From Hippopus hippopus (Eukaryota; Mollusca; Bivalvia; Cardiida; Cardiidae): a DNA stretch of 64,000 nt. The stretch covers positions 41,678,252 through 41,742,251 of the forward strand of contig OX328096.1 of NCBI GenBank assembly GCA_946811185.2. Direction: 5' to 3'. Both the position numbers and the translations under genes were made by a program. Below the pieces are notes generated by a model, which worked only from the letters and a program-made list of their open reading frames with translations, had not been told where the DNA came from and ran no database searches. Shown here piece by piece: positions 1 through 64,000 of this stretch (the first letter of the stretch is position 1; each line of letters opens with the position of its first letter).

Positions 1-1043
1 CGTCAATTCCTACAGACCGGGTTGGCGAAACTCCAGCTTCATTCAACAGTTTCTCAGCTTCAGTCTTTTGAAGTATTCTGTCTGATTTTCTGATGCATAA
101 CCATCTTTTATACCATGCTTTGGTGTTTTCACGTTCACTGTGGCAAATGCCCACCACAACTGCTCTTGCAAAACATATGTGATCATGATTGTCAATTTGA
201 ATAATTGATTTTTTCTTCCGGGCAAAAACCTTTGAATCCAATTCTGATGATCTTTTTCTCCCGTTACCACTTGGAGGTATTGTATGTGTAATGTCAAATG
301 TCATGAATCCATCGTTCAAGACGAAATCTGTATTCGATTGTAAAACTCGTTCAATCTCATTTAACATAGTTTCGCCTTTCAGCTGTTCTGTAGGTAGAAA
401 GGGAATATGAATCCCTATTTTCAATGAAGGGTGGTTGATACTAATTCTAATCATATCCGTCGGTTCAGCATTTAACTTTTGAATGATTTGATGGGTAACT
501 TCATCAAATAATCCGATCAGTTGATGGGGTGGTAATTCTTCAAATTTCTTAAAAGACGCCATCAACAGATGTGATTCTGTTCTAAATTTCCTCGATTTCT
601 TTTTTCCCTTCTCCGTTAAGTCATACAGGCTTTTCATGTCTAAAGTAGTGTTGTTACTTTCTTCTTTTCGGTCCTCAATCAATTTTTTCGAGGAGATATC
701 ATCTTCACTTTCACTTTTTATGATCGTTTTTTTCTTAGGTGTTTCATCTTCACTTTCACTTTTCACGTTCATTTTTTTCGAGGAGATATTATCTTCACTT
801 TCACTTTTTATGATCGTTTTTTTCTTAGGTGTTTCATCTTCACTGTCACTTTTCACGTTCATTTTTTTCTTAGGTGTTTTATCTTCACTGTCACTTTCTA
901 CGATCATTTTTACAGGTTTTTTTTGGGGTGAAGAGAAATCGTCTTCACTGTCACTTTCTTCTTTTTTCATTTTTTGGTGGTGAAAATGACTCATTGTCAC
1001 TTTCACTGTCTGAATAGGGTACTATTCTTTTTCTTTTAGCCAT
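1..1043 (-). CDS. Polinton/adintovirus-type family B DNA polymerase, N-terminal part, partial and frameshifted
   Basis: The frame is open from an ATG at 970-968 to the left edge, so the catalytic part is outside the window. It begins with a low-complexity Ser/Asp/Glu-Lys region (about 680-960) of alternating 15-residue units such as SESEDETPKKK. A conserved-looking part follows: EIERVLQSNTDFVLNDGF near 330, a Pro-Ser-Gly-Asn-Gly linker near 255, then KSIIQIDNHDHICFARAVVV near 200 and a KTEAEKLLNEAGVS stretch near 45. From memory, this order (a 'SEIERVLQS' block, a Gly-rich linker, an 'N.D..C.ARA' block, an 'A..L...AGV' block) is typical of the region ahead of the exonuclease/polymerase domains in Maverick/Polinton and adintovirus polymerases. 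An upstream ATG at 1043-1041 opens a basic, acidic-serine leader (MAKRKR) in another frame, which stops at about 950. A one-base change in an A6 run at about 970-975 would link the two. Divergent from the CCHC gene at 1199. No search was run; a different protein-primed polymerase family is the main alternative. Confidence 0.72.
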
Positions 1044-1198
1044 CGTTTATGTCTGAATGTAAGACAATGATACGGTAAGTCAGAAAACTCGGCATTTTAT
1101 AGAGCCTTTCAGCTCGATAGTGTATAAATAGAGACGATAGCTACGAAATCTATATCATTCTTCTGATCAACTTAAGACAGTACAGTTGATAAAAAATA
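1044..1198. promoter_or_regulatory. bidirectional promoter between polymerase-like and CCHC genes
   Basis: The two divergent genes are separated by 155 bp. A plus-strand TATA box (GTGTATAAATAG) lies at about 1120, some 75 bases before the CCHC start. A minus-strand TATA-like box (CTCTATAAAATG) lies at about 1091-1102, some 50 bases before the upstream polymerase ATG. No histone-cassette promoter block is present here. Confidence 0.5.
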
Positions 1199-2052
1199 AT
1201 GAGCGAGTTTAAGCTACAAAATACATCACTGATAGGAAAGATGATGTATCTGTACGTTAACCCATACACCCACGATTACGAGATCAGCAATGTTCCGTTA
1301 AAGTATCAAGTTCAACATATCGGGAACTATGTGGGATCATTTTTATCCCATCAACATGTAACAGAAAAAGACGTTTACCGTATTACCAGTTACAGAGTTT
1401 TGAATCAAGCAGCGATCAAAAAACGATATGAACCGGATGGAAAAAGAAAAGATATTTGTTTTACATGCAACAAACCAGGACACTGGGCTAGAAATTGTCC
1501 AGAAAAAGAAAAGCAGACAGAAACAGTCGTTTTTGTCTATGTGAACCCAAGCAGTCACGATATCAAAATTTCATCAACAGTGGGATTTTGTGGTGAATTT
1601 CAGAACATGAAATTCGTTGGTGTTCTGAAATCATTCTGCAACGAAAATAAATGGAAAACAAGCTCACTACAGGCTACAAGATCATCGACTGAAAATCAGA
1701 TCGAAAATATGCAGATCGACAACACGACTATCAGCGATACAGAGATCTGTAAAATAACAGAACAGATAGAGAAAAAAATATCTACAAACAATAATCTAAG
1801 AAAACAACCAACTTTGGAACTAAAAAACAACGAACTTTCCTCAGAGGAGACTCTTTCAACCAAAGAGGAGAAAAAGCAAAACAACGAAAAAAGAGAAAGC
1901 GAGAAAAAAAAAAGAAGTGTTTCTTTTGCAAATCAAAAAAACATGGGGATAAAATCTGTCCAGATATGGTATTAAAAAATAATGAAAGGGGAAGAAAACG
2001 AAAGAGTGAATGTGAATCTGACATTCCAAAGAAAAAAAGAAAAACACACTGA
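1199..2052 (+). CDS. CCHC zinc-knuckle protein of the virus-like unit, with a -1 frameshift before a second knuckle
   Basis: In frame 1199-1975 it gives 258 aa. The layout is: an N-terminal module with YLYVNPYTHDYEIS (aa about 17-30); zinc knuckle 1, CFTCNKPGHWARNC (CX2CX4HX4C, about aa 87-100); a second module with VFVYVNPSSHDIKIS (about aa 110-124) resembling the first; then a charged K/E/N-rich stretch. The frame ends at 1973-1975. An A10 run sits at 1904-1913. In the -1 frame after that run a second CX2CX4HX4C knuckle appears (first Cys codon 1918-1920, last Cys codon 1957-1959), then a basic tail ending in PKKKRK, a textbook nuclear-localisation motif, with a stop at 2050-2052. The module-knuckle duplication supports the -1 frame as real. 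The cause could be slippage, programmed frameshifting, mutation or a homopolymer sequencing error. A single-stranded nucleic-acid-binding role is inferred from the knuckles only. No histone-type stem-loop follows. Confidence 0.65.
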
Positions 2053-2350
2053 AAAAAGTTTCAACAAAAAAGTGCTTGTTGAAAAAACTGTTGCAAAATA
2101 TTGTTTTAAGTTTTTAAAAAATGTTTTAACAAAAAAAAGGTTGACTTGTTTAAATGTTTTCATTCCATTGTTTTTAACAGATATTGTTTTTTCATTCCAA
2201 TGTTTTTTCACAGTTGATGTCTTGTTTCATATTGTACAATATTGTTTGAATAAAAACATATGAAATAATTCAGGGCTTGACTTTTTTTCTTCTGACTGTA
2301 AGCCTTTTGACTGTAAGCCTTTTGAGAGAAAAAAAATGACAATTCAAAAG
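2053..2350. other. AT-rich spacer with short direct repeats
   Basis: Non-coding spacer between convergent genes. It holds a 15-16 bp tandem (CTGTAAGCCTTTTGA) at about 2289-2322. On the minus strand this lies downstream of the histone-type end at 2375-2390 and matches the position of similar AGTC/CTTT repeats downstream of the other three cassettes (about 3235-3300, 3950-3975, 4620-4645). The ORF at 1982-2263 is mostly this spacer plus the shifted end of the CCHC gene. Confidence 0.4.
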
Positions 2351-2390
2351 AAAAGCTCTTTCTTGGGGAATGGTAGCCCTGAAAAGGGCT
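2351..2390 (-). terminator. histone-type 3' stem-loop plus downstream element, gene A
   Basis: On the minus strand the 16-mer AGCCCTTTTCAGGGCT (2390-2375) has a 6-bp stem and a TTTC loop, flanked by AAC and ACCA as in replication-dependent histone mRNAs. Ten bases on comes CAAGAAAGAGCTTTT (2365-2351), a perfect CAAGAAAGA histone downstream element that pairs with U7 snRNA. The stem begins 29 nt past the gene A stop. There is no AATAAA between. Confidence 0.85.
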
Positions 2391-2419
2391 GTTTTTTCTC
2401 CATTCACTGGCTGGATAAA

Positions 2420-2722
2420 TTAATTCCATACCAGTGAAGGATACAGCTTCTGTAGCTTCTTTTGCCACCCACGATGCTCGGTAGGTGGCATGAAGTCCTT
2501 TAGATCGGGGTAAATATTCCCCATCTTGATCTTCGGCGTACGAGTATAAAACTCGTACCCTCGCCTCTCGAAAAAAGCACACAGCGCTTTGAACTTCATC
2601 CTCTTTCTTTCTTCTTCTTTTCTTTTCTTCTCCATCTCTATCTGTTCCTCCATCTCTTTCTTTTTCTCCTCCTCAACCTTTGGCTTTCCAAATACCCCAC
2701 AGAAAAAGCTGCTGCCTTTCAT
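2420..2722 (-). CDS. cassette gene A, 100-aa charged coiled-coil protein of unknown function
   Basis: I do not recognise this family. The N-terminus is short and aromatic (MKGSSFFCGVFG). Residues about 14-45 form a Lys/Glu/Arg/Met-rich stretch likely to be one long helix or coiled coil (VEEEKKKEMEEQIEMEKKRK). The C-terminal half is aromatic and Pro-containing (RRGYEFYTRTPKIKMG) and ends in LYPSLVWN. No Cys pair, signal peptide or histone fold is visible. The start is chosen because a TATA box lies at 2762-2754, about 32 bases upstream, and the cassette promoter block at 2801-2774. The gene is intronless and ends in a histone-type stem-loop. The fixed promoter, short UTRs and 3' processing signal make it much more credible than a chance ORF. 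Confidence 0.65.
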   Translation of the reverse strand: MKGSSFFCGVFGKPKVEEEKKKEMEEQIEMEKKRKEEERKRMKFKALCAFFERRGYEFYTRTPKIKMGNIYPDLKDFMPPTEHRGWQKKLQKLYPSLVWN

Positions 2723-2753
2723 TGTGAAATAACCCGATAATAAAAAAAGTTCG

Positions 2754-2852
2754 TTTTTTATACGTTTGCAGGGGGATTGACCTACTTTGACTCAGAATTA
2801 ACGTTGTCCAATCGAATCGTCCGTTATATCATTACACATTTTGATAGGTCAG
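2754..2852. promoter_or_regulatory. cassette promoter A with TATA box and shared block
   Basis: Minus-strand TATA box at 2762-2754, preceded after 11 bases by the shared block (2801-2774), which contains TGAGTCA (AP-1-like) and AGTAGGTCA (nuclear-receptor half-site-like). Beyond it the sequence to about 2852 has CCAAT (GTCCAATCGA) and continues as a direct repeat of 4083-4163, including the shared run TATATCATTACACATTTTGA. Confidence 0.7.
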
Positions 2853-2945
2853 CGTTAACCCAACTGCATTTCCTCTATGCAAAACACTATTCTCAGTGAT
2901 CATAGTTAAAATACTTTGTAGTCACTATTTTATAGCTCTGTAGAC

Positions 2946-2953
2946 TATAAAAG
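2946..2953 (+). promoter_or_regulatory. TATA box of cassette gene B
   Basis: TATAAAAG, 70 bases before the start at 3016. Unlike A, C and D, the shared promoter block is not next to this TATA box. The nearest related sequence is the CCAAT-bearing repeat ending about 2852, and an octamer-like ATGCAAAA lies at about 2877. Confidence 0.55.
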
Positions 2954-3015
2954 ACAATCGCAAAGCACATTCATTTGGAACTCAGTTGCTGTAGAGTTAA
3001 AACCAAATCAGCACA

Positions 3016-3156
3016 ATGTTTGGACTGACAATTTTACTTACATTGCTGTACTGGATAGAAGAAAGAGAACGCCTTAGACGTATAAGGCGTGAAGTTGAGC
3101 ATCTATTCCAAGTAATAAATGCGATGGAAAATAGGAGAATAAAGAGAAGAGGTTAA
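3016..3156 (+). CDS. cassette gene B, 46-aa membrane-anchored basic microprotein
   Basis: Short ORF: ATG at 3016, TAA at 3154-3156. Residues 2-13 are hydrophobic (FGLTILLTLLYW) and could be a signal-anchor or short membrane segment. Residues 14-46 are strongly charged and helical in appearance (EERERLRRIRREVEHLF), ending in the basic RRIKRRG. No family is recognised. It is accepted as a gene because a TATAAAAG lies 70 bases upstream, the stop is followed after 22 bases by a perfect histone-type stem-loop, and the same 3' module ends the two downstream genes. The size is unusual for a Pol II gene of its own; another reading frame of the same transcript could be the product, but none of similar length is evident. 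Confidence 0.55.
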   Translation: MFGLTILLTLLYWIEERERLRRIRREVEHLFQVINAMENRRIKRRG

Positions 3157-3178
3157 AAAAAAGTGAACCTGTACAAAC

Positions 3179-3213
3179 AGCCCTTTTCAGGGCTACCCAA
3201 CACCACGAAAAGA
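3179..3213 (+). terminator. histone-type 3' stem-loop plus downstream element, gene B
   Basis: AGCCCTTTTCAGGGCT at 3179-3194 (6-bp stem, TTTC loop) after AAAC and before ACCCA, then CACGAAAAGA at 3204-3213 as a histone-downstream-element-like purine motif. The gene B stop lies 22 nt upstream. Confidence 0.82.
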
Positions 3214-3449
3214 TCTATCTTTCCTTAAATTTTGTCAATTTTCAGTCAAAAGACTTTCAGTCAAAGAGTTACACTCTAAGAGTTACACTCAAAAAAGCCT
3301 TCTAATTTTTACTTTTTTGTCTAGGTCGAATGAATGCTTTTCTACATCATTCAAAATAGATCTGTTCTAAAGAGATTTTTCCACATATGTATGCATTAAG
3401 CTTTTTTCTCAGAACTTTGCTCAGGATACTTTCTTCCAGGTTCGCGCTC
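3214..3449. other. spacer with reiterated AGTC/TTACACT motifs between cassettes B and C
   Basis: After the downstream element comes TTGTCAATTTTC, then overlapping short repeats (AAGACTTTCAGTC, AGAGTTACACTC twice) to about 3300. The rest is AT-rich and holds no gene that I can see. A GGTTCGCGCTC motif just before the promoter block at 3450 is shared with 4032-4040 and resembles an E2F site core; that reading is inference. Confidence 0.4.
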
Positions 3450-3495
3450 TTAATTCTAAGTCAAAGTAGGTCAATCCCCTGTAAACGTATAAAAG
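3450..3495 (+). promoter_or_regulatory. cassette promoter C
   Basis: Shared block at 3450-3477 (TTAATTCT, then GTCAAAGTAGGTCAATCC), a 10-base gap, then TATAAAAG at 3488-3495. This copy has AAGTCAA in place of the AP-1-like TGAGTCA of the other copies. The ATG of gene C lies 81 bases past the TATA box. Confidence 0.72.
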
Positions 3496-3568
3496 TCGTC
3501 GATTTTTCCAAATAATAAATCATTCGACACTCAGCTCTCGAATAGCACGGTTAAGTGTTAACGAAAAA

Positions 3569-3868
3569 ATGGACCAAATGAATCATCGACTTATTGAGGC
3601 TCTCCGAGTCTTTCTGATTGGTGGTGATCAAGTACTGATACTAAAGAACAGGATTGAAGAGAATAGAATACAACTAGAACAAATATCACGCACATACGTA
3701 GATCTTGGTGAGAAAATAGTCGAACTAGTACTAGAGACAACACCTGACATTATCTTGGTTGATGTGGAACTCGGGAGACGGATTACTTTTAATAATGGAG
3801 CAATGACAATCACGAAAAGAGTCGGAGCATGTCCAATCTGCCATGCAAATTTTGGATGTTGTCATTAA
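3569..3868 (+). CDS. cassette gene C, 99-aa protein with C-terminal Cys/His cluster
   Basis: Unknown family. The first 60 residues look like amphipathic helices (LKNRIEENRIQLEQISRTYV), then a short beta-like stretch (DIILVDVELGRRITF). The last 15 residues are a Cys/His cluster, VGACPICHANFGCCH, that could bind a metal ion. Gene D shares the plan: helical N-terminus, then a CPxC motif within the last dozen residues, so the two may be diverged duplicates. Intronless, with a shared-block promoter upstream (TATA at 3488) and a histone-type 3' end 30 nt past the stop. The ATG follows A-rich context (GAAAAAATGG) and is the first in frame. Confidence 0.65.
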   Translation: MDQMNHRLIEALRVFLIGGDQVLILKNRIEENRIQLEQISRTYVDLGEKIVELVLETTPDIILVDVELGRRITFNNGAMTITKRVGACPICHANFGCCH

Positions 3869-3898
3869 AAGCTGGAAAACATTCCAACACAGAAAAAC

Positions 3899-3933
3899 AG
3901 TCCTTTTCAGGGCTACCCAACACCACGAAAAGA
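3899..3933 (+). terminator. histone-type 3' stem-loop plus downstream element, gene C
   Basis: AGTCCTTTTCAGGGCT at 3899-3914: the same hairpin with one U-G wobble pair, so the stem is kept though the base changed. It is followed by CACGAAAAGA at 3924-3933. The compensated variant argues for selection on the hairpin. Confidence 0.82.
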
Positions 3934-4040
3934 TCTTTCTTTTCGAATTGTCAATTTTCCCTCTAAAGAGTTACACTTAAATAACATATAGCATTTAAAC
4001 CCCCTCTTCATCGAGGGTGCTTTCGCCCGGGAACGCGCTC

Positions 4041-4110
4041 TTAATTCTGAGTCAAAGTAGGTCAATCCTAGTTCTGACGAGAGGATTGACCTACTTTGAC
4101 TCAGAATTAA
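4041..4110. repeat. perfect 29-bp inverted repeat of the cassette promoter block
   Basis: Left arm 4041-4069 and right arm 4082-4110 are exact reverse complements, with a 12-bp spacer. Each arm is the cassette promoter block (TTAATTCT, GAGTCAAAGTAGGTCAATCC). Neither arm is followed by a TATA box, unlike the blocks at 2774-2801, 3450-3477 and 4164-4191. The right arm continues as the direct repeat of 2774-2852. Confidence 0.85.
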
Positions 4111-4163
4111 CGGTGTCCAATCGATTCGTTCGTTATATCATTACACATTTTGATTGGTCACTG

Positions 4164-4210
4164 TTAATTCTGAACCAAAGTAGGTCAATCCTCCCACCAG
4201 CTTATAAAAG
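4164..4210 (+). promoter_or_regulatory. cassette promoter D
   Basis: Block variant at 4164-4191 (TTAATTCTGAACCAAAG, then TAGGTCAATCC), an 11-base gap, then TATAAAAG at 4203-4210. An inverted CCAAT (TGATTGGTCA) lies at about 4151-4160. The gene D ATG is 38 bases past the TATA box, the shortest leader of the set apart from gene A. Confidence 0.72.
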
Positions 4211-4240
4211 CCGACGATTTTTTCACTATTCAATTGAACG

Positions 4241-4552
4241 ATGGAAGATCTTCGGAAGTCAGTTCAAAACTTAATGAGAGCGGTATCCACCCTCTCATTG
4301 AAATTAGAGAGGGTTAACAACCAGCTCAACCACTTGATGACAGAGGAAGAAAGGCTACCATCACCACCAATATCGACATCGGCAGCCAACGAAAAGAAAG
4401 AGTTTGTCATCCCAGTGACAGAATGCTGGGATGACGACAATGAGCCGGTGTTCTCTCTCCACTTTAACCTGGACGAGACGGAATTGAGGGGGCTAAAGAG
4501 GCGGACAGCAAGCAGCTGTCCAGCCTGCAGAAAAGTTGGAGGTTATGCCTAA
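4241..4552 (+). CDS. cassette gene D, 103-aa protein with N-terminal coiled coil and C-terminal CPxC
   Basis: Unknown family. Residues 1-38 read as a helix with heptad-like leucines (LSLKLERVNNQLNHLM). A Ser/Pro linker follows (LPSPPISTS), then a more structured part (EFVIPVTECWDDDNEP), and a basic C-terminus ending SSCPACRKVGGYA. The CPAC motif sits where gene C has CPIC. No signal peptide, and no histone or HMG resemblance. Intronless, TATA box 38 bases upstream, histone-type hairpin 20 nt past the stop. These signals, not similarity to a known protein, are the reason for calling it. Confidence 0.65.
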   Translation: MEDLRKSVQNLMRAVSTLSLKLERVNNQLNHLMTEEERLPSPPISTSAANEKKEFVIPVTECWDDDNEPVFSLHFNLDETELRGLKRRTASSCPACRKVGGYA

Positions 4553-4572
4553 AAAACACAACCTCCACAAAC

Positions 4573-4606
4573 AGCCCTTTTCAGGGCTACCATTCCACAC
4601 GAAAGA
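4573..4606 (+). terminator. histone-type 3' stem-loop plus downstream element, gene D
   Basis: AGCCCTTTTCAGGGCT at 4573-4588 in the same AAAC and ACCA context, then CACGAAAGA at 4598-4606, close to the classical CAAGAAAGA. Confidence 0.83.
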
Positions 4607-4649
4607 GTGATCTTTCAAATTGTCAATTTTCAAGACTTTCAGTCAGTAC

Positions 4650-5090
4650 AACCCCACTCAGGGTAAGCAGAATGGGGCACTCAGGGTAAGTCAGATAGGA
4701 CTGTCCAATCTCTGCAACATGTGCAGTCTAAGATCAACCGGAAATGGTCTTTACCCTGTAACCATGACGTCACATGACTTTCCTAAGCCACACCCATCTT
4801 TCCCCCTCTCAGGGTAAGGAGAATAGGTACCGGAAGTCCACGTCAACCGGAAGTGACGCCACGTGTCGTCATGGTAACGTCACGTGACTTTCCTAAGCCA
4901 CGCCCATTTTCCCCCTTTCAGGATAAAATCAGGGGAGATAACTCCATTTACTAAAATTCACTTCCGGTTTTACAAAAATCGACTTCCAGTTTGCCCCATT
5001 CTGCTATCCCGGCGCCCCATTTACTGTCAGGGTAGCAGAATGGGGCACTAAAGGGTAGTCACATGGGGCACATGGCCTATTTGTGCCCCA
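4650..5090. promoter_or_regulatory. repeat-rich segment with CRE, ETS and E-box motifs; possible element end, enhancer or origin
   Basis: Two imperfect direct copies about 110 bp apart (4763-4817 and 4870-4926) share GACTTTCCTAAGCCAC and a C-run. Motifs seen: TGACGTCA at 4765-4772; CCGGAAGT at 4830-4837 and 4847-4854; CACGTG at 4860-4865 and 4881-4886 (the second within the palindrome GTCACGTGAC); ACTTCCGG at 4960-4967. GCAGAATGGGGCACT occurs near 4660 and at 5035, and inverted at 4993-5006, giving a 14-bp stem with 5033-5046. A further 9-bp inverted repeat (TGGGGCACA) spans 5064-5090. No gene is visible. Confidence 0.55.
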
Positions 5091-5785
5091 AGTGATTACT
5101 CTTTACTACTTACATATAGAAGAGTATAGTAAAGTCTGCACATAAATGAGGAATACTCCCTAGCCTACAGGGCGAATACATATTTAACCCTATAGTTGAG
5201 ATTTGGGGACCACTTGATTTCAGAGTGTTTTAAATACAGTCGGGATATTGATGGATGAATAGTACATATCGCAACGGCCGAAAAAGGTATACTTAAATAA
5301 TGAATGGAAAATGTTTTTAAAAATCAAAATCAAACAATCTGATTTTTATCTACAGTGACAGTAAAATAGCAGAAACTGACTTGCACCTTTAGGCTCACAT
5401 ACTGTATTATCGAACGAAGGGCTGGCAAACTGTTCCGTATCTGTACTTCCAGAATAGATCTATATATAATAATTCGTGAGCAACGCTAGATTTTTATCTT
5501 GGCTTAGTTTCTTTACTAGGTCTCGTGACCTTTAGTTTGGACTCTTGAACTTTGACATGATTTTCACCAACTGCTCGAAAGTCTTCTCTTCAAGTATTTT
5601 AAGACTAGGCATATGATAGTCGTTCTGTCTTTTATCAAAGTTTTGTTGAAGTTTTTCCTAGATTGAACAGCCTTTGACTGGAAACCAGAATCTTAGGTGA
5701 ATCAGTTACGATCCTACATACTGATCCGGATCTGATTCTGAATACTAAGGATATGCATCATATTGGTTGAAACATTCTGTCTTAT
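5091..5785. other. AT-rich sequence without recognisable features
   Basis: No coding frame, hairpin MITE or RNA gene found. The right border of the virus-like unit may lie at the start of this stretch. Confidence 0.4.
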
Positions 5786-6768
5786 ATAAATCTTATTGGT
5801 TGAAACGTCCTGTCTCATACGAGGCTGATTGATTCTGTCTCACAAAATTCTGATTGTTTGAAACATTCTGTCTCAAACAATTCTGATCGGCCGAGACGTT
5901 CTCCCCCATACAATTCTGATACCCTGAGAAGTTCTGTCTCATACGATTCTGGTTTGCTGAGTCGTTTAGCCTCATATAATTCTGATAAGCTGAGACTCTC
6001 TGTGGCAGAGAGTTCAGATTTGCCAGGACGTTCAGTCTCATACAATTCTGATAGGCAGGGACTTTCTGTCTCATAAACCTTCAACTTGCCGAGACGTTCT
6101 ATCTCATACAATTCTGATAAACTGAGACGTTTTGTCTCATATAATTCTGATAGGTTGCAACGTTTTGTCTCATACAATTTCGATAGGCTGAAACGTTTTG
6201 TCTCATACAATTGTGATAGGCTGAAACGTACTGTCTCATACAATTCTTATAGGGTGAGACGTTCTGTCTCATACAACTCTGATTTGCCGAGAGTTTTGTC
6301 TCATACAATTCTGATCGGCCGTGACGTTCATTCTCATACATTTCAACTGGCTTAGAATTTCTGTCTCATACGATTCCGATTGGCTGAGATGTTTTGTCTT
6401 ATACATTCCAATTGGCCGAGGCGTCTTGTCTTATACAATTCTGATAAGCTGAAATGTCCTGTTTCATAAAATTCCGATTTGCCGACGCGTTCTGTCTTAT
6501 ACAAATCTGATAAGCTGCGACGTTTTGTTTCATACAATTCTGATTAGCCGAGACGTTCTGTCTCATACAATTCTGATAGGCTGAGACGTTTTGTCTCGTA
6601 CAATTCTGATTGACTGAAACGTTCTGTCTGGTACAATTTCTATTGGCTGAGACATTCTGTCTCATAAAATTTCGATTGACTGAGACGATCTGTCTTATAC
6701 AATGCTGATTGGCTAAGACGTTAAGTCTCATACAATTCTGTTTTGCTAAGACGTTCTGTTTTATGCGA
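5786..6768. repeat. 33-bp minisatellite, about 30 copies
   Basis: Tandem units of about 33 bp, built on TCTCATACAATTCTGATAG followed by GCTGAGACGTTCTG, with individual variation. Because 33 is a multiple of three, several frames stay open on both strands and give 11-residue peptide repeats. There is no start context, promoter or codon bias to support coding. Further degraded units occur at 7147-7255. Confidence 0.93.
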
Positions 6769-7146
6769 TGGGGGCCATTCCTGTAAATTAAATTATCTCC
6801 CTTGCCAGATAAAAACTGAGGGTAACCAAATAACAGATTGGTCCTTTCACCTGTATTCCTCTGTTTTTATCCTTGGTTCCCTTGGGGATATTGCGATAAA
6901 TATAACAATGATTTATGATGTATGTGTAAGGTCTGGATGTAATTCAAATCAAAATCTGTTCTTAATCATCAGAAACTATGCATATATCAGTTTGTAAAAA
7001 AAATTTACGACATTTACTTGATATAATATCTCAAGAACATAGCTATTCAGCGCAAGAAAATCAAGGATAAAATCCAAGAAATCCCCTTATCAGGACCAAT
7101 GTACTACTGGAGAGGAACCAAGGGAAATAACTGAAGAATGGCCCTC
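6769..7146. mobile_element. MITE inserted in the minisatellite
   Basis: The segment begins GGGGCCATTC near 6771 and ends with the complementary GAATGGCCC near 7136-7144. Subterminal AATTATCTCCCTTG and AAGGGAAATAACTG are also inverted. Minisatellite units flank both sides. No transposase is encoded. Confidence 0.6.
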
Positions 7147-7255
7147 ATTCTGATTAGCTGAGATGTTCCTTTTCATACAATTCAAATTTGCCGGGACGCT
7201 CTGTCTCATGCATTTCAGATTTGTCAGGACCTTCTGTCCCGTACAAATCTGTACA
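7147..7255. repeat. degraded minisatellite units beyond the MITE
   Basis: About three units of the 33-bp family (CATACAATTCAAATTTGCC, GTCTCATGCATTTCAGATTT) continue the array after the insertion. Confidence 0.75.
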
Positions 7256-7429
7256 CGTCTATTCCTCGAATTTTGAAATAGAATTTGGAATACTTTGTGA
7301 ATACACTCTTTTTCTTGCTCTCATGATGTTTCCTGTTCGTCTGTCAGTCCGATTGTCCTCTTTTAGCATCTGTCTCGCTACCCGTCATTTGGTCTGATAA
7401 CGACCCTCGGAAGGAAGCATTTCGAAATC

Positions 7430-7592
7430 GTTGTGGGAAAAGGATAAAATGCTAATCACCAACATTGTCTCCTTTTCCCACAATGTTTTCTACTTTATCA
7501 AAGACAAATCCAATCATTCGAGCAACACCTAATTTGTTGTCTGCAAATGCTTTCAATTTTGACTTGTTCAAAATTCTGGACTTTCGTTCAGA
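7430..7592. mobile_element. hairpin MITE family 1, degraded copy
   Basis: Central hairpin remnant with TCCTTTTCCCACAATG, then the typical right arm (GTCTGCAAATGCTTTCAA) ending near GAGTTAAA. Confidence 0.6.
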
Positions 7593-7810
7593 GTTAAATC
7601 TGTACCTTTGAACGAGTTTTTGTTTTGTTTTTGTTATTATTTTTTCCTCTTATTTAATGATATAGCTTTCCTAAGATATACGAGTAGAAATATATTGAAA
7701 TATCATTTTAATTTCTTAATCAGAGCGCTTATCAAAGTAGAGTATACAAACGCATGGAGTGCTTCCACTTTCCTTGTAGATCACATAAATTCTGATTGTA
7801 ATACTTGGGC

Positions 7811-7908
7811 TGCTGACCGCGACTTCGTGGGCTTTTGCGGACAATGTAGATCAAGATCAGACTGCACTAAACGTGCAGTCTGATCTTGGATCTACACTGT
7901 CCGATACG
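7811..7908. mobile_element. hairpin MITE family 3 copy
   Basis: Palindromic centre with GATCAGACTGCAC and GTGCAGTCTGATC, flanked by inverted GGACAATGTAGATC and GATCTACACTGTCC. Best full-length copies of the family are at 9589-9802 and 27667-27877. Confidence 0.75.
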
Positions 7909-7998
7909 TTGAAATTTCTTCTGCGAGCAAAATTCTTAAATCGTAAACTATGGGCTTTCACTATTGCCTGGAAATCTTTTGTTTTATTTATTTTGCAG

Positions 7999-8229
7999 CT
8001 TAACTCTTTACCAAACGTCAATATTTTAGACTGGTCCAAATTGAAAGCACTTGCAGACGACATAATAAACGTAACTCAATAATTGAAATTTGTTTCCAGC
8101 AGGGTAGAAAACATTGTGGGAAAAGGAGAAAATGCTGGTTACCAGCATTTTCTCCTTTTCCCGCAATGTTTTCAAAAGGCTTCTATCTCAGGGTCGTAAA
8201 AACCAGGGATTGTTTGGTAAAGTGTTAAT
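7999..8229. mobile_element. hairpin MITE family 1 copy
   Basis: Ends TTAACTCTTTACCAAAC and TTTGGTAAAGTGTTAA are inverted. The centre is a long near-perfect hairpin (GAGAAAATGCTGGT, ACCAGCATTTTCTC) extended by AACATTGTGGGAAAAG and its complement. Non-coding. Confidence 0.82.
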
Positions 8230-8348
8230 TAAGGGTGAAATCCACAAATTACGTACAGCCATGTCACTTACAGCAGCGTGGCATGAAGAAGAAATGTGGC
8301 GGTCGGAGATGGTTGAAAGATTTGTGATGTCACTGGATATAACAAGAT

Positions 8349-8590
8349 TACTTAACTCTTTACCATACAATTCCGAGTTTTAACGACCTTAATTAAGGAA
8401 GACGCCTTTTGAAAACATAGTGGGAAAAGGAGAAAATGCTGGTAACCAGCATTTTCTCCTTTTCCCACAAGGTTTTCTACCCTAAAGAGAAAAAAAAAAT
8501 CATCATTTGAGCTACATTTATATTGTCGTCTGCAAATGCTATCAATTTGGTTGAGTCCAAAATTTTGTCGTTTGGTAAAGGTTTAAAGTA
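8349..8590. mobile_element. hairpin MITE family 1 copy
   Basis: Opposite internal orientation to 7999-8229, with ends TTAACTCTTTACCATAC and GTTTGGTAAAGGTTTAA around the same hairpin (about 8408-8474). Confidence 0.8.
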
Positions 8591-9039
8591 TGAAGCCGTT
8601 ATCACCCGTGTTTTCAAACTCTATCGATGTATAGTCAAACTGTCATTTTGTCCAATGATACCTATCGCCCATTAGGTCACAAATCCCCCAACGTACAGCC
8701 TGTTACAGGCACAAACGGTATAAACCTTTTATAGGACAACAAAATTTTAGACTTGTCCGAATTCAAAGCATTTGCAGACGACCTATTGATCGACGAAATT
8801 GATGCGATGTGCTCTTGATGGAATAGAGAGTGCGGTCTGATCTTGGACCTATGTACATCGTAGGCTATTTTAATCAAAACTTTAGGCCTGAAACAAAAGT
8901 ACTTTTATTTTTCAGTCGAGTTTATTCACTTGATACCAATAGAGTTCACTGAGTGCACAGCATTTTTATCGTCAAGGATCTAGACATAATAATTTTGGAA
9001 ATTTTGACTCGTTATCAAACAATACCGGGTTTTTATGGC

Positions 9040-9215
9040 TGAGTGAGAAGGCTTTAAAAAAATTATGGGAAAAAGAGAAAACGCATTTTCTCCTTTTCCG
9101 ACATTTTTTCCTAGTCCCTTTCAAAGACATATTTTATCATGCGAGCCATGTTTAAATTGACATCTGCAAAAGTTTTCAATTTCGACAAGTTTGAAACTTT
9201 ATCGTCTATAAAATT
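9040..9215. mobile_element. hairpin MITE family 1, degraded copy
   Basis: Shortened centre (GGGAAAAAGAGAAAACGC, GCATTTTCTCCTTTTCC) with a recognisable right arm to about 9215. Confidence 0.5.
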
Positions 9216-9344
9216 AACTTATTGCCGTTTGCGGACGACTTTTTTCGATTTGCACTGGTAGATTTACGAAAATAAAGCAATTATTCCTCGTGTCACAATG
9301 TTTCCACATTTATATAACCCTATCACCGGCGCTCTAGAAAAGGG

Positions 9345-9580
9345 ATGGGGGAGTTAATGTATCTTAGTTATGCATCATGCCAAGCAAGTGACTGCATAGT
9401 ATAGGTCCAATCTGTCCAAAAACCCACCGAACCATGAGGGAGAATGGTCTTTTGACATGCAGAAAATTTAGCGTTAACAAAAGGTTTGGAGCATCGTCAG
9501 CTTGCAGGGACTGCACAGACTGACATGGGTTGATACTTTTTGTCGATGCATTAAACCACCTTTTCATAGAGCAAGGTGCA
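9345..9580. mobile_element. MITE family 2 copy
   Basis: Degenerate copy of the family whose clear member is 15223-15467: TTAATGTATC end, GTCAGCTTGCAGGGACTGCA centre, ATGCATTAAACCACCTTTTC end. Confidence 0.6.
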
Positions 9581-9588
9581 TGGTAATT

Positions 9589-9802
9589 AACCCTTAGGCT
9601 GTGAAGCGCGACTTGGGGCGCTGTTGCACACAGTGCAGATCAAGATCAGACAGCACAAAACGTGCAGTCTGATCTTTGATCTACACTGTCCTACACTGTA
9701 TTTTACCCCGGTGAAAAAGAAGTATGAAATTGCAATATTTTGGTTTTTATTACTGAGTGGACATGAAATTTCAGTTTCATTTATTAGCAGCTGAAGGGTT
9801 AA
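9589..9802. mobile_element. hairpin MITE family 3, full-length copy
   Basis: Starts TTAACCCTTAGGCTGTGAAG and ends CAGCTGAAGGGTTAA, with the GATCAGACAGCAC and GTGCAGTCTGATC hairpin in the left half. TTAA at both ends suggests a TTAA target-site duplication. Confidence 0.78.
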
Positions 9803-9823
9803 ACCTTAATTACTATTTTACGG

Positions 9824-10035
9824 GGGGGGGGGGGGGGGGGCTGTCTGCATGGTGAACGTGGAGGATTGTAAACCCCAGGACCACATGATTCGATCTTCTC
9901 TCGAAACCCCTTGCATTTCGTGTCCTTGAGCCACTTCGGTACCGGTGAACCCAGGGCTTACACGAATAAGAGCTGTCACAGTGACATGACTGAAATAATG
10001 TTGAAAGTGGCGTAAAGCACCATTCAAACTTGTGG
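9824..10035 (+). mobile_element. poly-G run and SINE-like element
   Basis: A run of about 17 G residues at 9824-9840 is followed by a SINE body ending in ACTGAAATAATGTTGAAAG and CACCATTCAA, the same tail as the SINEs at 17231, 21647, 28738 and 48843. The tRNA-like head is not clear in this copy. Confidence 0.6.
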
Positions 10036-10329
10036 GCTGCATTTTTTTCGAATTGATATGGATAGATTGGGGGAAATACCCTTCAGCTTTTCCGCAGAAG
10101 AACGCCCACTATTCATAAAAGTTGGTGAAAAACCAGTAGTGAAACAGTTTCACGTTAGTTTAATCGTAAAAGTACACTTAAAAGAAAAGCAGGACACCCC
10201 TGTATCTTAAAATAGCAAATCACGGGATGATACGTCATAAGGGTAATTTAATCTTATTAACTCTTATCTTACCTTATCATATCTTAAAATTATACTCCTA
10301 TTGTTCTTCTTACAACAGACTTAGATGAT

Positions 10330-10400
10330 ACTTTTGAGACCATTGCAGATCAAGATCACAGTTAAAAGAAATAGCAGTCTGATCATTGCTCTACTATACA
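10330..10400. mobile_element. hairpin MITE family 3 fragment
   Basis: GCAGATCAAGATCACAG and CAGTCTGATCATTGCTC form the eroded hairpin. Confidence 0.5.
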
Positions 10401-10526
10401 CTTTCGGGTATTTTTAGAGATATGTGGTCCACTACAGCTTTGAAATTACTAAATAAGAAGTTATTTTATACCAACACATTGAAACGCGTCGATCTAATAG
10501 ATCTAGATGTTTGATTTACTTAGCCA

Positions 10527-10768
10527 AGAAGTTAACCCTTTACAATAAAATCTCTAGTGTTAACGACTCTGGAGAGGATGGAGGCCTTTTGAAAACAAAG
10601 TGGGAAAAGGAGAAAATGCTGTTAATCAGCATTTTCTCCTTTTTCAACAACGTTTTCTACCCTTTCCAAGACAACTTCTCTCATATGGGTCTCATTTCAT
10701 TTGTCGTCTGCAAATGCTTTCGATTTAAGCGAGCCTAATATTTTATCGTCTGGTAAAGAGGTCAATTA
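10527..10768. mobile_element. hairpin MITE family 1 copy
   Basis: Ends TTAACCCTTTACAATAAAA and GTCTGGTAAAGAGGTCAA; central hairpin about 10598-10660. The ORF covering it is not a gene. Confidence 0.72.
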
Positions 10769-10854
10769 CACGGAAGGAAGCGGAGGGATGAATGAGTGGC
10801 GAGGAGAAACAATAACTTGGTGAGTCAAAAAATCCTTCTCTTTTCCCTAAACCC

Positions 10855-11096
10855 AGTAAATTATTCTTCTAATTTTCTACCAAACGACAAAATTTTGTAC
10901 ACGACCATACTGAAAGCATTTGCAGACGACAAATTAAACGTAGCTCAAGAGATTACTTCTGTCTTTGATAGGGTAGAAAACATTGTTGGAAAAGGAGAAA
11001 ATTCTGGTCACCAGCATTTTCTTCTTTTCCTACATTGTTTTCAAAAACCTTCGTCTGTAGGTCGTTTGAACTCGGGATTGTGTGTTAAAGGTTTAA
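10855..11096. mobile_element. hairpin MITE family 1 copy
   Basis: Left end CTACCAAACGACAAAATTTT, arm GCATTTGCAGACGACAAATT, hairpin about 10977-11042, right end GTGTGTTAAAGGTTTAA. Confidence 0.7.
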
Positions 11097-11269
11097 ACGA
11101 TAGAAACAAGGTACATTGCACTTATATTAACTAAGGCGGTAAAAGCAAAAAAAAAAGCCTCGACTCCTGTAACTTGACACCACTTTTATTGTATTGTTTT
11201 CTTCTTAACAAGAGTACGTTTTACAATAGCCAAGTACCATTTTATCGTTGATTTATGAACCTCAGGTTG

Positions 11270-11345
11270 ATTTGGGAACAATACTGATCGAGATCAGGAT
11301 GTGAATAATGAACAGTCTAATCTTTGATCAACACTGTACCCCGTT
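11270..11345. mobile_element. hairpin MITE family 3 fragment
   Basis: Eroded hairpin with CGAGATCAGGATGTG and ACAGTCTAATCTTTGATC. Confidence 0.4.
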
Positions 11346-11399
11346 TTGTATGATATTCATAGAAAAATTCTCAAATTAGGCCAATTTTTCGTGTTATCT

Positions 11400-11640
11400 A
11401 TTTGGTCTGCGAAAAGTATCTACCCATGTCAGCCTGCGTAGTCCGCGCAGGCTGACATGGGCCGATTCTTTTCGCTTTTTTAAAATTTCCTGCATCTCGA
11501 AGGACCATTCTACCTCCAGATTCAGTCGTTTGTTAGACTAAATTAATTCTATGGATCTCATAATTATGTGACGACCTGCTTTGTATAATGCATTACGGAG
11601 ATGCATTAACCACCCTTTTTCCAGAGTATCTCTCAAATAA
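11400..11640. mobile_element. MITE family 2 copy
   Basis: Contains the GC-rich palindrome (CAGCCTGCGTAG, CCGCGCAGGCTG) at about 11428-11458 and a terminal ATGCATTAACCACCCTTTTT. Confidence 0.6.
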
Positions 11641-11869
11641 TATGGACAAAAAAATGGAAGGAAAAGAATCGGCGAAACGTCAGAGACTGGTATTTCAGGA
11701 GTACGAAAGCAAAATGGTTTGTTTCGAATATTTTCGCCATTTGTTGCAACATAGGATACTGGAAATGGCTCATCCTTTCATGAACCAAAAAAATGTTGTA
11801 AAAAGAGTTGTCCATCCTTAGCCCTAAAAACATTATGCACAACGTTATAATTATGACAATGTGTCCACA

Positions 11870-11970
11870 ACTTTGTAGACAATGCAGATCAAGATCAGAC
11901 AGCATTTCGCAGAAAAATGATCAAGATCAGACTTCACAGAACGTACCGTCTGGTCTTTGATTTACATTGG
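11870..11970. mobile_element. hairpin MITE family 3, internally duplicated copy
   Basis: ATCAAGATCAGACAGCA and a second ATCAAGATCAGACTTCAC precede ACGTACCGTCTGGTCTTTGA. Confidence 0.5.
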
Positions 11971-12180
11971 ATCGACCGCTTGCTGAAATATTATTGCAGA
12001 CTACCCTTGAATTTGCAATGTTCCGCTCTGCTGGTATGATTGAGTAAGGCCAAGATTTTTTATTTACTGCTTTATGGATTAATATAGCCCTTTACCACAC
12101 GACCAAATTTAAGAGTAATCCATATTCAAAGCATCTGCAGACATCTAATTAGAGGTGGCTAAATTTATGCAACTTGCCTT

Positions 12181-12402
12181 TAACTCGTTACCAAACGACA
12201 AAATTTTAGGTTTGTCCAAATCGAAAGCATTTGCAGATGACAAAATAAAAATGACTGAAATTTTGAAATTTGGTTTGTGAAGGGTAGAAAACATTGTGGG
12301 AAAATGCTGGTTACCAGCATTTTCTCCTTTTCCCACGATGTTTTCTAAAGGCTTCTTTCTCAGGGTCGTCAAAAGTAGGGATTGTGTGGTAATGGGTTAA
12401 TA
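12181..12402. mobile_element. hairpin MITE family 1 copy
   Basis: Ends TTAACTCGTTACCAAAC and GTGTGGTAATGGGTTAA. The left hairpin arm is shortened. A second, truncated copy follows directly (about 12403-12525). Confidence 0.72.
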
Positions 12403-12525
12403 GAGTATAAAACACTGTGGAAAAAAGAGAAAATTCTGGTTACCAGCATTTTATCATTTTCCCACAATGTTATCAAAAGGTTTCTTGCTCAGAGCTTAAA
12501 ATTCGGTATTGTGTGTTAAAGGGTG

Positions 12526-13590
12526 AATGATACATGACTTCCACATCACATGACAACTAGATGTATTTTGAGTAGTACTTATTGGATGTAACGGTTATCT
12601 AGTACACTGAGAATTTCATTTTCACGCTTATTTCTTCATATTCTCATTAAGATAAAGAAACGTTTTCGTTATTAAACTGTCAGGTATTGCAAACTCTTTC
12701 CAGTTAAGTCACATGTACGTAAATTCGTCTGCACTACTTGGACAAAGTAAACTAAGTAAAACTTCTAGAGCATTTACAAAAACGTTAATAAACATAAAAC
12801 CAAGGGCATGCCACATAGGAGAGAGTAAAAAAAAAAATCCATTCAGAAAACCACACTACCAATCACTAGTGAAGGTGTTTAAACTTTCAACCAATGGTGA
12901 AAATTGTAGATGACTGAACTTACAGATGAACGAATCGGTGTTGACGATTTTCGTCAAGGTACAATCTGCTTAATAATCGGAGAAAGCAACTTACAATATT
13001 AGTTACAATTGCGATGCATTACTTAAATTGATACTTTCTGGGACTCCGACTCATTCTTTCTGTTATGGCTTTTGTATTTCCCCAAATCTCATTATGGGTA
13101 TATAAGGGAAGAAATATTTTGTGCTTTAACATCTACAATCGAGACACAATAGAATTTAATAATATCATATTTATTTATTTGTAACATTTTAACATCGAAG
13201 AGGAATTCTTCATATCAATTACCAATACTGTAAGTAAATCAATAATCATATTAAAATAGCCTTTTTATGGATGTTCGACTCTGAACAATACTAAAAGGTA
13301 CACGTACAACATTAAGCTACCTTTTAAACAGTTTAAGATATTACCTATGTGCCGTTCGATGTTGAATCTACAATGCCGGAAGCTATTTTAGTTCTATGCT
13401 GTGAAAGGCTGAAACTATACCGCCTGAAGCTTTTGTGCTTCGTCTAACAAGAAAAGCTTTGAAATTACATAATTCATTTTTTATTGAAAAGAATATGTCA
13501 AAGAATTATTTACTATTTGAACAATTAGTATTTCTAATTTAGTGTCATGCACTGATTAAAGTTTAATTATTTATGCAACAATCCCATGTT
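12526..13590. other. gene-free AT-rich stretch
   Basis: No coding, RNA or repeat structure supported. The 66-codon ORF at 12713-12913 has no promoter, homology or splice evidence. Confidence 0.4.
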
Positions 13591-13796
13591 TAATCCTTTA
13601 CCAAACAATCCCTGGTTTTCACAACCCTAGGAAAGAAGGCTTTTGAAAACATCGTGGGAAAAGGAGAAAATGCTGGTAACCAATGTTTTCTACCCTATCA
13701 GAGAGCAAAAGCTCAGTTCTAACAATTCTGAATTTATCGTCTGCAGATGTTTCGAATTTGAAAGAGTCTGAAATTTGTTGTTTGGGAAAGGGTTAA
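13591..13796. mobile_element. hairpin MITE family 1 copy with collapsed hairpin
   Basis: Ends TTAATCCTTTACCAAAC and GTTTGGGAAAGGGTTAA; right half of the hairpin deleted at about 13681. A further degraded copy adjoins at 13795-13975 and another lies at about 14190-14402. Confidence 0.65.
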
Positions 13797-14189
13797 CGAC
13801 CCTTAGGAAGAAGCACTTGAGACTATTTTGGGGAAAGGAGTAAAATTAACCAATAATGTCTTCTAGCCTTTCATGGATACATATCACCATTTGGCCCAAA
13901 TATTCTGTTGTCGTCTGCAATTGCTTTCAATTTGGACAAGTCTAACTTTTTTTTTTCGTCTTGTGAAAAGTTTACTCTTCATGGAACTATCCCTTGTTTT
14001 GACAGCCGAGAGCTACAGTAGGATACATAAAATCATCAGGGAAAGACGACGAACTGTCGGCTGGTAACCAGCAATTTCTACTTATCCCACAAAATTTTCT
14101 ATTCTTTCAAACACATATACCGCTGTATCATCTACAATCAAAATGTTCTCTTCATGAACGAATCTGAAATTTAAATTTCTTAAAGGAAA

Positions 14190-14402
14190 CTATTCCTTTA
14201 CCGAGACGACGAAGTTTTAGACTTGTCTGAATTCAAAGCATTTACCGAGAACACAATAAATGTGTTTCAAATGATGAAATTTGAGTTTGAAAGAGTTGAA
14301 AAATTTGTGGCAATAGGGAAAAATGCTGGTTACTTGCATTTTCTCCTGTTCCCAAAATGTTTTCAAAGAATCTTTGAACTAGGGACATTTCGATAAAGAA
14401 TT
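14190..14402. mobile_element. hairpin MITE family 1, degraded copy
   Basis: ACTTGTCTGAATTCAAAGCA arm, hairpin remnant AAAAATGCTGGTTACTTGCA, and a right end near GATAAAGAATTAA. Confidence 0.55.
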
Positions 14403-14807
14403 AACTCAAAATCTCCTGAGAAACATTTGTAGGAAAGAACGTTAAACACATATTTTTTTCTCAAAATATAGATACTATTACAAATTAAAATTTACATACG
14501 TAAATATTTGTGCGAACATTGTGACATAAGGAGAGATTGCCCGTTTCAAGAACTTTCACAAAAAGAATAAAAATTCTTCTACAGGTGATGATGTGCATTA
14601 GCCATAAAGGGCAACAATTTCTCTATCTTTCGTACTGTTTTCCTCACCTTTTCACTAATCTATGATATCTGTTAATATCACGGGAGAATAGTTGTTGAAG
14701 ACTAAAAGCTTCAATTATTTAAAAAAAAAAATCTCAAATAGTTACTTTCGAATAATTTCCGCATTTCACTGTTAAAGATCACAAATAAAAGAAATTAAAC
14801 ATTGAAC

Positions 14808-14825
14808 ATATTTCTTTGTTTCAGC
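14808..14825 (+). other. probable splice acceptor before the secreted-protein exon
   Basis: A pyrimidine tract, TTTCTTTGTTTCAG, ends about 5 bases before the ATG at 14830. This suggests an upstream 5'-UTR exon that I cannot place. Confidence 0.5.
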
Positions 14826-14829
14826 TGAA

Positions 14830-15144
14830 ATGGCCTCCATGATGACACTTCTACTCGTCTCAAGCATTGTGGTTGCGTTGTTGTTCACGGAGATAGAGGG
14901 AAAAAATAAAAAGGAAAAAAAGAAAAATGGCGGGAGGAACAGGGGTGCTTGTATATACAACGATGAAACGGACACGTGTACAGATACAATTCCAAAGCCG
15001 TTGAGAAAGCGGGAACTCCGAGCGTATTGCCCTACTGTAAAAGGAAAATGTGCCGCACGTAATGGAACTTGTCAGCCAATTGTGCGAGCCAACGGAAAGA
15101 AACGTTGCAAGTGCATGAAAGACAATAGAAAGCAAATGTTTTGA
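14830..15144 (+). CDS. small secreted basic cysteine-rich protein, unknown family
   Basis: 104 aa. Residues 1-23 look like a cleavable signal peptide (MASMMTLLLVSSIVVALLF), followed by a Lys/Asn/Gly-rich spacer (GKNKKEKKKNGGRNRG, about aa 24-39). The rest has seven cysteines: GACIYNDETDTC, RAYCPTVKGKC, NGTC, KRCKC. High Lys and Arg content and the Cys pattern fit a secreted growth-factor-like, antimicrobial or matrix peptide, but I match it to no family. An odd Cys number leaves one unpaired or dimer-forming. The start is supported by a splice acceptor just upstream, so the ORF is probably the whole coding part in one exon. Its right side is soon followed by MITEs (15223 on). No AATAAA is seen close by. 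Confidence 0.6.
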   Translation: MASMMTLLLVSSIVVALLFTEIEGKNKKEKKKNGGRNRGACIYNDETDTCTDTIPKPLRKRELRAYCPTVKGKCAARNGTCQPIVRANGKKRCKCMKDNRKQMF

Positions 15145-15222
15145 ATTTACTCTTTGTATTCAACGATGTGATCACGAACCAGCAATTTATATTTTTTCAG
15201 TATATGAGTCATGTTCTGACAA

Positions 15223-15467
15223 AAGGGGGCTTAATGCGTCTCCGTGATCCATGGTAACAAGCAAGCCATCACGTACTTATGGATCCATAATATCTACTTT
15301 TTTAAACAACCAACTTAATCATGAGATAGACTGGTTCTTGGACATACAGGAAATTGTTCAATAGCGAAAAGTTTCGGCCCAGGTCAGCCTGCGCGGATTG
15401 CGCAGGCTGACCTGGGTCGATACTTTTCGCAGATGCATTAAGCCCCCTTTTCACAGAGTATGGCTCC
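15223..15467. mobile_element. MITE family 2, clear copy
   Basis: Terminal inverted AAAAGGGGGCTTAATGCGTC and GCATTAAGCCCCCTTTTCAC. Internal palindrome CAGGTCAGCCTGCGC and GCGCAGGCTGACCTG at about 15379-15414. Confidence 0.82.
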
Positions 15468-15690
15468 ACCAAAAGGGGTTTAATGTATCTTCTTGATGTA
15501 TATCGAGGAAGTCATCACATCATTTTGGATCCTTGAAATCCGTTTTTTCTTACAACCGACTGGCTCTGGAGGTAAAGTGGTCCTTTGACATGCATAAAAT
15601 TGACCAATGGCAAAAAGTATCGACTCATGTCAGCATGTGCAGTCTGCGCAGGCTGACGTGAGTCGATATTAAGCCCACTTTTCACGTTGC
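15468..15690. mobile_element. MITE family 2, second adjoining copy
   Basis: AAAAGGGGTTTAATGTATC left end, CATGTCAGCATGTGCAG and GCGCAGGCTGACGTG palindrome, ATTAAGCCCACTTTTCACG right end. Confidence 0.75.
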
Positions 15691-15857
15691 ATTTATTTGT
15701 TAACAATTTTTCGAGCTGCAAACGACTTATTTTGTCTTGCAGCAGATCACATTTGAAAAAACAAAACAAAAAGGGGAAAAACTGTGGCAAAAGGAGAAAT
15801 TAATGTCGACTAGCAATGTGTTTTTAATGTGCCAGAATTTCTTTCACTCGCATTCAT

Positions 15858-16088
15858 GTCTCAACTCTTTACCAAACAATATTTTTTTACTTACACACTT
15901 TGAAAGCATTTTACAAGCGACAAGTTAAATAGAACTTAAATAATGGGATTTGTCTGTGGAAGGGAGGAAAACATAGTGGGAAAAGGAGAAAATGCTGGTT
16001 ACCAGCGTTTTCTCCTTTTTCCTCGATGTTTTCAAAAGGCTTTTGCCTGATGGTTGTTAAAACACGAGAGTGTGTGGTAAAAAGTTAA
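15858..16088. mobile_element. hairpin MITE family 1 copy
   Basis: Ends TCAACTCTTTACCAAAC and GTGTGGTAAAAAGTTAAA; hairpin about 15970-16033. Confidence 0.75.
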
Positions 16089-16574
16089 ATTTTGGTTCGT
16101 GATAGTTTTCAATATTATACCAGGATGTTTATAAAGTAGTCTACTAGTGAAGAAGTTTTTTTTTTTTTCTTTTCTCATCACTCTGGACATTATTTGTAAT
16201 CTGATGAGAAATGTCAGGGTTTGAAGTAATGTGTGACTCTGCATTAATGGGGTCATAAATTACAAGGCAATCAAAACCCAATGGTCAGATAATATTCTTT
16301 TGAGTCAACAAGTAGATAAAAATCCTTCTCATTTTTTTTCTTTGATAAGCAAATCATATCCAAAAGTGATAGTAAGATTCAACTGTTTTCACTCAACGCA
16401 GGCATACAGAAATTCTTTCATCACATACTATAATTTCTCCTGTAAAGTTCATGGAAGAAATACTGTCTACTTGCAGCACAGGTATGCTTCTAGATTCATA
16501 CAGAATTTAACTACATTGCGTTTTTACCATGTTTTTTTTTTTGTTTGTTTTATCAACCCACACAATGCCAACTT

Positions 16575-16785
16575 TTTAACAACCTCAATAAAGGAGACTT
16601 ATGAAAACATTGTGAGAAAAGAAAAAAAATGCTAGTAACCAGCATTTTCTCCTTTTCAAATAATGTTTTCTATCCTATCACAGACAATCTTCCACTATTT
16701 CGGCAACATTTAAAATTGATGTCTGTATATGCTTTGGGTTTGAATGTGTCTAAAATTGTGTCATGTGCTAAAGGATTAAATCCCC
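16575..16785. mobile_element. hairpin MITE family 1, partial copy
   Basis: AACCTCAATAAAGGAGAC left part, ATGCTAGTAACCAGCATTTT centre, and a right arm ending near AAAGGATTAA. Confidence 0.6.
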
Positions 16786-16904
16786 ATCATGTAATTTTCA
16801 TCATTCATGTTTCCATGTTTGTACAAATGAATTAAAATTGAAAAAAAAAACCTTGTTCTCTGTGTCTGATAACTGAACGGAATAAAGGGGGATAAGTGGT
16901 GGTA

Positions 16905-17065
16905 AAAAGGAAAGTAGCGAAAAAGTAGAAAGAAATGGCTCATAAATTAAGAAAAGTGGCGAAAGAAATGGTAGTAAATTAGGAAAAGTGGCGAAAAAAA
17001 TGGCTCATAAATAAAAAAAAGTGGCGAAAAGTTTTTTAAATTGGCGAAAATAGTGGCGAAAGAAA
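16905..17065. repeat. short tandem repeats, AAAGTGGCGAAA units
   Basis: Repeated AAAGTGGCGAAA with ATGGCTCATAAATTAAG, unit length about 55 bp, three to four irregular copies. Confidence 0.6.
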
Positions 17066-17230
17066 AAAAAAAGCCAGAGCAGGCCCTGTCTACTACGATT
17101 AAAATGTTTTAGGAAGGAACGGGTCAACTGCAGTTGGACCGCACTCGTGCGAAACTTTGATCTCATTTTCGTCTGCATTTCATTTATTCTTTTCTTGCTT
17201 TATAAACAAAACTCTTTCAAAGATTGTGCC

Positions 17231-17535
17231 GAGCCCCGGTAGCTCAGTCGGTAGCTAGCAGGACTTGAGAACAGGAGGTCGTGGGGTCGATCTCTGGCTC
17301 GGCCAATTTCTTTCCGAGGATTGATGATAGTCATTGTGACAGGATTCATTCTTCTCCCACCGCCGACCATTGTTTCGACGATGGTTTTGTGAGAAAGCAG
17401 CCAGTGGCTTGGAAAGAAAATTGTGCGGAGTACTGGTAAAAGAGACTCCGGGAGAGCATGGATAGGTACAATGGCCGCCGAAATATAACTGAAATAATGT
17501 TGAAAACGGCCTTAAACAACACACAATCAATCAAT
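17231..17535 (+). mobile_element. tRNA-derived SINE
   Basis: Head with an A-box-like GGTAGCTCAGTCGGTAG and an eroded B-box (GGGGTCGATCTC). The body runs through ACTGAAATAATGTTGAAAAC and the element ends in a CAATCAATCAATC tail. Two more copies at 27920-28223 (minus) and 28738-29056 (plus). Not a functional tRNA: the acceptor stem cannot be closed. Confidence 0.85.
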
Positions 17536-17599
17536 CTTTCTAAGATTACAACAATCAAAAGGCCTTAAATGAACAGACATTTCGAAATGATCCTCGTTT

Positions 17600-17690
17600 A
17601 AAATGCTGTAGCCGACAACGTAGATCAAAGTTAAGACTGCGCATTCTGTGCAGCCTGATCTTGATCTCCGCCGTCTGCAATAATTATATG
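17600..17690. mobile_element. hairpin MITE family 3 fragment
   Basis: GACAACGTAGATCAAAGTT and GCAGCCTGATCTTGATC inverted parts around a short loop. Confidence 0.5.
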
Positions 17691-17769
17691 GGTGTGGCCC
17701 ACTTCTTTTAAAGAGTTATACTAACCAACTTTTCTCTTTTCAACGTCTGTTTTTTTGTCAATCTGATCC

Positions 17770-18030
17770 TCAGGTTTAGTGGTTCCGTGATTCAGAGCTT
17801 AAGATACTGGATTAGTAATCCAGAGGCTCTGTACTCTGCACTCGCCCCACTCGTCACAACTCGGCCGATTCCGTATCTACATTTGATGGCTCCCATCACC
17901 CGAGGTATGCCGAATGCACTTGCCCGTGGCACTGTTTTTTGTTTTAAATAAAGCGTCCATTGGCGAGATACTTCAGAACGCCATTATCTCCCGCTAGATG
18001 GCATTCTACAAATACACATCTATCTAATTT
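17770..18030 (+). mobile_element. possible tRNA-derived SINE, second family
   Basis: TTAGTGGTTCCGTGATTCAG and ATTAGTAATCCAGAGGCTCT resemble tRNA A-box and anticodon-arm parts. The tail is unclear. Weak call. Confidence 0.35.
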
Positions 18031-20140
18031 GGGCATTCTGGGTACCGTACCGGACTGGTTTTCAAAACGACAACCGGTACTTTGAATTTCAAAATAAGAC
18101 AAGACAAATTTATGATGCATAGCATCATAGAAGCCGCAATCTTTTGGTGGACAATTTCAGAAATATTGACTCTCTTGAGAAATTGTGATTACATTTTTTG
18201 TATCTGTTTTTACCCCCACCCCCCACCAACGGAAAATCATTACAAATGGTACTAAAATGCAAGGGAAAAAGAAATTAATATGTACATGTATTCTAATTCT
18301 TATTCTAAAAAAAAAAAGTTTAGAGAGGAATCTTAAATAATCTTGTTATTATATTTTTTAAAAAAATCCTGAAAGCATCGGAATTTTTAAGTTTCTACTC
18401 GAAATTTGAAAATGGAGAAATTGTGCATTCAAATACACCATTTTCCATTTATCAAATGATTTTAGAAAGGAAACTTCTGTAGCGGCATAAAAGGCAATAC
18501 TACGGAATTATTTAAGTTACCAATTATTGAAAGTGATATTAAGACTGTTATTCACATATGATGTTTACATGTACTTACAATTTTTATCAGTGATCTCTTC
18601 TTTGTGTTTCATTTTTCAAAAAAAAAAAACACTTAACTTTTTCTAAAATATGATCTTCTTGCTTGTCAAAAAGTATCTTAGCATGCTTGTACCACAGTGA
18701 ATCTTTACGTTTCTACTGTAGAAACAAAGGACTCTTGCATGGCATCTCCAAAATTATTCATAGTCTGAATCGCAGCCACACACACAAAAAAAACCACATT
18801 TTTTTAAGTCTTTAAAGATCTGGATCTATTCAACCACAACATAATAACTCTTACTATACATATTTCGTTTACTAAACAGTAGTTTGAACCATTTTTTTGC
18901 ATAGGCCTTGTAGAAACCTAGTGTAAAACTTCTAATGTAAATTTCAAGAGCTATTCTAAACCTTTGACCAGCAGCGACGTAAAAAGTTGTATATTCACAA
19001 TAATAGGTTTTGTAATAACTTTAACCCTTCGACTACATAACGAAATAGATACACTGAACAGGGATCCTATATATATATACATGTGTATATACGATCCCTG
19101 CACTGAATAACGAAAACAAACAAGATTTTTTTATGTTTTATGTTTACGAAATATCTTATAGAATATTAAAAAAATATTACACGGGCTATGTGCTGTCTGA
19201 TCTTCATCTATTTCCGTCATTTTCGAGCAGCTTCAACCCTTAGAGCACCATGCACCACCATGATAATTACTGTACTGTAGTCAATGTACTCGTACATCAC
19301 GATCCATACGTCATGTTTCAAGGGTTTTGTAGATCAGGACCATACCGTACAGCACGTACAGTCTGATCATAACAGCTTCGACACACAATACAGTAAATGC
19401 TAAATTTCACAGGTCTCATAAGGTAGATGTTCCGTGTAACAAAAATCCATTAGGCTAAAGTGTCGACGAAGGCAAGAAAAAGTATTCCGCAAGTATTCTA
19501 TAAATAGCTGACGTAGACGCCTCTTGTGTAGGGAGGTAACCGCCGTTTTATCGTTTACAGACTAAAATTTGGACGAAAAACTTGTACATAAAATTGCTTC
19601 TGGTTATGATATTCTAATATGCTCTCTATATCATAATCATCATTATTTTGTTTTGTAAAAAAGTAGACAAATGCGAAAACCATTGAGAGGTGGGAAAGCT
19701 TGTGATAAACGGAAAGCATAACAACTTCGTTTGGGAAAATAGAAGGAATCCTATATGTTTGAAAACTTCGGGGGACTATCCAATTAAAGGATGTTTATCT
19801 TTCTGTATTTTTTATTATTTGGGAATGAACTATATATTGCAAGAAAACCAGGCTTGAATTTCATGTAGATGTGTTTGAATATTTAAGAAAGAGTCGTGTG
19901 AAGTAATTCCGTCACAACAGCACAACATTATTAGAAATTTTACAAAAATAATGACCAATCGAATAATTACTGATCATCTACATGGTAAATAGTTTAGGTA
20001 CATTCCTACTGGAAGCCGCTTTCGAGCTAACTGGTGCGATTCTTTCAGATATCATCAGCTAGCATGTAACCTCTGCACCGGCCATTTATCAAAACAGCCC
20101 CTACTGGCTTGGGTAATAGCTTCGGTTTAAACCCTACTTT
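18031..20140. other. gene-free AT-rich stretch
   Basis: No gene supported. It holds a small palindrome (CAGGGATCCTATATA and ATACGATCCCTG, about 19058-19101; a related copy at about 31974-32014) and a family-3 MITE fragment near 19330-19390. Confidence 0.4.
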
Positions 20141-20144
20141 TCCC

Positions 20145-20850
20145 ATGTATATGGGATCGGTGATGCGTCATAGCAGACAGGTCGAATCTACGAAGAATAT
20201 GACATGCGCAGACAATGTTCAGAACGCTGAACCCTTTGTACTGGTACAACCACCGAAACACGTGAATATGTGACCTGGAGCCGTGATATGGTTGAAATAA
20301 TGTGGAGAGCGGCGATGAGAACCACTCAATCTGATTCCTAAGAATTGTCCCATATCTTTCTTTTGTATTGCGATTCTCTGGTGTCCACTCCTAACAAGGT
20401 ACAACCGAAGATCAAACCACTTGATACTGGTCCACTCTCTTAGCCACTCGTGTAAGCTTATTGCGCCCATTAAAATGATTAAATAGACTCTTAAAAAGGG
20501 ACAATTGTCTTCATTGCTCTAAATTAAGCAGGATTCAGGTTATTGCGAAGAATACCAGAGTGAGAGAGAATACTTCACAAATATCGGACAGTGATCGATC
20601 TAGACATGATTGTACGTTGATGTCTGATCTTGATCTACACTATCCGCAAATGCATCTTTAACTCGTCCTTGGCACAAACAAAAATCCCAGTCATTGTAGG
20701 TCTTTATCAAAGTCCTATTTAACATCAGAATGCTTACAGCACTTTGATTAATCTTGATCATGAGATTGTTTCTCGTATTTTAAGAATGTCATATTCTTCG
20801 AAGATTCGACCTGTCTGCTATGACGCATGGTACCCATCTCATATAGTTTC
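20145..20850. mobile_element. element of about 700 bp with long terminal inverted repeats
   Basis: GCGTCATAGCAGACAGGTCG at about 20165 is inverted as CGACCTGTCTGCTATGACGC at about 20807, and the match extends over some 50 bp with scattered changes. A SINE tail (TTGAAATAATGTGGAGAGCG) and a family-3 MITE fragment (about 20600-20650) are nested inside. A single related end occurs at 39160-39215. Confidence 0.65.
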
Positions 20851-21024
20851 TTTTGTAGTGCATTTTAGAATCAGGCTGCACTAAACAAAGGGAATTATAT
20901 TATGACTGAATACTTTCAAACCACCCAAAACATCTCATTAGGAAAGCAAAAAGTTAAATCGTCAACTTTCCTACACAATTGACAAAACGAGCAGAGCCTG
21001 CACGTGCTCATACCCTGTGGCTAT

Positions 21025-21120
21025 AAATTCAACCAGAAACGCGGGAAGCGCCCCATTCCTCCACGACATCACCACGTTAACAATCGCTGAGAAGAAAAAG
21101 GGTAATTTTTAAGCCTCAAA
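21025..21120 (+). promoter_or_regulatory. promoter and leader of the H1-like gene
   Basis: GCTATAAATTC (TATA-like) at about 21021-21031, then ACGCGGGAAGCGCC at about 21039-21052. The latter contains GCGGGAA, an E2F-type motif fitting cell-cycle expression. Leader of about 60 bases before the ATG. Confidence 0.5.
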
Positions 21121-21624
21121 ATGGCGGATGAATCGACAAAGACGAAAGCTCCAAGACAAAAACCTAGCCACCCAACATTTCTCAAGATGGCTCAAGATGC
21201 TATTTCATCACTGGCGGACAGTAAAGGTTCTTCAGTTCAAAAAATTCAAACTTACATCTCTGAGAAATACAACATTGACTCGGACGTAGTACGCGTGCAT
21301 CTAAGGCCAGCCTTGGCTAGAGGGCTTGAAAAGGAGATTTTCATCCGACCAAAGAATTCAGACGCCAAAGGATACACTGGCAGGTTTAAAGTCAACAAAA
21401 CCAAAGCCGCCTCCGAAGAGAAGGAAAAGGCAAGAAAGGAGAAGGAAAAGATGAAAAAGGAAAAAGAGAAGGGAAAAGCATCAGCAAAGAAGACCCCTGT
21501 GAAGAAAAAGGCAGGCACTAAAGCAGCAAAGTCACCTAAAGCAAAGAAAAATGTAACAGGTTCCAAAGCTAAAAAGCCAGTGAAAAAGTCTCCCAAAAAA
21601 GTTGTTAAAGCTACCAAACCAAAG
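21121..21624 (+). CDS. linker histone H1/H5-like or protamine-like protein, exon 1
   Basis: 168 codons to the donor AAG|GTAAGC. Residues about 16-94 form an H1/H5 winged-helix domain: HPTFLKMAQDAISSLADSKG at the start, QKIQTYISEKYN, then ARGLEKEIFIRPKNSDAKG and GRFKV. A long Lys/Ala/Pro tail follows (KEKMKKEKEKGKASAKK; KKPVKKSPKK), as in linker histones that bind nucleosomal linker DNA. Splicing to 25848-25937 adds 29 residues for 197 aa in total. An intron, and the absence of a histone stem-loop downstream, set it apart from replication-dependent H1 and fit replacement H1 (H1.0/H5) or bivalve sperm protamine-like PL-I proteins. Reading through the donor would add only VSM before a stop. Confidence 0.9.
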
Positions 21625-21646
21625 GTAAGCATGTAGTTTACTGTAA

Positions 21647-21878
21647 CAGGAAGGCCTGTGTGGCTTAGTTTTAAAGTATAGGACTCTTAACCTGGGTTTG
21701 AGCCACACTGGATCCACTGGGCTTTTCGTGGGAGTGTCCTTGGGCAAGACAATTCAGAACCCTAGCCTAGCACTGGTAAAAACCCAGGTAGTACATGAAT
21801 ATGTGAGCTGTCGTCGTGATATGACTGAAATATTGTTGAAAGCGGCATAAAACACCTTTTAATCTATCAATCATTAAT
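21647..21878 (+). mobile_element. SINE in the H1 intron
   Basis: Head GTGTGGCTTAGTTTTAAAG and TGGGTTTGAGCCACACTGG (B-box-like), body with CCTTGGGCAAGACAATTCAG, tail ATATGACTGAAATATTGTTG and CAATCATTAA. Same family as 48843-49066. Confidence 0.7.
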
Positions 21879-22088
21879 TAACAAGTTACCAAACAGCAAA
21901 TTTTTGACATGTCCAAATTGGAGGCAAATGACAAATTTGACTCAATTGATGGAATTTGTGATAGTTGAAAACATTGTTAGAAGAAGAGAAAATGCTGATA
22001 ACAGCATTTTCTCCTTTTCCCACATTGTTTTCAAATGGCCTCTTTGTGACCAAAGTTAAAACTCTGGATAGTGTGATAAATACAAATC
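21879..22088. mobile_element. hairpin MITE family 1, eroded copy in the H1 intron
   Basis: Hairpin ATGCTGATAACAGCATTTTC with TTAACAAGTTACCAAAC left end. Confidence 0.6.
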
Positions 22089-22432
22089 GAGAGGGAGCAG
22101 AGGCATTTACTTAGTTTTATGTCACTTTCAATCATATTTCACTTGCATCACTGCAATAGCATGCAGTTTGTTCCTTGATTTACCAGTATAATGCTGGGGA
22201 TTTGCAGTGCCTTGATCCGGGTCGCACTGACATAAAGGTAGTTGAACAGACCCACTGATAGAATTTCTTGAAAACTAACCACTAAGTTTAGAAAAAATCC
22301 TAGCAAAGCCAAAAGTCTTCACATTTTCTTCTATCTACTGAGTATTGACTTACTGGAAAAGCAACCAGTGGCTTGTAGAAAACGCCTTGGAACAAAGGAT
22401 AAGTGCAAAGTCTGTTAGGAAACTGCCATTAA

Positions 22433-22610
22433 CCCTTTCACAGCAACTGACTAAAATGGACCTTTTTTGGCAGCATGCATCAAGATCAGAGAGAACAAAC
22501 TGTGCAGTCTATTCCAGGATCTGTAACAAAAATGCTTGTTTAGTTGAGTGTATAAGATGAAAACCCGAGTTTCAGCGGAACCTTTTTTGCAACTGTCAAG
22601 AGGTTGAATT
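22433..22610. mobile_element. hairpin MITE family 3, eroded copy
   Basis: TTAACCCTTTCACAGC end, ATCAAGATCAGAGAGAAC and GTGCAGTCTATTCCAGGATC inner parts. Confidence 0.5.
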
Positions 22611-22877
22611 TGTATATTTGGCACTTAGTAAAAAAGCTACTGGTCCACAATTGCTATCATGAATAAATTTTTTGTCCAAACAAATTTATTCTTTAGCTTA
22701 ATTCTGACTTTAGAATTTTTCAAAATATAGGCAAAATTCTTGTCTTACAGCAGCTCATTTTGAAAAGAAAAAAAGTGAAAAAAGTGATATATTGCATGCT
22801 ACATGTATAAAACCAAACAATGTTGTGTTTTGATATAACCAAGAAAGGTTTTCAATCCTTTACAACGCAATTCTGGC

Positions 22878-23107
22878 CTTAACTCTTTACCACTCAACAA
22901 AATTTTAGGCTAGTCCAAATTGGAAGTATTTGCAGACAACAATTTATATGTGCCCCAAATGATTGGGTTTGTTCTTGAAAGGTTAGAAAACATTGTGGGA
23001 AATGGAGAAAATGCTGGATACCAGCATTTTCTCCTTTTCCCACAATGTTTTCATAAGTCTTATTTCCAAGGGTCGTTAAAACTCGGGAATGTGTGGTAAA
23101 GGGTTAA
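22878..23107. mobile_element. hairpin MITE family 1, full copy
   Basis: Ends TTAACTCTTTACCACTC and GTGTGGTAAAGGGTTAA; hairpin about 22985-23055. A half copy follows to about 23270. Confidence 0.8.
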
Positions 23108-23724
23108 ATGACCTGAAAGAGAAGCATTATGAAAATATTGTGGAAAGTTTCCCACAGTGTTTTTCTTCCCCATTAAAGAGTGAAGTCATAATTTGAGCTA
23201 CATTTTGTTTGTCTTCTGCATGCTTCCGATTTGGTTGAGTCCAAAATTTTATTGTTATGTTTGGGGTTAAAACAATGTGGGTAATGGGACAAGTGCTGGT
23301 GTAGATACACCACAAAGACTGAACATGCATGCATGAGTAAAACAGGCAGGTATTTGTTAAATTAGGCCTATCTACAATGTATGCAGGAATAGAACTTGCT
23401 TCTATTGCATGAACTGTTTCAGTCAGCTTGTCATTCTAGGTGACTTATTTTGAAAATAAATAATAGGCTTGTGGTTCAGATAAAATATCACCAGTATTGG
23501 GACACATAGTGCTGTACAAGTGGAAATTTTTGCGAGTTGGCAAATTTGAAAAATTCGCAAACTTTCCTGTTCGGAAAGTATACCAACAAATAACAAGTGT
23601 CTTGAATTCCCCAACATTTCCGTGTGCATATTGTCAGTAATCAGAAATTCGCAAATTTTTCAACACGCGTATATATCAACGTATACAGTACTCTGTACAA
23701 AACGTCACTGTGGACAAGTCAATT

Positions 23725-23880
23725 GCTTAACTCTTTACCTTGCAACAAAATTTTAGATTTAATTCCAGGGCAATTGCAGGTGACATTTCATTTGACTCAT
23801 AGGGCACATGCTTTTGACAAAAAAAAGAGAGAAAACATTGTGGTTAAAAGAGAAAATAATGGTGACTAGAAATGTCTGGG
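23725..23880. mobile_element. hairpin MITE family 1, left part
   Basis: TTAACTCTTTACCTTGCAAC start and an ACATTGTGGTTAAAAGAG stretch; right half absent. Confidence 0.5.
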
Positions 23881-24087
23881 TCATCAAATATCAAGATTGA
23901 CAAGCATTATCTTGTATTTGAGCAATAATTTTTACCCTTTTGGAGACAAATTCCCATCTGAGAGATATTTGTTACGGAACAGAACAGAACAGACAATTTA
24001 TTTCAGTACTTAGGCATCCGACCCGTAATACAACACCTTACAACATTATTGTCAAAGTGTACAGAGTTAAAATATATACACATACAT

Positions 24088-24312
24088 TGGTTAATTCTAC
24101 CAAACGATAAAAATGTAGACTTGGCTAAATCAAAAGCATTTGCAGACGACAATTTAGTTGTAACTGTAATGATTGAACTTGTCTTGATTATGATAGAAAA
24201 AATTGTGAGAAAAGGAAAAAATTTTGGTTACTAGTAAGAGTTTTTTTCCCCTCCCACAATGCTTTCCAAAGGCTTCTTCCCAAGGGTCATCAAAACTCGG
24301 AATGGTATGGTG
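24088..24312. mobile_element. hairpin MITE family 1 copy
   Basis: TTAATTCTACCAAACG start, GCATTTGCAGACGACAATTT arm, eroded hairpin, end near ATGGTATGGTG. Flanked by two near-identical stretches (ACAGAACAGAACAGACAAT, 23980 and 24310). Confidence 0.55.
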
Positions 24313-24661
24313 AACAGAACAGAACAGACAATACATTTCAGTACTTAGGCCTCTGGCCTATAACACAACACAATACAACATTACCATCATAGTGTACATA
24401 GTGTTACAAGCAGCTACTTTCAACAGTTTTTAACTTTTTTCATCAGATAAAGACTCGAACCTCAATTCTAAGGCAAGGGACAATTTTGAATATCCAATTA
24501 AAGGCATTTTCAGACAAAACATTAAATATGGCTACTGTATACTCTTTACCATACAACATATTTTTTTTACTCCTCTAAATGGTGGGAAAAGGAGAAAATC
24601 CTAGTTCCCACTATGTTTTCAAAAGCCCTTTCAGTCAGAGATGGGATTGTGTGGTTAAGGT

Positions 24662-24893
24662 TTAACCCTTTACCACACAGCAAAATTTTAAACATATCTA
24701 AATTGAAAGCATTTGCAGACGACAAAACTTCATAGTGGCACAAATGATTGAATTTATGTTTGATGTGGTAGAAAACATCATTGGAAAAAGAGAAAATGCT
24801 GGTGACCAGCATTTTCTCCTTTTCCCACAATGTTTTCAAAAGGCTTCTTCCCTAGGGTCGTTAGAAGTTGTCATTGTGTGGTAAAGGTTTAAG
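24662..24893. mobile_element. hairpin MITE family 1, full copy
   Basis: Ends TTAACCCTTTACCACAC and GTGTGGTAAAGGTTTAA; hairpin about 24774-24838. A deleted copy adjoins on the left (24538-24662). Confidence 0.8.
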
Positions 24894-24965
24894 GGTAACA
24901 CAATTATGAGATCTAGATAAGTGTGGATTTACATAATATGTACAGTGTACATGTTCATTTTCTTC

Positions 24966-25415
24966 ACTCTCTACCACACAATCCTGACTTTTAACGACCC
25001 TGAGACAGAAGCCTTTTGAAAACATGGTTGGAAAAGGAGAAAATGCTGGTGACCAGCATTTTCTCCTTTTCCCACCATGTTTTCTACCCTTCCCAAAACA
25101 AATTTCAATTTTTCACCTTTATTTGGTCATCTGCAATGCTTTCAATTTGGACTAGTCTAAAACATCGTTTGGTAAAGAGCTAATGTAACTCATTACCAAA
25201 TGACAGAAATGTAGACTTGTCCAAATTGAAAGCATTTGCAGACGACAATTTGAATGTGGCTCAAATGATGGAATTTAATTACCTTCGATTTGGTAGAAAA
25301 AATGTGGGAAAGGCAAATATACTTGTTACTAGCATTTTTTTTATCCTTTTCCCCCAGTTTTCAACCGACTTCTTTCTCAGAATTGTTTTAACGCTGTGTT
25401 GTTTGGAAAAGAGTT
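24966..25415. mobile_element. two adjoining hairpin MITE family 1 copies, opposite orientation
   Basis: First about 24966-25184 (hairpin 25018-25082), second about 25185-25415 with an eroded hairpin. They share the boundary GGTAAAGAGCTAATGTAACT. Confidence 0.7.
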
Positions 25416-25494
25416 GATACACGATATTAATTTTGATGCTTTTGGTAGATTTGTCTTAATGGGACAGATTTTATATTGGACTACGACAATATTG

Positions 25495-25612
25495 ATTTAA
25501 GATTGATTGATGGTGTTTTACTCAGCTTTCAACATTGTTTCAGTCATATCACGGCAACAGCTTGCTTTTTCAAGTATGTCTCGAGTTTCACTAGCACTAG
25601 GCTTTTTCTCTT
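25495..25612 (-). mobile_element. SINE 3' part, minus strand
   Basis: GATTGATTGATGGTGTTTTA and CAACATTGTTTCAGTCATAT are the complement of the common SINE tail. Confidence 0.6.
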
Positions 25613-25847
25613 TTTTCTCCATGTTTACTACCGTATCATCAACAAAGAAACATTTGATGCACATTTAACTTGTTGTCTGCCAAGGCGTTCTGTTTGGACA
25701 AGTCCAAATTTTTGTCATCTGGTAAAGGTTTAAAAATTTAACCTCTGTATCTCTGGATGCAATTAAGCTATTAGCTTTTAGGCATCTTCAGTTTGCATGA
25801 TAAAATTACTGGTATCTTCTAAACAGATTTTTTTTTCTTCCTTATAG

Positions 25848-25937
25848 CCAAGTCTGAAGACACCAAAAAGGACTGCAAAGCAACTCAAAGTTACTGGCAC
25901 ACCCAAACCTTCCAAGAAAAAGTCACCAAAAAAGTAG
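25848..25937 (+). CDS. H1-like protein, exon 2
   Basis: Acceptor CTTCCTTATAG|CCAAGTCTG, in phase with exon 1 (phase 0). It encodes 29 residues of the same basic composition (TPKRTAKQLKVTGTPKPSK, ending KKKSPKK) and a TAG at 25935-25937. The 4.2-kb intron holds only repeats. An ATTAAA at 26026-26031 about 90 bases past the stop is a possible poly(A) signal. Confidence 0.85.
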   Translation, partial: PSLKTPKRTAKQLKVTGTPKPSKKKSPKK

Positions 25938-26139
25938 AGACATGCTTCCTGACCAGGCATGTTGGAGCATGGCCGAATCTCCATAGCTACTGGCAACTTG
26001 CTGTAATCACTTTCAGAAGTTTGTTATTAAAAACTTATAAATGGTCCACTTTTACATTCAGTCTCTATTTGATTTTAAGCCTTAACTGTTTGGCGTACAA
26101 CAGAAATATTCCTTCAAAGTGTAAATGTTTCAGAGGATG

Positions 26140-26390
26140 AGATTTTGTTTGAAAGGATAAACAAGGGAAAAAGGAGAAAATGCTGGTTTTGAGCATTTTC
26201 CACTCCTCCCATGATGTCTTTTAAAAGCCCTTTTTCTGAGGGTTGTCAAAACATAAGCATTTTTCTTTTTCCTGCAATGTTTTCCACGCTGTTTAAGACA
26301 AATTCCATCCTTTGAGCCACATTTAAATTTTCATCTGCAACCGCTTTCAATTTGGACAAGTCTACATTTTTGTCATGTAGTTAACAGTTA
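26140..26390. mobile_element. hairpin MITE family 1, eroded copy
   Basis: AAAAGGAGAAAATGCTGG centre and TTTCAATTTGGACAAGTC right arm; ends at GTTAACAGTTAA beside the next copy. Confidence 0.5.
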
Positions 26391-26615
26391 ACCCTTTACC
26401 ACACAATGACGACTTTTGACACCCCTGATAGAGAAGGCTTTTGAAAACATTGTGGGAAAAGGAGAAAATGCTGGTAACCAGCATTTTCTCCTTTTCCCAC
26501 AATGTTTTCTACTCTATCAAAGAAAAATCATTTAATATGATCCACATTGAAACTGTTCTCTGCAAATGCTTTCAATTCGGACAGGTCTAAAATTGGTTGT
26601 GTGGTAAAGGGTTAA
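26389..26615. mobile_element. hairpin MITE family 1, reference-quality copy
   Basis: Ends TTAACCCTTTACCACAC and GTGTGGTAAAGGGTTAA are inverted and bounded by TTAA. The central hairpin (about 26445-26510) is nearly perfect: AACATTGTGGGAAAAGGAG, AAAATGCTGGTAACCAGC, then the complement. Confidence 0.88.
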
Positions 26616-27499
26616 GCAGCTTGAAAGGGATAGAATTAAACTGATATAAGTTGATGCAGATAGGGTAGGCTAGTTCTGGTCCTTGATTATCGTTCACATT
26701 TTGTTTTACAATGGTATTTTTCCTTGCAGAATATAAGGTCTTCACTTGAATGTGAAATGATGAATAAAACTCATAAGTTTGATTACATTAAAGGTGCCTT
26801 AAAATGCTTTTTTGCTTTGGTTTCTGTGCATCATTGTAAAAATGTACATACATATACAAAATTCTTAGTACATTGTAGATGTTTTAATGTTATAGCCACA
26901 CCAACAGACTTTTCTCTTTTCTTGATTGAAAGGTTGAATCTGTTATGATTTTCTATGGTAAAATGATAACAAATGAAATGTAAAATTAGTTCTGGTAATG
27001 CAGTCTACATCATTTTTCTCACAGGCATCATGAGTTGCCTTTGCAGCCACTGTAGTTCAAGATTAGAAAACACACAAAGTGCAATCTCATCTTGGCTTAC
27101 ACTGTCTAATAATGGTTAGAGATACGAGCTCGTACTTCATTCTAGTTTATAAAATCTTGAAAAAGCATTTTGATCGATGTGACAATGAAGTGCTTAGCAA
27201 GCAGAGCTGTAAGGATATTCTTTAATGTTGATTTTTCTTCTTTCATAGAATATTGAGACCAATGTAAATATGTCTACTTATATTTTAATTAAATAAAATT
27301 CCTTTTAGAAAAAAAAGTTTGTTTTTTCCCAACTGATGATGTGCCTTGCATTGACTGCTCACTGTAACAAATCCCTTGGACAACATATTTCATAAGCACA
27401 TAAATAAGTAACCAATTACCTAGCAAAGAAGACTAGCTACATTTTTTGTAGAAGAAACTTTTGAAAACATTGTAATAGAGCACTTGATTTTTACAGTGT

Positions 27500-27665
27500 C
27501 CACTTTTAAAGATGTGACCCGGAAAAAGACTTTTGAAAACATTGTGGAAAAGGAGAAAATGCTGGTAACCAGCATTTTCTCCTTTTCCCACAAAGTTTCA
27601 GGACTACCAATTCAGTGGCATCCTATCATTTCAATTAAATTTGATTTATCATTTGCAAATGCTTT
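27500..27665. mobile_element. hairpin MITE family 1, partial copy
   Basis: Hairpin about 27536-27596 followed by a shortened right arm (TCATTTGCAAATGCTTTTAA). Confidence 0.65.
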
Positions 27666-27666
27666 T

Positions 27667-27877
27667 AACCCTTAGGCTGATAAGCGCGACTCACTCTCTG
27701 ACCTTTTGCGGACAGTGTAGATCATGATCAGACTGCACAGAACGTGCAGTCTGATCTTGGATCTACACTGTCCGATATGGAGATTTTTTTCCCAAAAATA
27801 ACGATGAAAAAGTAAAATAGCAGTTATTATTATCGGCTTGAAAGTTTAGTTTTACTTGTTCAGCAGGGTAAGGGTTA
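27667..27877. mobile_element. hairpin MITE family 3, reference copy
   Basis: TTAACCCTTAGGCTGATAAG start and GCAGGGTAAGGGTTAA end. Hairpin GGACAGTGTAGATCATGATC, AGACTGCACAGAACGTGCAG, then the complement, at about 27709-27775. Confidence 0.85.
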
Positions 27878-27919
27878 AATAGGACAAGTCAAAAAGTGTT
27901 GCCTTTTGGTTAAGAGTTA

Positions 27920-28223
27920 GATTGATTGTATGGTGTTTAACGCCGTTTTTAACATTATTTTAGTTATATCGCGGCGGTTAGTGCACCTATCCATGCTTTC
28001 CTGGGGTCTCTTTAACAGTACTTCGCATAATTTTCTTTCCAAGCCACTGGCTGCTTTCACACATAACCATCGCCGAAACAATGGTCAGCGGTGAGAGAGG
28101 AATGAATCCTGTCGCAATGACTATCATCAATCCTCGGAAAGAAATTGGCCGAGCCAGGGAGTCGAACCCACGACCCCCTGTTCTCAAGTCCTGCACGCTA
28201 CCGACTGAGCTACCGGGGCTCGG
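27920..28223 (-). mobile_element. tRNA-derived SINE, minus strand
   Basis: Reverse complement of the 17231 family: tail GATTGATTGTATGGTG at the left, and GACTGAGCTACCGGGGCTCG at the right as the inverted A-box region. The B-box (GGGAGTCGAACCC on this strand) is better kept than in the 17231 copy. Confidence 0.85.
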
Positions 28224-28449
28224 CGGTTAAAAGTTGGAATGTTCACAATCCTTACGCGTGCACCACCTAAACTTTTGATGGTTATTGGGGATCAAAACCA
28301 GACTCGATAAAGCACACAATCTGATTTTACAATTTACAATATCCGATACTTTGTTTAGGTATTCTGGCCAAAACAGCTTTGAAAATGCAACTACGTGCAT
28401 TTAAAAAATTGTTTTCGGGGTGAAACAAGGTTTATAGTAACATTACGCT

Positions 28450-28685
28450 TTCAGATTTAAGACTTCTATTTCAACAAAATTATCGACATGTCCATACCGA
28501 CAGCATCTGCAGAGGACACATTAAACCGTGTCTCAAATAATGATATTTGTCTTTTAAGGAATAGAAAACGCTTTGGGAAAAGGAGAAAATGTTAGTAGCT
28601 TTTTCTCCTTTTCCCAAAGCGTTTTCAAAGTTCCTCTTCGACAAGGTTGTTGAAAAAAGAAGTTTTTCGGTAAAGAATGACATTA
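28450..28685. mobile_element. hairpin MITE family 1 copy
   Basis: Hairpin about 28566-28626 (CGCTTTGGGAAAAGGAG and complement), arms recognisable, ends eroded. Confidence 0.65.
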
Positions 28686-28737
28686 AAATGTCTGAAGGAA
28701 CGAGACGCCTCATGTTTCCCTCTTTTACATTACGCGC

Positions 28738-29056
28738 CGGGCCCCGGTAGCCCGGTAGCGTGCAGGACTTGAGAACACGGGGTCCAGGGTTCGATTCCTG
28801 GCTACGACCCCTGGCTCGGCCAATTTCTTTCCGAGGATTGATGATAGTCACCGTGCGACAGGATTCATTCCTCTCTCACCGCTGACCATTGTTTCGACGA
28901 TGATTATGTGGGAAAGCAGCCAGTGGCTTGGAAAGAAAATTGTGCGAAGTACTGGTAAAAGAGACTCCAGGAACGCAGTGATAGGTGCACTGGCCGCCGC
29001 GATATAACTGAAATAATGTTGAAAACGGCGTTAAACACCATACAATCAATCAATCA
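28738..29056 (+). mobile_element. tRNA-derived SINE
   Basis: CCCCGGTAGCCCGGTAGCG head (part of the A-box lost), GGTTCGATTCC B-box intact at about 28788-28798, body and CAATCAATCAATC tail as in the 17231 copy. Confidence 0.83.
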
Positions 29057-29264
29057 ACATTACGCACTTGCGTATTGTGCCATGGTTATTGGCGCTATGC
29101 CCTTGGTTTTACAATGGAAAATGTCTATTTGGAAATGCCTGAGGGTTTGCAATATATCTTAGCTCTTTTCAACACCGGCAGTCATATATTTCTATGACCC
29201 GAAGGGAGAAGCTTGAAGCCAGCATTTTCTCCTTTTCTCACGATGTTGTCTTCTTCTGTAAATA

Positions 29265-29463
29265 TTTACCACACAATCCAAAATTTTAACGACCCTGATG
29301 AATAAAACTTTTGAAAGCGTGGGAAAAGGCTGGTAACCAGCATTTTTCTCCGTTACCTCCGTCTTCTACTCTTTCAGACACAAATGCCATAACTTGAGCC
29401 ACATTTAATCTGTCTGCAAATACTTTGAATTTCCAAAGTTTTATTGTTTGGTAAAGTGTTGCT
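29265..29463. mobile_element. hairpin MITE family 1, eroded copy
   Basis: TACCACACAATCCAAAATTT left end, GGCTGGTAACCAGCATTTTT centre, GTTTGGTAAAGTGTTG right end. Confidence 0.6.
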
Positions 29464-29819
29464 GTTACGTAAAACGCCATCAATGTAGTGGCACTTGTTA
29501 GTATTGGAATAGATTTTGTTGTCTGATAGCGTAAAAGGAAACTGATAGTATAGGCCTACTACTTAAAATTTGCTAAGGATCATACATATTTCTGCGATAA
29601 ATTTCGTTTTGGGATTCGCCAAATGTGTCAGTAAGTAAATATTGTTTAATACTGATCAAACTGTTGTCACTGGCATACTTGCACGCGCATTTTCTGATAT
29701 CAATACTGCATGCAACCTGATGTCTCACATGACAATGTCATGTACACATCAACACAACTCGCATTCTCCTCATTTGTCATCTTGTAGTCTGAATGTTTTG
29801 TTACCAATATCAAGTCAAA

Positions 29820-30866
29820 ATGCCTCCACGACTTGCAAGACATCGCTTAAATCAAGAACAACTAGGTATTTGCATCGGAATGCTTCTAAATGGTTCCACG
29901 CAACGTTATGTTGCAAATGCATTGAACGTCAGCCAAAGTGTGATCAGTAGAGCATGGAATTGACACCAAACCTTTGGTTCCTCAGCATATCGTCATGGTG
30001 GAGGTCGTCAAAGGTCCACAACGGCACGACAAGACCATTTTATAGTGCTCCAGGCCCGACGTAATCACTTTGTGACCGCAACCACGCTGCGTAACGACCT
30101 CTTAAGTGCCTCTGGTGTGAACGTAACCGCTCAGACAATAACGTTACGTAATCGTCTACATGCATCACGGCTGCCCTCTAGAATGGCATGTGTGCAAATT
30201 CCATTGACTCCATATCACAGAGAGATCCGTTTGCAGTTTGCCCGTGAACACGTGAAATGGGGACACCACCAATAGCACCCAGTTTTTTTCATTGATGAAT
30301 CTAGATTTTGTTTAGACTTTATGGATAGACGGCAACTGGTGTGGAGACGGACTGGTGAGAGGTTTCAGGATGCCAACATCTCTGAACATGACAGATATGG
30401 AGGTGGCTCTGTGATGGTTTGGGGTGGTATTAGTCGTGATGAACGAACGGACCTGCATGTTTTACAGCGTGGTATGATGACTTGCATCCGTTATAGGGAT
30501 GAAATCCTTGATGTTTATGTTAGACCCTATGCTGGTGCGATATGCCCAGACTTCATTCTTATGGATGACAATGCTCGACCACATCGTGCTAGGTTGGTAG
30601 AATTGTACCTTGAACTGGAAACAATCGAGCGTATGGACTGGCCAGCATGTTCCCCCGACCTCAATCCCATTGAGCATGTATGGAATATGCTTCAGGTTGC
30701 CATTTCCAGACGTTTGCCTCAGCCTGGTTCTATACAGGAGCTCGGAGCTGCTCTTGTACAGGAATGGAATGCCATTCCGTCAGCAAACATCAGGAGACTC
30801 ATTGACGGCATGCACCATAGGTGCCAAGCTGTCATTGACGCAAGGGGAGGTCACACACGATACTGA
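29820..30866 (+). pseudogene. Tc1/mariner-family transposase, two in-frame stops
   Basis: One frame runs from ATG 29820 to TGA 30866 (348 codons), broken only by TGA at 29961-29963 and TAG at 30273-30275. The N-terminus (PPRLARHRLNQEQLGICIG) is a paired-like helix-turn-helix DNA-binding start. The DDE catalytic set is present: FFIDESRF, MDDNARPHRA and WPACSPDLNPIEHVW, with 34 residues between the second Asp and the Glu (DD34E, Tc1 type). Length matches Tc1 transposases (about 340 aa). No frameshifts, so decay is young. I could not delimit terminal inverted repeats by eye. It belongs to the host genome's mobile DNA and is unrelated to the left-end virus-like unit. Confidence 0.88.
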
Positions 30867-30899
30867 CATTAACTTTAAAGCCATACCTTCCTGGAACGG

Positions 30900-32270
30900 G
30901 TATTTGTTGTGATGTTGCTGGAAGTGTTGTGTCTGTCTGAAAACAGAAACTTTAGAATTTTTCCGCTGTAGCTTCTCATTTTGTGTTTTGCAATGTGCCT
31001 TCCAATACCTGCTCGTTAGATTGACACAATCGAATATAAATGCGACTTTTTGTCTGTTTTTAATGTGGTTTCTGAGAAATAGTGAAAATCAGATATGATC
31101 CTTATCAAATTTTGAGTAGTATATTTGATTACCTCTTCACCACGCGACAAAAGTTTAGACTCTAATTCAAAACACACGCAGATAACAAATAACGGTGGCT
31201 GGAATAATGAAACTTGCCTTTGAGTAGAAACACGTTCTGGGAAACACACAAAAGCTTGGGATTTTGTGGTAACAGGTTAACTAGTTGCCTGTCATCTGAA
31301 GTAATTTTCAAGCAACCACTCAGATAAATATGAATATCCATGTGAATATGGATAATCAGTCTCAAGGTTTGACAGATGAAAGTGAATTCATGTAAAAACA
31401 ATCCAAAGGTGGTGAGTTTGGCTCCCAATATAGGAATGAATAGTGTCTATGACTTGACTCTTGCCTTTAAAAACTGCACCATCCGTGTAAATATGGAAAA
31501 GTGGCTGCGTAAGTGTCGTTTAAAACCGGTACAGAAAGTTAAAAAAATATATACTGTAAGAATATGTGAACTTCATGCCGCGACATCTCATACCATTGAA
31601 AATGGTTTTAATCATCAAACTCAATAGACTGCACAAATCTTGGAGTACACTTTTTGTTTATTTTGTAGAAAATAATGATCAAGATCAGATTGCCTTCTGT
31701 GGATAGAGCGATGTAGTTACATTCAGATCAGACTGCACAGAACTTGCGATCTGATCTTTGGTCGACTTTGTCCATTATTTTCTGGCAAACTTGCTCAAGA
31801 AATTGCAATGTTCTGGTCTAAGTTCTTGATTGGAAAAGTTCATTTTACTTATTTAGGGCTATGAGGGATAACTTTTACATAAGCAGCTTGCAGCTAAGAA
31901 AAATGTTCAGGAAAGTAGATCCAGGCTAGATCTTCATCTAAAATAGAAGGACGTAGATCTAGATCCATTTTGAACAGGGATCTTATATACATATACGATC
32001 CCTGATTTTGAATGGATTTGCAGATGTACAGATTTTCGATGGTTCGGTTTACTTATTTTGGGTGTGAAAACAAATATCTTAAATATATTCATGAGCCCTG
32101 ATGAAAATAAAATGTCACTAAGATGACTTTACATCTTCTCTTTATTTTCGAAATATGAAAAAGGTTTCTATTTTGTATCCAACATTAAGAACATAGTTAT
32201 GCTCATTTACTTTCAAACAAATCGACACTTCCGCATCATTCGGATCTACTCGGATTTTGGCCTCAACTGA
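30900..32270. other. intergenic stretch before FLII
   Basis: Holds an eroded family-1 MITE (about 31130-31280), a family-3 MITE (about 31670-31870, GATCAGACTGCACAG and CGATCTGATCTTTGGTCGAC) and a small palindrome near 31990. No gene supported. Confidence 0.4.
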
Positions 32271-32275
32271 CAGCT

Positions 32276-32338
32276 ATGGCTGCTACTGGAGTCCTGCCTT
32301 TCGTAAGGGGCATTGATTTGACAAAAAATGACTTCAAG
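32276..32338 (+). CDS. FLII: FLII exon 1
   Basis: [12 protein letters not shown] to DFK, 21 codons, donor AAG|GTAAG, phase 0. No TATA box is seen upstream. Confidence 0.93.
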
Positions 32339-35300
32339 GTAAGAATTTTACGTTACTGTTCAGTTAGGTCTTTCATAAAAAATTAGCACGATAAAACTTT
32401 GCTTCCTATGGCTCTAGAATAATAGTGAAAACAGCCTAACTTCCCGTCTCTGCATCCTAAGACTTTCTCTCAGTCTCTGTTGAAACCGAGTCTGGTCCTT
32501 AGGTGGGTAGAAATAATTTTGGGAAAAAGAATATATAGGCATAATACCAGCAAACCCCCACCCCTTTACAGTTCTATGCATATATGTGATATGGTTTTGT
32601 GAATGAAAAGATAAGAAATTAATGAAATTTCCAGCTTCATTCCGTTGACCAATATTGTACACTGACACGCTGATAATCGCGATGTTAAGCTTCGGTGTTT
32701 ACTAACTTAAATTACAGGGATAAAAATCAAACTCCACTTGCCTGTATGTGTTAAACAATTAATGTCCTTCAAGTGTACAAGAACATGGCCATTTATTTTC
32801 AAATATTCACAAAAACACATCCAACACAAAGAAGCCATTTTGTTACGCAGGAATATTCGCAGAAAGTTAGAATAAACCACCATTTTAGAAATAGACTGGC
32901 CTTAAACATCCCTCGCTGACACGGTCATGTGACAGCCATCAACAGCAAATCCTGATGGAAGGGTTAATTTTTTTCAAACATGATTTTGGCTTGAAATGAT
33001 TCGTAGTTTTTATGGCCAGGGTTTTTGCGTTAGTGGAATGACGTGTTTTGAAAATGAGTTTTTAAACTTCGCTAGTTTGACTATCTTAACCTCATTTTCC
33101 TGTAATTTTTGCAGACGATAACAATAAACAGCATGACATCACCAGCCTCGATTTCGAGACAGTATCGTGTGACTAACAAATAAAACAAAATGGTCGCAAA
33201 CTTCCATATATTGCGATTTTAGATGATTCAACGTTATTTGATGTGTATGGAATGAATCCATCAAAATTGAGCTTTATGTGACACATGATTTTCTTTTTTA
33301 TGGGTTTTCATGATATGGTGGTGGGGAGTTGCTGGTATTGTTCCGAGATGTGCTGGTCACCAGCATTATCTCCTACAACAATATTTTTGAAAGCCTTTTT
33401 TGTCAGGGTTGTTTAAACAGGATTGTTAGGTGAAATTTAATAAATTTTGCCACTGTTTTGCTGAATAATGGCCAGATTCATTGAATGCTGAAAAAATCAT
33501 CCATAGCCTGGGGAGAGGGTCAAGACAGCTTATTTCGAAAACAGACCACTTCACCAAAATGGCCCACTTTATTAAAATTTAAATGGGTACTGAAAAGGTG
33601 AACTTTTGAAATATGACTGAATGTTATTTTAATTGATTTTATCAGAAATTTATAAGTGTCACACTTGTATGTATTTTTGAAAAATTATTATTATTTCTGC
33701 AGCATGGGCCTCAATTTTCCCATACTTGTGTGGGTTATACTCTGCATTCCTGTCTGATGTTAATCATCATGATGTGTGCTCATTTGTTCACCATATGTTC
33801 TTTTCTTCTTCTAAATTGGCATTTTTTGAAAATATAAAATATATGGATTTATTTTCTAAAAGTGTGATCACCTTCAGCTGTGCATAAAATTCAAAATTAA
33901 GGTGGATAACAATGGAGATATTTTGGAAAGGAGTACAGAAATATTTCCCTGAATTTAGTGATTTTAGCCGATCATCTCTCTTGATTTACATGGTCCAAGT
34001 TCATAATATTATTTTGTGAATGAAAAACGATTTTATGATCAAAACATCTGTAAATAACTTCAATGATTTTCAGATAGAAACACACACTAAAAAGTGGGAT
34101 GTTTTGGCAATCAGCTGTTTTGACTCTGGGCTGTTATGATACAGGGCCCTTTTGGTACTGGGTAGTTCTGTCCCCCTTTCCCCAACCTGAATGAGGATAT
34201 TGTTTGTGGGGACAATTTCTCCAAAAATGAGCCATACTCTGGCAAAAGGGGATTTAATGCATCTCTGTAATGCTTTATATCAAGCAAGTCATCACATGGA
34301 CCCATAAAATTCATTTAGTCTAACAATCAACTGAATCTGAAAGTAGAAAGGTGTTTTGAAACACAGAAAATTTCAAACTGCAAGAACTAGATATTATTTG
34401 CAGATGCATTAAGTTCCCTTTGCACAGAGTATGACTCAAATATATTTGGGGATGGTTTCTCCAGTGATATCATCCACTGGAGATCATTTCTCAAGAGCAA
34501 TTGTCTCCATTCACTTTTGGGACCATTTCTCCAGGGACAATTTCTTCGGCAGGTAATTCATTCAATATTCAATATTAAGACCTTCATATCAAATTTCTAC
34601 ACAACTGCTGTTATTTCTTACTGTGGATTTTCAAAAGGGATACTATTTACTTTAATCTTTTATTTTACATTCATTTTGAAAGTAGTTTTAAGAATTAGTC
34701 TCTTTTGATTATAAAACCACAATTATTGCTCACACAGTGATGTAGGTAGTTAGTTTGACCCCTCTCATCATGAGATTTGACCATGGAACCTTTGATGAAA
34801 GAGGCACTACACTGTTGTCTCGAGTGGAATATTGTATGTGATACTCTGATTCCTAACCATTTTTGAACTCAAAAAGGAAAAGATTGCAATTTATGTTGAG
34901 ATTCCTTTGAAATGGAATTGTTGCCTTATTCTGTTTGTCCTATGTGAAAATTTGGAAAGGGGGGGGGGGGCCAAGGGTGTGTTTTTATGAATATCATGAG
35001 TTTTGAAATTTGAGTTACCGAAAATATGCACTGTATTTCACAGAATTACATAGTAATATTCATACTGAATTAAAAAGAATTATTAACACCAAAGTAAGTT
35101 ACGTACTCCTTATACATCTTATTGCTTTTTGTTAAGGATAATGAGTTTCCCAAACAAGTGGCAGATATGACTGGCCTGAGATGGCTGAAGTTGAACAGAA
35201 CAAATCTGGAGTCTGTCCCAAAGGAGATGGGAAACCTGAAAAAATTGGTAAGAATATAACAATGATAATGAATTGTGCTGCAGAACAATTACTACATCTT

Positions 35301-36263
35301 TTTCCATAAAGATTCAGGAAGCATTTTTGCTATTTTTATTTCTTTTAAATTCCTTCCCCCAAAATATGAGCCATGCTCTGTGAAAATTGGGCTTAATGTA
35401 TCGGCAAAAAGTATCAACCCCATGTCAGCTTGTGCAGTCTATTAGTCAATTTTCTGTATGTCCATGGACCAGTCTACCGCATAATTCAATAGGATGTTAG
35501 ACAACATGGATTTCATGGATGCATGGATATGATGACTTGCTTGGTATAATGCATTACTGAGATGCATAAAGCTCCCTTTTTCCAGAGCATAGCTCCTTTT
35601 TTTTTTCAAAAGTTTATTGTTATTGGTAGTTCTACAAGTAGCCTGTTCTGTAATGGAATACCATATCACCACTCCAGACAAACTTTTTTTTAGGCTTTTC
35701 ATGTTGAAAGCATTCACAGATGACAAATTAATTGTAGCTGAAGTGATTTCATTTGTCTTATAAGACTTATAAGAGAAAACACATTGTGGAAGAAGGAGTG
35801 AATGCTGTGTATGAGTATTATCTCCTTTTCAAGTAATGTTTTCAGAGGCCCTCTCTCCCTCTGATATCAGGGTTGTAAAAACACACTATTTTTTGGTAAA
35901 GGGTTAATAAAATACTAATTGGTTGTTGCAGGAACATCTGTCTTTAATTAAGAACAAGATCAGCTCTCTGGGTGCTGATATCTCTGGACTAACATCCTTG
36001 AGAACAATCAACTGTAGACATAACAACCTCACAGATAAAGGGATCCCTGATAAACTGTTTCACCTGGAGGACTTATCAGTTGTGGTCAGTCTAAGTATTG
36101 ATGTGTCCTGTCTTTAAATGTGTGATGTGTTACCCCGTAGAGTTGTAATCGCTGCAGGGAGTGTAGATTAAAATTGGACTAGAAAAGAATACTGCCTGAT
36201 ATTGGATGTACACTTTATAATATTTTGTGTAAGATGGTCAATACACACCCCCCCCCCCCCCCC

Positions 36264-36296
<33 letters not shown>

Positions 36297-39200
36297 CAAA
36301 TCCATACCAACTAAGAATACTCCATTCTTTAGTCAACAGTTCGATCTTTTCATGACCCTACCAGCCTTTGGAAAATATTGAGAGGAAAAAGGAGAAATTG
36401 GTAATCAGCATTTTCTCTGTATACCACATTGTTCTCTACCTCAAGAAAGACAAGTCTTGATAATGGGCCATATTTAAGTCATTGTCTGCAAATGCTTTCA
36501 AAACACACAAGTCTAAAATTTTTGTTGCTGGTCAAGAGTTAATTTTGTTTGTGTTGGACCATTGTCATACTGAATACATAGATCTGTAAAACTGCTTCCA
36601 TTCTTCAAGCTCTTAATTACTGTAGTACCATTTTTAAACTAAAACCTGTAATTATCAGTTATGCAAATGACACAAGGGAAAATTATTCTAGGGAAAGTAA
36701 AATTATTATCTGGTCTTGAATGATATGAATAAATAGTTTGGGTTGAGCAAATTGCTTTTGATACAGGCATAGGCTATGAAGCCTTTTCCGTCTCTGTGTA
36801 CCCTCTGTAGAGACTTGAAAACTTGATGTCATGTTGCTTTTAACTCTTTACCAAACGACAAAATTTGTTTTAACTCTTTAACAAACAACAAAATTTTAGG
36901 TGGGTCCAAGTTCAAAGCATTTGCAGAAGACAAGCTAAATGTGACTTAAAATGGAATTTATTTTGGAAAGGATAGTAAACATTGTGGGAAAAGAAGAAAA
37001 TGCTTGATACCAGCATTTTCTTCTATTCTCACGTTTTCAAAAGCTGTCCTTCTCAGAGTCGTTAGAAGTCAGGATTGTGTGATAAAGGGTTAATTCTTTA
37101 GCATCAACATTAGACGTTTTAGTATTACTTGATTTTGTAATTGTTTTTAAATTTCTTTTTTCTGAACTCAACAGCTATCAATGAAATCAATTCACCAACA
37201 GTGCAACACACTGAAATATTCTCATTTACATTCTCACTTTGATTTTATTTAATTTTTAACCTTATGATACCTAAAAACTGGATACAAATGATTGAAGGAT
37301 TGACAAAATATGAAGATTTAAGAATTACATCAAGTTGTTAGAGAAATATTGGTGTTTTTCTGAAACAATAAATCAATAAGACTTCTGAATATTAGAAGAT
37401 TTAACATTTTTTTTTATATGGACATTGCAGGATTTCAGCCATAATGAACTCACTGAAGTTCCTCCAGAGTTAGAAAATGCCAAGGGTGTTATTGTTCTCA
37501 ATCTCAGTTTTAACAAGTAAGACCAGTAATTTTATCATATTTATACACTCAATGAAATTTTCTAGTCAAATGCACACAGGACAAAAAGCATTTGACTGTT
37601 TGGCAAAATTCCTGTCAATAGTCTGCATTATGGCTTTGAAATTATTTTCCAATAGGATTTGAAGCAGGATTATGCTTATTGCTCTACACCACCATAGTGT
37701 GAAGAGGTTATAAAGAAAATTGCATCATATTTTCATTCATAATGATTTAATTTTCTTGAAAGTAGTTAAATTAGAATATTTTTGAGAACTTTTGGTTAAT
37801 ACATGTATTACAGTTTTGAAAGTTACCTAGCAGTTAATTTTTTGAGATGTATCATATCGGTATTCATATATGGCTTACAACACGCAAAAAGGGGCATTCG
37901 GACATTAGGGTAAAGTGTCGTTTCAGATCAGCCTGCGCAGTCGGCTTAGGATAATCCGAGACAGCACTTTACGACTACATTAGATTTTGTCCTTCAGAAG
38001 ACTTGCACAAAACAGAAAATTACATAAAAACGGAAAGTGTCATTTCGGATTAGCCTGCACGGACTGCGCAGGCTGATCCGAGACGACGCTTTAAGCAAAT
38101 GTCCGAATTCCCCTTTTCGCGTGTTGCAGGCCATATAATAGTTTGAGTTGTTAGGATATGTGTAATTAATGCACAAAGAGTGTATAGATGTTTGTTTTGT
38201 TCATTACAGGATTGAAATGTTACCAAATCAGCTGTTTATTAATCTCTTGGATCTAACATATCTAGACTTGAGTAATAACAATTTGGGTAAGTCTCCTTGG
38301 ATACACAATTGTTGATTCAGTTCTTCAGTCATAGAAATTGGGATTAAAATTTACAAGCAAGTTGGGCCAGTAACTTAGCAAGTTCCATTAGCCCTAATAA
38401 AAATTTACTAGCCAAAATTAAATTTTGTATTATATTACAAGTAAGCCTATAGAATTAAGATAATACAGAAAAAAAAAATACTGTATAAGCAAATTATCAC
38501 ATCTTAGAGGCAACAAAAGCGATGTATTTTCCCTGGATTCCTAACACCAGTCACAAAGCATGGTGTCCGAAGTGAACATTCTAAGCCAGGGTGTGTTTTG
38601 TGTATTTGAAACCAGAAATCTTCGATCTCAATAACTGTCTTCATATTTTCTTTTGGGAGCTGCTAGCTCAGCAACCTCGGGGGGCTTTTTACCTGGTTTT
38701 TAACCTGGAATTCTTCAATAGATGTACTCCATTTGTTACAAAAGGCATACAGGTAGCTTAAGCCCAATATGAACTTGTGATGTTTACTATTACTAATATT
38801 CATAATGAAGAATTTCTTGAATCTGCTGGAATATATTTGCAGTTGATACAGTTTTTGGCTAGCTGGCGAAACTTAAAGAATATACTCGTTCGTCATTAAC
38901 TGGCTGAAATTGCCGTACACCGGATAACAAAATTTAATCGATGTTACCCCTTCGGCCTTGGCCCAGCTTATGTTATATTAGTATAGAACTTTCTGTACAC
39001 TGCGGGAACCAGATTGCCGCCTGGTTAGCACTGTACAATAAACAAAATTGTCGATTTATGAAAAGTTTAGGATACAAGTGACAGATTGAAAGATTTTAGC
39101 TGCTGAAAAGGTTTGTTTACAAAGTAAATCATTTTTCAATGATCTGCATTTTATTGTCTGTGCATGTCATATTCTTTGAAGATTAGACCTGTCTGCTATG

Positions 39201-42200
39201 ATGCATCACTATTCTGTACAGAATAGATATTAATATGCAGTGCATAAACTAAAACCCTGTCACTAAAAAAGTAGAAAAGGAGAAAATGGCTATAAACAAT
39301 ACTTTTGTGAAAAAATCTAGCCTGTTTTTCACTCCAAATTTCAAATGGGAAAAATAATTTTAAAAAATACCACTGTTTACTGCAAACTTATGTAAACAGT
39401 TTTTAGATATAGATTTAAGGAAACCCAGGATTTGTGCAGGGATTTTCCATAGACATTTCAACAAAAATATCTGGGCTTATACAAGGGTTATTTCCCAAGC
39501 CTATTGGGGCTATGTTTATAAATGATTGCTGCATAGGTTATATGCTAGCTAACCATGGTTAGATGAATCATACCAGCTAGAGTTTTAGTGAGTAAACCTA
39601 TATTTTATTTGAAATGAACTGCATTGATTGCCACCTTTCAAAGTAGTCCAGTTTTGTACCAAAAATGGCCAAATCAGATAGGTAGGTACATTGCCACCTA
39701 GCAGAAGGTAATTATTTGCATTTTACAAGTCTGTCGGGCTAGTAAATTAGGAATTCTACAAGCCCCAGATTGAATCTAGTTTTTTGCTGTTGGGCTAGCA
39801 CTAATTTCCACCACTGGTTCTTGCTAAATGCATTATATGCTGTGATAAGAGTTGGACAATTTGTATCAAATTCAAATGTTTTTTTTTATTCTTAAACTTT
39901 TTTGTCAAGTCAAGGTTCAAGAAATATGCAGGTGCAGTGAACCATGAAATGCTGATAGGTATATGTTGATTTCAGAAACCTTGCCACCTCAGATGAGACG
40001 TCTGACCAGTCTACAGACTCTGATACTAAACAATAATCCTTTAGTCCATGCACAGCTGCGCCAACTTCCAGCCATGACATCACTGCAGACATTACATATG
40101 AGAAATACACAAAGAACTCTAGCAAATTTCCCATCAGGTCTTGATGCCTTGGCTAATCTACAAGGTATATAGCACTATATTAACCCTTAAAGCACCAAAT
40201 CAAGCTAACATTATTTAACTTGACTGTTACAGTACAATAACTGAATTTTATACAAAAGCTGTGGTAGCCAGCTGTATATCTTTCAAAGGATCTTTTAGTT
40301 TAATATGTTTAACCCTTTACCAAACAATCCCTGGATTTTACGACCCAGAGGAAGAAGCCTTCTGAAAGCATTGCATTTTCTCCTTTTCCCACAATGTTTT
40401 CTACTCTTCTAAAGTCAAGTTTCAATTTTGGAGTCACATTTATTTTTTCATCTGCAAATGCTTTCAATTTGGACAAATCTAAAATTGTGTCATTTGGTAA
40501 AGAGTTAAACCCTTTGAGAGCAAATACCCCTTTACAAGACAAAACTATTAAGACTTTTCCCTATTGGAATTGATTGCAGACTCCAAATGTGATTCTGCTG
40601 TGTGAAGATAGAAAACATTGTAGGAGTATGTATTTTTGCAAGCCACCAGTCTTAACCTGTAAGCTGCTAAATAGGCAAAACGATGGTTTCCACCTAATAG
40701 TAAAAACCCAAATATTGTGATTTCAAAAATGATTTCACTAGAAAAAGAATACTGTATTGGACAGTGTAGATCCAATATCAGACTGCATGTTTTGCGCAAA
40801 ACTGCCAGAGTCTCGTTTAGCCTAAGGGTTAAATGTGACTGAATATATGTATAACCATTCATTTGTTTTGCACTCATATGGGTTTAACTCTTTTTCAAAC
40901 CACAAAATTTACTCTTGTCCATATCAGTTGCATTTGCAGATAAAAAAAGTGGCTTGAATGGTGGGATTTGTTTTTTTTTTTGATAACATTGAAGGAAAAG
41001 GAAAAAATGCTTGTTTCCAAAAAAGTGTTCTCTAAAACATTCTTCTTTGGGGTTGTTAAGACATGGGATGAAATGGTAAAGGGTTAAACTGATTTAACAG
41101 TACAGAGTTTTCTATTCATCAGATGTGGATTTGTCTCGCAATGACCTTCCTAGAGTTCCAGAGCCATTGTACAAACTTGGTTCATTGAAACATCTCAATC
41201 TCAGTGATAACCAAATCTCAGAACTGTCTTTGTTGATAGGTAAGTAAAATACAAGTTTTGATCAAAACTGATGTAACTAATTGTAGCCTTAAACAAATGC
41301 GCAGCAGCCACTTTCTGAAAATTTCCAGATAAATAGGCTTGCATTTGAAAGGATAAATGACTTGTTGCAAGCACTTTCTCCTGTTTTAAGCTTATCACAA
41401 GCAATTACTGCTCATTTGAAAAAAAAAACTCAACATTTTATAACCATGGACCCAATTTGATGATAGGTGAAGTGGTATGTTTGAAAGTAGTAGCTTTTTT
41501 TTTTGTGAATTACATCACCACTTTTCCTTATAAAGATTTTAAACAGGAGCAATGATTTGAAAACAGCAAGGGCAAAGAAGCATTGACTTTAAACAATCTA
41601 TAGTTATTTCACTTTTTCTTTCAATGTTCTCTGCACAAGTTAAGAATTTCCATTCTGTACATGTATAGGTCTCATTTGTGTTGCTCAAATTACATGTATA
41701 GTGAAAGAAAAATTGATAGAAAGTATTGCCTGAACAGTAAGGGATGAATATTTCTAGAATACCTCTCCACCTTCTTCAAAGTTTGTCTTAGAAATGTAGG
41801 ATGGGATTGATGTTAAGAATTCTTCCTCCTTGCCTGCATGAATGATATTATTCCCAAGGCTATATTCACAAACTATTGAAAGTATTGTCCAATACTTAAA
41901 GCCAAGACCAGCCACCCAATTGGCTGATATGTTCTGTCTCTGTCAGTTAGATGGTTAATGTCAGAAGAGAATCTTGAATGAAAGATGAAAACAGCTCCTG
42001 ATCATAGTTACAGAATGTTTCTTGTGTTTATCTATTTCTTCTGTCGGAAAACTGAAAGAATTGAGTTTAACAATTTTTTTTGTCGTTTTACAGATACCTG
42101 GGTTAACCTGCAGACACTGAACTTATCGAGGAATAAATTAACATGCTTACCGGTGAAAGTTTTTCCAGTTTTTATCAACTGTTTACTGTATCTTGAAATT

Positions 42201-45200
42201 TAGGCATATAAGTTCATGAGTAGAACTGGTGATAAGGTCATTTGGTGAAATTGGAATTGGTAAACAAAAATCAGTCTAACCTAACCTATCTAAATCTACT
42301 CGAAGGTGAATTGTGATTGAAGGAAATTTCAAATAGATTTTTGAAACTTAGGGCAATTTCTTTTGAAAGGAGTAGCTTTTGATACTAGAAAGATAGATGA
42401 TTTTTCCCATGGCTCCTCCTGCTTTGTGATATATGGATTTGATCTTTACTAAGAATGGCTTGTCACGTTTTATGTATGCATGATAAATTATTTTGATTCA
42501 AATACAACAGAATGTTGGACTCATTTAAGATGGAAATATTTAATGAAATACCAGGTGCACACAAAAGAGAGACCCATACTATATTAAGGTTAGATGCTAA
42601 GTATTTGCAGAGTATTATGTTTGAAAACACGAAGTTCCCCATCATTGTCAATCTAGTTTTGAGCCCTTTAGAATGATCTTTTTCTTGTTTTGAGTCGGTA
42701 AGAGACATAAAAATACCTGCGATTAAGAAAAAGAAAGTATTTGGAATGAATTCCTTGGTTTTACATACCTTTTATTATCTTGTTTTCATATTCAAATGAA
42801 ATGTTGACCATATTGCTTGTAATTTTCAGAGCTCATCTCATAAGCTTGTTTCACTCAAAAAGCTCTATCTGAATTCAAATCAGCTGAACTTTGAAGGAAT
42901 TCCTGCCAGTTTAGGAAAACTGCACAGCTTGGAGGTTTTCAGTGCTGCTAATAATGATATTGAAATGATTCCTGAAGGATTGTGTCGGTAAGTTCTGGTT
43001 GTGTTGTTATTATATGATTAGACAACGTGTTGGCCATTTTAACCCATTGTCACACAAAAGCAACTTTTTACATCCATAACTCTCTACTACATGACAAAAT
43101 TGAGACCAGTCCAAACTAAAAGGATTTGCAGATGACAAAATAAAAGAGGCTCAAGAATCGTAATTTGTTTTGGGGAGGGTGGAAAACTGGGAAAAGGAGG
43201 AAATGCTGGTTACGTCTTTTCCCACAATTTTTTAAAAGCTTTTTTCTTCAGGGTAGCTAAAAGTCAGAATTGTATGGTGAAGAGTTAAAGCAGACAGCAT
43301 TTTGTTATTGTTGTGGAAAACAGTGATTGCTTGCCAGAAGTAATTGCTTATATCCTACAGTTTTTTTACACAGAAAGTTTATTGGCAGTCAATACTATTT
43401 TTATGCCTTAAATACTACTACTTTTATGAAAAAAATGAAGGGAGTGGAGTAGACGCAAGAAATGTATGTAAGACTAAGGAACAATAAACATTTACTCCTT
43501 GTTGTATTTGTAATGAACTGTTTAACATACATGTACTAGCTTGCCAAGCATAACTTACTTTTCTTATATAGATGTCAGACTTTACACAATCTACAATTTT
43601 ACAAGATAACTTCTGTCTATTTTTTTGAGGTACCTTAGTAGGTGTACTTAAAATCTGTCAACATTATCTCTGTACAAAAGCTATTTGTAGATACTCATTA
43701 TAACTTTTAGACTTATGCTACTAAGTACCCATAACAAAGATTTTGGGATAGAACAAAGATCATTCCACTCTATGAACTTCTAAATACAATCATTATATGA
43801 GCCATACTCCATGAAGAGGAGGCCTTATGCATTTGTGGAAAGTATTGATCCAGGTCAACCTGCGAAGTCCGCGCAGGCTGACCTGGTCCGAAACTTTTCG
43901 TTATTGGTAAATTTTCTGTGTGTCCAAGGACCAGTCTATCTCATGATACAGTCGGTTATTAAAAAAATGTGGCTATTATGGATTCGTAATTGTCTGATAA
44001 CTTGCTTGGTGTCATGTATCACGGAGATGCATTTAGTCCCCTTTTGCCAGAACATGGCTCCTATGTATCTCTATATACATGTATTACAGTCAGTATCTTT
44101 TCCCTTCACTAGTAATGTATTTATTGGCTCAGAGAGGTGAGAGTATTGATAAGCATTTGTCCTAAATTTTTCAGTTGTGGTAAACTAAAAAAGCTGTTAC
44201 TAAACAGTAACAGGTTGATAACGCTGCCAGATATATTGCATCTCTTGCCAGAACTAGAGGTATACCTTTTTAACTCTTTACTAAACCAGAAAAATTTATA
44301 CCAGTCCACATTGAAAGCATTTGCCGACACCAAATTTAATGTTGCCTGTATGATAGGATTTGTCTTTAATATGGTAGAAAACATTGTGGGAACAGGACAA
44401 AATGCTGGTAACCAGCATTTTTAGCTCCACTGGCCAAAGGCCAGCGGGCTAATGTCATGGCCAGGTGTTGGTCGTGCGTGCGTGCATCCGTCCGTCTGTG
44501 CATTAACTTTTATCTTAAACATCTTCTTCTCTGAAACTACCTACCCAATTTTGATGAAACTTCATAGAAATGATCCTGCCATGGTCCTCTTCAGAAATTC
44601 ATGAAAGAATTTGATTCCTTCAAAAACTCTGGTTGCCATGGCAACAAAACTTAAAAATATTGGAAATCTTTGAAAATCTTCTTGTCTGAAACCATAAGGC
44701 CTAGGGCTACCAAATTTGGCATGTAGCTTTGTCTAGTGAGCCTCTATCAAGTTTCTTCAAATTATAGCCCTGGGTCAAATTTGACCCCGCCGCAGGGGTC
44801 ACAAGTTTTACATGGGCTTATTTAGGGAAAACTTTAGAAATCTCCCTGTACATAGCCATAAGGCCTAGGGCTACCATATTTTGCATGTGACTTTATCTAG
44901 GGGGTCTCAGGGGTCTTATGTTCAAAACCAATTGGCCAAGTATTGTAATGTTTGGCATGTAGGGATTTCACATATTAGCCAGTGGAGTGATACAAGGCCA
45001 TCATGGCCCTCAAGGTTATTATACCTCCCACCTATGAAGTAAAGGGGTTATACTGGTTTCACCATGCCTATCTGTCCATTCATCAATCCTTCCATCTTGT
45101 TTTTGTTTCTGTGCTGTAACTTAAAAGTTGTTTGACCTAAGACCCTGAAACTTTATACAAGTGTTGCTCATGACCCAAGGAGTAGCGCTATTGTGTTTGG

Positions 45201-48200
45201 GTCACATAGGTCAAAGGTCTAGGTCACTGGTGATATTTGTTTTGAAAATCATTTCCGTTCTCTGATTGTGCTGCATCAGTGACAAGGTGCTGGTGAAGGG
45301 ATATTTGTCTGTTCTAGTTAAAACACAACATTTTGTGGAAAAGGGTTAACACGTTTATTGTCTCAGACAACTGTTCTCATCTTGTAGCATTCCACTTGTG
45401 AAAACACTTTACTTAAATGAGAAATCACTCATTTTTTGCATTTCTCCTTTTACCACAATTTTATACATTTATTTGTGCATGAACACCATAACTCATGTTT
45501 AGTGTCAATCTTGTGCAAAGATATTTTTAAAGTAGTCTGCTATTAATTTGCTGTAGAAGATAAGAATTTTGCCCTAACATGGCCTTGTTTTTCTTTAAAA
45601 TGTATTTGCAACATTGGTTAAAGTTGATTGAAAAAACTTGGAATATGTAAGAAATGTATTTCTTGTTTGGTCGCTATATCTCTACCATCAATACTTAGAT
45701 ATGCAGGGAAGGGTTTGGAGGCGGTTTTCTTATTTTTGTAGCTCACCTGAGCACAAAGTGCTCAAGGTGAGCTTTTGTGATTGTGCTGTGTCTGGTGTGC
45801 ATCATGCGTCATGCTTCGTGAAAGTTGGTCAGGATACTTGTCTTGAGTGTGGTGTCCGTGGTTGTGGGGTAGAGCGTCGGCCTCGTAACCATAAGGTCCT
45901 GAGTTCGATACCCGGGAGCGGGTGTTAGCTGTGGGATTTTTCATTGGCCCACACATTCGGCGCGAGTACTGGTGTGGTTCCCAGGAAGCAGAATCGAGAG
46001 AGATTAGTATAAGTTGTAAGAACTTGTTTCTCAATCGATGTAAAATAAATATGTTTAAACTAAACTTGTCTTGATGAAATCTGAAATGAGTTTGAAAATG
46101 GGTCAAAAACTAGATCACTAGGTCAAATCTTAGAAAAACCTTGTGTACGCCCTAGAGGCCACATTTTCAGTCCAAAATTCCTGAAAGTTGGTCAGAATGT
46201 TTCTCTTGATGATATCTTGGAGCAGTTTGCAAATGGGTCATGTTGGTTAAAAAAAAACTAGGTCACTTGGTCAAATCTTAGACAAACCTTGTGTACGCCT
46301 TAGAGGCCATATTTTCAGTCCAAAACTCTTGAAAGTTGGTCTGAATGTTTGTCTTGATAATATCTCGTATGAGTTTGAAAATTGGTCTTGTTGGGTCAAA
46401 AACTAGGTCACTAGGTCAAATCTTCGAAAAACCTTGTGTACACTCTAAAGGCCACATTTTCAGTCCAAAACTCCTGAAAGTGTCAAAATGTTTGTCTTGA
46501 TAGTATCTCGGACGAGTTTGAAAATGGGTCATGTCCAATCAAAAACTAGGTCATTTGGTCAAATCTTCAAAAAACCTTGTGTACCTTCTACAGGCCACAT
46601 TTTTAGTGCAGTACTCACGAAACTTGGTCAGAATGTTCGTCTTGATGATTTCTTGGACCAAGTTGCAAAAGGGTCATGTTGGGTCAAAAACTAGGTCACT
46701 GAGTCAAATCTTACAGAAACCTTGTGTATGCTTCAGAGGCCACATTTTCAATCAAATACTCCTGAAAGTTTGTCCGAATGTTTGTCATAATGATATCTTG
46801 AATGAGTTTGAAAATGGGTTACATCGGGTCAAAAACTAAGCCACCAGGTCAAATCTTTAAAATAGCTTGTGTAGCTCTAGAGTCATCATTTTCTGTCCAA
46901 TACTTATGAAAATTAGTCAGAATGTTTGTCCTGATGATCAATATGATGAAATTGCAATGGGTCACATTGGGTAAAATACTAGGTCGCCATGTCAGATTTT
47001 GGAAAAACCTTGTTTACACTCTAAAGGTGACATTTTCTGTCCAATACTTATAAAAGGTGGTCAGAATCTTTGTTTTGATAATATCTACAATGGGAAAATA
47101 GGCTATGATTAGCTATAAAGTAGGTCTCTGAGAGAAATTCTAGAAAAAGCTTGTGTACAAGCTAGAGGCCAAATTGTCAGTCCAGTAATTATGAAATCTT
47201 GGTAGAATGTTTGTCATAATATCTTAAAAGAGATTGAATATGGGTCATGTTTGTTCAAAAGACTCAGGTGAGCGACTTCAGGGCCATCATGGCCCTCTTG
47301 TTTTGTACATTTCTTCACTTAGACACTAGATGTGAGGGACAACCCAGATTTGGTCATGCCACCCAAGCCTGCAGAAATGAGAAAGAGTAGTGAATTCTAT
47401 AACATAGATTTTTCTTTGAACAACCAACTAAGGCTGGCGGGTGCTCCAAGTGCAGCCACTTCACCTTCCCCACAAGGTAGGCTTTGATGTACTTTTTTTT
47501 TGTTTAAGCTAAAGTTTGGAAAGATTACTTTACGTAAAGATATAATATTAGTAGAAAATGCTAAAAGCATTATGACATGAATTTGTTCAAAGTGTAGACA
47601 TTCATCCAAGATGTAGGAGGTCGGTATATTTCACATGGTCAGCATACTTATTTCTGCTATTGTTTGTCTGAAAATATGACCTTTTTCATTTTCAATAACA
47701 TACTTCTACATTTTTATTCCATAAAATTCATAAAACTAGTCTAGCAGTTTGTGCCAGTACTTCCTATCTCATAGATGAACAGGTACAAAAGCTCACTTAA
47801 CAACATTTTTCAAGACAAGTATTTTATTTGTATTGTAACGTTAACATATGTCATGTCCTATACTATGTGTATCAAAAGACCAGCTTCAGTATTCCATTTG
47901 ATTGTGGTTGAAAGGGTCTAAACTTCACAGAAATATTTGGTACCGTTTTCCTTTTTATCAGCACACAAAGACCCAATTGCCCGTAAATTGCGACTGCGGC
48001 GTAGACGTGACAAAGATGAAAGTGAAAAAGTTCTGAAGGGAATGAGAGATGTTGCAAAAGACAAAGCAGAGAAAAAGCTGCAGGAAGAAGAGGACTTAAA
48101 GGAATTGAAGTAATTCTTCAGCAGCACACTAGTTAATCCTTTATCACTCAGCAAAATTTTAGACTAATCCAAATTCAAAGCAATTGCAGACCACAAAAGA

Positions 48201-51200
48201 AATCCAGATCAAATGATAGGCTTTGTCTTTGAAAGGGTTTAAACTTTGTGGGCAAAAGAGAAATGCTGGTAATTAGTACATGTATTTTCTCCTCATCCTA
48301 CAATAGTTTTCAGATCCTTCATCTCTCAGTGTCATAAAAGTTTGGATTGTGTAGTAAAGCGTTAATGATAATATCTGGTCTTGCATTCAGTGTAAATCAT
48401 GATAAGAATCCACAATACATGTACGTGCAGTATACATGCATCTGCAAGGCTGATACATTCTAGCCAAATGCAGTTATGAAGTCACAACTGTTTTGATCGT
48501 TTCTTAACATGATTGAATGTATCTATTTTGTCTATCTAGAGTGTCAAAGCATTCTATTTTCACACTTATGGGTCACAGGTGTATCATAAAATGCCTTTTA
48601 CTTGATTTTTCTTTTCAATGATTCAAGGCAAAGCTTCCTTGGTGGCATTTCATAGCTGGTAGGCATTTGCTAGTCTGTATTGATAGTTATTTTTATAAAC
48701 CAATTAATTACAACTTTCTATGCCCCTGCAGTTGAAAGTTTAGTGATACACTTTTGCTCCACAGTGTTTTATATAGTGTTCAAAACAATCTTTATCCATC
48801 TTCCACTTTGTAATTTGTGATACATAGTTTGCGATTTGTTCAAGGGGTCCTGCGTGGCTCACTGGTAAAGTGTGGACTCATAACCTGAAAGCCCCAGATT
48901 CAAGCCCCACCTGATCCGCAGGGCCCTTCATGGGAAAGTCCTTAGGCAAGATATTTTAGAGCCCTAGCCTAGTACAGGTGAAACCCAGGAAATACATGAA
49001 TACGTGAGCTGTCGCCATGATATGACTGAAATAAGGTTAAAAGCGGTGTAAAACACCATTCAAAATGTGGTTTGTCCACAATAGCTGGTACAGTCATGAG
49101 TTAAACATTAACTGTACACCTTACTTTTGTATTCAGACCTAAGAAGTGGAATGAAAACCTTAACAGACCCAACTTGGACTACAGTGAAATATTTGAGGAA
49201 GATTTAGGACAGATACCTGGTATGTTTTTCCTCATCCCAATACTGTTAATTTGCCTGAAAAGTAAAATGAGAATTTGTTCCAGGTTCCCCCCATGCAGTC
49301 TTTTGATTATGTATATATTCATACATAATTGAATGAGACAGACTCAGGTAAAGTTATGTCTTTTGCTGAAATCGCAGTTACACAAACGTGCAATCATTTC
49401 AGTTAGAAGGATAATAGGAAGTAATGACTAGATTGAACATAATTTTACAGATTAGTTAAGCTGTAGTTTTGAGTGCTCAGACAAGCACATAGAACTGCTT
49501 TGGCACTATTTTAGTCCTTTACATAACAATCCTGGAAAAAGGAAAAATTTATTTTTATCCTGTGCAGAAGGTGGAGCTGATATAGTTTTTGCCTCTTTCA
49601 TCCGTTTGTCTGTCCATCAGTCCAGACTGATATCTTCTACAATACTTGATGAAAATTGATGAAACTTCCTACACATTTTCCTTATGATAGTTCGTCAATA
49701 TTTTTTTCTTTTTTATCAAATGCCCTGTCATGGTAAAAGGTGGCTTAGTGTATAATTTCATCATGGACCTATAACAAAAACGTGCCACATGTACATGCAA
49801 AAAACAATACCTTTTATATCTTTTTATCCTTTTATATCTTTTTATCAAAAAATGTCTTTTTCGGCAGTGGATATCATTTCATCAAAATAACTTGTTACTA
49901 TCAATTTCTCCTTTGGTCATAAGGTGTTGGACAATAGTCCTTTACAAGAGGAAAAAACTTGCCTGTAGGAGTTTAGAAGATTACAGCACAAGTATCATTG
50001 GTGTCTTTGATATTCTTTTTACCAGATGGCATAGTTTTAAATTTGTTCATACCAAAACCATTTGCAGACAAAACAAATAAAAAGTTGTCCAATCAGGGAA
50101 ATTTGATACATATAGGATCTGACATGAGTTGGCGTTGAGATAAGATTTTATTAAACGAGTCTAGGGAAAATGTTATTAAGCGAGCCTTTGGCGAGCTTAA
50201 TAACATTTTTTCTTAACGAGTTTAATAAAATTCTTATATCATACGCCAACTCATGTCAGATTCTTTTTATCACATAACGATATTTTACAAATCATAGATA
50301 AGAAGATGCAAAACCATCTATAGATGCACACGTGGTAATATCCATCAAACCCATTGACTTCTATGAAATAAGTACAAAATGACATCAAAAATGACGTCAT
50401 ACAATTGTGATATTAAACGTGTATGAGATAAGAACATTCATAATGGGTATATTACGCTGAAAACAAGGGAGGTTATGTGATATAAAAAGATAGAAAACTT
50501 TGTGCACAGAGACATCTTCTCCTTTTACACAGTGTTTTCAAAACCCTTGTTGAACAGTCTTAAAAATGTAGGAAGACTAGATTAACCCTTTATCACACAA
50601 TCCAGACTTTCAAAGACCCTGAGAAAGAAAGATTTGGAGAACATGGTGGGAAAAGGAGGAAATCCTGGTAACCAGCATTTCCTCCTTTTCCCACAATGTT
50701 TTCTATGCTATGGAAGACAAAGTTCATGTTTTGAATAACATTGAATTTGTTGTCTGCTAATGCTTTCAATTTGTATCGCGGGAAAAGGAGGGAATGTTGG
50801 AAACCAGCATTTTTTCCTTTTCCCACAATGCTTTTTTTGCTATTTAGACAAACTGAATGTTTTGAGTAACATTTAATTTGTTTTTGTTGTCTCCAAGTGC
50901 TTTCACTTTGTACAAAGCTACTAGTTATACCCCCGCAAAACGAATGTTTTCGGGGGTATACTGGAATCACCCTGTCTGTCTGTGTGTCCGTCCGTGTGTC
51001 CGTCTGTGTACAAATAATTGCCTGTTTCTGTCAAAGCGCTGGCAGCAGATATTGAGCTGATTTTTGGTGTGTAAGTCAACCATCATGAGTCCACTGATTT
51101 TTGACAAAATTACGGGCCTTTGACTTAGAAATTTTCAAGGAAAAAACAGTTTTCCGGACTTTTTTTCTAAACGCTGGCAGATATTGAGCTGATATTTGGT

Positions 51201-54200
51201 GTGCAAGTCAACCACCATTAGTTACAGATCAGGTTCGAGTTTCGTTCAGGTCCACTGATTTTTGACGCAATTACGGGCCTTGGACTTCGAAATTTTCAAG
51301 GAAAAAACAGTTTTCCGTACTTTTTTTCTAAACACTGCAGCTATTGAGCTGATTTTTGGTGTGTAAGTCACCCACCATTAGTTACAGATCAAGTTTGAGT
51401 TTGCTTACGGTCCACTGATTTTTGATGAAATTACGGGCCTTGGACTTGGAAATTTTTACGGAATAAACAGTTTTCCAGACTTTTTTTTTTTAATGCTGGT
51501 AGACATTTAGCTGCTTTTTGGTGTGCAAGTCAACAACCATGAGCTACAGATCAAGTTCGAGTTTTGTTCCAGTCCACTGATTTTTGATGAAATTACGGGC
51601 CTTGGACTTATAAATTTTCACAGAAAAAAACAGTTTTCCGGACATTTTTTCTAAACACTGGCAGATATTGAGCTGAGTTTTGTAGTGTAAGTCAACCACT
51701 ATGAGTTACATATCAGGTTTGAGTTTCATTCTGGTCCACTGATTTTTGACGAAATTAAGGGCCTTGGACTTAGAAATTTTCACAAAAAAAAAAAAACAGT
51801 TTTCCGGACTTTTTTCTAAACGCTGGCAGATATTCACCTGATTTTCGCGAACTCCCCCCCTACAGTTTTGCTGCTATTGTATCGAAAGTTTGTTGATACA
51901 TTGATCGTATACTGAAGTTGTGCAAGACGTAGTTTTCAATCATCCACTCCCTATGATTCAAGGGTAATCTCCCCTTGAACTTAGAAAATTTTTTTTTAAA
52001 TTGCCTGTTTCTGTCAAAGCCCTGGCGGGGGTATTAAGTCACATTCAGTGACAGCTCTAGTTTGTCTTGTTAACTCTTTACAAGGCAACAAAATTTTGAA
52101 CTGGTTCAAATTGAAACCATTTGCAGATGACAATTTTTTGGTGGCACAAAGAATTGAACTTCTATCCGAAAGAGCATAAGACAATTTAGGAAAAGGAGTA
52201 AATGCTGTTTTCAAAAGCTGTCTTGCTTAAGTTCATTGAAACTTGGAATTGTATGGTACGGTGTAATTCTTTTTCATTTCCAGGTTTGACTTGTTTTGAG
52301 ATAGAGAATTTTCTACCCAATCAGGTTGAAGATGGTGGGTATCACTCTTTTTGATTCAGCCTTTTCATTTTTTTTTGTATGTTTTTGGCTATAAATTGTT
52401 TAAAAAAAATAAACATTGTGACCTGCATTCATCAAACTACTATACTTTATAGATCATATTTTAAGGAGAATAAACTTCAGATTCATAGATGCTCGGTAAA
52501 AACTTCAAACTTAAAGTGTTTTTAGTAATGCATTATGGATATTAGTATTTGCCAGGCATCTGATGGATTTGCAAAATTGAGCTGTTAAAATTTGAGTTGA
52601 AATGGCATCAAATTTTCTTTCTTGACATTTTAGACACTTTTTTTACACAATTGCTTCTTGATAAATATATTAATACATCGTAATAGAGAAAAATCTTGGT
52701 TGAGTTTAGTTGTGATGTTGGGTAATATTTCCATGGTTTTATAAAATTGCAGCTTTGATTGGGAAGTTTTATGAGGCTGATTGCTACATACTGTTGAAGA
52801 CATATGTTGATGAAACAAACAGTTTGAATTGGAAAATATACTACTGGATTGGTGCTTTGGCCTCGGTAAGTTACACATACAAGGAATGAAAACCTTTGCA
52901 ATGTTTGTGCATAACGTACATGATTATGTTTGATAGACATGCTAAATGAATTCAAGATGGAATCTTAGATGAAAAGAAATTATCTTAAGAAGATTTTTTT
53001 TTGTTCTTTTCTTCTTTTAAATTTGTTTATTGATAGTGTTTAATAGACATGCTAAGTGAATTTAAGATGGAATCTAAGATAAAAAGAAATTATCTAAAAA
53101 AGATTCTTTTCTTTCTTTTATTCTTTTAAATTAATTTGTTGAATCATAGCTCCATTGTACTTATTGAAAAAAATTCTGCGGATCATTTTTTTAACCTCCA
53201 TTGTAAAATATGGACAAGCAGCATAAATTGATATTTAATACATTGATACATGTATACATGTAAAACCAGTTTAGCAAAAAGAGAAATTTGATGTAACCTA
53301 CATTTTGTCTTTTTCTTACAATTTGTATCAGTCAAAGACAAACCCTTGATTTACCATGTCATCTGCATATGCTTTCAAGGTGGGTGTGTCTAAATATTTG
53401 TTGTCCTGTACAGAGATAACAGACTTAATTTTATATTTCAGTGTCAGCATGCGAAAGGCTGAATTAAGTGCTTTTGCAAACTCTATAAATTGATATTAGA
53501 TGCACAGAATGTCCAGTCTAATCATGATCTTAACTAACCAGTATTTTGCTGGATATGCTAATCAAAGCAAAGTGGAATATTTGTGTTTTTCTTGTTATTA
53601 CAAATGTCTTATCATCCCCTATCAAACATGGAGGGATATTGTTTTGGCATTGTGCATCAGTGCTGTTCCATCCTCCCATCCATCCCTCCCTGCCTTTCTC
53701 CCTCCATCCATCCATCCATCCGTCCATCTATCCACCCACCTACCCTCCAATCCATCCATCCACCCACCCACCCACCTACCCACCAATCCAGCCATCCATC
53801 CAGCCATCCATCCATCCCTTTAAGGGAGGTATTGTTTTACCCTTTACCACACAATCCTGAGTTTTGATGACCCTGAGAAAGAAAGCTTTTGAAAACATGG
53901 TGGAAAAGGAGGGAATGCTGGTAACCAACATTTTCTCCAATTCTCATAAGCTTTTCTGCCCTTTATAAGACAAATCCCACTATTTAGGTCACATGCAATT
54001 TGTTGTCTGTAAATGCTTTCAATCGAAACAAGTTTTTAATTTTTGTCATTTGATAAAGACTTAAACAGAGTATCGCCGGCACGGATAGCTCAGTGGTTAA
54101 CATATCTGACTCATGACCTGGTGGTTGGGAGCTTGATAACTGGTTGAGGTAAACTTTCTTTCCAGTGATTTATTATGTCAGACCTCTGATGCATGTGAGA

Positions 54201-57200
54201 AAGTAGTCAGTGACTTTGATAGGAAGTGGTGTTAGTACTTGTGTGGGAAAGGCAGGAAACATGTAGTCTGTTAAAACAGTGTTAAACTCAAATAAAACCA
54301 ATCAATAAACACAGTATCATTCTTACTTGGGGCTGTATGAGTTAAAGAAATAACTAAATTTTCTGTTGTAGCTTGATAAAAAGGCATGTGCTGCTATTCA
54401 TGCAGTCAATTTGAGGAACTTACTTGGGGCAGACAGTAGAACAGTGAGAGAAGAAATGAATGATGAGTCTGATGAATTCCTTGATCTGTTCGAAAATGGT
54501 GTTTCCTATATTGAAGGTGGAAGGACTGCTAGTGGATTTTATACAGTGGAAGATATTGTAAGAAAACTGTTGCACTTACGTGAACATTTTTCAAAATTAT
54601 ACTAATGTGACTTAGTTTTGTATAAAATTGAGAAATCTCTATTGTTCTATAACTTCTGACTTGGTTTGTACTAATAGTTGAACACTAAGTTAATCCAGCC
54701 TCTGAACTTGTGACCATACAAAGGGTTTATTTGTTGCTTTCTGACACATATTTTGACCAGTCTGCTTTGAAAGTATTGTTATAAAATAGAAGTATTTACA
54801 TAAATTAAGGTTTAAAGCATGAATATACGAGAAAAAAATGTGGCTAAAGGAGATATAGCCTCTTGAAACCAATTTCTCTTCTTGCCTTAATTTTTTTGCA
54901 TCAGTGGTGTGCTGCAATACAAAAAAAAAAAAATCCAAATAAGAAAAAAAAGAACGTTTGTGTTACAATTTCACTTTCTAGGGATAAAAGTTCTGATTTT
55001 GATTCCCTCCCCAATGAAAAGTGATAAAAGAAAAAGTGATCATGATTGACATTAATTTTGATGTGCATGTATTTGATTTTATAATTTGTAGGTGTACGAA
55101 ACCAAAGTTTACAGAGCTATAGGTGTTCAAACTGTCCATATGGAAAGGGTAAGGTTTCTTTTTTTTTAAAATTAAGTAAATTTTACCTTGAAAGTGCTCA
55201 ATAAAGGAGATATTTGGAGCCAGTGCTTCTCCCTGATGACTGAATTCATGAAAATGATGTCTACAGTTATGACAACTATACTAACCATTGCATTTTCTAG
55301 GTTGTGTTAGCCTGTAAATGTATTAAAATAGCAGACTGGTGTTGGTCAGAGATAAGACTGTGCATTTAGTGCTGTCTGATCTTGATCCACACTGTCTGCA
55401 GATGCCATTAAAACCATGCATGGTAGTTTAAGGGTTAAAGGGTTAAGGGTTTATCCAAAGACTTTAAAGAAGAGCTTCTGATATGCCATAAATGTTATGT
55501 TTTTTATAAAAGAAAGCAAGCTTTACTCTCTAACTCGTTGCAATCTTGTTTCACTAAAGATTTATCTTTAGTTTTGTAGCTACCCAAATGATGACAAGCT
55601 TAGTTGTGTTTGAATATATGTGCTTAAGGAAAGGATGCTCTGCTAAAGTCTCATCATGAAATTTGGAGTACAAAGCTACAATTACATTTTGTTTAAGATG
55701 ACAATTATGGCACAGGCTCATGTAAAATTATCTGTTCTCTGAAATAGGCAAGAAGACAGAATATTATGTCAAACTTTGCCCCATATTTTATCCAATATTT
55801 ATTGCAGTGTCCTGTCAGTATGTCATCATTAGATCCAAGATTTGTTTTTCTTGTGGATACAGGAAAAGTCATCTTTATATGGGTTGGTAAGAAAACTAAA
55901 GGGGTGACAAAGACAAAAACAAGGTAAGAGATAGACTTAAATACTGTGCTTGTTCATATATTTTTCAAGCTTCATGGAAATTATCATCTAACACTTATAG
56001 AATTTGATATGAATGATAGTTATCATCATTTATACGAAATTTGGTTTTTGTTGGGAAACTCCGGTTTTCCATGACTCTGTACTTGTAGCATTAATGTCCT
56101 TTTTACCACAATTTGAGATGTGTGTTTTGTTGTCTTTGTTACTGTTTGGATTGATGATGATATTTCTGGAACTGTAAGCAAGATTACAGTAGACTGATTA
56201 AATTAAGAAAAACTGAAACCATAGCATTGTGATGGACATGGTGAAAAACCCATAACTACACAGGCAGGTAGCTCAGCTGAGAGTTACATGCAAATACATA
56301 TGAGCCTTGCTCTGTGAAAAGGGATTTCAGTGCATCTTTGTGATTCATTATACTGTCACATAACTATTTATCCATATTGTGTGATAATTAAGTGAATCAT
56401 GATGTAGACTGGTTGTTTGACATACAGAAAATTTACAAATAGCAAAAGTTTTTGACTCTAGTCAGTCTGCATCAACTGAGCAGGCTGACCTGGCACAATA
56501 CTTTTCACAGAGTATGGCTCATATATAATGATATTGAAAAGTGCTTTGAATGAATGTCAAGGTATACAGCCTAACAACCTATGTAGATATTCTAGTTGCT
56601 TATTGTGATAGCAGAACCATTCCCATTTTGCAAACAGCATTTACTCAAAAGTTTGTGTTAATTATTTACTGTACATATTTGACAGGTTATGCCCCTGGCA
56701 AACATTGTGGTAAAAACAGCAATTGGAATACCTCTTAACCACTGCGTTTTCCACACCATAGAGAATCATCATTTACTAGTTGCCATTCCTTTGAATGATT
56801 GTCCAGTGCAAAAACAGCTTAAATGGTTCTTTACATTGTATCTGCTCTGGCATTTCATACATTTTGTCCTCTAGATTGATTGCGGAAAAGATCAATAAAA
56901 ATGAGAGAAAGAACAAGTCTGAGATAGAAGTTCTTGCTCAAGGCAGTGAAACACCACCATTTTGGAGAAGTTTGAATGTGAAAACAACAAATGATGTTGT
57001 CCCCTTGAAGGTGACCAAATCTTTTTATCTCAAGATTCTTCAATTAAAATGATTAATTTGCTTGGCGATTGTCAATAATGTGACAAAGAAGGACTCAGTT
57101 GGAACTAATGATATTTTTATGTGCCACATTGTTTTCAGAACTTTTTTGTACGACCTACATTGTACTTTTCATTTAAACAATAAAAGCGTCCTTGTGTTAA

Positions 57201-60200
57201 AAGGAAGACAAAAAAAAAAAAGGTCTAAGATAAAATATTATCAAGTTGTCTGTATTTCTACAGGAGTGGGTTCCTGATGACTTTGAGCCTGCAGAGCCCA
57301 AATTGTATAAAGTTGGTCTTGGTATGGGCTATCTAGAGTTACCACAAGGTAGTAATACTTATGTTTCTTGAAAAAGAGTCATAGTGTGACTCTAAATAAT
57401 TATGCTGTAGGCATGTTATACTTCTTTTGATTATACATTTCACACTTTATTAAACTACCGAGTTTAGACATCACAGAAGAAAAGAACTTTTTAAAAGACT
57501 GGGAAAAGGAGAAGAGGCTGGAAACAAGCATTTTGTCCTATTCCCACAATCTTTTTTGCCTTTTCACAAACAAGTCAAATCATTTTAGTCACATTTAATT
57601 TGTAGACTGGAAATACTTTAAATTATGGACAATTCCAAAATTTTGCCATGTAGTAAAGAGTTAAAGAAAATCATGGTACATAGTACACTTAATGTTAATT
57701 AAAATGTTTTTTTCTATATTCGTTCCATTTCTCTCATGAATATATCTGTCATGAATTTATACAACTTGAATAGGAAATAGAGAATTATTATTACATATTA
57801 CAATTTCAAGTAGATTAAGTCTTAAAGATACATCCTTACAGCCAGACAGGAAAAACGCTGTCAAAACTTGCAAGTGTGTAGAAGGCTCAGCTGTGTATAC
57901 ATAGATAAATTACAACTATATATAGTGTAAGGGATAGATAAACACAAGAGACTTGTCCTCACTGAAGACTGGAAACGGCAACACAGATTGCTTGGAAGGC
58001 CTCCAAAACATGAAATGCACTTTCTGCCCATCGTAATCTCTGCAATCTTGCAGCCATCATGGGCAATCTTTGGCATGAAGATACACTAATAATCATAGTT
58101 TCATAAAATAGGGATGGAATGGGTTAAAAAAGGTATAGATATGTCTTTAAATGCTTTCAAAATGTGTTATCGATATTTTATGAAAGAGTTTAAGCAGTAA
58201 AAGAGCTAGATTATGTTCATAATTTACATTTTTACTCATGATGTGTTGTCTATTTGTAGTTGAGATACCAGGTGGTAAACTGAAACAGCCTTTACTAGAT
58301 ACTAAACAAGTGTATATATTAGACTGTAAAACTGATGTATTTGTTTGGATTGGAAAGAAATCCACACGATTGATCAGAGCTGCTGCATTAAAACTCTCTC
58401 AAGAGCTAAACAGTATGATAGAGAGACCCAAATTCTGTAGTGTTTTGCGTTGTTTAGAAGGAACAGAACCACAAATATTCAAAACCAAGTTTGTGGGATG
58501 GGACGATGTACTGCCAGTAGATTACACAAGAACAGCGGAATCTATCATACGCAGAGGTGCTGATATGAAGGTAAGTTTCATTTTCTCACATGATGGCCAT
58601 GTCAGGTGTGTGATAATTATTCTTTTGCTGTAGTTTTGTTTTGTAAAAATTATGTACATGAAGATACAGTTATGGTGATTACTTATCACTTATTACCATC
58701 TGGCACAACTTTGTTGCTAAAGGAGAAAATGCAGCATTTTCTTGTTTTCCTGCAAAGTTTTGGTACCTTTCAGATATAAATTACACTTAGTTTTTCATCT
58801 GCACATGCTTTCCATTTGGAAGTATCTAAAATTTTGTCTTACAAAGGGTTAAGCTAAGATACTTGCCTGTGGGTGAAAATATTATGGCAAAAGGAAAATG
58901 CCCATAATGAAAAATGCTTTCAAGTGTAATCTTCTTCAAGATGTAGAAGATGTGTTTTGTTTCATTCCAAAAGGACTAAAAGAAAGGTATTTATCAACAG
59001 TGCTTTTTTCTACGGTCTTATTTAGCTATTTTGTCCTTTTTCTGGACCAAAGATTTTGCAATCACAGAGATAGAGTAGAATAAAGTATCCAAAATTATCA
59101 CCATACATCTGGCAAGTAGTTGAAACAGGAAACTCTTATTAATCACTGTTTTTCACAATACATCTGTTTCCAGATCATAATGGAAAGAGACAAGATGAAG
59201 ACAGATTTGTCAGCCTTGTTTATAGCCAGACAACCATCAATGCGTAAAGAAGAGGCAGTATGTTATTTTACCGTTATGTTCATTTTGATCTTCTATTTGT
59301 TATGGCTTTACTACTAAATATTTTGAAAAAAGAAAAAAAAAATTATGATAATCAACACAATAGGCAACAGAATTTTTCTTCATTTATGTTCTTATATCTT
59401 TATTTTGTTTAAAAAAAAAAAAGATTTTTTGGTCAATTGCATTTTATTTAAGCAAGCAGATACTTCTTTCCCCAGAGTGTAGAGTAAAATTCTTGGCTAA
59501 GTGATGGTTTGACTTCTATTGTATACTCACCTCCTTTAGCTATGATGGCCAGGGACCTGTCAGTTTCTGTTGTTGACAACTGTAGTTGTTTTGCTAGTAT
59601 TTTCCATGTAAGCCAAGTTTTAGGATTGAATGATACAACCCTGCAAATTTATCGTCTGTGGAACAATACAGGTTCATCATTGCCCTCTTGTGTACTAGTG
59701 ATAGACTGTACAATTTCTTAAATATAGAGAAAAAGGTGGGAATTGTGTAAACATACCAGTCACGATTCACGTTGATAGCAAATATCCGCAGGAAGCATAA
59801 GATCATAATTTCTTCATATATGAAACCAAAGAAGTATAACATAAGGAAGTTTTAAAGAATGCCAATATGACTATGAAATCATGGTTTACATCTACTAATT
59901 AGAACTGCTGCATTTTCTAACAGGAACAACTTATTGAAGAATGGAATGAAGATTTGGATGGCATGGAAGCATTTGTTTTAGAAGGCAAAAAGTTTGTCAA
60001 GTTACCTGAAAACGAAATAGGTAAGTTTGCAAGCGTTATATGATTTATCTATATTTCAATCAACTTTAAAAGAATTTCACTTCACACTTTAAATGCCAAA
60101 CATAATATGAAATCAATATATTCCGTCTTCAAAAAAGAACTGTTCTATAAAATTGTGATGGTGGACTGATTGACATGAAATTTTTAACATAACAATTACT

Positions 60201-63200
60201 TCTTTTGTTCAGGTATATTCCACAGTGGGGACTGCTATGTGTTTTTGTGTCGCTATTGGTTACCGGTTGATCTACCTGAGGATGAAGAGGAAAATCCAGA
60301 TGAAGAGGAACCACTAGAGGAACAAATAAAATGTGTTGTTTATTTCTGGCAAGGACGGGATGCAGGCAATATGGGATGGCTTACTTTTACATTTAGGTGT
60401 GTTTACTTGTTACAAAGTTCATTATCTTCTCAAGCGGAATGCCCTTTTCAGAACAGTCCCAAGCTGTATTGACCCAAAGAAAGACGGTTTTTGAAAACAT
60501 TGTTGGAAAAGGAGAAAATACTGGTGATCATTGTGTCCTTGTTTCCAACAAAGCATTCTATTTTCCAAAGACAACTCTCACTTTTAAGACTTTCCCACAC
60601 AATTCCAGCTATTAAAGACCCTGGAGAGGAAAGCTTTTGAAAACATTGTGGAAGAAGGAGAAAATGCTGTTAAGTAGCAATTACTCTTTTTCCAACAAAG
60701 TTTTCTACCCTATGAAAGACATATTTTAGGTTTTGAGTTATGCTTGTCACCTGCAGATGCCTTCAATTTAGACTATGTTAAAATTTGATGTCTGGTAAAG
60801 AGTTAAGCCACACTTAGTTTGTCCTGTGCTAATGCTTTCAGTTTGGACAAGCCCAAAATTTTGTTATAGGTAAAGACTTAAGTATTTACCAAACAACAAA
60901 ACTTAAGACCACAAAGACAAACAAAAAATCTCAATGTTCACAAAGTGAACTAGATTACAGGGTTTCATGGTGTATAACATATCATATATAAGAACAATCA
61001 GAAATACTTATCAAGGCTTATTGGAAAGAAATCAGTGGTTTGGTTCAGTTTGGAAGATAACAGAATTTGGTATGAAACAAGTGAAGTGTAGATCTTAAAA
61101 GAATTGTAAATTTTGTGAAAGGAAAAAAGAAATCAAATAGCTTGCTTTGAAAAGATATCAGGAAAGGGAAAAGACTAAAGAAAAATAATCGTTGACCATA
61201 TTTTTGTTTTACTATAGTTTACAAAAGAAGTTTGAATCATTATTTGGTGACAAACTGGAGGTAGTACGTACACACCAACAACAAGAGAATCTCAAGTTCA
61301 TGTCTCATTTTAAGAGAAAGTTTGTCATAAGAAAAGGTAAAAGAAAATTGCCAAATGCTGCTCCAAAGAAAGCTGTGGTAGAACTATTTGAGTTAAGAGC
61401 AAATGGTGGTATTATATCTACAAGATGTGTTCAGGTAAGTAAATCTGCCATATTTCTTTACTTATTAAAAGTATGAGAAAAACTGAATAATTTGAATACT
61501 AGTAGAATAAATATCTTGGATTTTTCTGCAGAGACTGCTTTGTCCTTTAAAGTGTGTAATGGTTTCCCTGTTAGCCCCTAAACAGATAACTTTGACATTT
61601 CCTTGGGGGGTCAAAATGTGGCAAAAGAAAATTTGCTTGTTATGAAAATCATCTTTCACCATAATGTTTTCATAAAATGGTCTGATGATTGGAGACGGTT
61701 CAGTGATAATGTGAAAAGCTATCATTTTAACCTTTGTCAGATGCATGTTTTTGTTGCTTCATTTCAGATAAGACCTCATGCTTCCATGTTAAATTCCTGT
61801 TTCTGGTATGTATATATAGTTTAAAGCTTTAGATGTATTTTAAAATAGTTACATTGACAGCCATGAACCTAACTGGTAAATGTACAGAAATGTCTTTGTT
61901 TTAGAGTAATCAGGCTTCAAAATGACAATATAATTATAATGGTCCCCAATAAACTGACTTTATGCAGGTTAGTTGCAGGCCTATTATTTGCCATAGATCA
62001 GAGTGTTAGATATTCTTTGCACCTTTTAGATTTTTCTGATTGTGTATGTAATGACTATGTTTTTAAATCATTGTAAAACTTTTATTATACAATTATAGCC
62101 TTGGTCCAACAAGGCTTTTGGTTTTTTATATTATCTTTCCATGATTTCTTCCCATGACTTGGAAATATAAAAATCACAAACTAGCTAAAGTCTTCAAAAA
62201 GTGTTCTAAGGACCCTGATAATATCTGGTAGTGATCATTAATCAAAATTAGTCACTACTAATCTTGCAAGCTGCACAAAGGATTAAAACATCAGTCCCAT
62301 AGTCCTTGCTACTGTGATGCCATGATGTATTATGTGACCATGGACATTGACTTTTTCAGAGAGATTGCAGATGTCTTGGAGGGGTTTCACTTTATTCTTT
62401 ACCAAAGGATCTAGTTTTTTAAATCCTGCAGAATAAGGTTCTTGAAAACATTTTGGGAAAAGGAGAAAATGCTTGTAAGTAGCATTTTCTCCTCGCCCTA
62501 CTATTTCTTCTTTTTCCCAGTCCAGTGTCATCATTCAGGTAGTATTTAATCTGTCCTTGGCAAATACTTTCAATATGGATGGGCCTAAAATAATTTTTTG
62601 CATGTAAAGATTTAAATTGTCAAATGGTTTTGAGTTTTCACTGATCAAAGTTATTTGCAGCCTATTCTTTGTGCATACATGCAAGCCATGCCTCACTTAT
62701 GGAAGATCAGTCTCTTCTAAGTTCCTTCGTTGATGTAAAGTTTCAAAACAATTAACTTAAAGGCTATTGATTGGTGATTATAGTTAAGGGAATTGGACTG
62801 TCAGCTATTTACAGATGTTCCATTTCAAAAAAGTTTGCTGATGAAAGTTAACCTAATTTGTAAACACTATTTACAATCAACCACATTTATTTGTTACTTT
62901 GTACCTTGTGTAGGGCTAGTATTAGAAGCATGAAAGCATTTCAATTTTATTTTCAGTTTCATTTTAATGGTACCTTTTGACACAGAAGATCTGAATGGTG
63001 TGGTGTATGTGTGGTGTGGGAGCAAAGCTGACCATGAGGATGCTAGTTTAGCTGAAGAGATAGCCTACATGATGTACAAGGTGAGGAAAACCTGCAGACA
63101 TACAAGCATGAATTCAGCTGAGGATCGTGAAGATCAAAACCAGACTGCACAGGTCAAGTAATCTGATCCAATATCCTCACTTTCAGAGACCCTGTGAAAG

Positions 63201-63704
63201 ATTCAGTCTTGGTGTTTACATTGCAGTACCTGGATCTTTATTGTGTATGGAAAGTGTTCATCTTAATTGATTTGGCGCACTGTGAGTGTGCAGTTCCCTT
63301 CAACAAAATTTGTTTGTGGGAGTAACATCAAGAAATATTCTATTGTAATCTGAATTGTCTTGAATTTTGATTGTATAAACACTACAAAATACAAAATTTT
63401 GTTTTGTGTACATGTACATGTAGTTACACATTTTCCTGTGTTGAAACTGAAAGACTGACTTGACAGGCGCTCTAATGTATTTAAAAGTCCTGCATGTAAC
63501 CTTAAAAGTTGAAGAAATTAACAAGAACATTCAAAATGGATGTATTGAATTTCACTGGGAAGATTTAAGAAGACCTACTTGAAAATTTTTGTGTCATTTT
63601 GTATTTAAATACAGGATAACTATACAGTACAGATGATAAATGAAGGCGAGGAACCTGAAAACTTTTTCTGGGTTGGTATTGGAGGGAAGAAACCTTATGA
63701 CAAG
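32276..63704 (+). CDS. FLII: Flightless-1 homologue (LRR-gelsolin actin regulator), 28 exons, 3' end beyond window
   Basis: Exons (below) join in phase into 1124 codons without a stop; known FLII proteins have about 1260-1270, so roughly 140 residues lie past the right edge. The N-terminal half is a leucine-rich-repeat array (exons 1-11, repeats like [15 protein letters not shown]) for protein partners, including Ras-pathway and LRRFIP-type proteins. A short basic/acidic linker (exon 12, [10 protein letters not shown]) follows, then gelsolin-like repeats from exon 14 ([21 protein letters not shown]) that bind actin. Family knowledge: FLII acts in the cytoskeleton, in muscle and in nuclear-receptor coactivation. 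Nearly every exon aligns by eye with the vertebrate protein as I remember it. One difference is a shortened loop between exons 20 and 21. The start in exon 1 gives [12 protein letters not shown], matching the family's N-terminus. Confidence 0.96.
34233..34438. mobile_element. MITE family 2 copy in FLII intron 1
   Basis: AAAAGGGGATTTAATGCATC and ATGCATTAAGTTCCCTTTGC ends; centre deleted. Confidence 0.6.
35137..35247 (+). CDS. FLII: FLII exon 2
   Basis: LRR residues [18 protein letters not shown]. Acceptor TTAAG, donor TTG|GTAAG. Confidence 0.94.
35372..35597. mobile_element. MITE family 2 copy in FLII intron 2
   Basis: GCCATGCTCTGTGAAAATTG left end, CCATGTCAGCTTGTGCAGTC centre, and GATGCATAAAGCTCCCTTTT right end. 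Confidence 0.6.
35690..35908. mobile_element. hairpin MITE family 1, eroded copy in FLII intron 2
   Basis: GAAAGCATTCACAGATGAC arm, eroded hairpin, and TTTTTGGTAAAGGGTTAA end. Confidence 0.55.
35932..36084 (+). CDS. FLII: FLII exon 3
   Basis: [18 protein letters not shown], ending LEDLSVV. The donor is GTCAGT. Confidence 0.93.
36140..36545. repeat. family-3 MITE remnant, C/A homopolymer run and family-1 MITE remnant
   Basis: Eroded family-3 hairpin (36140-36235), then about 18 C and more than 30 A residues (36247-36294), then a family-1 copy (about 36340-36542). All in FLII intron 3. Confidence 0.6.
36838..37094. mobile_element. hairpin MITE family 1 copy with duplicated left end
   Basis: TTAACTCTTTACCAAACGAC is repeated as TTAACTCTTTAACAAACAAC 30 bases on. 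Hairpin about 36978-37040; end GTGTGATAAAGGGTTAA. Confidence 0.7.
37431..37516 (+). CDS. FLII: FLII exon 4
   Basis: [18 protein letters not shown]; ends two bases into a codon. Confidence 0.94.
37878..38126. mobile_element. MITE with clear terminal inverted repeats in FLII intron 4
   Basis: Ends CAACACGCAAAAAGGGG and CCCCTTTTCGCGTGTTG, then ATTCGGACAT and ATGTCCGAAT inward. Internally, AGCCTGCGCAGTCGGC and CTGCGCAGGCTGATCC repeats are arranged head to head. Confidence 0.8.
38210..38286 (+). CDS. FLII: FLII exon 5
   Basis: [19 protein letters not shown]. Confidence 0.94.
39976..40164 (+). CDS. FLII: FLII exon 6
   Basis: [37 protein letters not shown]. The donor is the weaker GTATAT. Confidence 0.94.
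40312..40508. mobile_element. hairpin MITE family 1, hairpin half lost
   Basis: Ends TTAACCCTTTACCAAAC and ATTTGGTAAAGAGTTAA; only GCATTTTCTCCTTTTCCC of the hairpin remains. Another copy lies at about 40884-41086. Confidence 0.68.
41123..41239 (+). CDS. FLII: FLII exon 7
   Basis: [31 protein letters not shown]. Confidence 0.94.
42094..42152 (+). CDS. FLII: FLII exon 8
   Basis: [19 protein letters not shown]. Donor CCG|GTGAAA. Confidence 0.94.
42830..42987 (+). CDS. FLII: FLII exon 9
   Basis: [17 protein letters not shown], then [16 protein letters not shown]. Confidence 0.94.
43075..43288. mobile_element. hairpin MITE family 1, eroded copy in FLII intron 9
   Basis: CTCTCTACTACATGACAAAA left end, GGGAAAAGGAGGAAATGCTG centre, ATGGTGAAGAGTTAA right end. 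Confidence 0.55.
43797..44065. mobile_element. MITE family 2 copy in FLII intron 9
   Basis: GAGCCATACTCCATGAAGAG end, CAGGTCAACCTGCGAAG and CCGCGCAGGCTGACCTG palindrome (about 43851-43887), GATGCATTTAGTCCCCTTTT end. Confidence 0.72.
44175..44259 (+). CDS. FLII: FLII exon 10
   Basis: [18 protein letters not shown]; donor GAG|GTATAC. Confidence 0.92.
44422..45015 (+). mobile_element. Helentron/pearl-like non-autonomous insertion
   Basis: Starts TAGCTCCACTGGCC and ends CCAGTGGAGTGATAC followed by the hairpin GGCCATCATGGCC and CTCAAGG. The subterminal inverted repeat plus 3' hairpin are as in the element at 45739-47301. It interrupts a family-1 MITE begun at about 44270. Class assignment is inference. 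Confidence 0.6.
45020..45345 (+). mobile_element. second satellite-type insertion, truncated
   Basis: TTATACCTCCCACC and GGGGTTATACTGGTTTCACC match the start design of the 50926 element; the tandem part is reduced to one unit. Confidence 0.45.
45739..47301 (+). mobile_element. Helentron/pearl-like element with about eight 145-bp tandem repeats
   Basis: Begins TAGCTCACCTGAGCAC and ends CTCAGGTGAGCGAC, then hairpin GGGCCATCATGGCCC (47281-47295) and CTTG. Internal units recur at about 46136, 46285, 46431, 46572, 46720, 46866, 47005 and 47146, each with an AAACCTTGTGTAC-like motif. A tRNA-like SINE (45851-46060) sits in the 5' part. Confidence 0.75.
45851..46060 (+). mobile_element. tRNA-derived SINE nested in the 45739 element
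   Basis: GTGGGGTAGAGCGTCGG (A-box), CCTCGTAACC anticodon region, GAGTTCGATACC (B-box), then a non-tRNA body ending in an AT-rich tail with AAATAAATATG. It looks like a recent copy, as both Pol III boxes are well kept. Confidence 0.75.
47323..47476 (+). CDS. FLII: FLII exon 11
   Basis: [37 protein letters not shown]: end of the LRR array. The preceding intron is filled by satellite-bearing insertions. Confidence 0.94.
47962..48109 (+). CDS. FLII: FLII exon 12
   Basis: Basic then charged linker: [30 protein letters not shown]. Confidence 0.92.
48133..48365. mobile_element. hairpin MITE family 1, eroded copy in FLII intron 12
   Basis: TTAATCCTTTATCACTCAGC and GTGTAGTAAAGCGTTAA ends, GAAATGCTGGTAATTAG centre. 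Confidence 0.6.
48843..49066 (+). mobile_element. tRNA-derived SINE in FLII intron 12
   Basis: GCGTGGCTCACTGGTAAAGT (A-box), AGATTCAAGCCCC (B-box-like), body with AGGCAAGATATTTTAGAGCC, tail ATATGACTGAAATAAGGTTA. Ends about 70 bases before exon 13. Confidence 0.75.
49137..49219 (+). CDS. FLII: FLII exon 13
   Basis: [18 protein letters not shown]; leads into the first gelsolin repeat. Confidence 0.92.
50116..50263. repeat. 150-bp near-perfect palindrome
   Basis: ATCTGACATGAGTTGGCGT at the left is inverted as ACGCCAACTCATGTCAGAT at the right. Inner parts TTTTATTAAACGAGT and AATGTTATTAAGC are also mirrored around GAGCCTTTGGCGA. A foldback MITE in FLII intron 13. Confidence 0.82.
50580..50925. 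mobile_element. hairpin MITE family 1, two fused copies
   Basis: TTAACCCTTTATCACACAAT start, hairpins at about 50644-50704 and 50777-50832, each with a following right arm (GTCTGCTAATGCTTTCAA; CTCCAAGTGCTTTCACTT). Confidence 0.7.
50926..52060 (+). mobile_element. satellite-bearing element with 160-bp tandem repeats
   Basis: Starts with the hairpin TATACCCCCG and CGGGGGTATA (50926-50960) and ends GGCGGGGGTATTAAGTC, then ACATTCAGTGACAGCTCTAG. Units recur near 51047, 51176, 51334, 51498, 51659 and 51825 (GCAGATATTGAGCTGATTTT). Architecture as in bivalve pearl-type elements. Confidence 0.75.
52072..52268. mobile_element. hairpin MITE family 1, deleted copy
   Basis: TTAACTCTTTACAAGGCAAC start and GTATGGTACGGTGTAA end; hairpin right half lost. 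Ends only some 15 bases before FLII exon 14. Confidence 0.6.
52284..52334 (+). CDS. FLII: FLII exon 14
   Basis: [16 protein letters not shown], 51 nt; start of gelsolin-like repeat 1. Confidence 0.9.
52753..52865 (+). CDS. FLII: FLII exon 15
   Basis: [33 protein letters not shown]. Confidence 0.94.
52922..53135. repeat. tandem duplication of about 105 bp in FLII intron 15
   Basis: Two adjoining copies share ATAGACATGCTAA, ATGGAATCTTAGAT and AAAGAAATTATCT with a few differences. Confidence 0.75.
53672..53820. repeat. CCAT/CCAC microsatellite
   Basis: About 150 bp of imperfect CATC and CACC tetranucleotides. ORFs on both strands here are products of the repeat. Confidence 0.92.
53838..54065. 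mobile_element. hairpin MITE family 1 copy
   Basis: ACCCTTTACCACACAATCC start, hairpin about 53892-53952, end ATTTGATAAAGACTTAA. Confidence 0.7.
54077..54308 (+). mobile_element. tRNA-derived SINE in FLII intron 15
   Basis: CACGGATAGCTCAGTGGTTA (A-box), eroded B-box, body with AGTGATTTATTATGTCAG, tail AACTCAAATAAAACCAATCA. Confidence 0.7.
54372..54557 (+). CDS. FLII: FLII exon 16
   Basis: [43 protein letters not shown]. Confidence 0.94.
55092..55148 (+). CDS. FLII: FLII exon 17
   Basis: [19 protein letters not shown], 57 nt, phase 0 on both sides. Confidence 0.88.
55335..55445. mobile_element. hairpin MITE family 3, eroded copy in FLII intron 17
   Basis: GGTCAGAGATAAGACTGTGC and AGTGCTGTCTGATCTTGATC, ending in AAGGGTTAA. 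Confidence 0.5.
55808..55923 (+). CDS. FLII: FLII exon 18
   Basis: [20 protein letters not shown]. Confidence 0.93.
56295..56528. mobile_element. MITE family 2 copy in FLII intron 18
   Basis: ATGAGCCTTGCTCTGTGAAA and ACAGAGTATGGCTCATAT are inverted ends; palindrome AGTCAGTCTGCATC and GAGCAGGCTGACC inside. Confidence 0.7.
56875..57010 (+). CDS. FLII: FLII exon 19
   Basis: [18 protein letters not shown]; donor AAG|GTGACC is weak. Confidence 0.92.
57264..57348 (+). CDS. FLII: FLII exon 20
   Basis: [17 protein letters not shown]. Confidence 0.94.
57460..57665. mobile_element. hairpin MITE family 1, eroded copy in FLII intron 20
   Basis: GGGAAAAGGAGAAGAGGCTG centre and ATGTAGTAAAGAGTTAA end. 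Confidence 0.55.
58260..58570 (+). CDS. FLII: FLII exon 21
   Basis: Largest exon: [47 protein letters not shown]. Confidence 0.95.
59174..59257 (+). CDS. FLII: FLII exon 22
   Basis: [19 protein letters not shown]. Confidence 0.93.
59924..60020 (+). CDS. FLII: FLII exon 23
   Basis: [20 protein letters not shown]. Confidence 0.95.
60213..60396 (+). CDS. FLII: FLII exon 24
   Basis: [14 protein letters not shown], an acidic insert [14 protein letters not shown], then [17 protein letters not shown]. Donor GTGTGT. Confidence 0.94.
60475..60895. mobile_element. two hairpin MITE family 1 copies in FLII intron 24
   Basis: Hairpin remnants about 60496-60560 and 60644-60705; right arm ends GTCTGGTAAAGAGTTAA near 60805. 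Confidence 0.6.
61218..61434 (+). CDS. FLII: FLII exon 25
   Basis: [38 protein letters not shown]. Confidence 0.95.
61768..61805 (+). CDS. FLII: FLII exon 26, 38-nt micro-exon
   Basis: [12 protein letters not shown]. Flanked by TTTCAG and GTATGT; needed to keep phase between exons 25 and 27. Confidence 0.88.
62390..62615. mobile_element. hairpin MITE family 1 copy in FLII intron 26
   Basis: CTTTACCAAAGGATCTAG start, GGGAAAAGGAGAAAATGCTT centre, arm GGCAAATACTTTCAATATGG. Confidence 0.6.
62957..63080 (+). CDS. FLII: FLII exon 27
   Basis: [35 protein letters not shown]. Confidence 0.94.
63615..63704 (+). CDS. FLII: FLII exon 28
   Basis: [19 protein letters not shown], ending in DK at donor GTGAGA. 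The next exon is outside the window. Confidence 0.94.
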
Positions 63705-64000
63705 GTGAGAGTACTTTGTTTTCGACTAATATTAGATCCATGACAAGGTTTTTAACTGGCACACATTTTTGTGTCTCATACATAGAAATAGGGACGCAGG
63801 ACCAAACCCCCAAAATTTCTTACCTGCGTCCAGTGGGACACAGCTTCAATTTGTAAATTAATAGGTAAAAAAGTATGATCCAGAAACCCTCAGATGTAAT
63901 ATCCCATACTATTTTATCTAGCAGTCTATTATTGAATGTATTGTGGATATTATGGAATGTATTGTTACATTGGGTATAATTGATACCAGTTTATCATACT

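Follow-up and report, generated by a model that had tools for sequence, protein, structure and literature searches.

In the window, the 64-kb stretch of DNA analysed here, four near-identical hairpins with a 6-bp stem and a TTTC loop each lie 3' of the stop codon of a short open reading frame (ORF). The four genes encode non-histone proteins and sit in a repeated element, and each hairpin is followed by a purine-rich element as in the 3' ends of metazoan replication-dependent histone mRNAs. We consider it probable, at roughly three chances in four, that this element yields histone-like, non-polyadenylated, S-phase-coupled mRNAs via host SLBP and U7. This reading is drawn from the DNA itself.

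Hairpins and downstream elements at four gene ends

Re-measurement reproduced the coordinates originally predicted for the four hairpins (Table 1), and the stop-to-stem spacings of 29, 22, 30 and 20 nt for genes 1, 2, 3 and 4 agree with the 20-30 nt proposed. Every one of the 4 stems forms its 6 pairs (24 of 24 pair cells standard). The sole stem change among them, from C-G to U-G in gene 3, leaves 6/6 pairs in place, as had been claimed for a wobble pair. The second stem pair is G-C in every case, and this is the pair that SLBP reads most strictly. A U-A pair closes the 4-nt loop. The first stem pair is A-U; in animal histone hairpins it is usually G-C. The 5' flanks are A-rich, and ACC follows all four stems.

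Table 1. Features of the element in the window
Feature	Position	Strand	Basis or remark
ORF running off the window edge, acidic repeats then PolB-like region	2..994	-	ORF
Zinc-knuckle (CCHC) protein gene, same element	1199..1975	+	Pfam PF00098, E 2.4e-7
Histone-downstream-element-like CAAGAAAGA, gene 1	2357..2365	-	starts nt 10 after stem
Histone-type stem-loop, gene 1	2375..2390	-	Rfam Histone3 24.9 bits, E 1.6e-3
Gene 1, 100 aa, charged helix and conserved C-terminal domain (FFERRGYEFYTRTP...YPDL...PPT)	2420..2722	-	ORF; relatives
85-nt promoter module with CCAAT and AGTCAAAGTAGGTCAATCC, between genes 1 and 2	2774..2858	.	93% identical to 4083-4167
Gene 2, 46 aa	3016..3156	+	ORF between TATA box and stem-loop
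Histone-type stem-loop, gene 2	3179..3194	+	Rfam Histone3 31.7 bits, E 4.7e-6
Downstream element CACGAAAAGA, gene 2	3204..3213	+	starts nt 10 after stem
AGTCAAAGTAGGTCAATCC 5' of gene 3 TATA box	3459..3477	+	motif search, <=3 mismatches
Gene 3, 99 aa, ends CPICH...	3569..3868	+	ORF
Histone-type stem-loop, gene 3, U-G replacing C-G	3899..3914	+	Rfam Histone3 23.9 bits, E 4e-3
Downstream element CACGAAAAGA, gene 3	3924..3933	+	starts nt 10 after stem
Promoter module of gene 4	4083..4191	.	sequence comparison within window; recurs in relative P0053
Gene 4, 103 aa, N-terminal helix, C-terminal CPAC	4241..4552	+	ORF; relatives
Histone-type stem-loop, gene 4	4573..4588	+	Rfam Histone3 29.9 bits, E 2.3e-5
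Downstream element CACGAAAGAG with AAAGAG, gene 4	4598..4607	+	starts nt 10 after stem

A purine-rich downstream element begins at nucleotide 10 past the stem in 4/4 genes (CAAGAAAGA in gene 1, CACGAAAAGA in genes 2 and 3, CACGAAAGA in gene 4), which is the right distance that had been attributed to it. The elements of genes 1 and 4 contain AAAGAG, given in excerpts of PMC7026596 as the core paired by mammalian U7. The further claim that AATAAA is missing holds for the 300 nt 3' of each of the four hairpins, but not beyond: the first AATAAA 3' of the gene 2 hairpin occurs some 320 nt away, at 3514, and the stop of gene 3 overlaps an ATTAAA at 3864. With such candidate signals close by, SLBP might bind the hairpins while polyadenylation farther 3' occurs as well or even predominates, so that the hairpin affects only translation or stability; indeed, C. 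elegans histone genes have AATAAA plus the hairpin, according to excerpts of PMC1924863. We regard this as unlikely: the 300 nt past each hairpin are free of AATAAA, and a downstream element at a fixed 10-nt spacing would be left without a use.

The four cassette ORFs are short and lack introns, and their lengths match those predicted. No histone model in Pfam matches any of the four proteins at E<=1, consistent with their description as non-histone. Of the four, gene 2 has the weakest case for being a gene. Relatives were sought for gene 1 (8 at E<=0.01 among 21 candidates, with 17 invariant positions), gene 4 (4 of 5 candidates, 60-61% identical) and the CCHC gene (42 of 850 candidates). Modelling of the gene 1 and gene 4 proteins gave mean pLDDT of 65.9 and 66.1, too poor for a structure search.

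Specificity of the hairpins

Searched with <=3 mismatches, the 19-nt motif occurs in the 64 kb at these 4 places and nowhere else, and in none of 100 shuffles. Applied alone, the hairpin rule finds 5 places in the window (shuffles: mean 1.18, maximum 6), the fifth being at 42718 (-) and without ACC. Combining the rule with the ACC flank leaves 4, all of them the hairpins described here (200 shuffles: mean 0.01, maximum 1). A looser consensus was unspecific, giving 8 matches when shuffles averaged 2.35 and reached 8 in 1 of 100.

Rfam was searched at E<=10 for positions 1-9000 and at E<=1 for 9001-64000. A covariance-model search with Histone3 (RF00032) had been suggested as a check on the hairpins, and its outcome was divided. 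The model matched the four hairpins and nothing else in 64 kb, at 24-32 bits (E 4.7e-6 to 4e-3), with no match in 9001-64000 at E<=1; all four scores nevertheless fall below the gathering score of 34 bits, at which the window has no match. Two microRNA models reach E-values just as small (3.5e-8 and 6.7e-7) on plain palindromes within 1-9000, though at about half their cut-offs. The other low-threshold Rfam matches are mostly to microRNA families, and these microRNA matches we read as transposon-like inverted repeats. The cassette region is rich in inverted repeats.

As a control, two degenerate stem-loop patterns were run against viral contigs and returned 6 + 9 = 15 stretches. No stem among the 15 is Watson-Crick throughout, and none of the stretches reaches a gathering score; seven pair 6/6 with one G-U, five of which seem to belong to a single sequence family. 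Histone3 at E<=10 matched 1/15, a stretch (L012; 25.1 bits, E 0.0083) that lies inside a 528-codon ORF and was taken as chance. Because L012 scores like the hairpins of genes 1 and 3 by chance, a match at that level counts for little when it stands alone, and these two weaker hairpins are not decisive alone.

That a lone 25-bit match can arise by chance also bears on whether the hairpins are kept for some other role in the element, e.g. as sites for DNA binding, for replication or for stopping transcription. Such a role would suit a region of many inverted repeats in which the flanks recur together with promoter modules. We nonetheless find it more doubtful than polyadenylation farther 3', because it leaves unaccounted for four sense-oriented hairpins 20-30 nt past stops, with TTTC loop, ACC and a purine element at nucleotide 10, and because a T run directly after the stem is absent at all four.

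Duplicated cassettes in a repeated element

Each cassette consists of a TATA promoter, a short ORF, an SLBP-type stem-loop and a downstream element, with no AATAAA soon after the hairpin. The TATA box lies 38-81 nt upstream of the ATG in 4/4 genes, and a promoter module is common to three of the four. Copies of AGTCAAAGTAGGTCAATCC at <=3 mismatches number 5 in the window, every one within 2774-4191. The promoter module is also found upstream of the gene 1 relatives P0052 and P0053, and 4128-4208 is matched in P0053 at residues 6-32 (70% identical, E 1.4e-6).

The four 3' flanks were compared within one element copy, read as DNA. In the 23-nt footprint AAACAGYCCTTTTCAGGGCTACC, 22/23 columns are invariant versus 24 of the 64 remaining aligned columns (Fisher p 9.7e-7). 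The SLBP-type footprint shows 96-100% pairwise identity and the following 45 nt 60-84%. For the coding parts identity is within 0.05 of that of shuffled sequences. Genes 2 and 4 are also alike between stop and hairpin, at 0.67 versus 0.44 in shuffles. BLASTP gave no match between genes 3 and 4, and the profile comparison probability was 1.5% for genes 3/4 and 1.4% for genes 1/2; given such low values, genes 3 and 4 are alike only in their CPxC ending. BLASTP, profile comparisons and shuffle-level identity together argue against paralogy of the coding parts. To call the genes unrelated, as originally stated, is thus fair for their coding parts but not for their promoter and 3' cassettes. These are clearly duplicated; the hairpins therefore do not count as four separate events, and the similarity of the flanks alone is no proof of selection.

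A fragment of a host histone gene 3' end could have been captured, then duplicated recently together with the promoters, and be functionless at present; the 93% identity of two promoter modules over 85 nt is a sign of copying or conversion. This history seems to us very improbable, considering that the footprint remains 96-100% identical while the coding parts are at shuffle level, and that the only stem change preserves pairing.

The neighbouring genes bear on the nature of the element. The CCHC gene has an AATAAA at 2249 and no stem-loop match. Four of its relatives (P0002, P0011, P0018, P0030) lie on contigs of identical length (8825729), which were read as one contig, and relatives of the CCHC gene, gene 1 and gene 4 are spread over many other contigs. 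Past its acidic repeats, the ORF at the window edge contains what we take to be the N-terminus of a Polinton/adintovirus-type PolB; the N-terminal part within the window has no significant match in Pfam, PHROGs, NCBIfam, PDB, viral contigs or phage records. The element is multi-copy, we take it to be mobile and, judging from these relatives and the PolB-like ORF, it is probably virus-derived. Among known elements, Polintons/Mavericks and adintoviruses come to mind as a tentative match: they too are multi-copy in animal genomes, and the PolB-like ORF, a candidate counterpart of their polymerase, adjoins small accessory genes. If the assignment is right, an rve integrase, a double-jelly-roll capsid and terminal inverted repeats would be expected past the left edge of the window. 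Viral contigs yielded no relative to the stem-loop DNA, the CCHC protein, the PolB-like piece or the gene 1, gene 4 and CCHC alignments, and a genome contig collection yielded none to the CCHC alignment or the stem-loop DNA; animal genomes are scarce or absent in these contig collections, so the negatives say little.

Predicted use of the host histone mRNA pathway

The cassettes share with the metazoan histone 3' end (RF00032; SLBP/U7) the 6-bp stem, UUUC loop, A-rich 5' flank and ACC(C)A 3' flank, the purine element at a fixed distance, the lack of a nearby AATAAA, and short intronless TATA genes. They differ in that their genes are non-histone and lie in a repeated element, in the A-U first pair, and in a score under the curated cut-off. 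The original prediction that these genes use the host's S-phase histone mRNA pathway is partly supported, at the level of sequence grammar: structure, flank, spacing and conservation pattern fit SLBP/U7, in cassettes with shared promoter modules within a repeated element. Beyond this, we infer the use of SLBP and U7, the 3' ends, the S-phase coupling and a gain for the element.

In the mechanism that we propose, host SLBP would bind the stem-loop footprint and host U7 snRNP would pair with the purine element, after which the RNA would be cut 4-5 nt past the stem, following ACCCA or ACCA. This putative cut fits because C. elegans histone mRNAs have their 3' end 3-6 nt past the hairpin, as stated in excerpts of PMC1924863. 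The resulting mRNAs would be non-polyadenylated, and stable and translated mainly in S phase, when SLBP is abundant and element DNA can be copied. The element may in this way link expression of its four genes to the host's DNA-replication phase.

In every copy the purine element is followed by a pyrimidine run that is largely complementary to it, UCUUUC (UUUCUU in gene 1), and then by AAUU(UU)GUCA. The purine element can fold with this run, and the fold could hide the downstream element from U7. With this stretch folded alone, gene 3 was equalled by 1/200 shuffles, and genes 1, 2 and 4 by 34, 113 and 30 of 200, respectively. A second hairpin common to the four flanks was accordingly held weak, only gene 3 being unusual against shuffles. 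The order of pyrimidine run and AAUU(UU)GUCA is that of the U7 pairing region and the Sm site, AAUUUGUCU in excerpts of PMC7026596. Least probable of all we rank a U7 mimic in cis (candidate stretch UCUUUC...AAUUGUCA), by which the pre-mRNA would supply both strands of the U7:HDE duplex, bring in the processing ring directly and partly free the element from the host's scarce U7, since the fold is better than most shuffles in gene 3 only and the AATTGTCAATTTTC motif is no rarer than chance in the window.

Apart from a coronavirus claim (PMC7786107), no precedent for histone stem-loops on genes of viruses or mobile elements was found among the matches listed from open-licence PMC titles and abstract openings, and excerpts of the Polinton/adintovirus paper PMC11071296 make no mention of histone-type 3' ends. 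That claim likewise names this Rfam family in a virus and concerns a match of 14.7 bits within SARS-CoV-2 coding sequence; the element differs in having four matches of 24-32 bits at gene 3' ends with a downstream element.

Histone mRNAs are described, in excerpts of PMC6303110 and PMC1924863, as the sole protein-coding mRNAs of animals known to carry a terminal stem-loop in place of poly(A). If the host-pathway reading is true, poly(A)-selected RNA-seq is predicted to lack these transcripts, and similar genes could have escaped notice for this reason. It would then mean the following: 1) non-histone genes of a mobile or virus-like element under the histone system would break the histone-only rule; 2) a DNA element would have a concrete route to sense S phase; and 3) there would be natural non-histone substrates with which effects of SLBP/U7 control could be separated from effects of histone proteins.

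Stem-loops behind four short genes

Part of one copy of a repeated element lies in the window's first 5 kb. The original prediction placed in it four short genes for proteins of 100, 46, 99 and 103 amino acids, each ending in a histone-type signal, and ORFs of those lengths are present. In all four, the hairpin AGYCCT-TTTC-AGGGCT, then ACC, lies 20-30 nt past the stop codon, as had been claimed for a 6-bp stem with a TTTC loop. The claim of a downstream element at the proper distance also held, since a purine element, CAAGAAAGA or CACGAAA(A)GA, starts exactly 10 nt after the stem in every case. The stem is immediately followed by ACCCA in genes 2 and 3 and by ACCA in genes 1 and 4, and the downstream elements of the latter pair contain AAAGAG. 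All four stems begin with an A-U pair; animal histone genes usually have G-C there, a difference that weakens the comparison.

Features of the window discussed here
Feature	Position	Strand	Basis
ORF, cut off at window edge	2-994	-	ORF reading
Zinc-knuckle gene	1199-1975	+	Pfam zf-CCHC, E 2.4e-7
Gene 1	2420-2722	-	ORF, 100 codons
Gene 2	3016-3156	+	ORF, 46 codons
Gene 3	3569-3868	+	ORF, 99 codons
Gene 4	4241-4552	+	ORF, 103 codons
Degenerate tandem repeat, ~35 nt	5760-6760		gagacgttctgtctcatacaattctgat..., spotted by eye
Several long palindromes, look like MITEs	7420-8480		type GAAAACATTGTGGGAAAAGGAGAAAATGCTGGT
Linker-histone gene	21121-21636		Pfam PF00538, E 4.3e-19
Transposase fragment	30276-30866		DDE_3 domain, E 5.1e-13

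Folding indicates that the purine element is able to base-pair with the run of pyrimidines that closely follows it. Without the first hairpin, the fold of gene 3 was matched or beaten by 1 of 200 shuffles, and those of genes 1, 2 and 4 by 34, 113 and 30; a downstream fold better than most shuffles was obtained for gene 3 only. Least supported among our proposals is that this run and the following AAUU(UU)GUCA may recall the layout of U7 itself.

Chance and common descent

The 19-nt motif matched four times in the window and never in 100 shuffles. A rule of six pairs (G-U allowed), a T-x-T-x loop, a G-C second pair and a U-A closing pair found five places in the window, where a shuffled one gave 1.18 on average (maximum 6). 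Once ACC was also required, only the four hairpins were left, versus 0.01 (maximum 1) in 200 shuffles. A looser consensus was far less specific (8 matches, shuffle mean 2.35). The covariance-model search proposed as a check gave a divided answer: Histone3, the Rfam histone 3' stem-loop model (RF00032), matched all four hairpins and nothing else in the 64-kb window, at 31.7, 29.9, 24.9 and 23.9 bits (E 4.7e-6, 2.3e-5, 1.6e-3 and 4e-3, computed for 9 kb against 4227 Rfam families), but none reached its gathering score of 34. The same scan placed two microRNA models on palindromes with E-values of 3.5e-8 and 6.7e-7, although their scores were about half the cut-offs; similar microRNA-family matches occur elsewhere in the window.

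Among 15 control loci from viral contigs, picked by stem-loop patterns and then scored, seven had all six pairs with one G-U, and one (L012) gave a Histone3 match, of 25.1 bits, inside a 528-codon ORF. A lone match at the level of gene 1 or gene 3 can therefore be chance, and what carries the argument is the pair of higher-scoring matches, together with the presence of such a hairpin, equally spaced, at the end of each of four genes.

Judged by their sequences, the four 3' flanks are of common descent, so their likeness does not amount to four independent events; the telling point, as we read it, is where that likeness is located. All six pairs agree at 96-100% of positions across the 23-nt footprint (AAAC, stem-loop, ACC), and at 60-84% over the 45 nt after it. 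Identity is within 0.05 of shuffle level in the coding parts, at or below it between stop and hairpin in five of six pairs (above for genes 2/4), and at most 0.09 above it in the 100 nt further downstream. Invariant columns number 22 of 23 in the footprint versus 24 of 64 elsewhere in the alignment (p 9.7e-7). Its sole change, C-G to U-G, is the wobble pair already noted as keeping the stem; being one-sided, it is weak as covariation.

Gene classes and relatives of the element

TATAAAA lies 38-81 nt upstream of the ATG in all four ORFs. The spacer between genes 1 and 2 and the promoter of gene 4 share an 85-nt CCAAT-containing module at 93% identity, and the five copies of AGTCAAAGTAGGTCAATCC all fall inside 2774-4191, where they precede genes 1, 3 and 4. 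P0052 and P0053, predicted proteins in other genome records, look like gene models begun too early that translate promoter: residues 6-32 of P0053 match window 4128-4208 in frame (70%, E 1.4e-6) and residues 2-21 of P0052 match 4146-4208 (E 0.002), so the module is preserved ahead of these relatives of gene 1. By contrast, the gene for the zinc-knuckle protein carries AATAAA at 2249, 274 nt past its stop, and has no Histone3 match; the histone-type end thus appears to mark one class of the element's genes. The linker-histone gene likewise had no Histone3 match in the window scan, and a possible splice donor at its ORF end makes it probably a spliced replacement-type H1. Gelsolin-repeat genes are also present, and together with the linker-histone gene they point to an animal host.

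Relatives were found for the zinc-knuckle (CCHC) protein (42 among 850 candidates), gene 1 (8 among 21) and gene 4 (4 among 5); genes 2 and 3 had no match better than E 0.7 against the 54 proteins fetched as relatives. In P0042 the beginning of a CCHC protein is fused to a relative of gene 1. Because their contigs have the same length, 3283501, we read P0042 and the gene 4 relative P0043 as lying on one contig, and likewise P0036 (CCHC) with P0054 (a gene 1 relative), at length 4917263, and four CCHC relatives, at length 8825729. This grouping fits a multi-copy mobile element with the cassette. Two of the four gene 4 relatives, P0043 and P0045, carry NSPFQG, the in-frame translation of stem-loop DNA AACAGCCCTTTTCAGGGC and absent from the window copy; it could be either chance or an ancient stem-loop within the coding part.

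The ORF at the window edge ends there in a region that is presumably the N-terminal part of a Polinton/adintovirus PolB, an identity confirmed by none of the searches (Pfam, PHROGs, NCBIfam, PDB, viral contigs, phage records). An earlier minus-strand ATG, at 1043, begins a frame rich in Ser, Asp and Glu whose stop is at 951, and the edge ORF continues in another frame with similar repeats, which suggests a frame break at 951-1043. In the zinc-knuckle region (1199-2052), one frame closes at 1975 and a second CCHC-like motif, CFFCKSKKHGDKICP, lies in a different frame, directly behind an A-rich stretch; among the relatives, P0005 and P0041 share this motif, and P0003 and P0004 end as the window copy does. 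The offset may reflect either a frame break or A-run slippage. As both ORFs appear broken in frame near A-rich runs, the copy may be old. Beyond gene 4, at 4640-5070, GCAGAATGGGGCACT is repeated at 4667 and 5035 and inverted at 4990, with paired repeats with ACGTCACRTGACTTTCCTAAGCCACRCCC; this is possibly the element's terminal region.

A proposed histone-type 3' end on element genes

In animals, the stem-loop is recognised by SLBP and the purine element by base pairing with the U7 snRNP, and the RNA is cut a few nucleotides past the stem. Published work gives AAAGAG as the purine core paired by U7 in mouse H2a (PMC7026596), ends 3-6 nt past the stem in C. elegans histone mRNAs (PMC1924863) and human CA steps 5 and 7 nt past it (PMC6303110). 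Histone mRNAs are described in two of these papers (PMC6303110; PMC1924863) as the only known animal mRNAs with a stem-loop end. Among the open-licence papers listed by the literature searches there was no report of a histone-type end on mobile-element or DNA-virus genes; the original prediction knew of no description for a Polinton- or adintovirus-like element. A published claim for coronaviruses (PMC7786107) relies, for SARS-CoV-2, on a match that has 14.7 bits and lies within a coding region, whereas those described here have 23.9-31.7 bits and lie at gene ends. We rate the finding as a known RNA signal on what would be a new class of genes. We infer that genes 1-4 would give mRNAs that lack poly(A) tails and are processed, translated and kept stable in step with host S phase. 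A plausible gain for the element is that its accessory proteins would be produced only while host replication factors are present.
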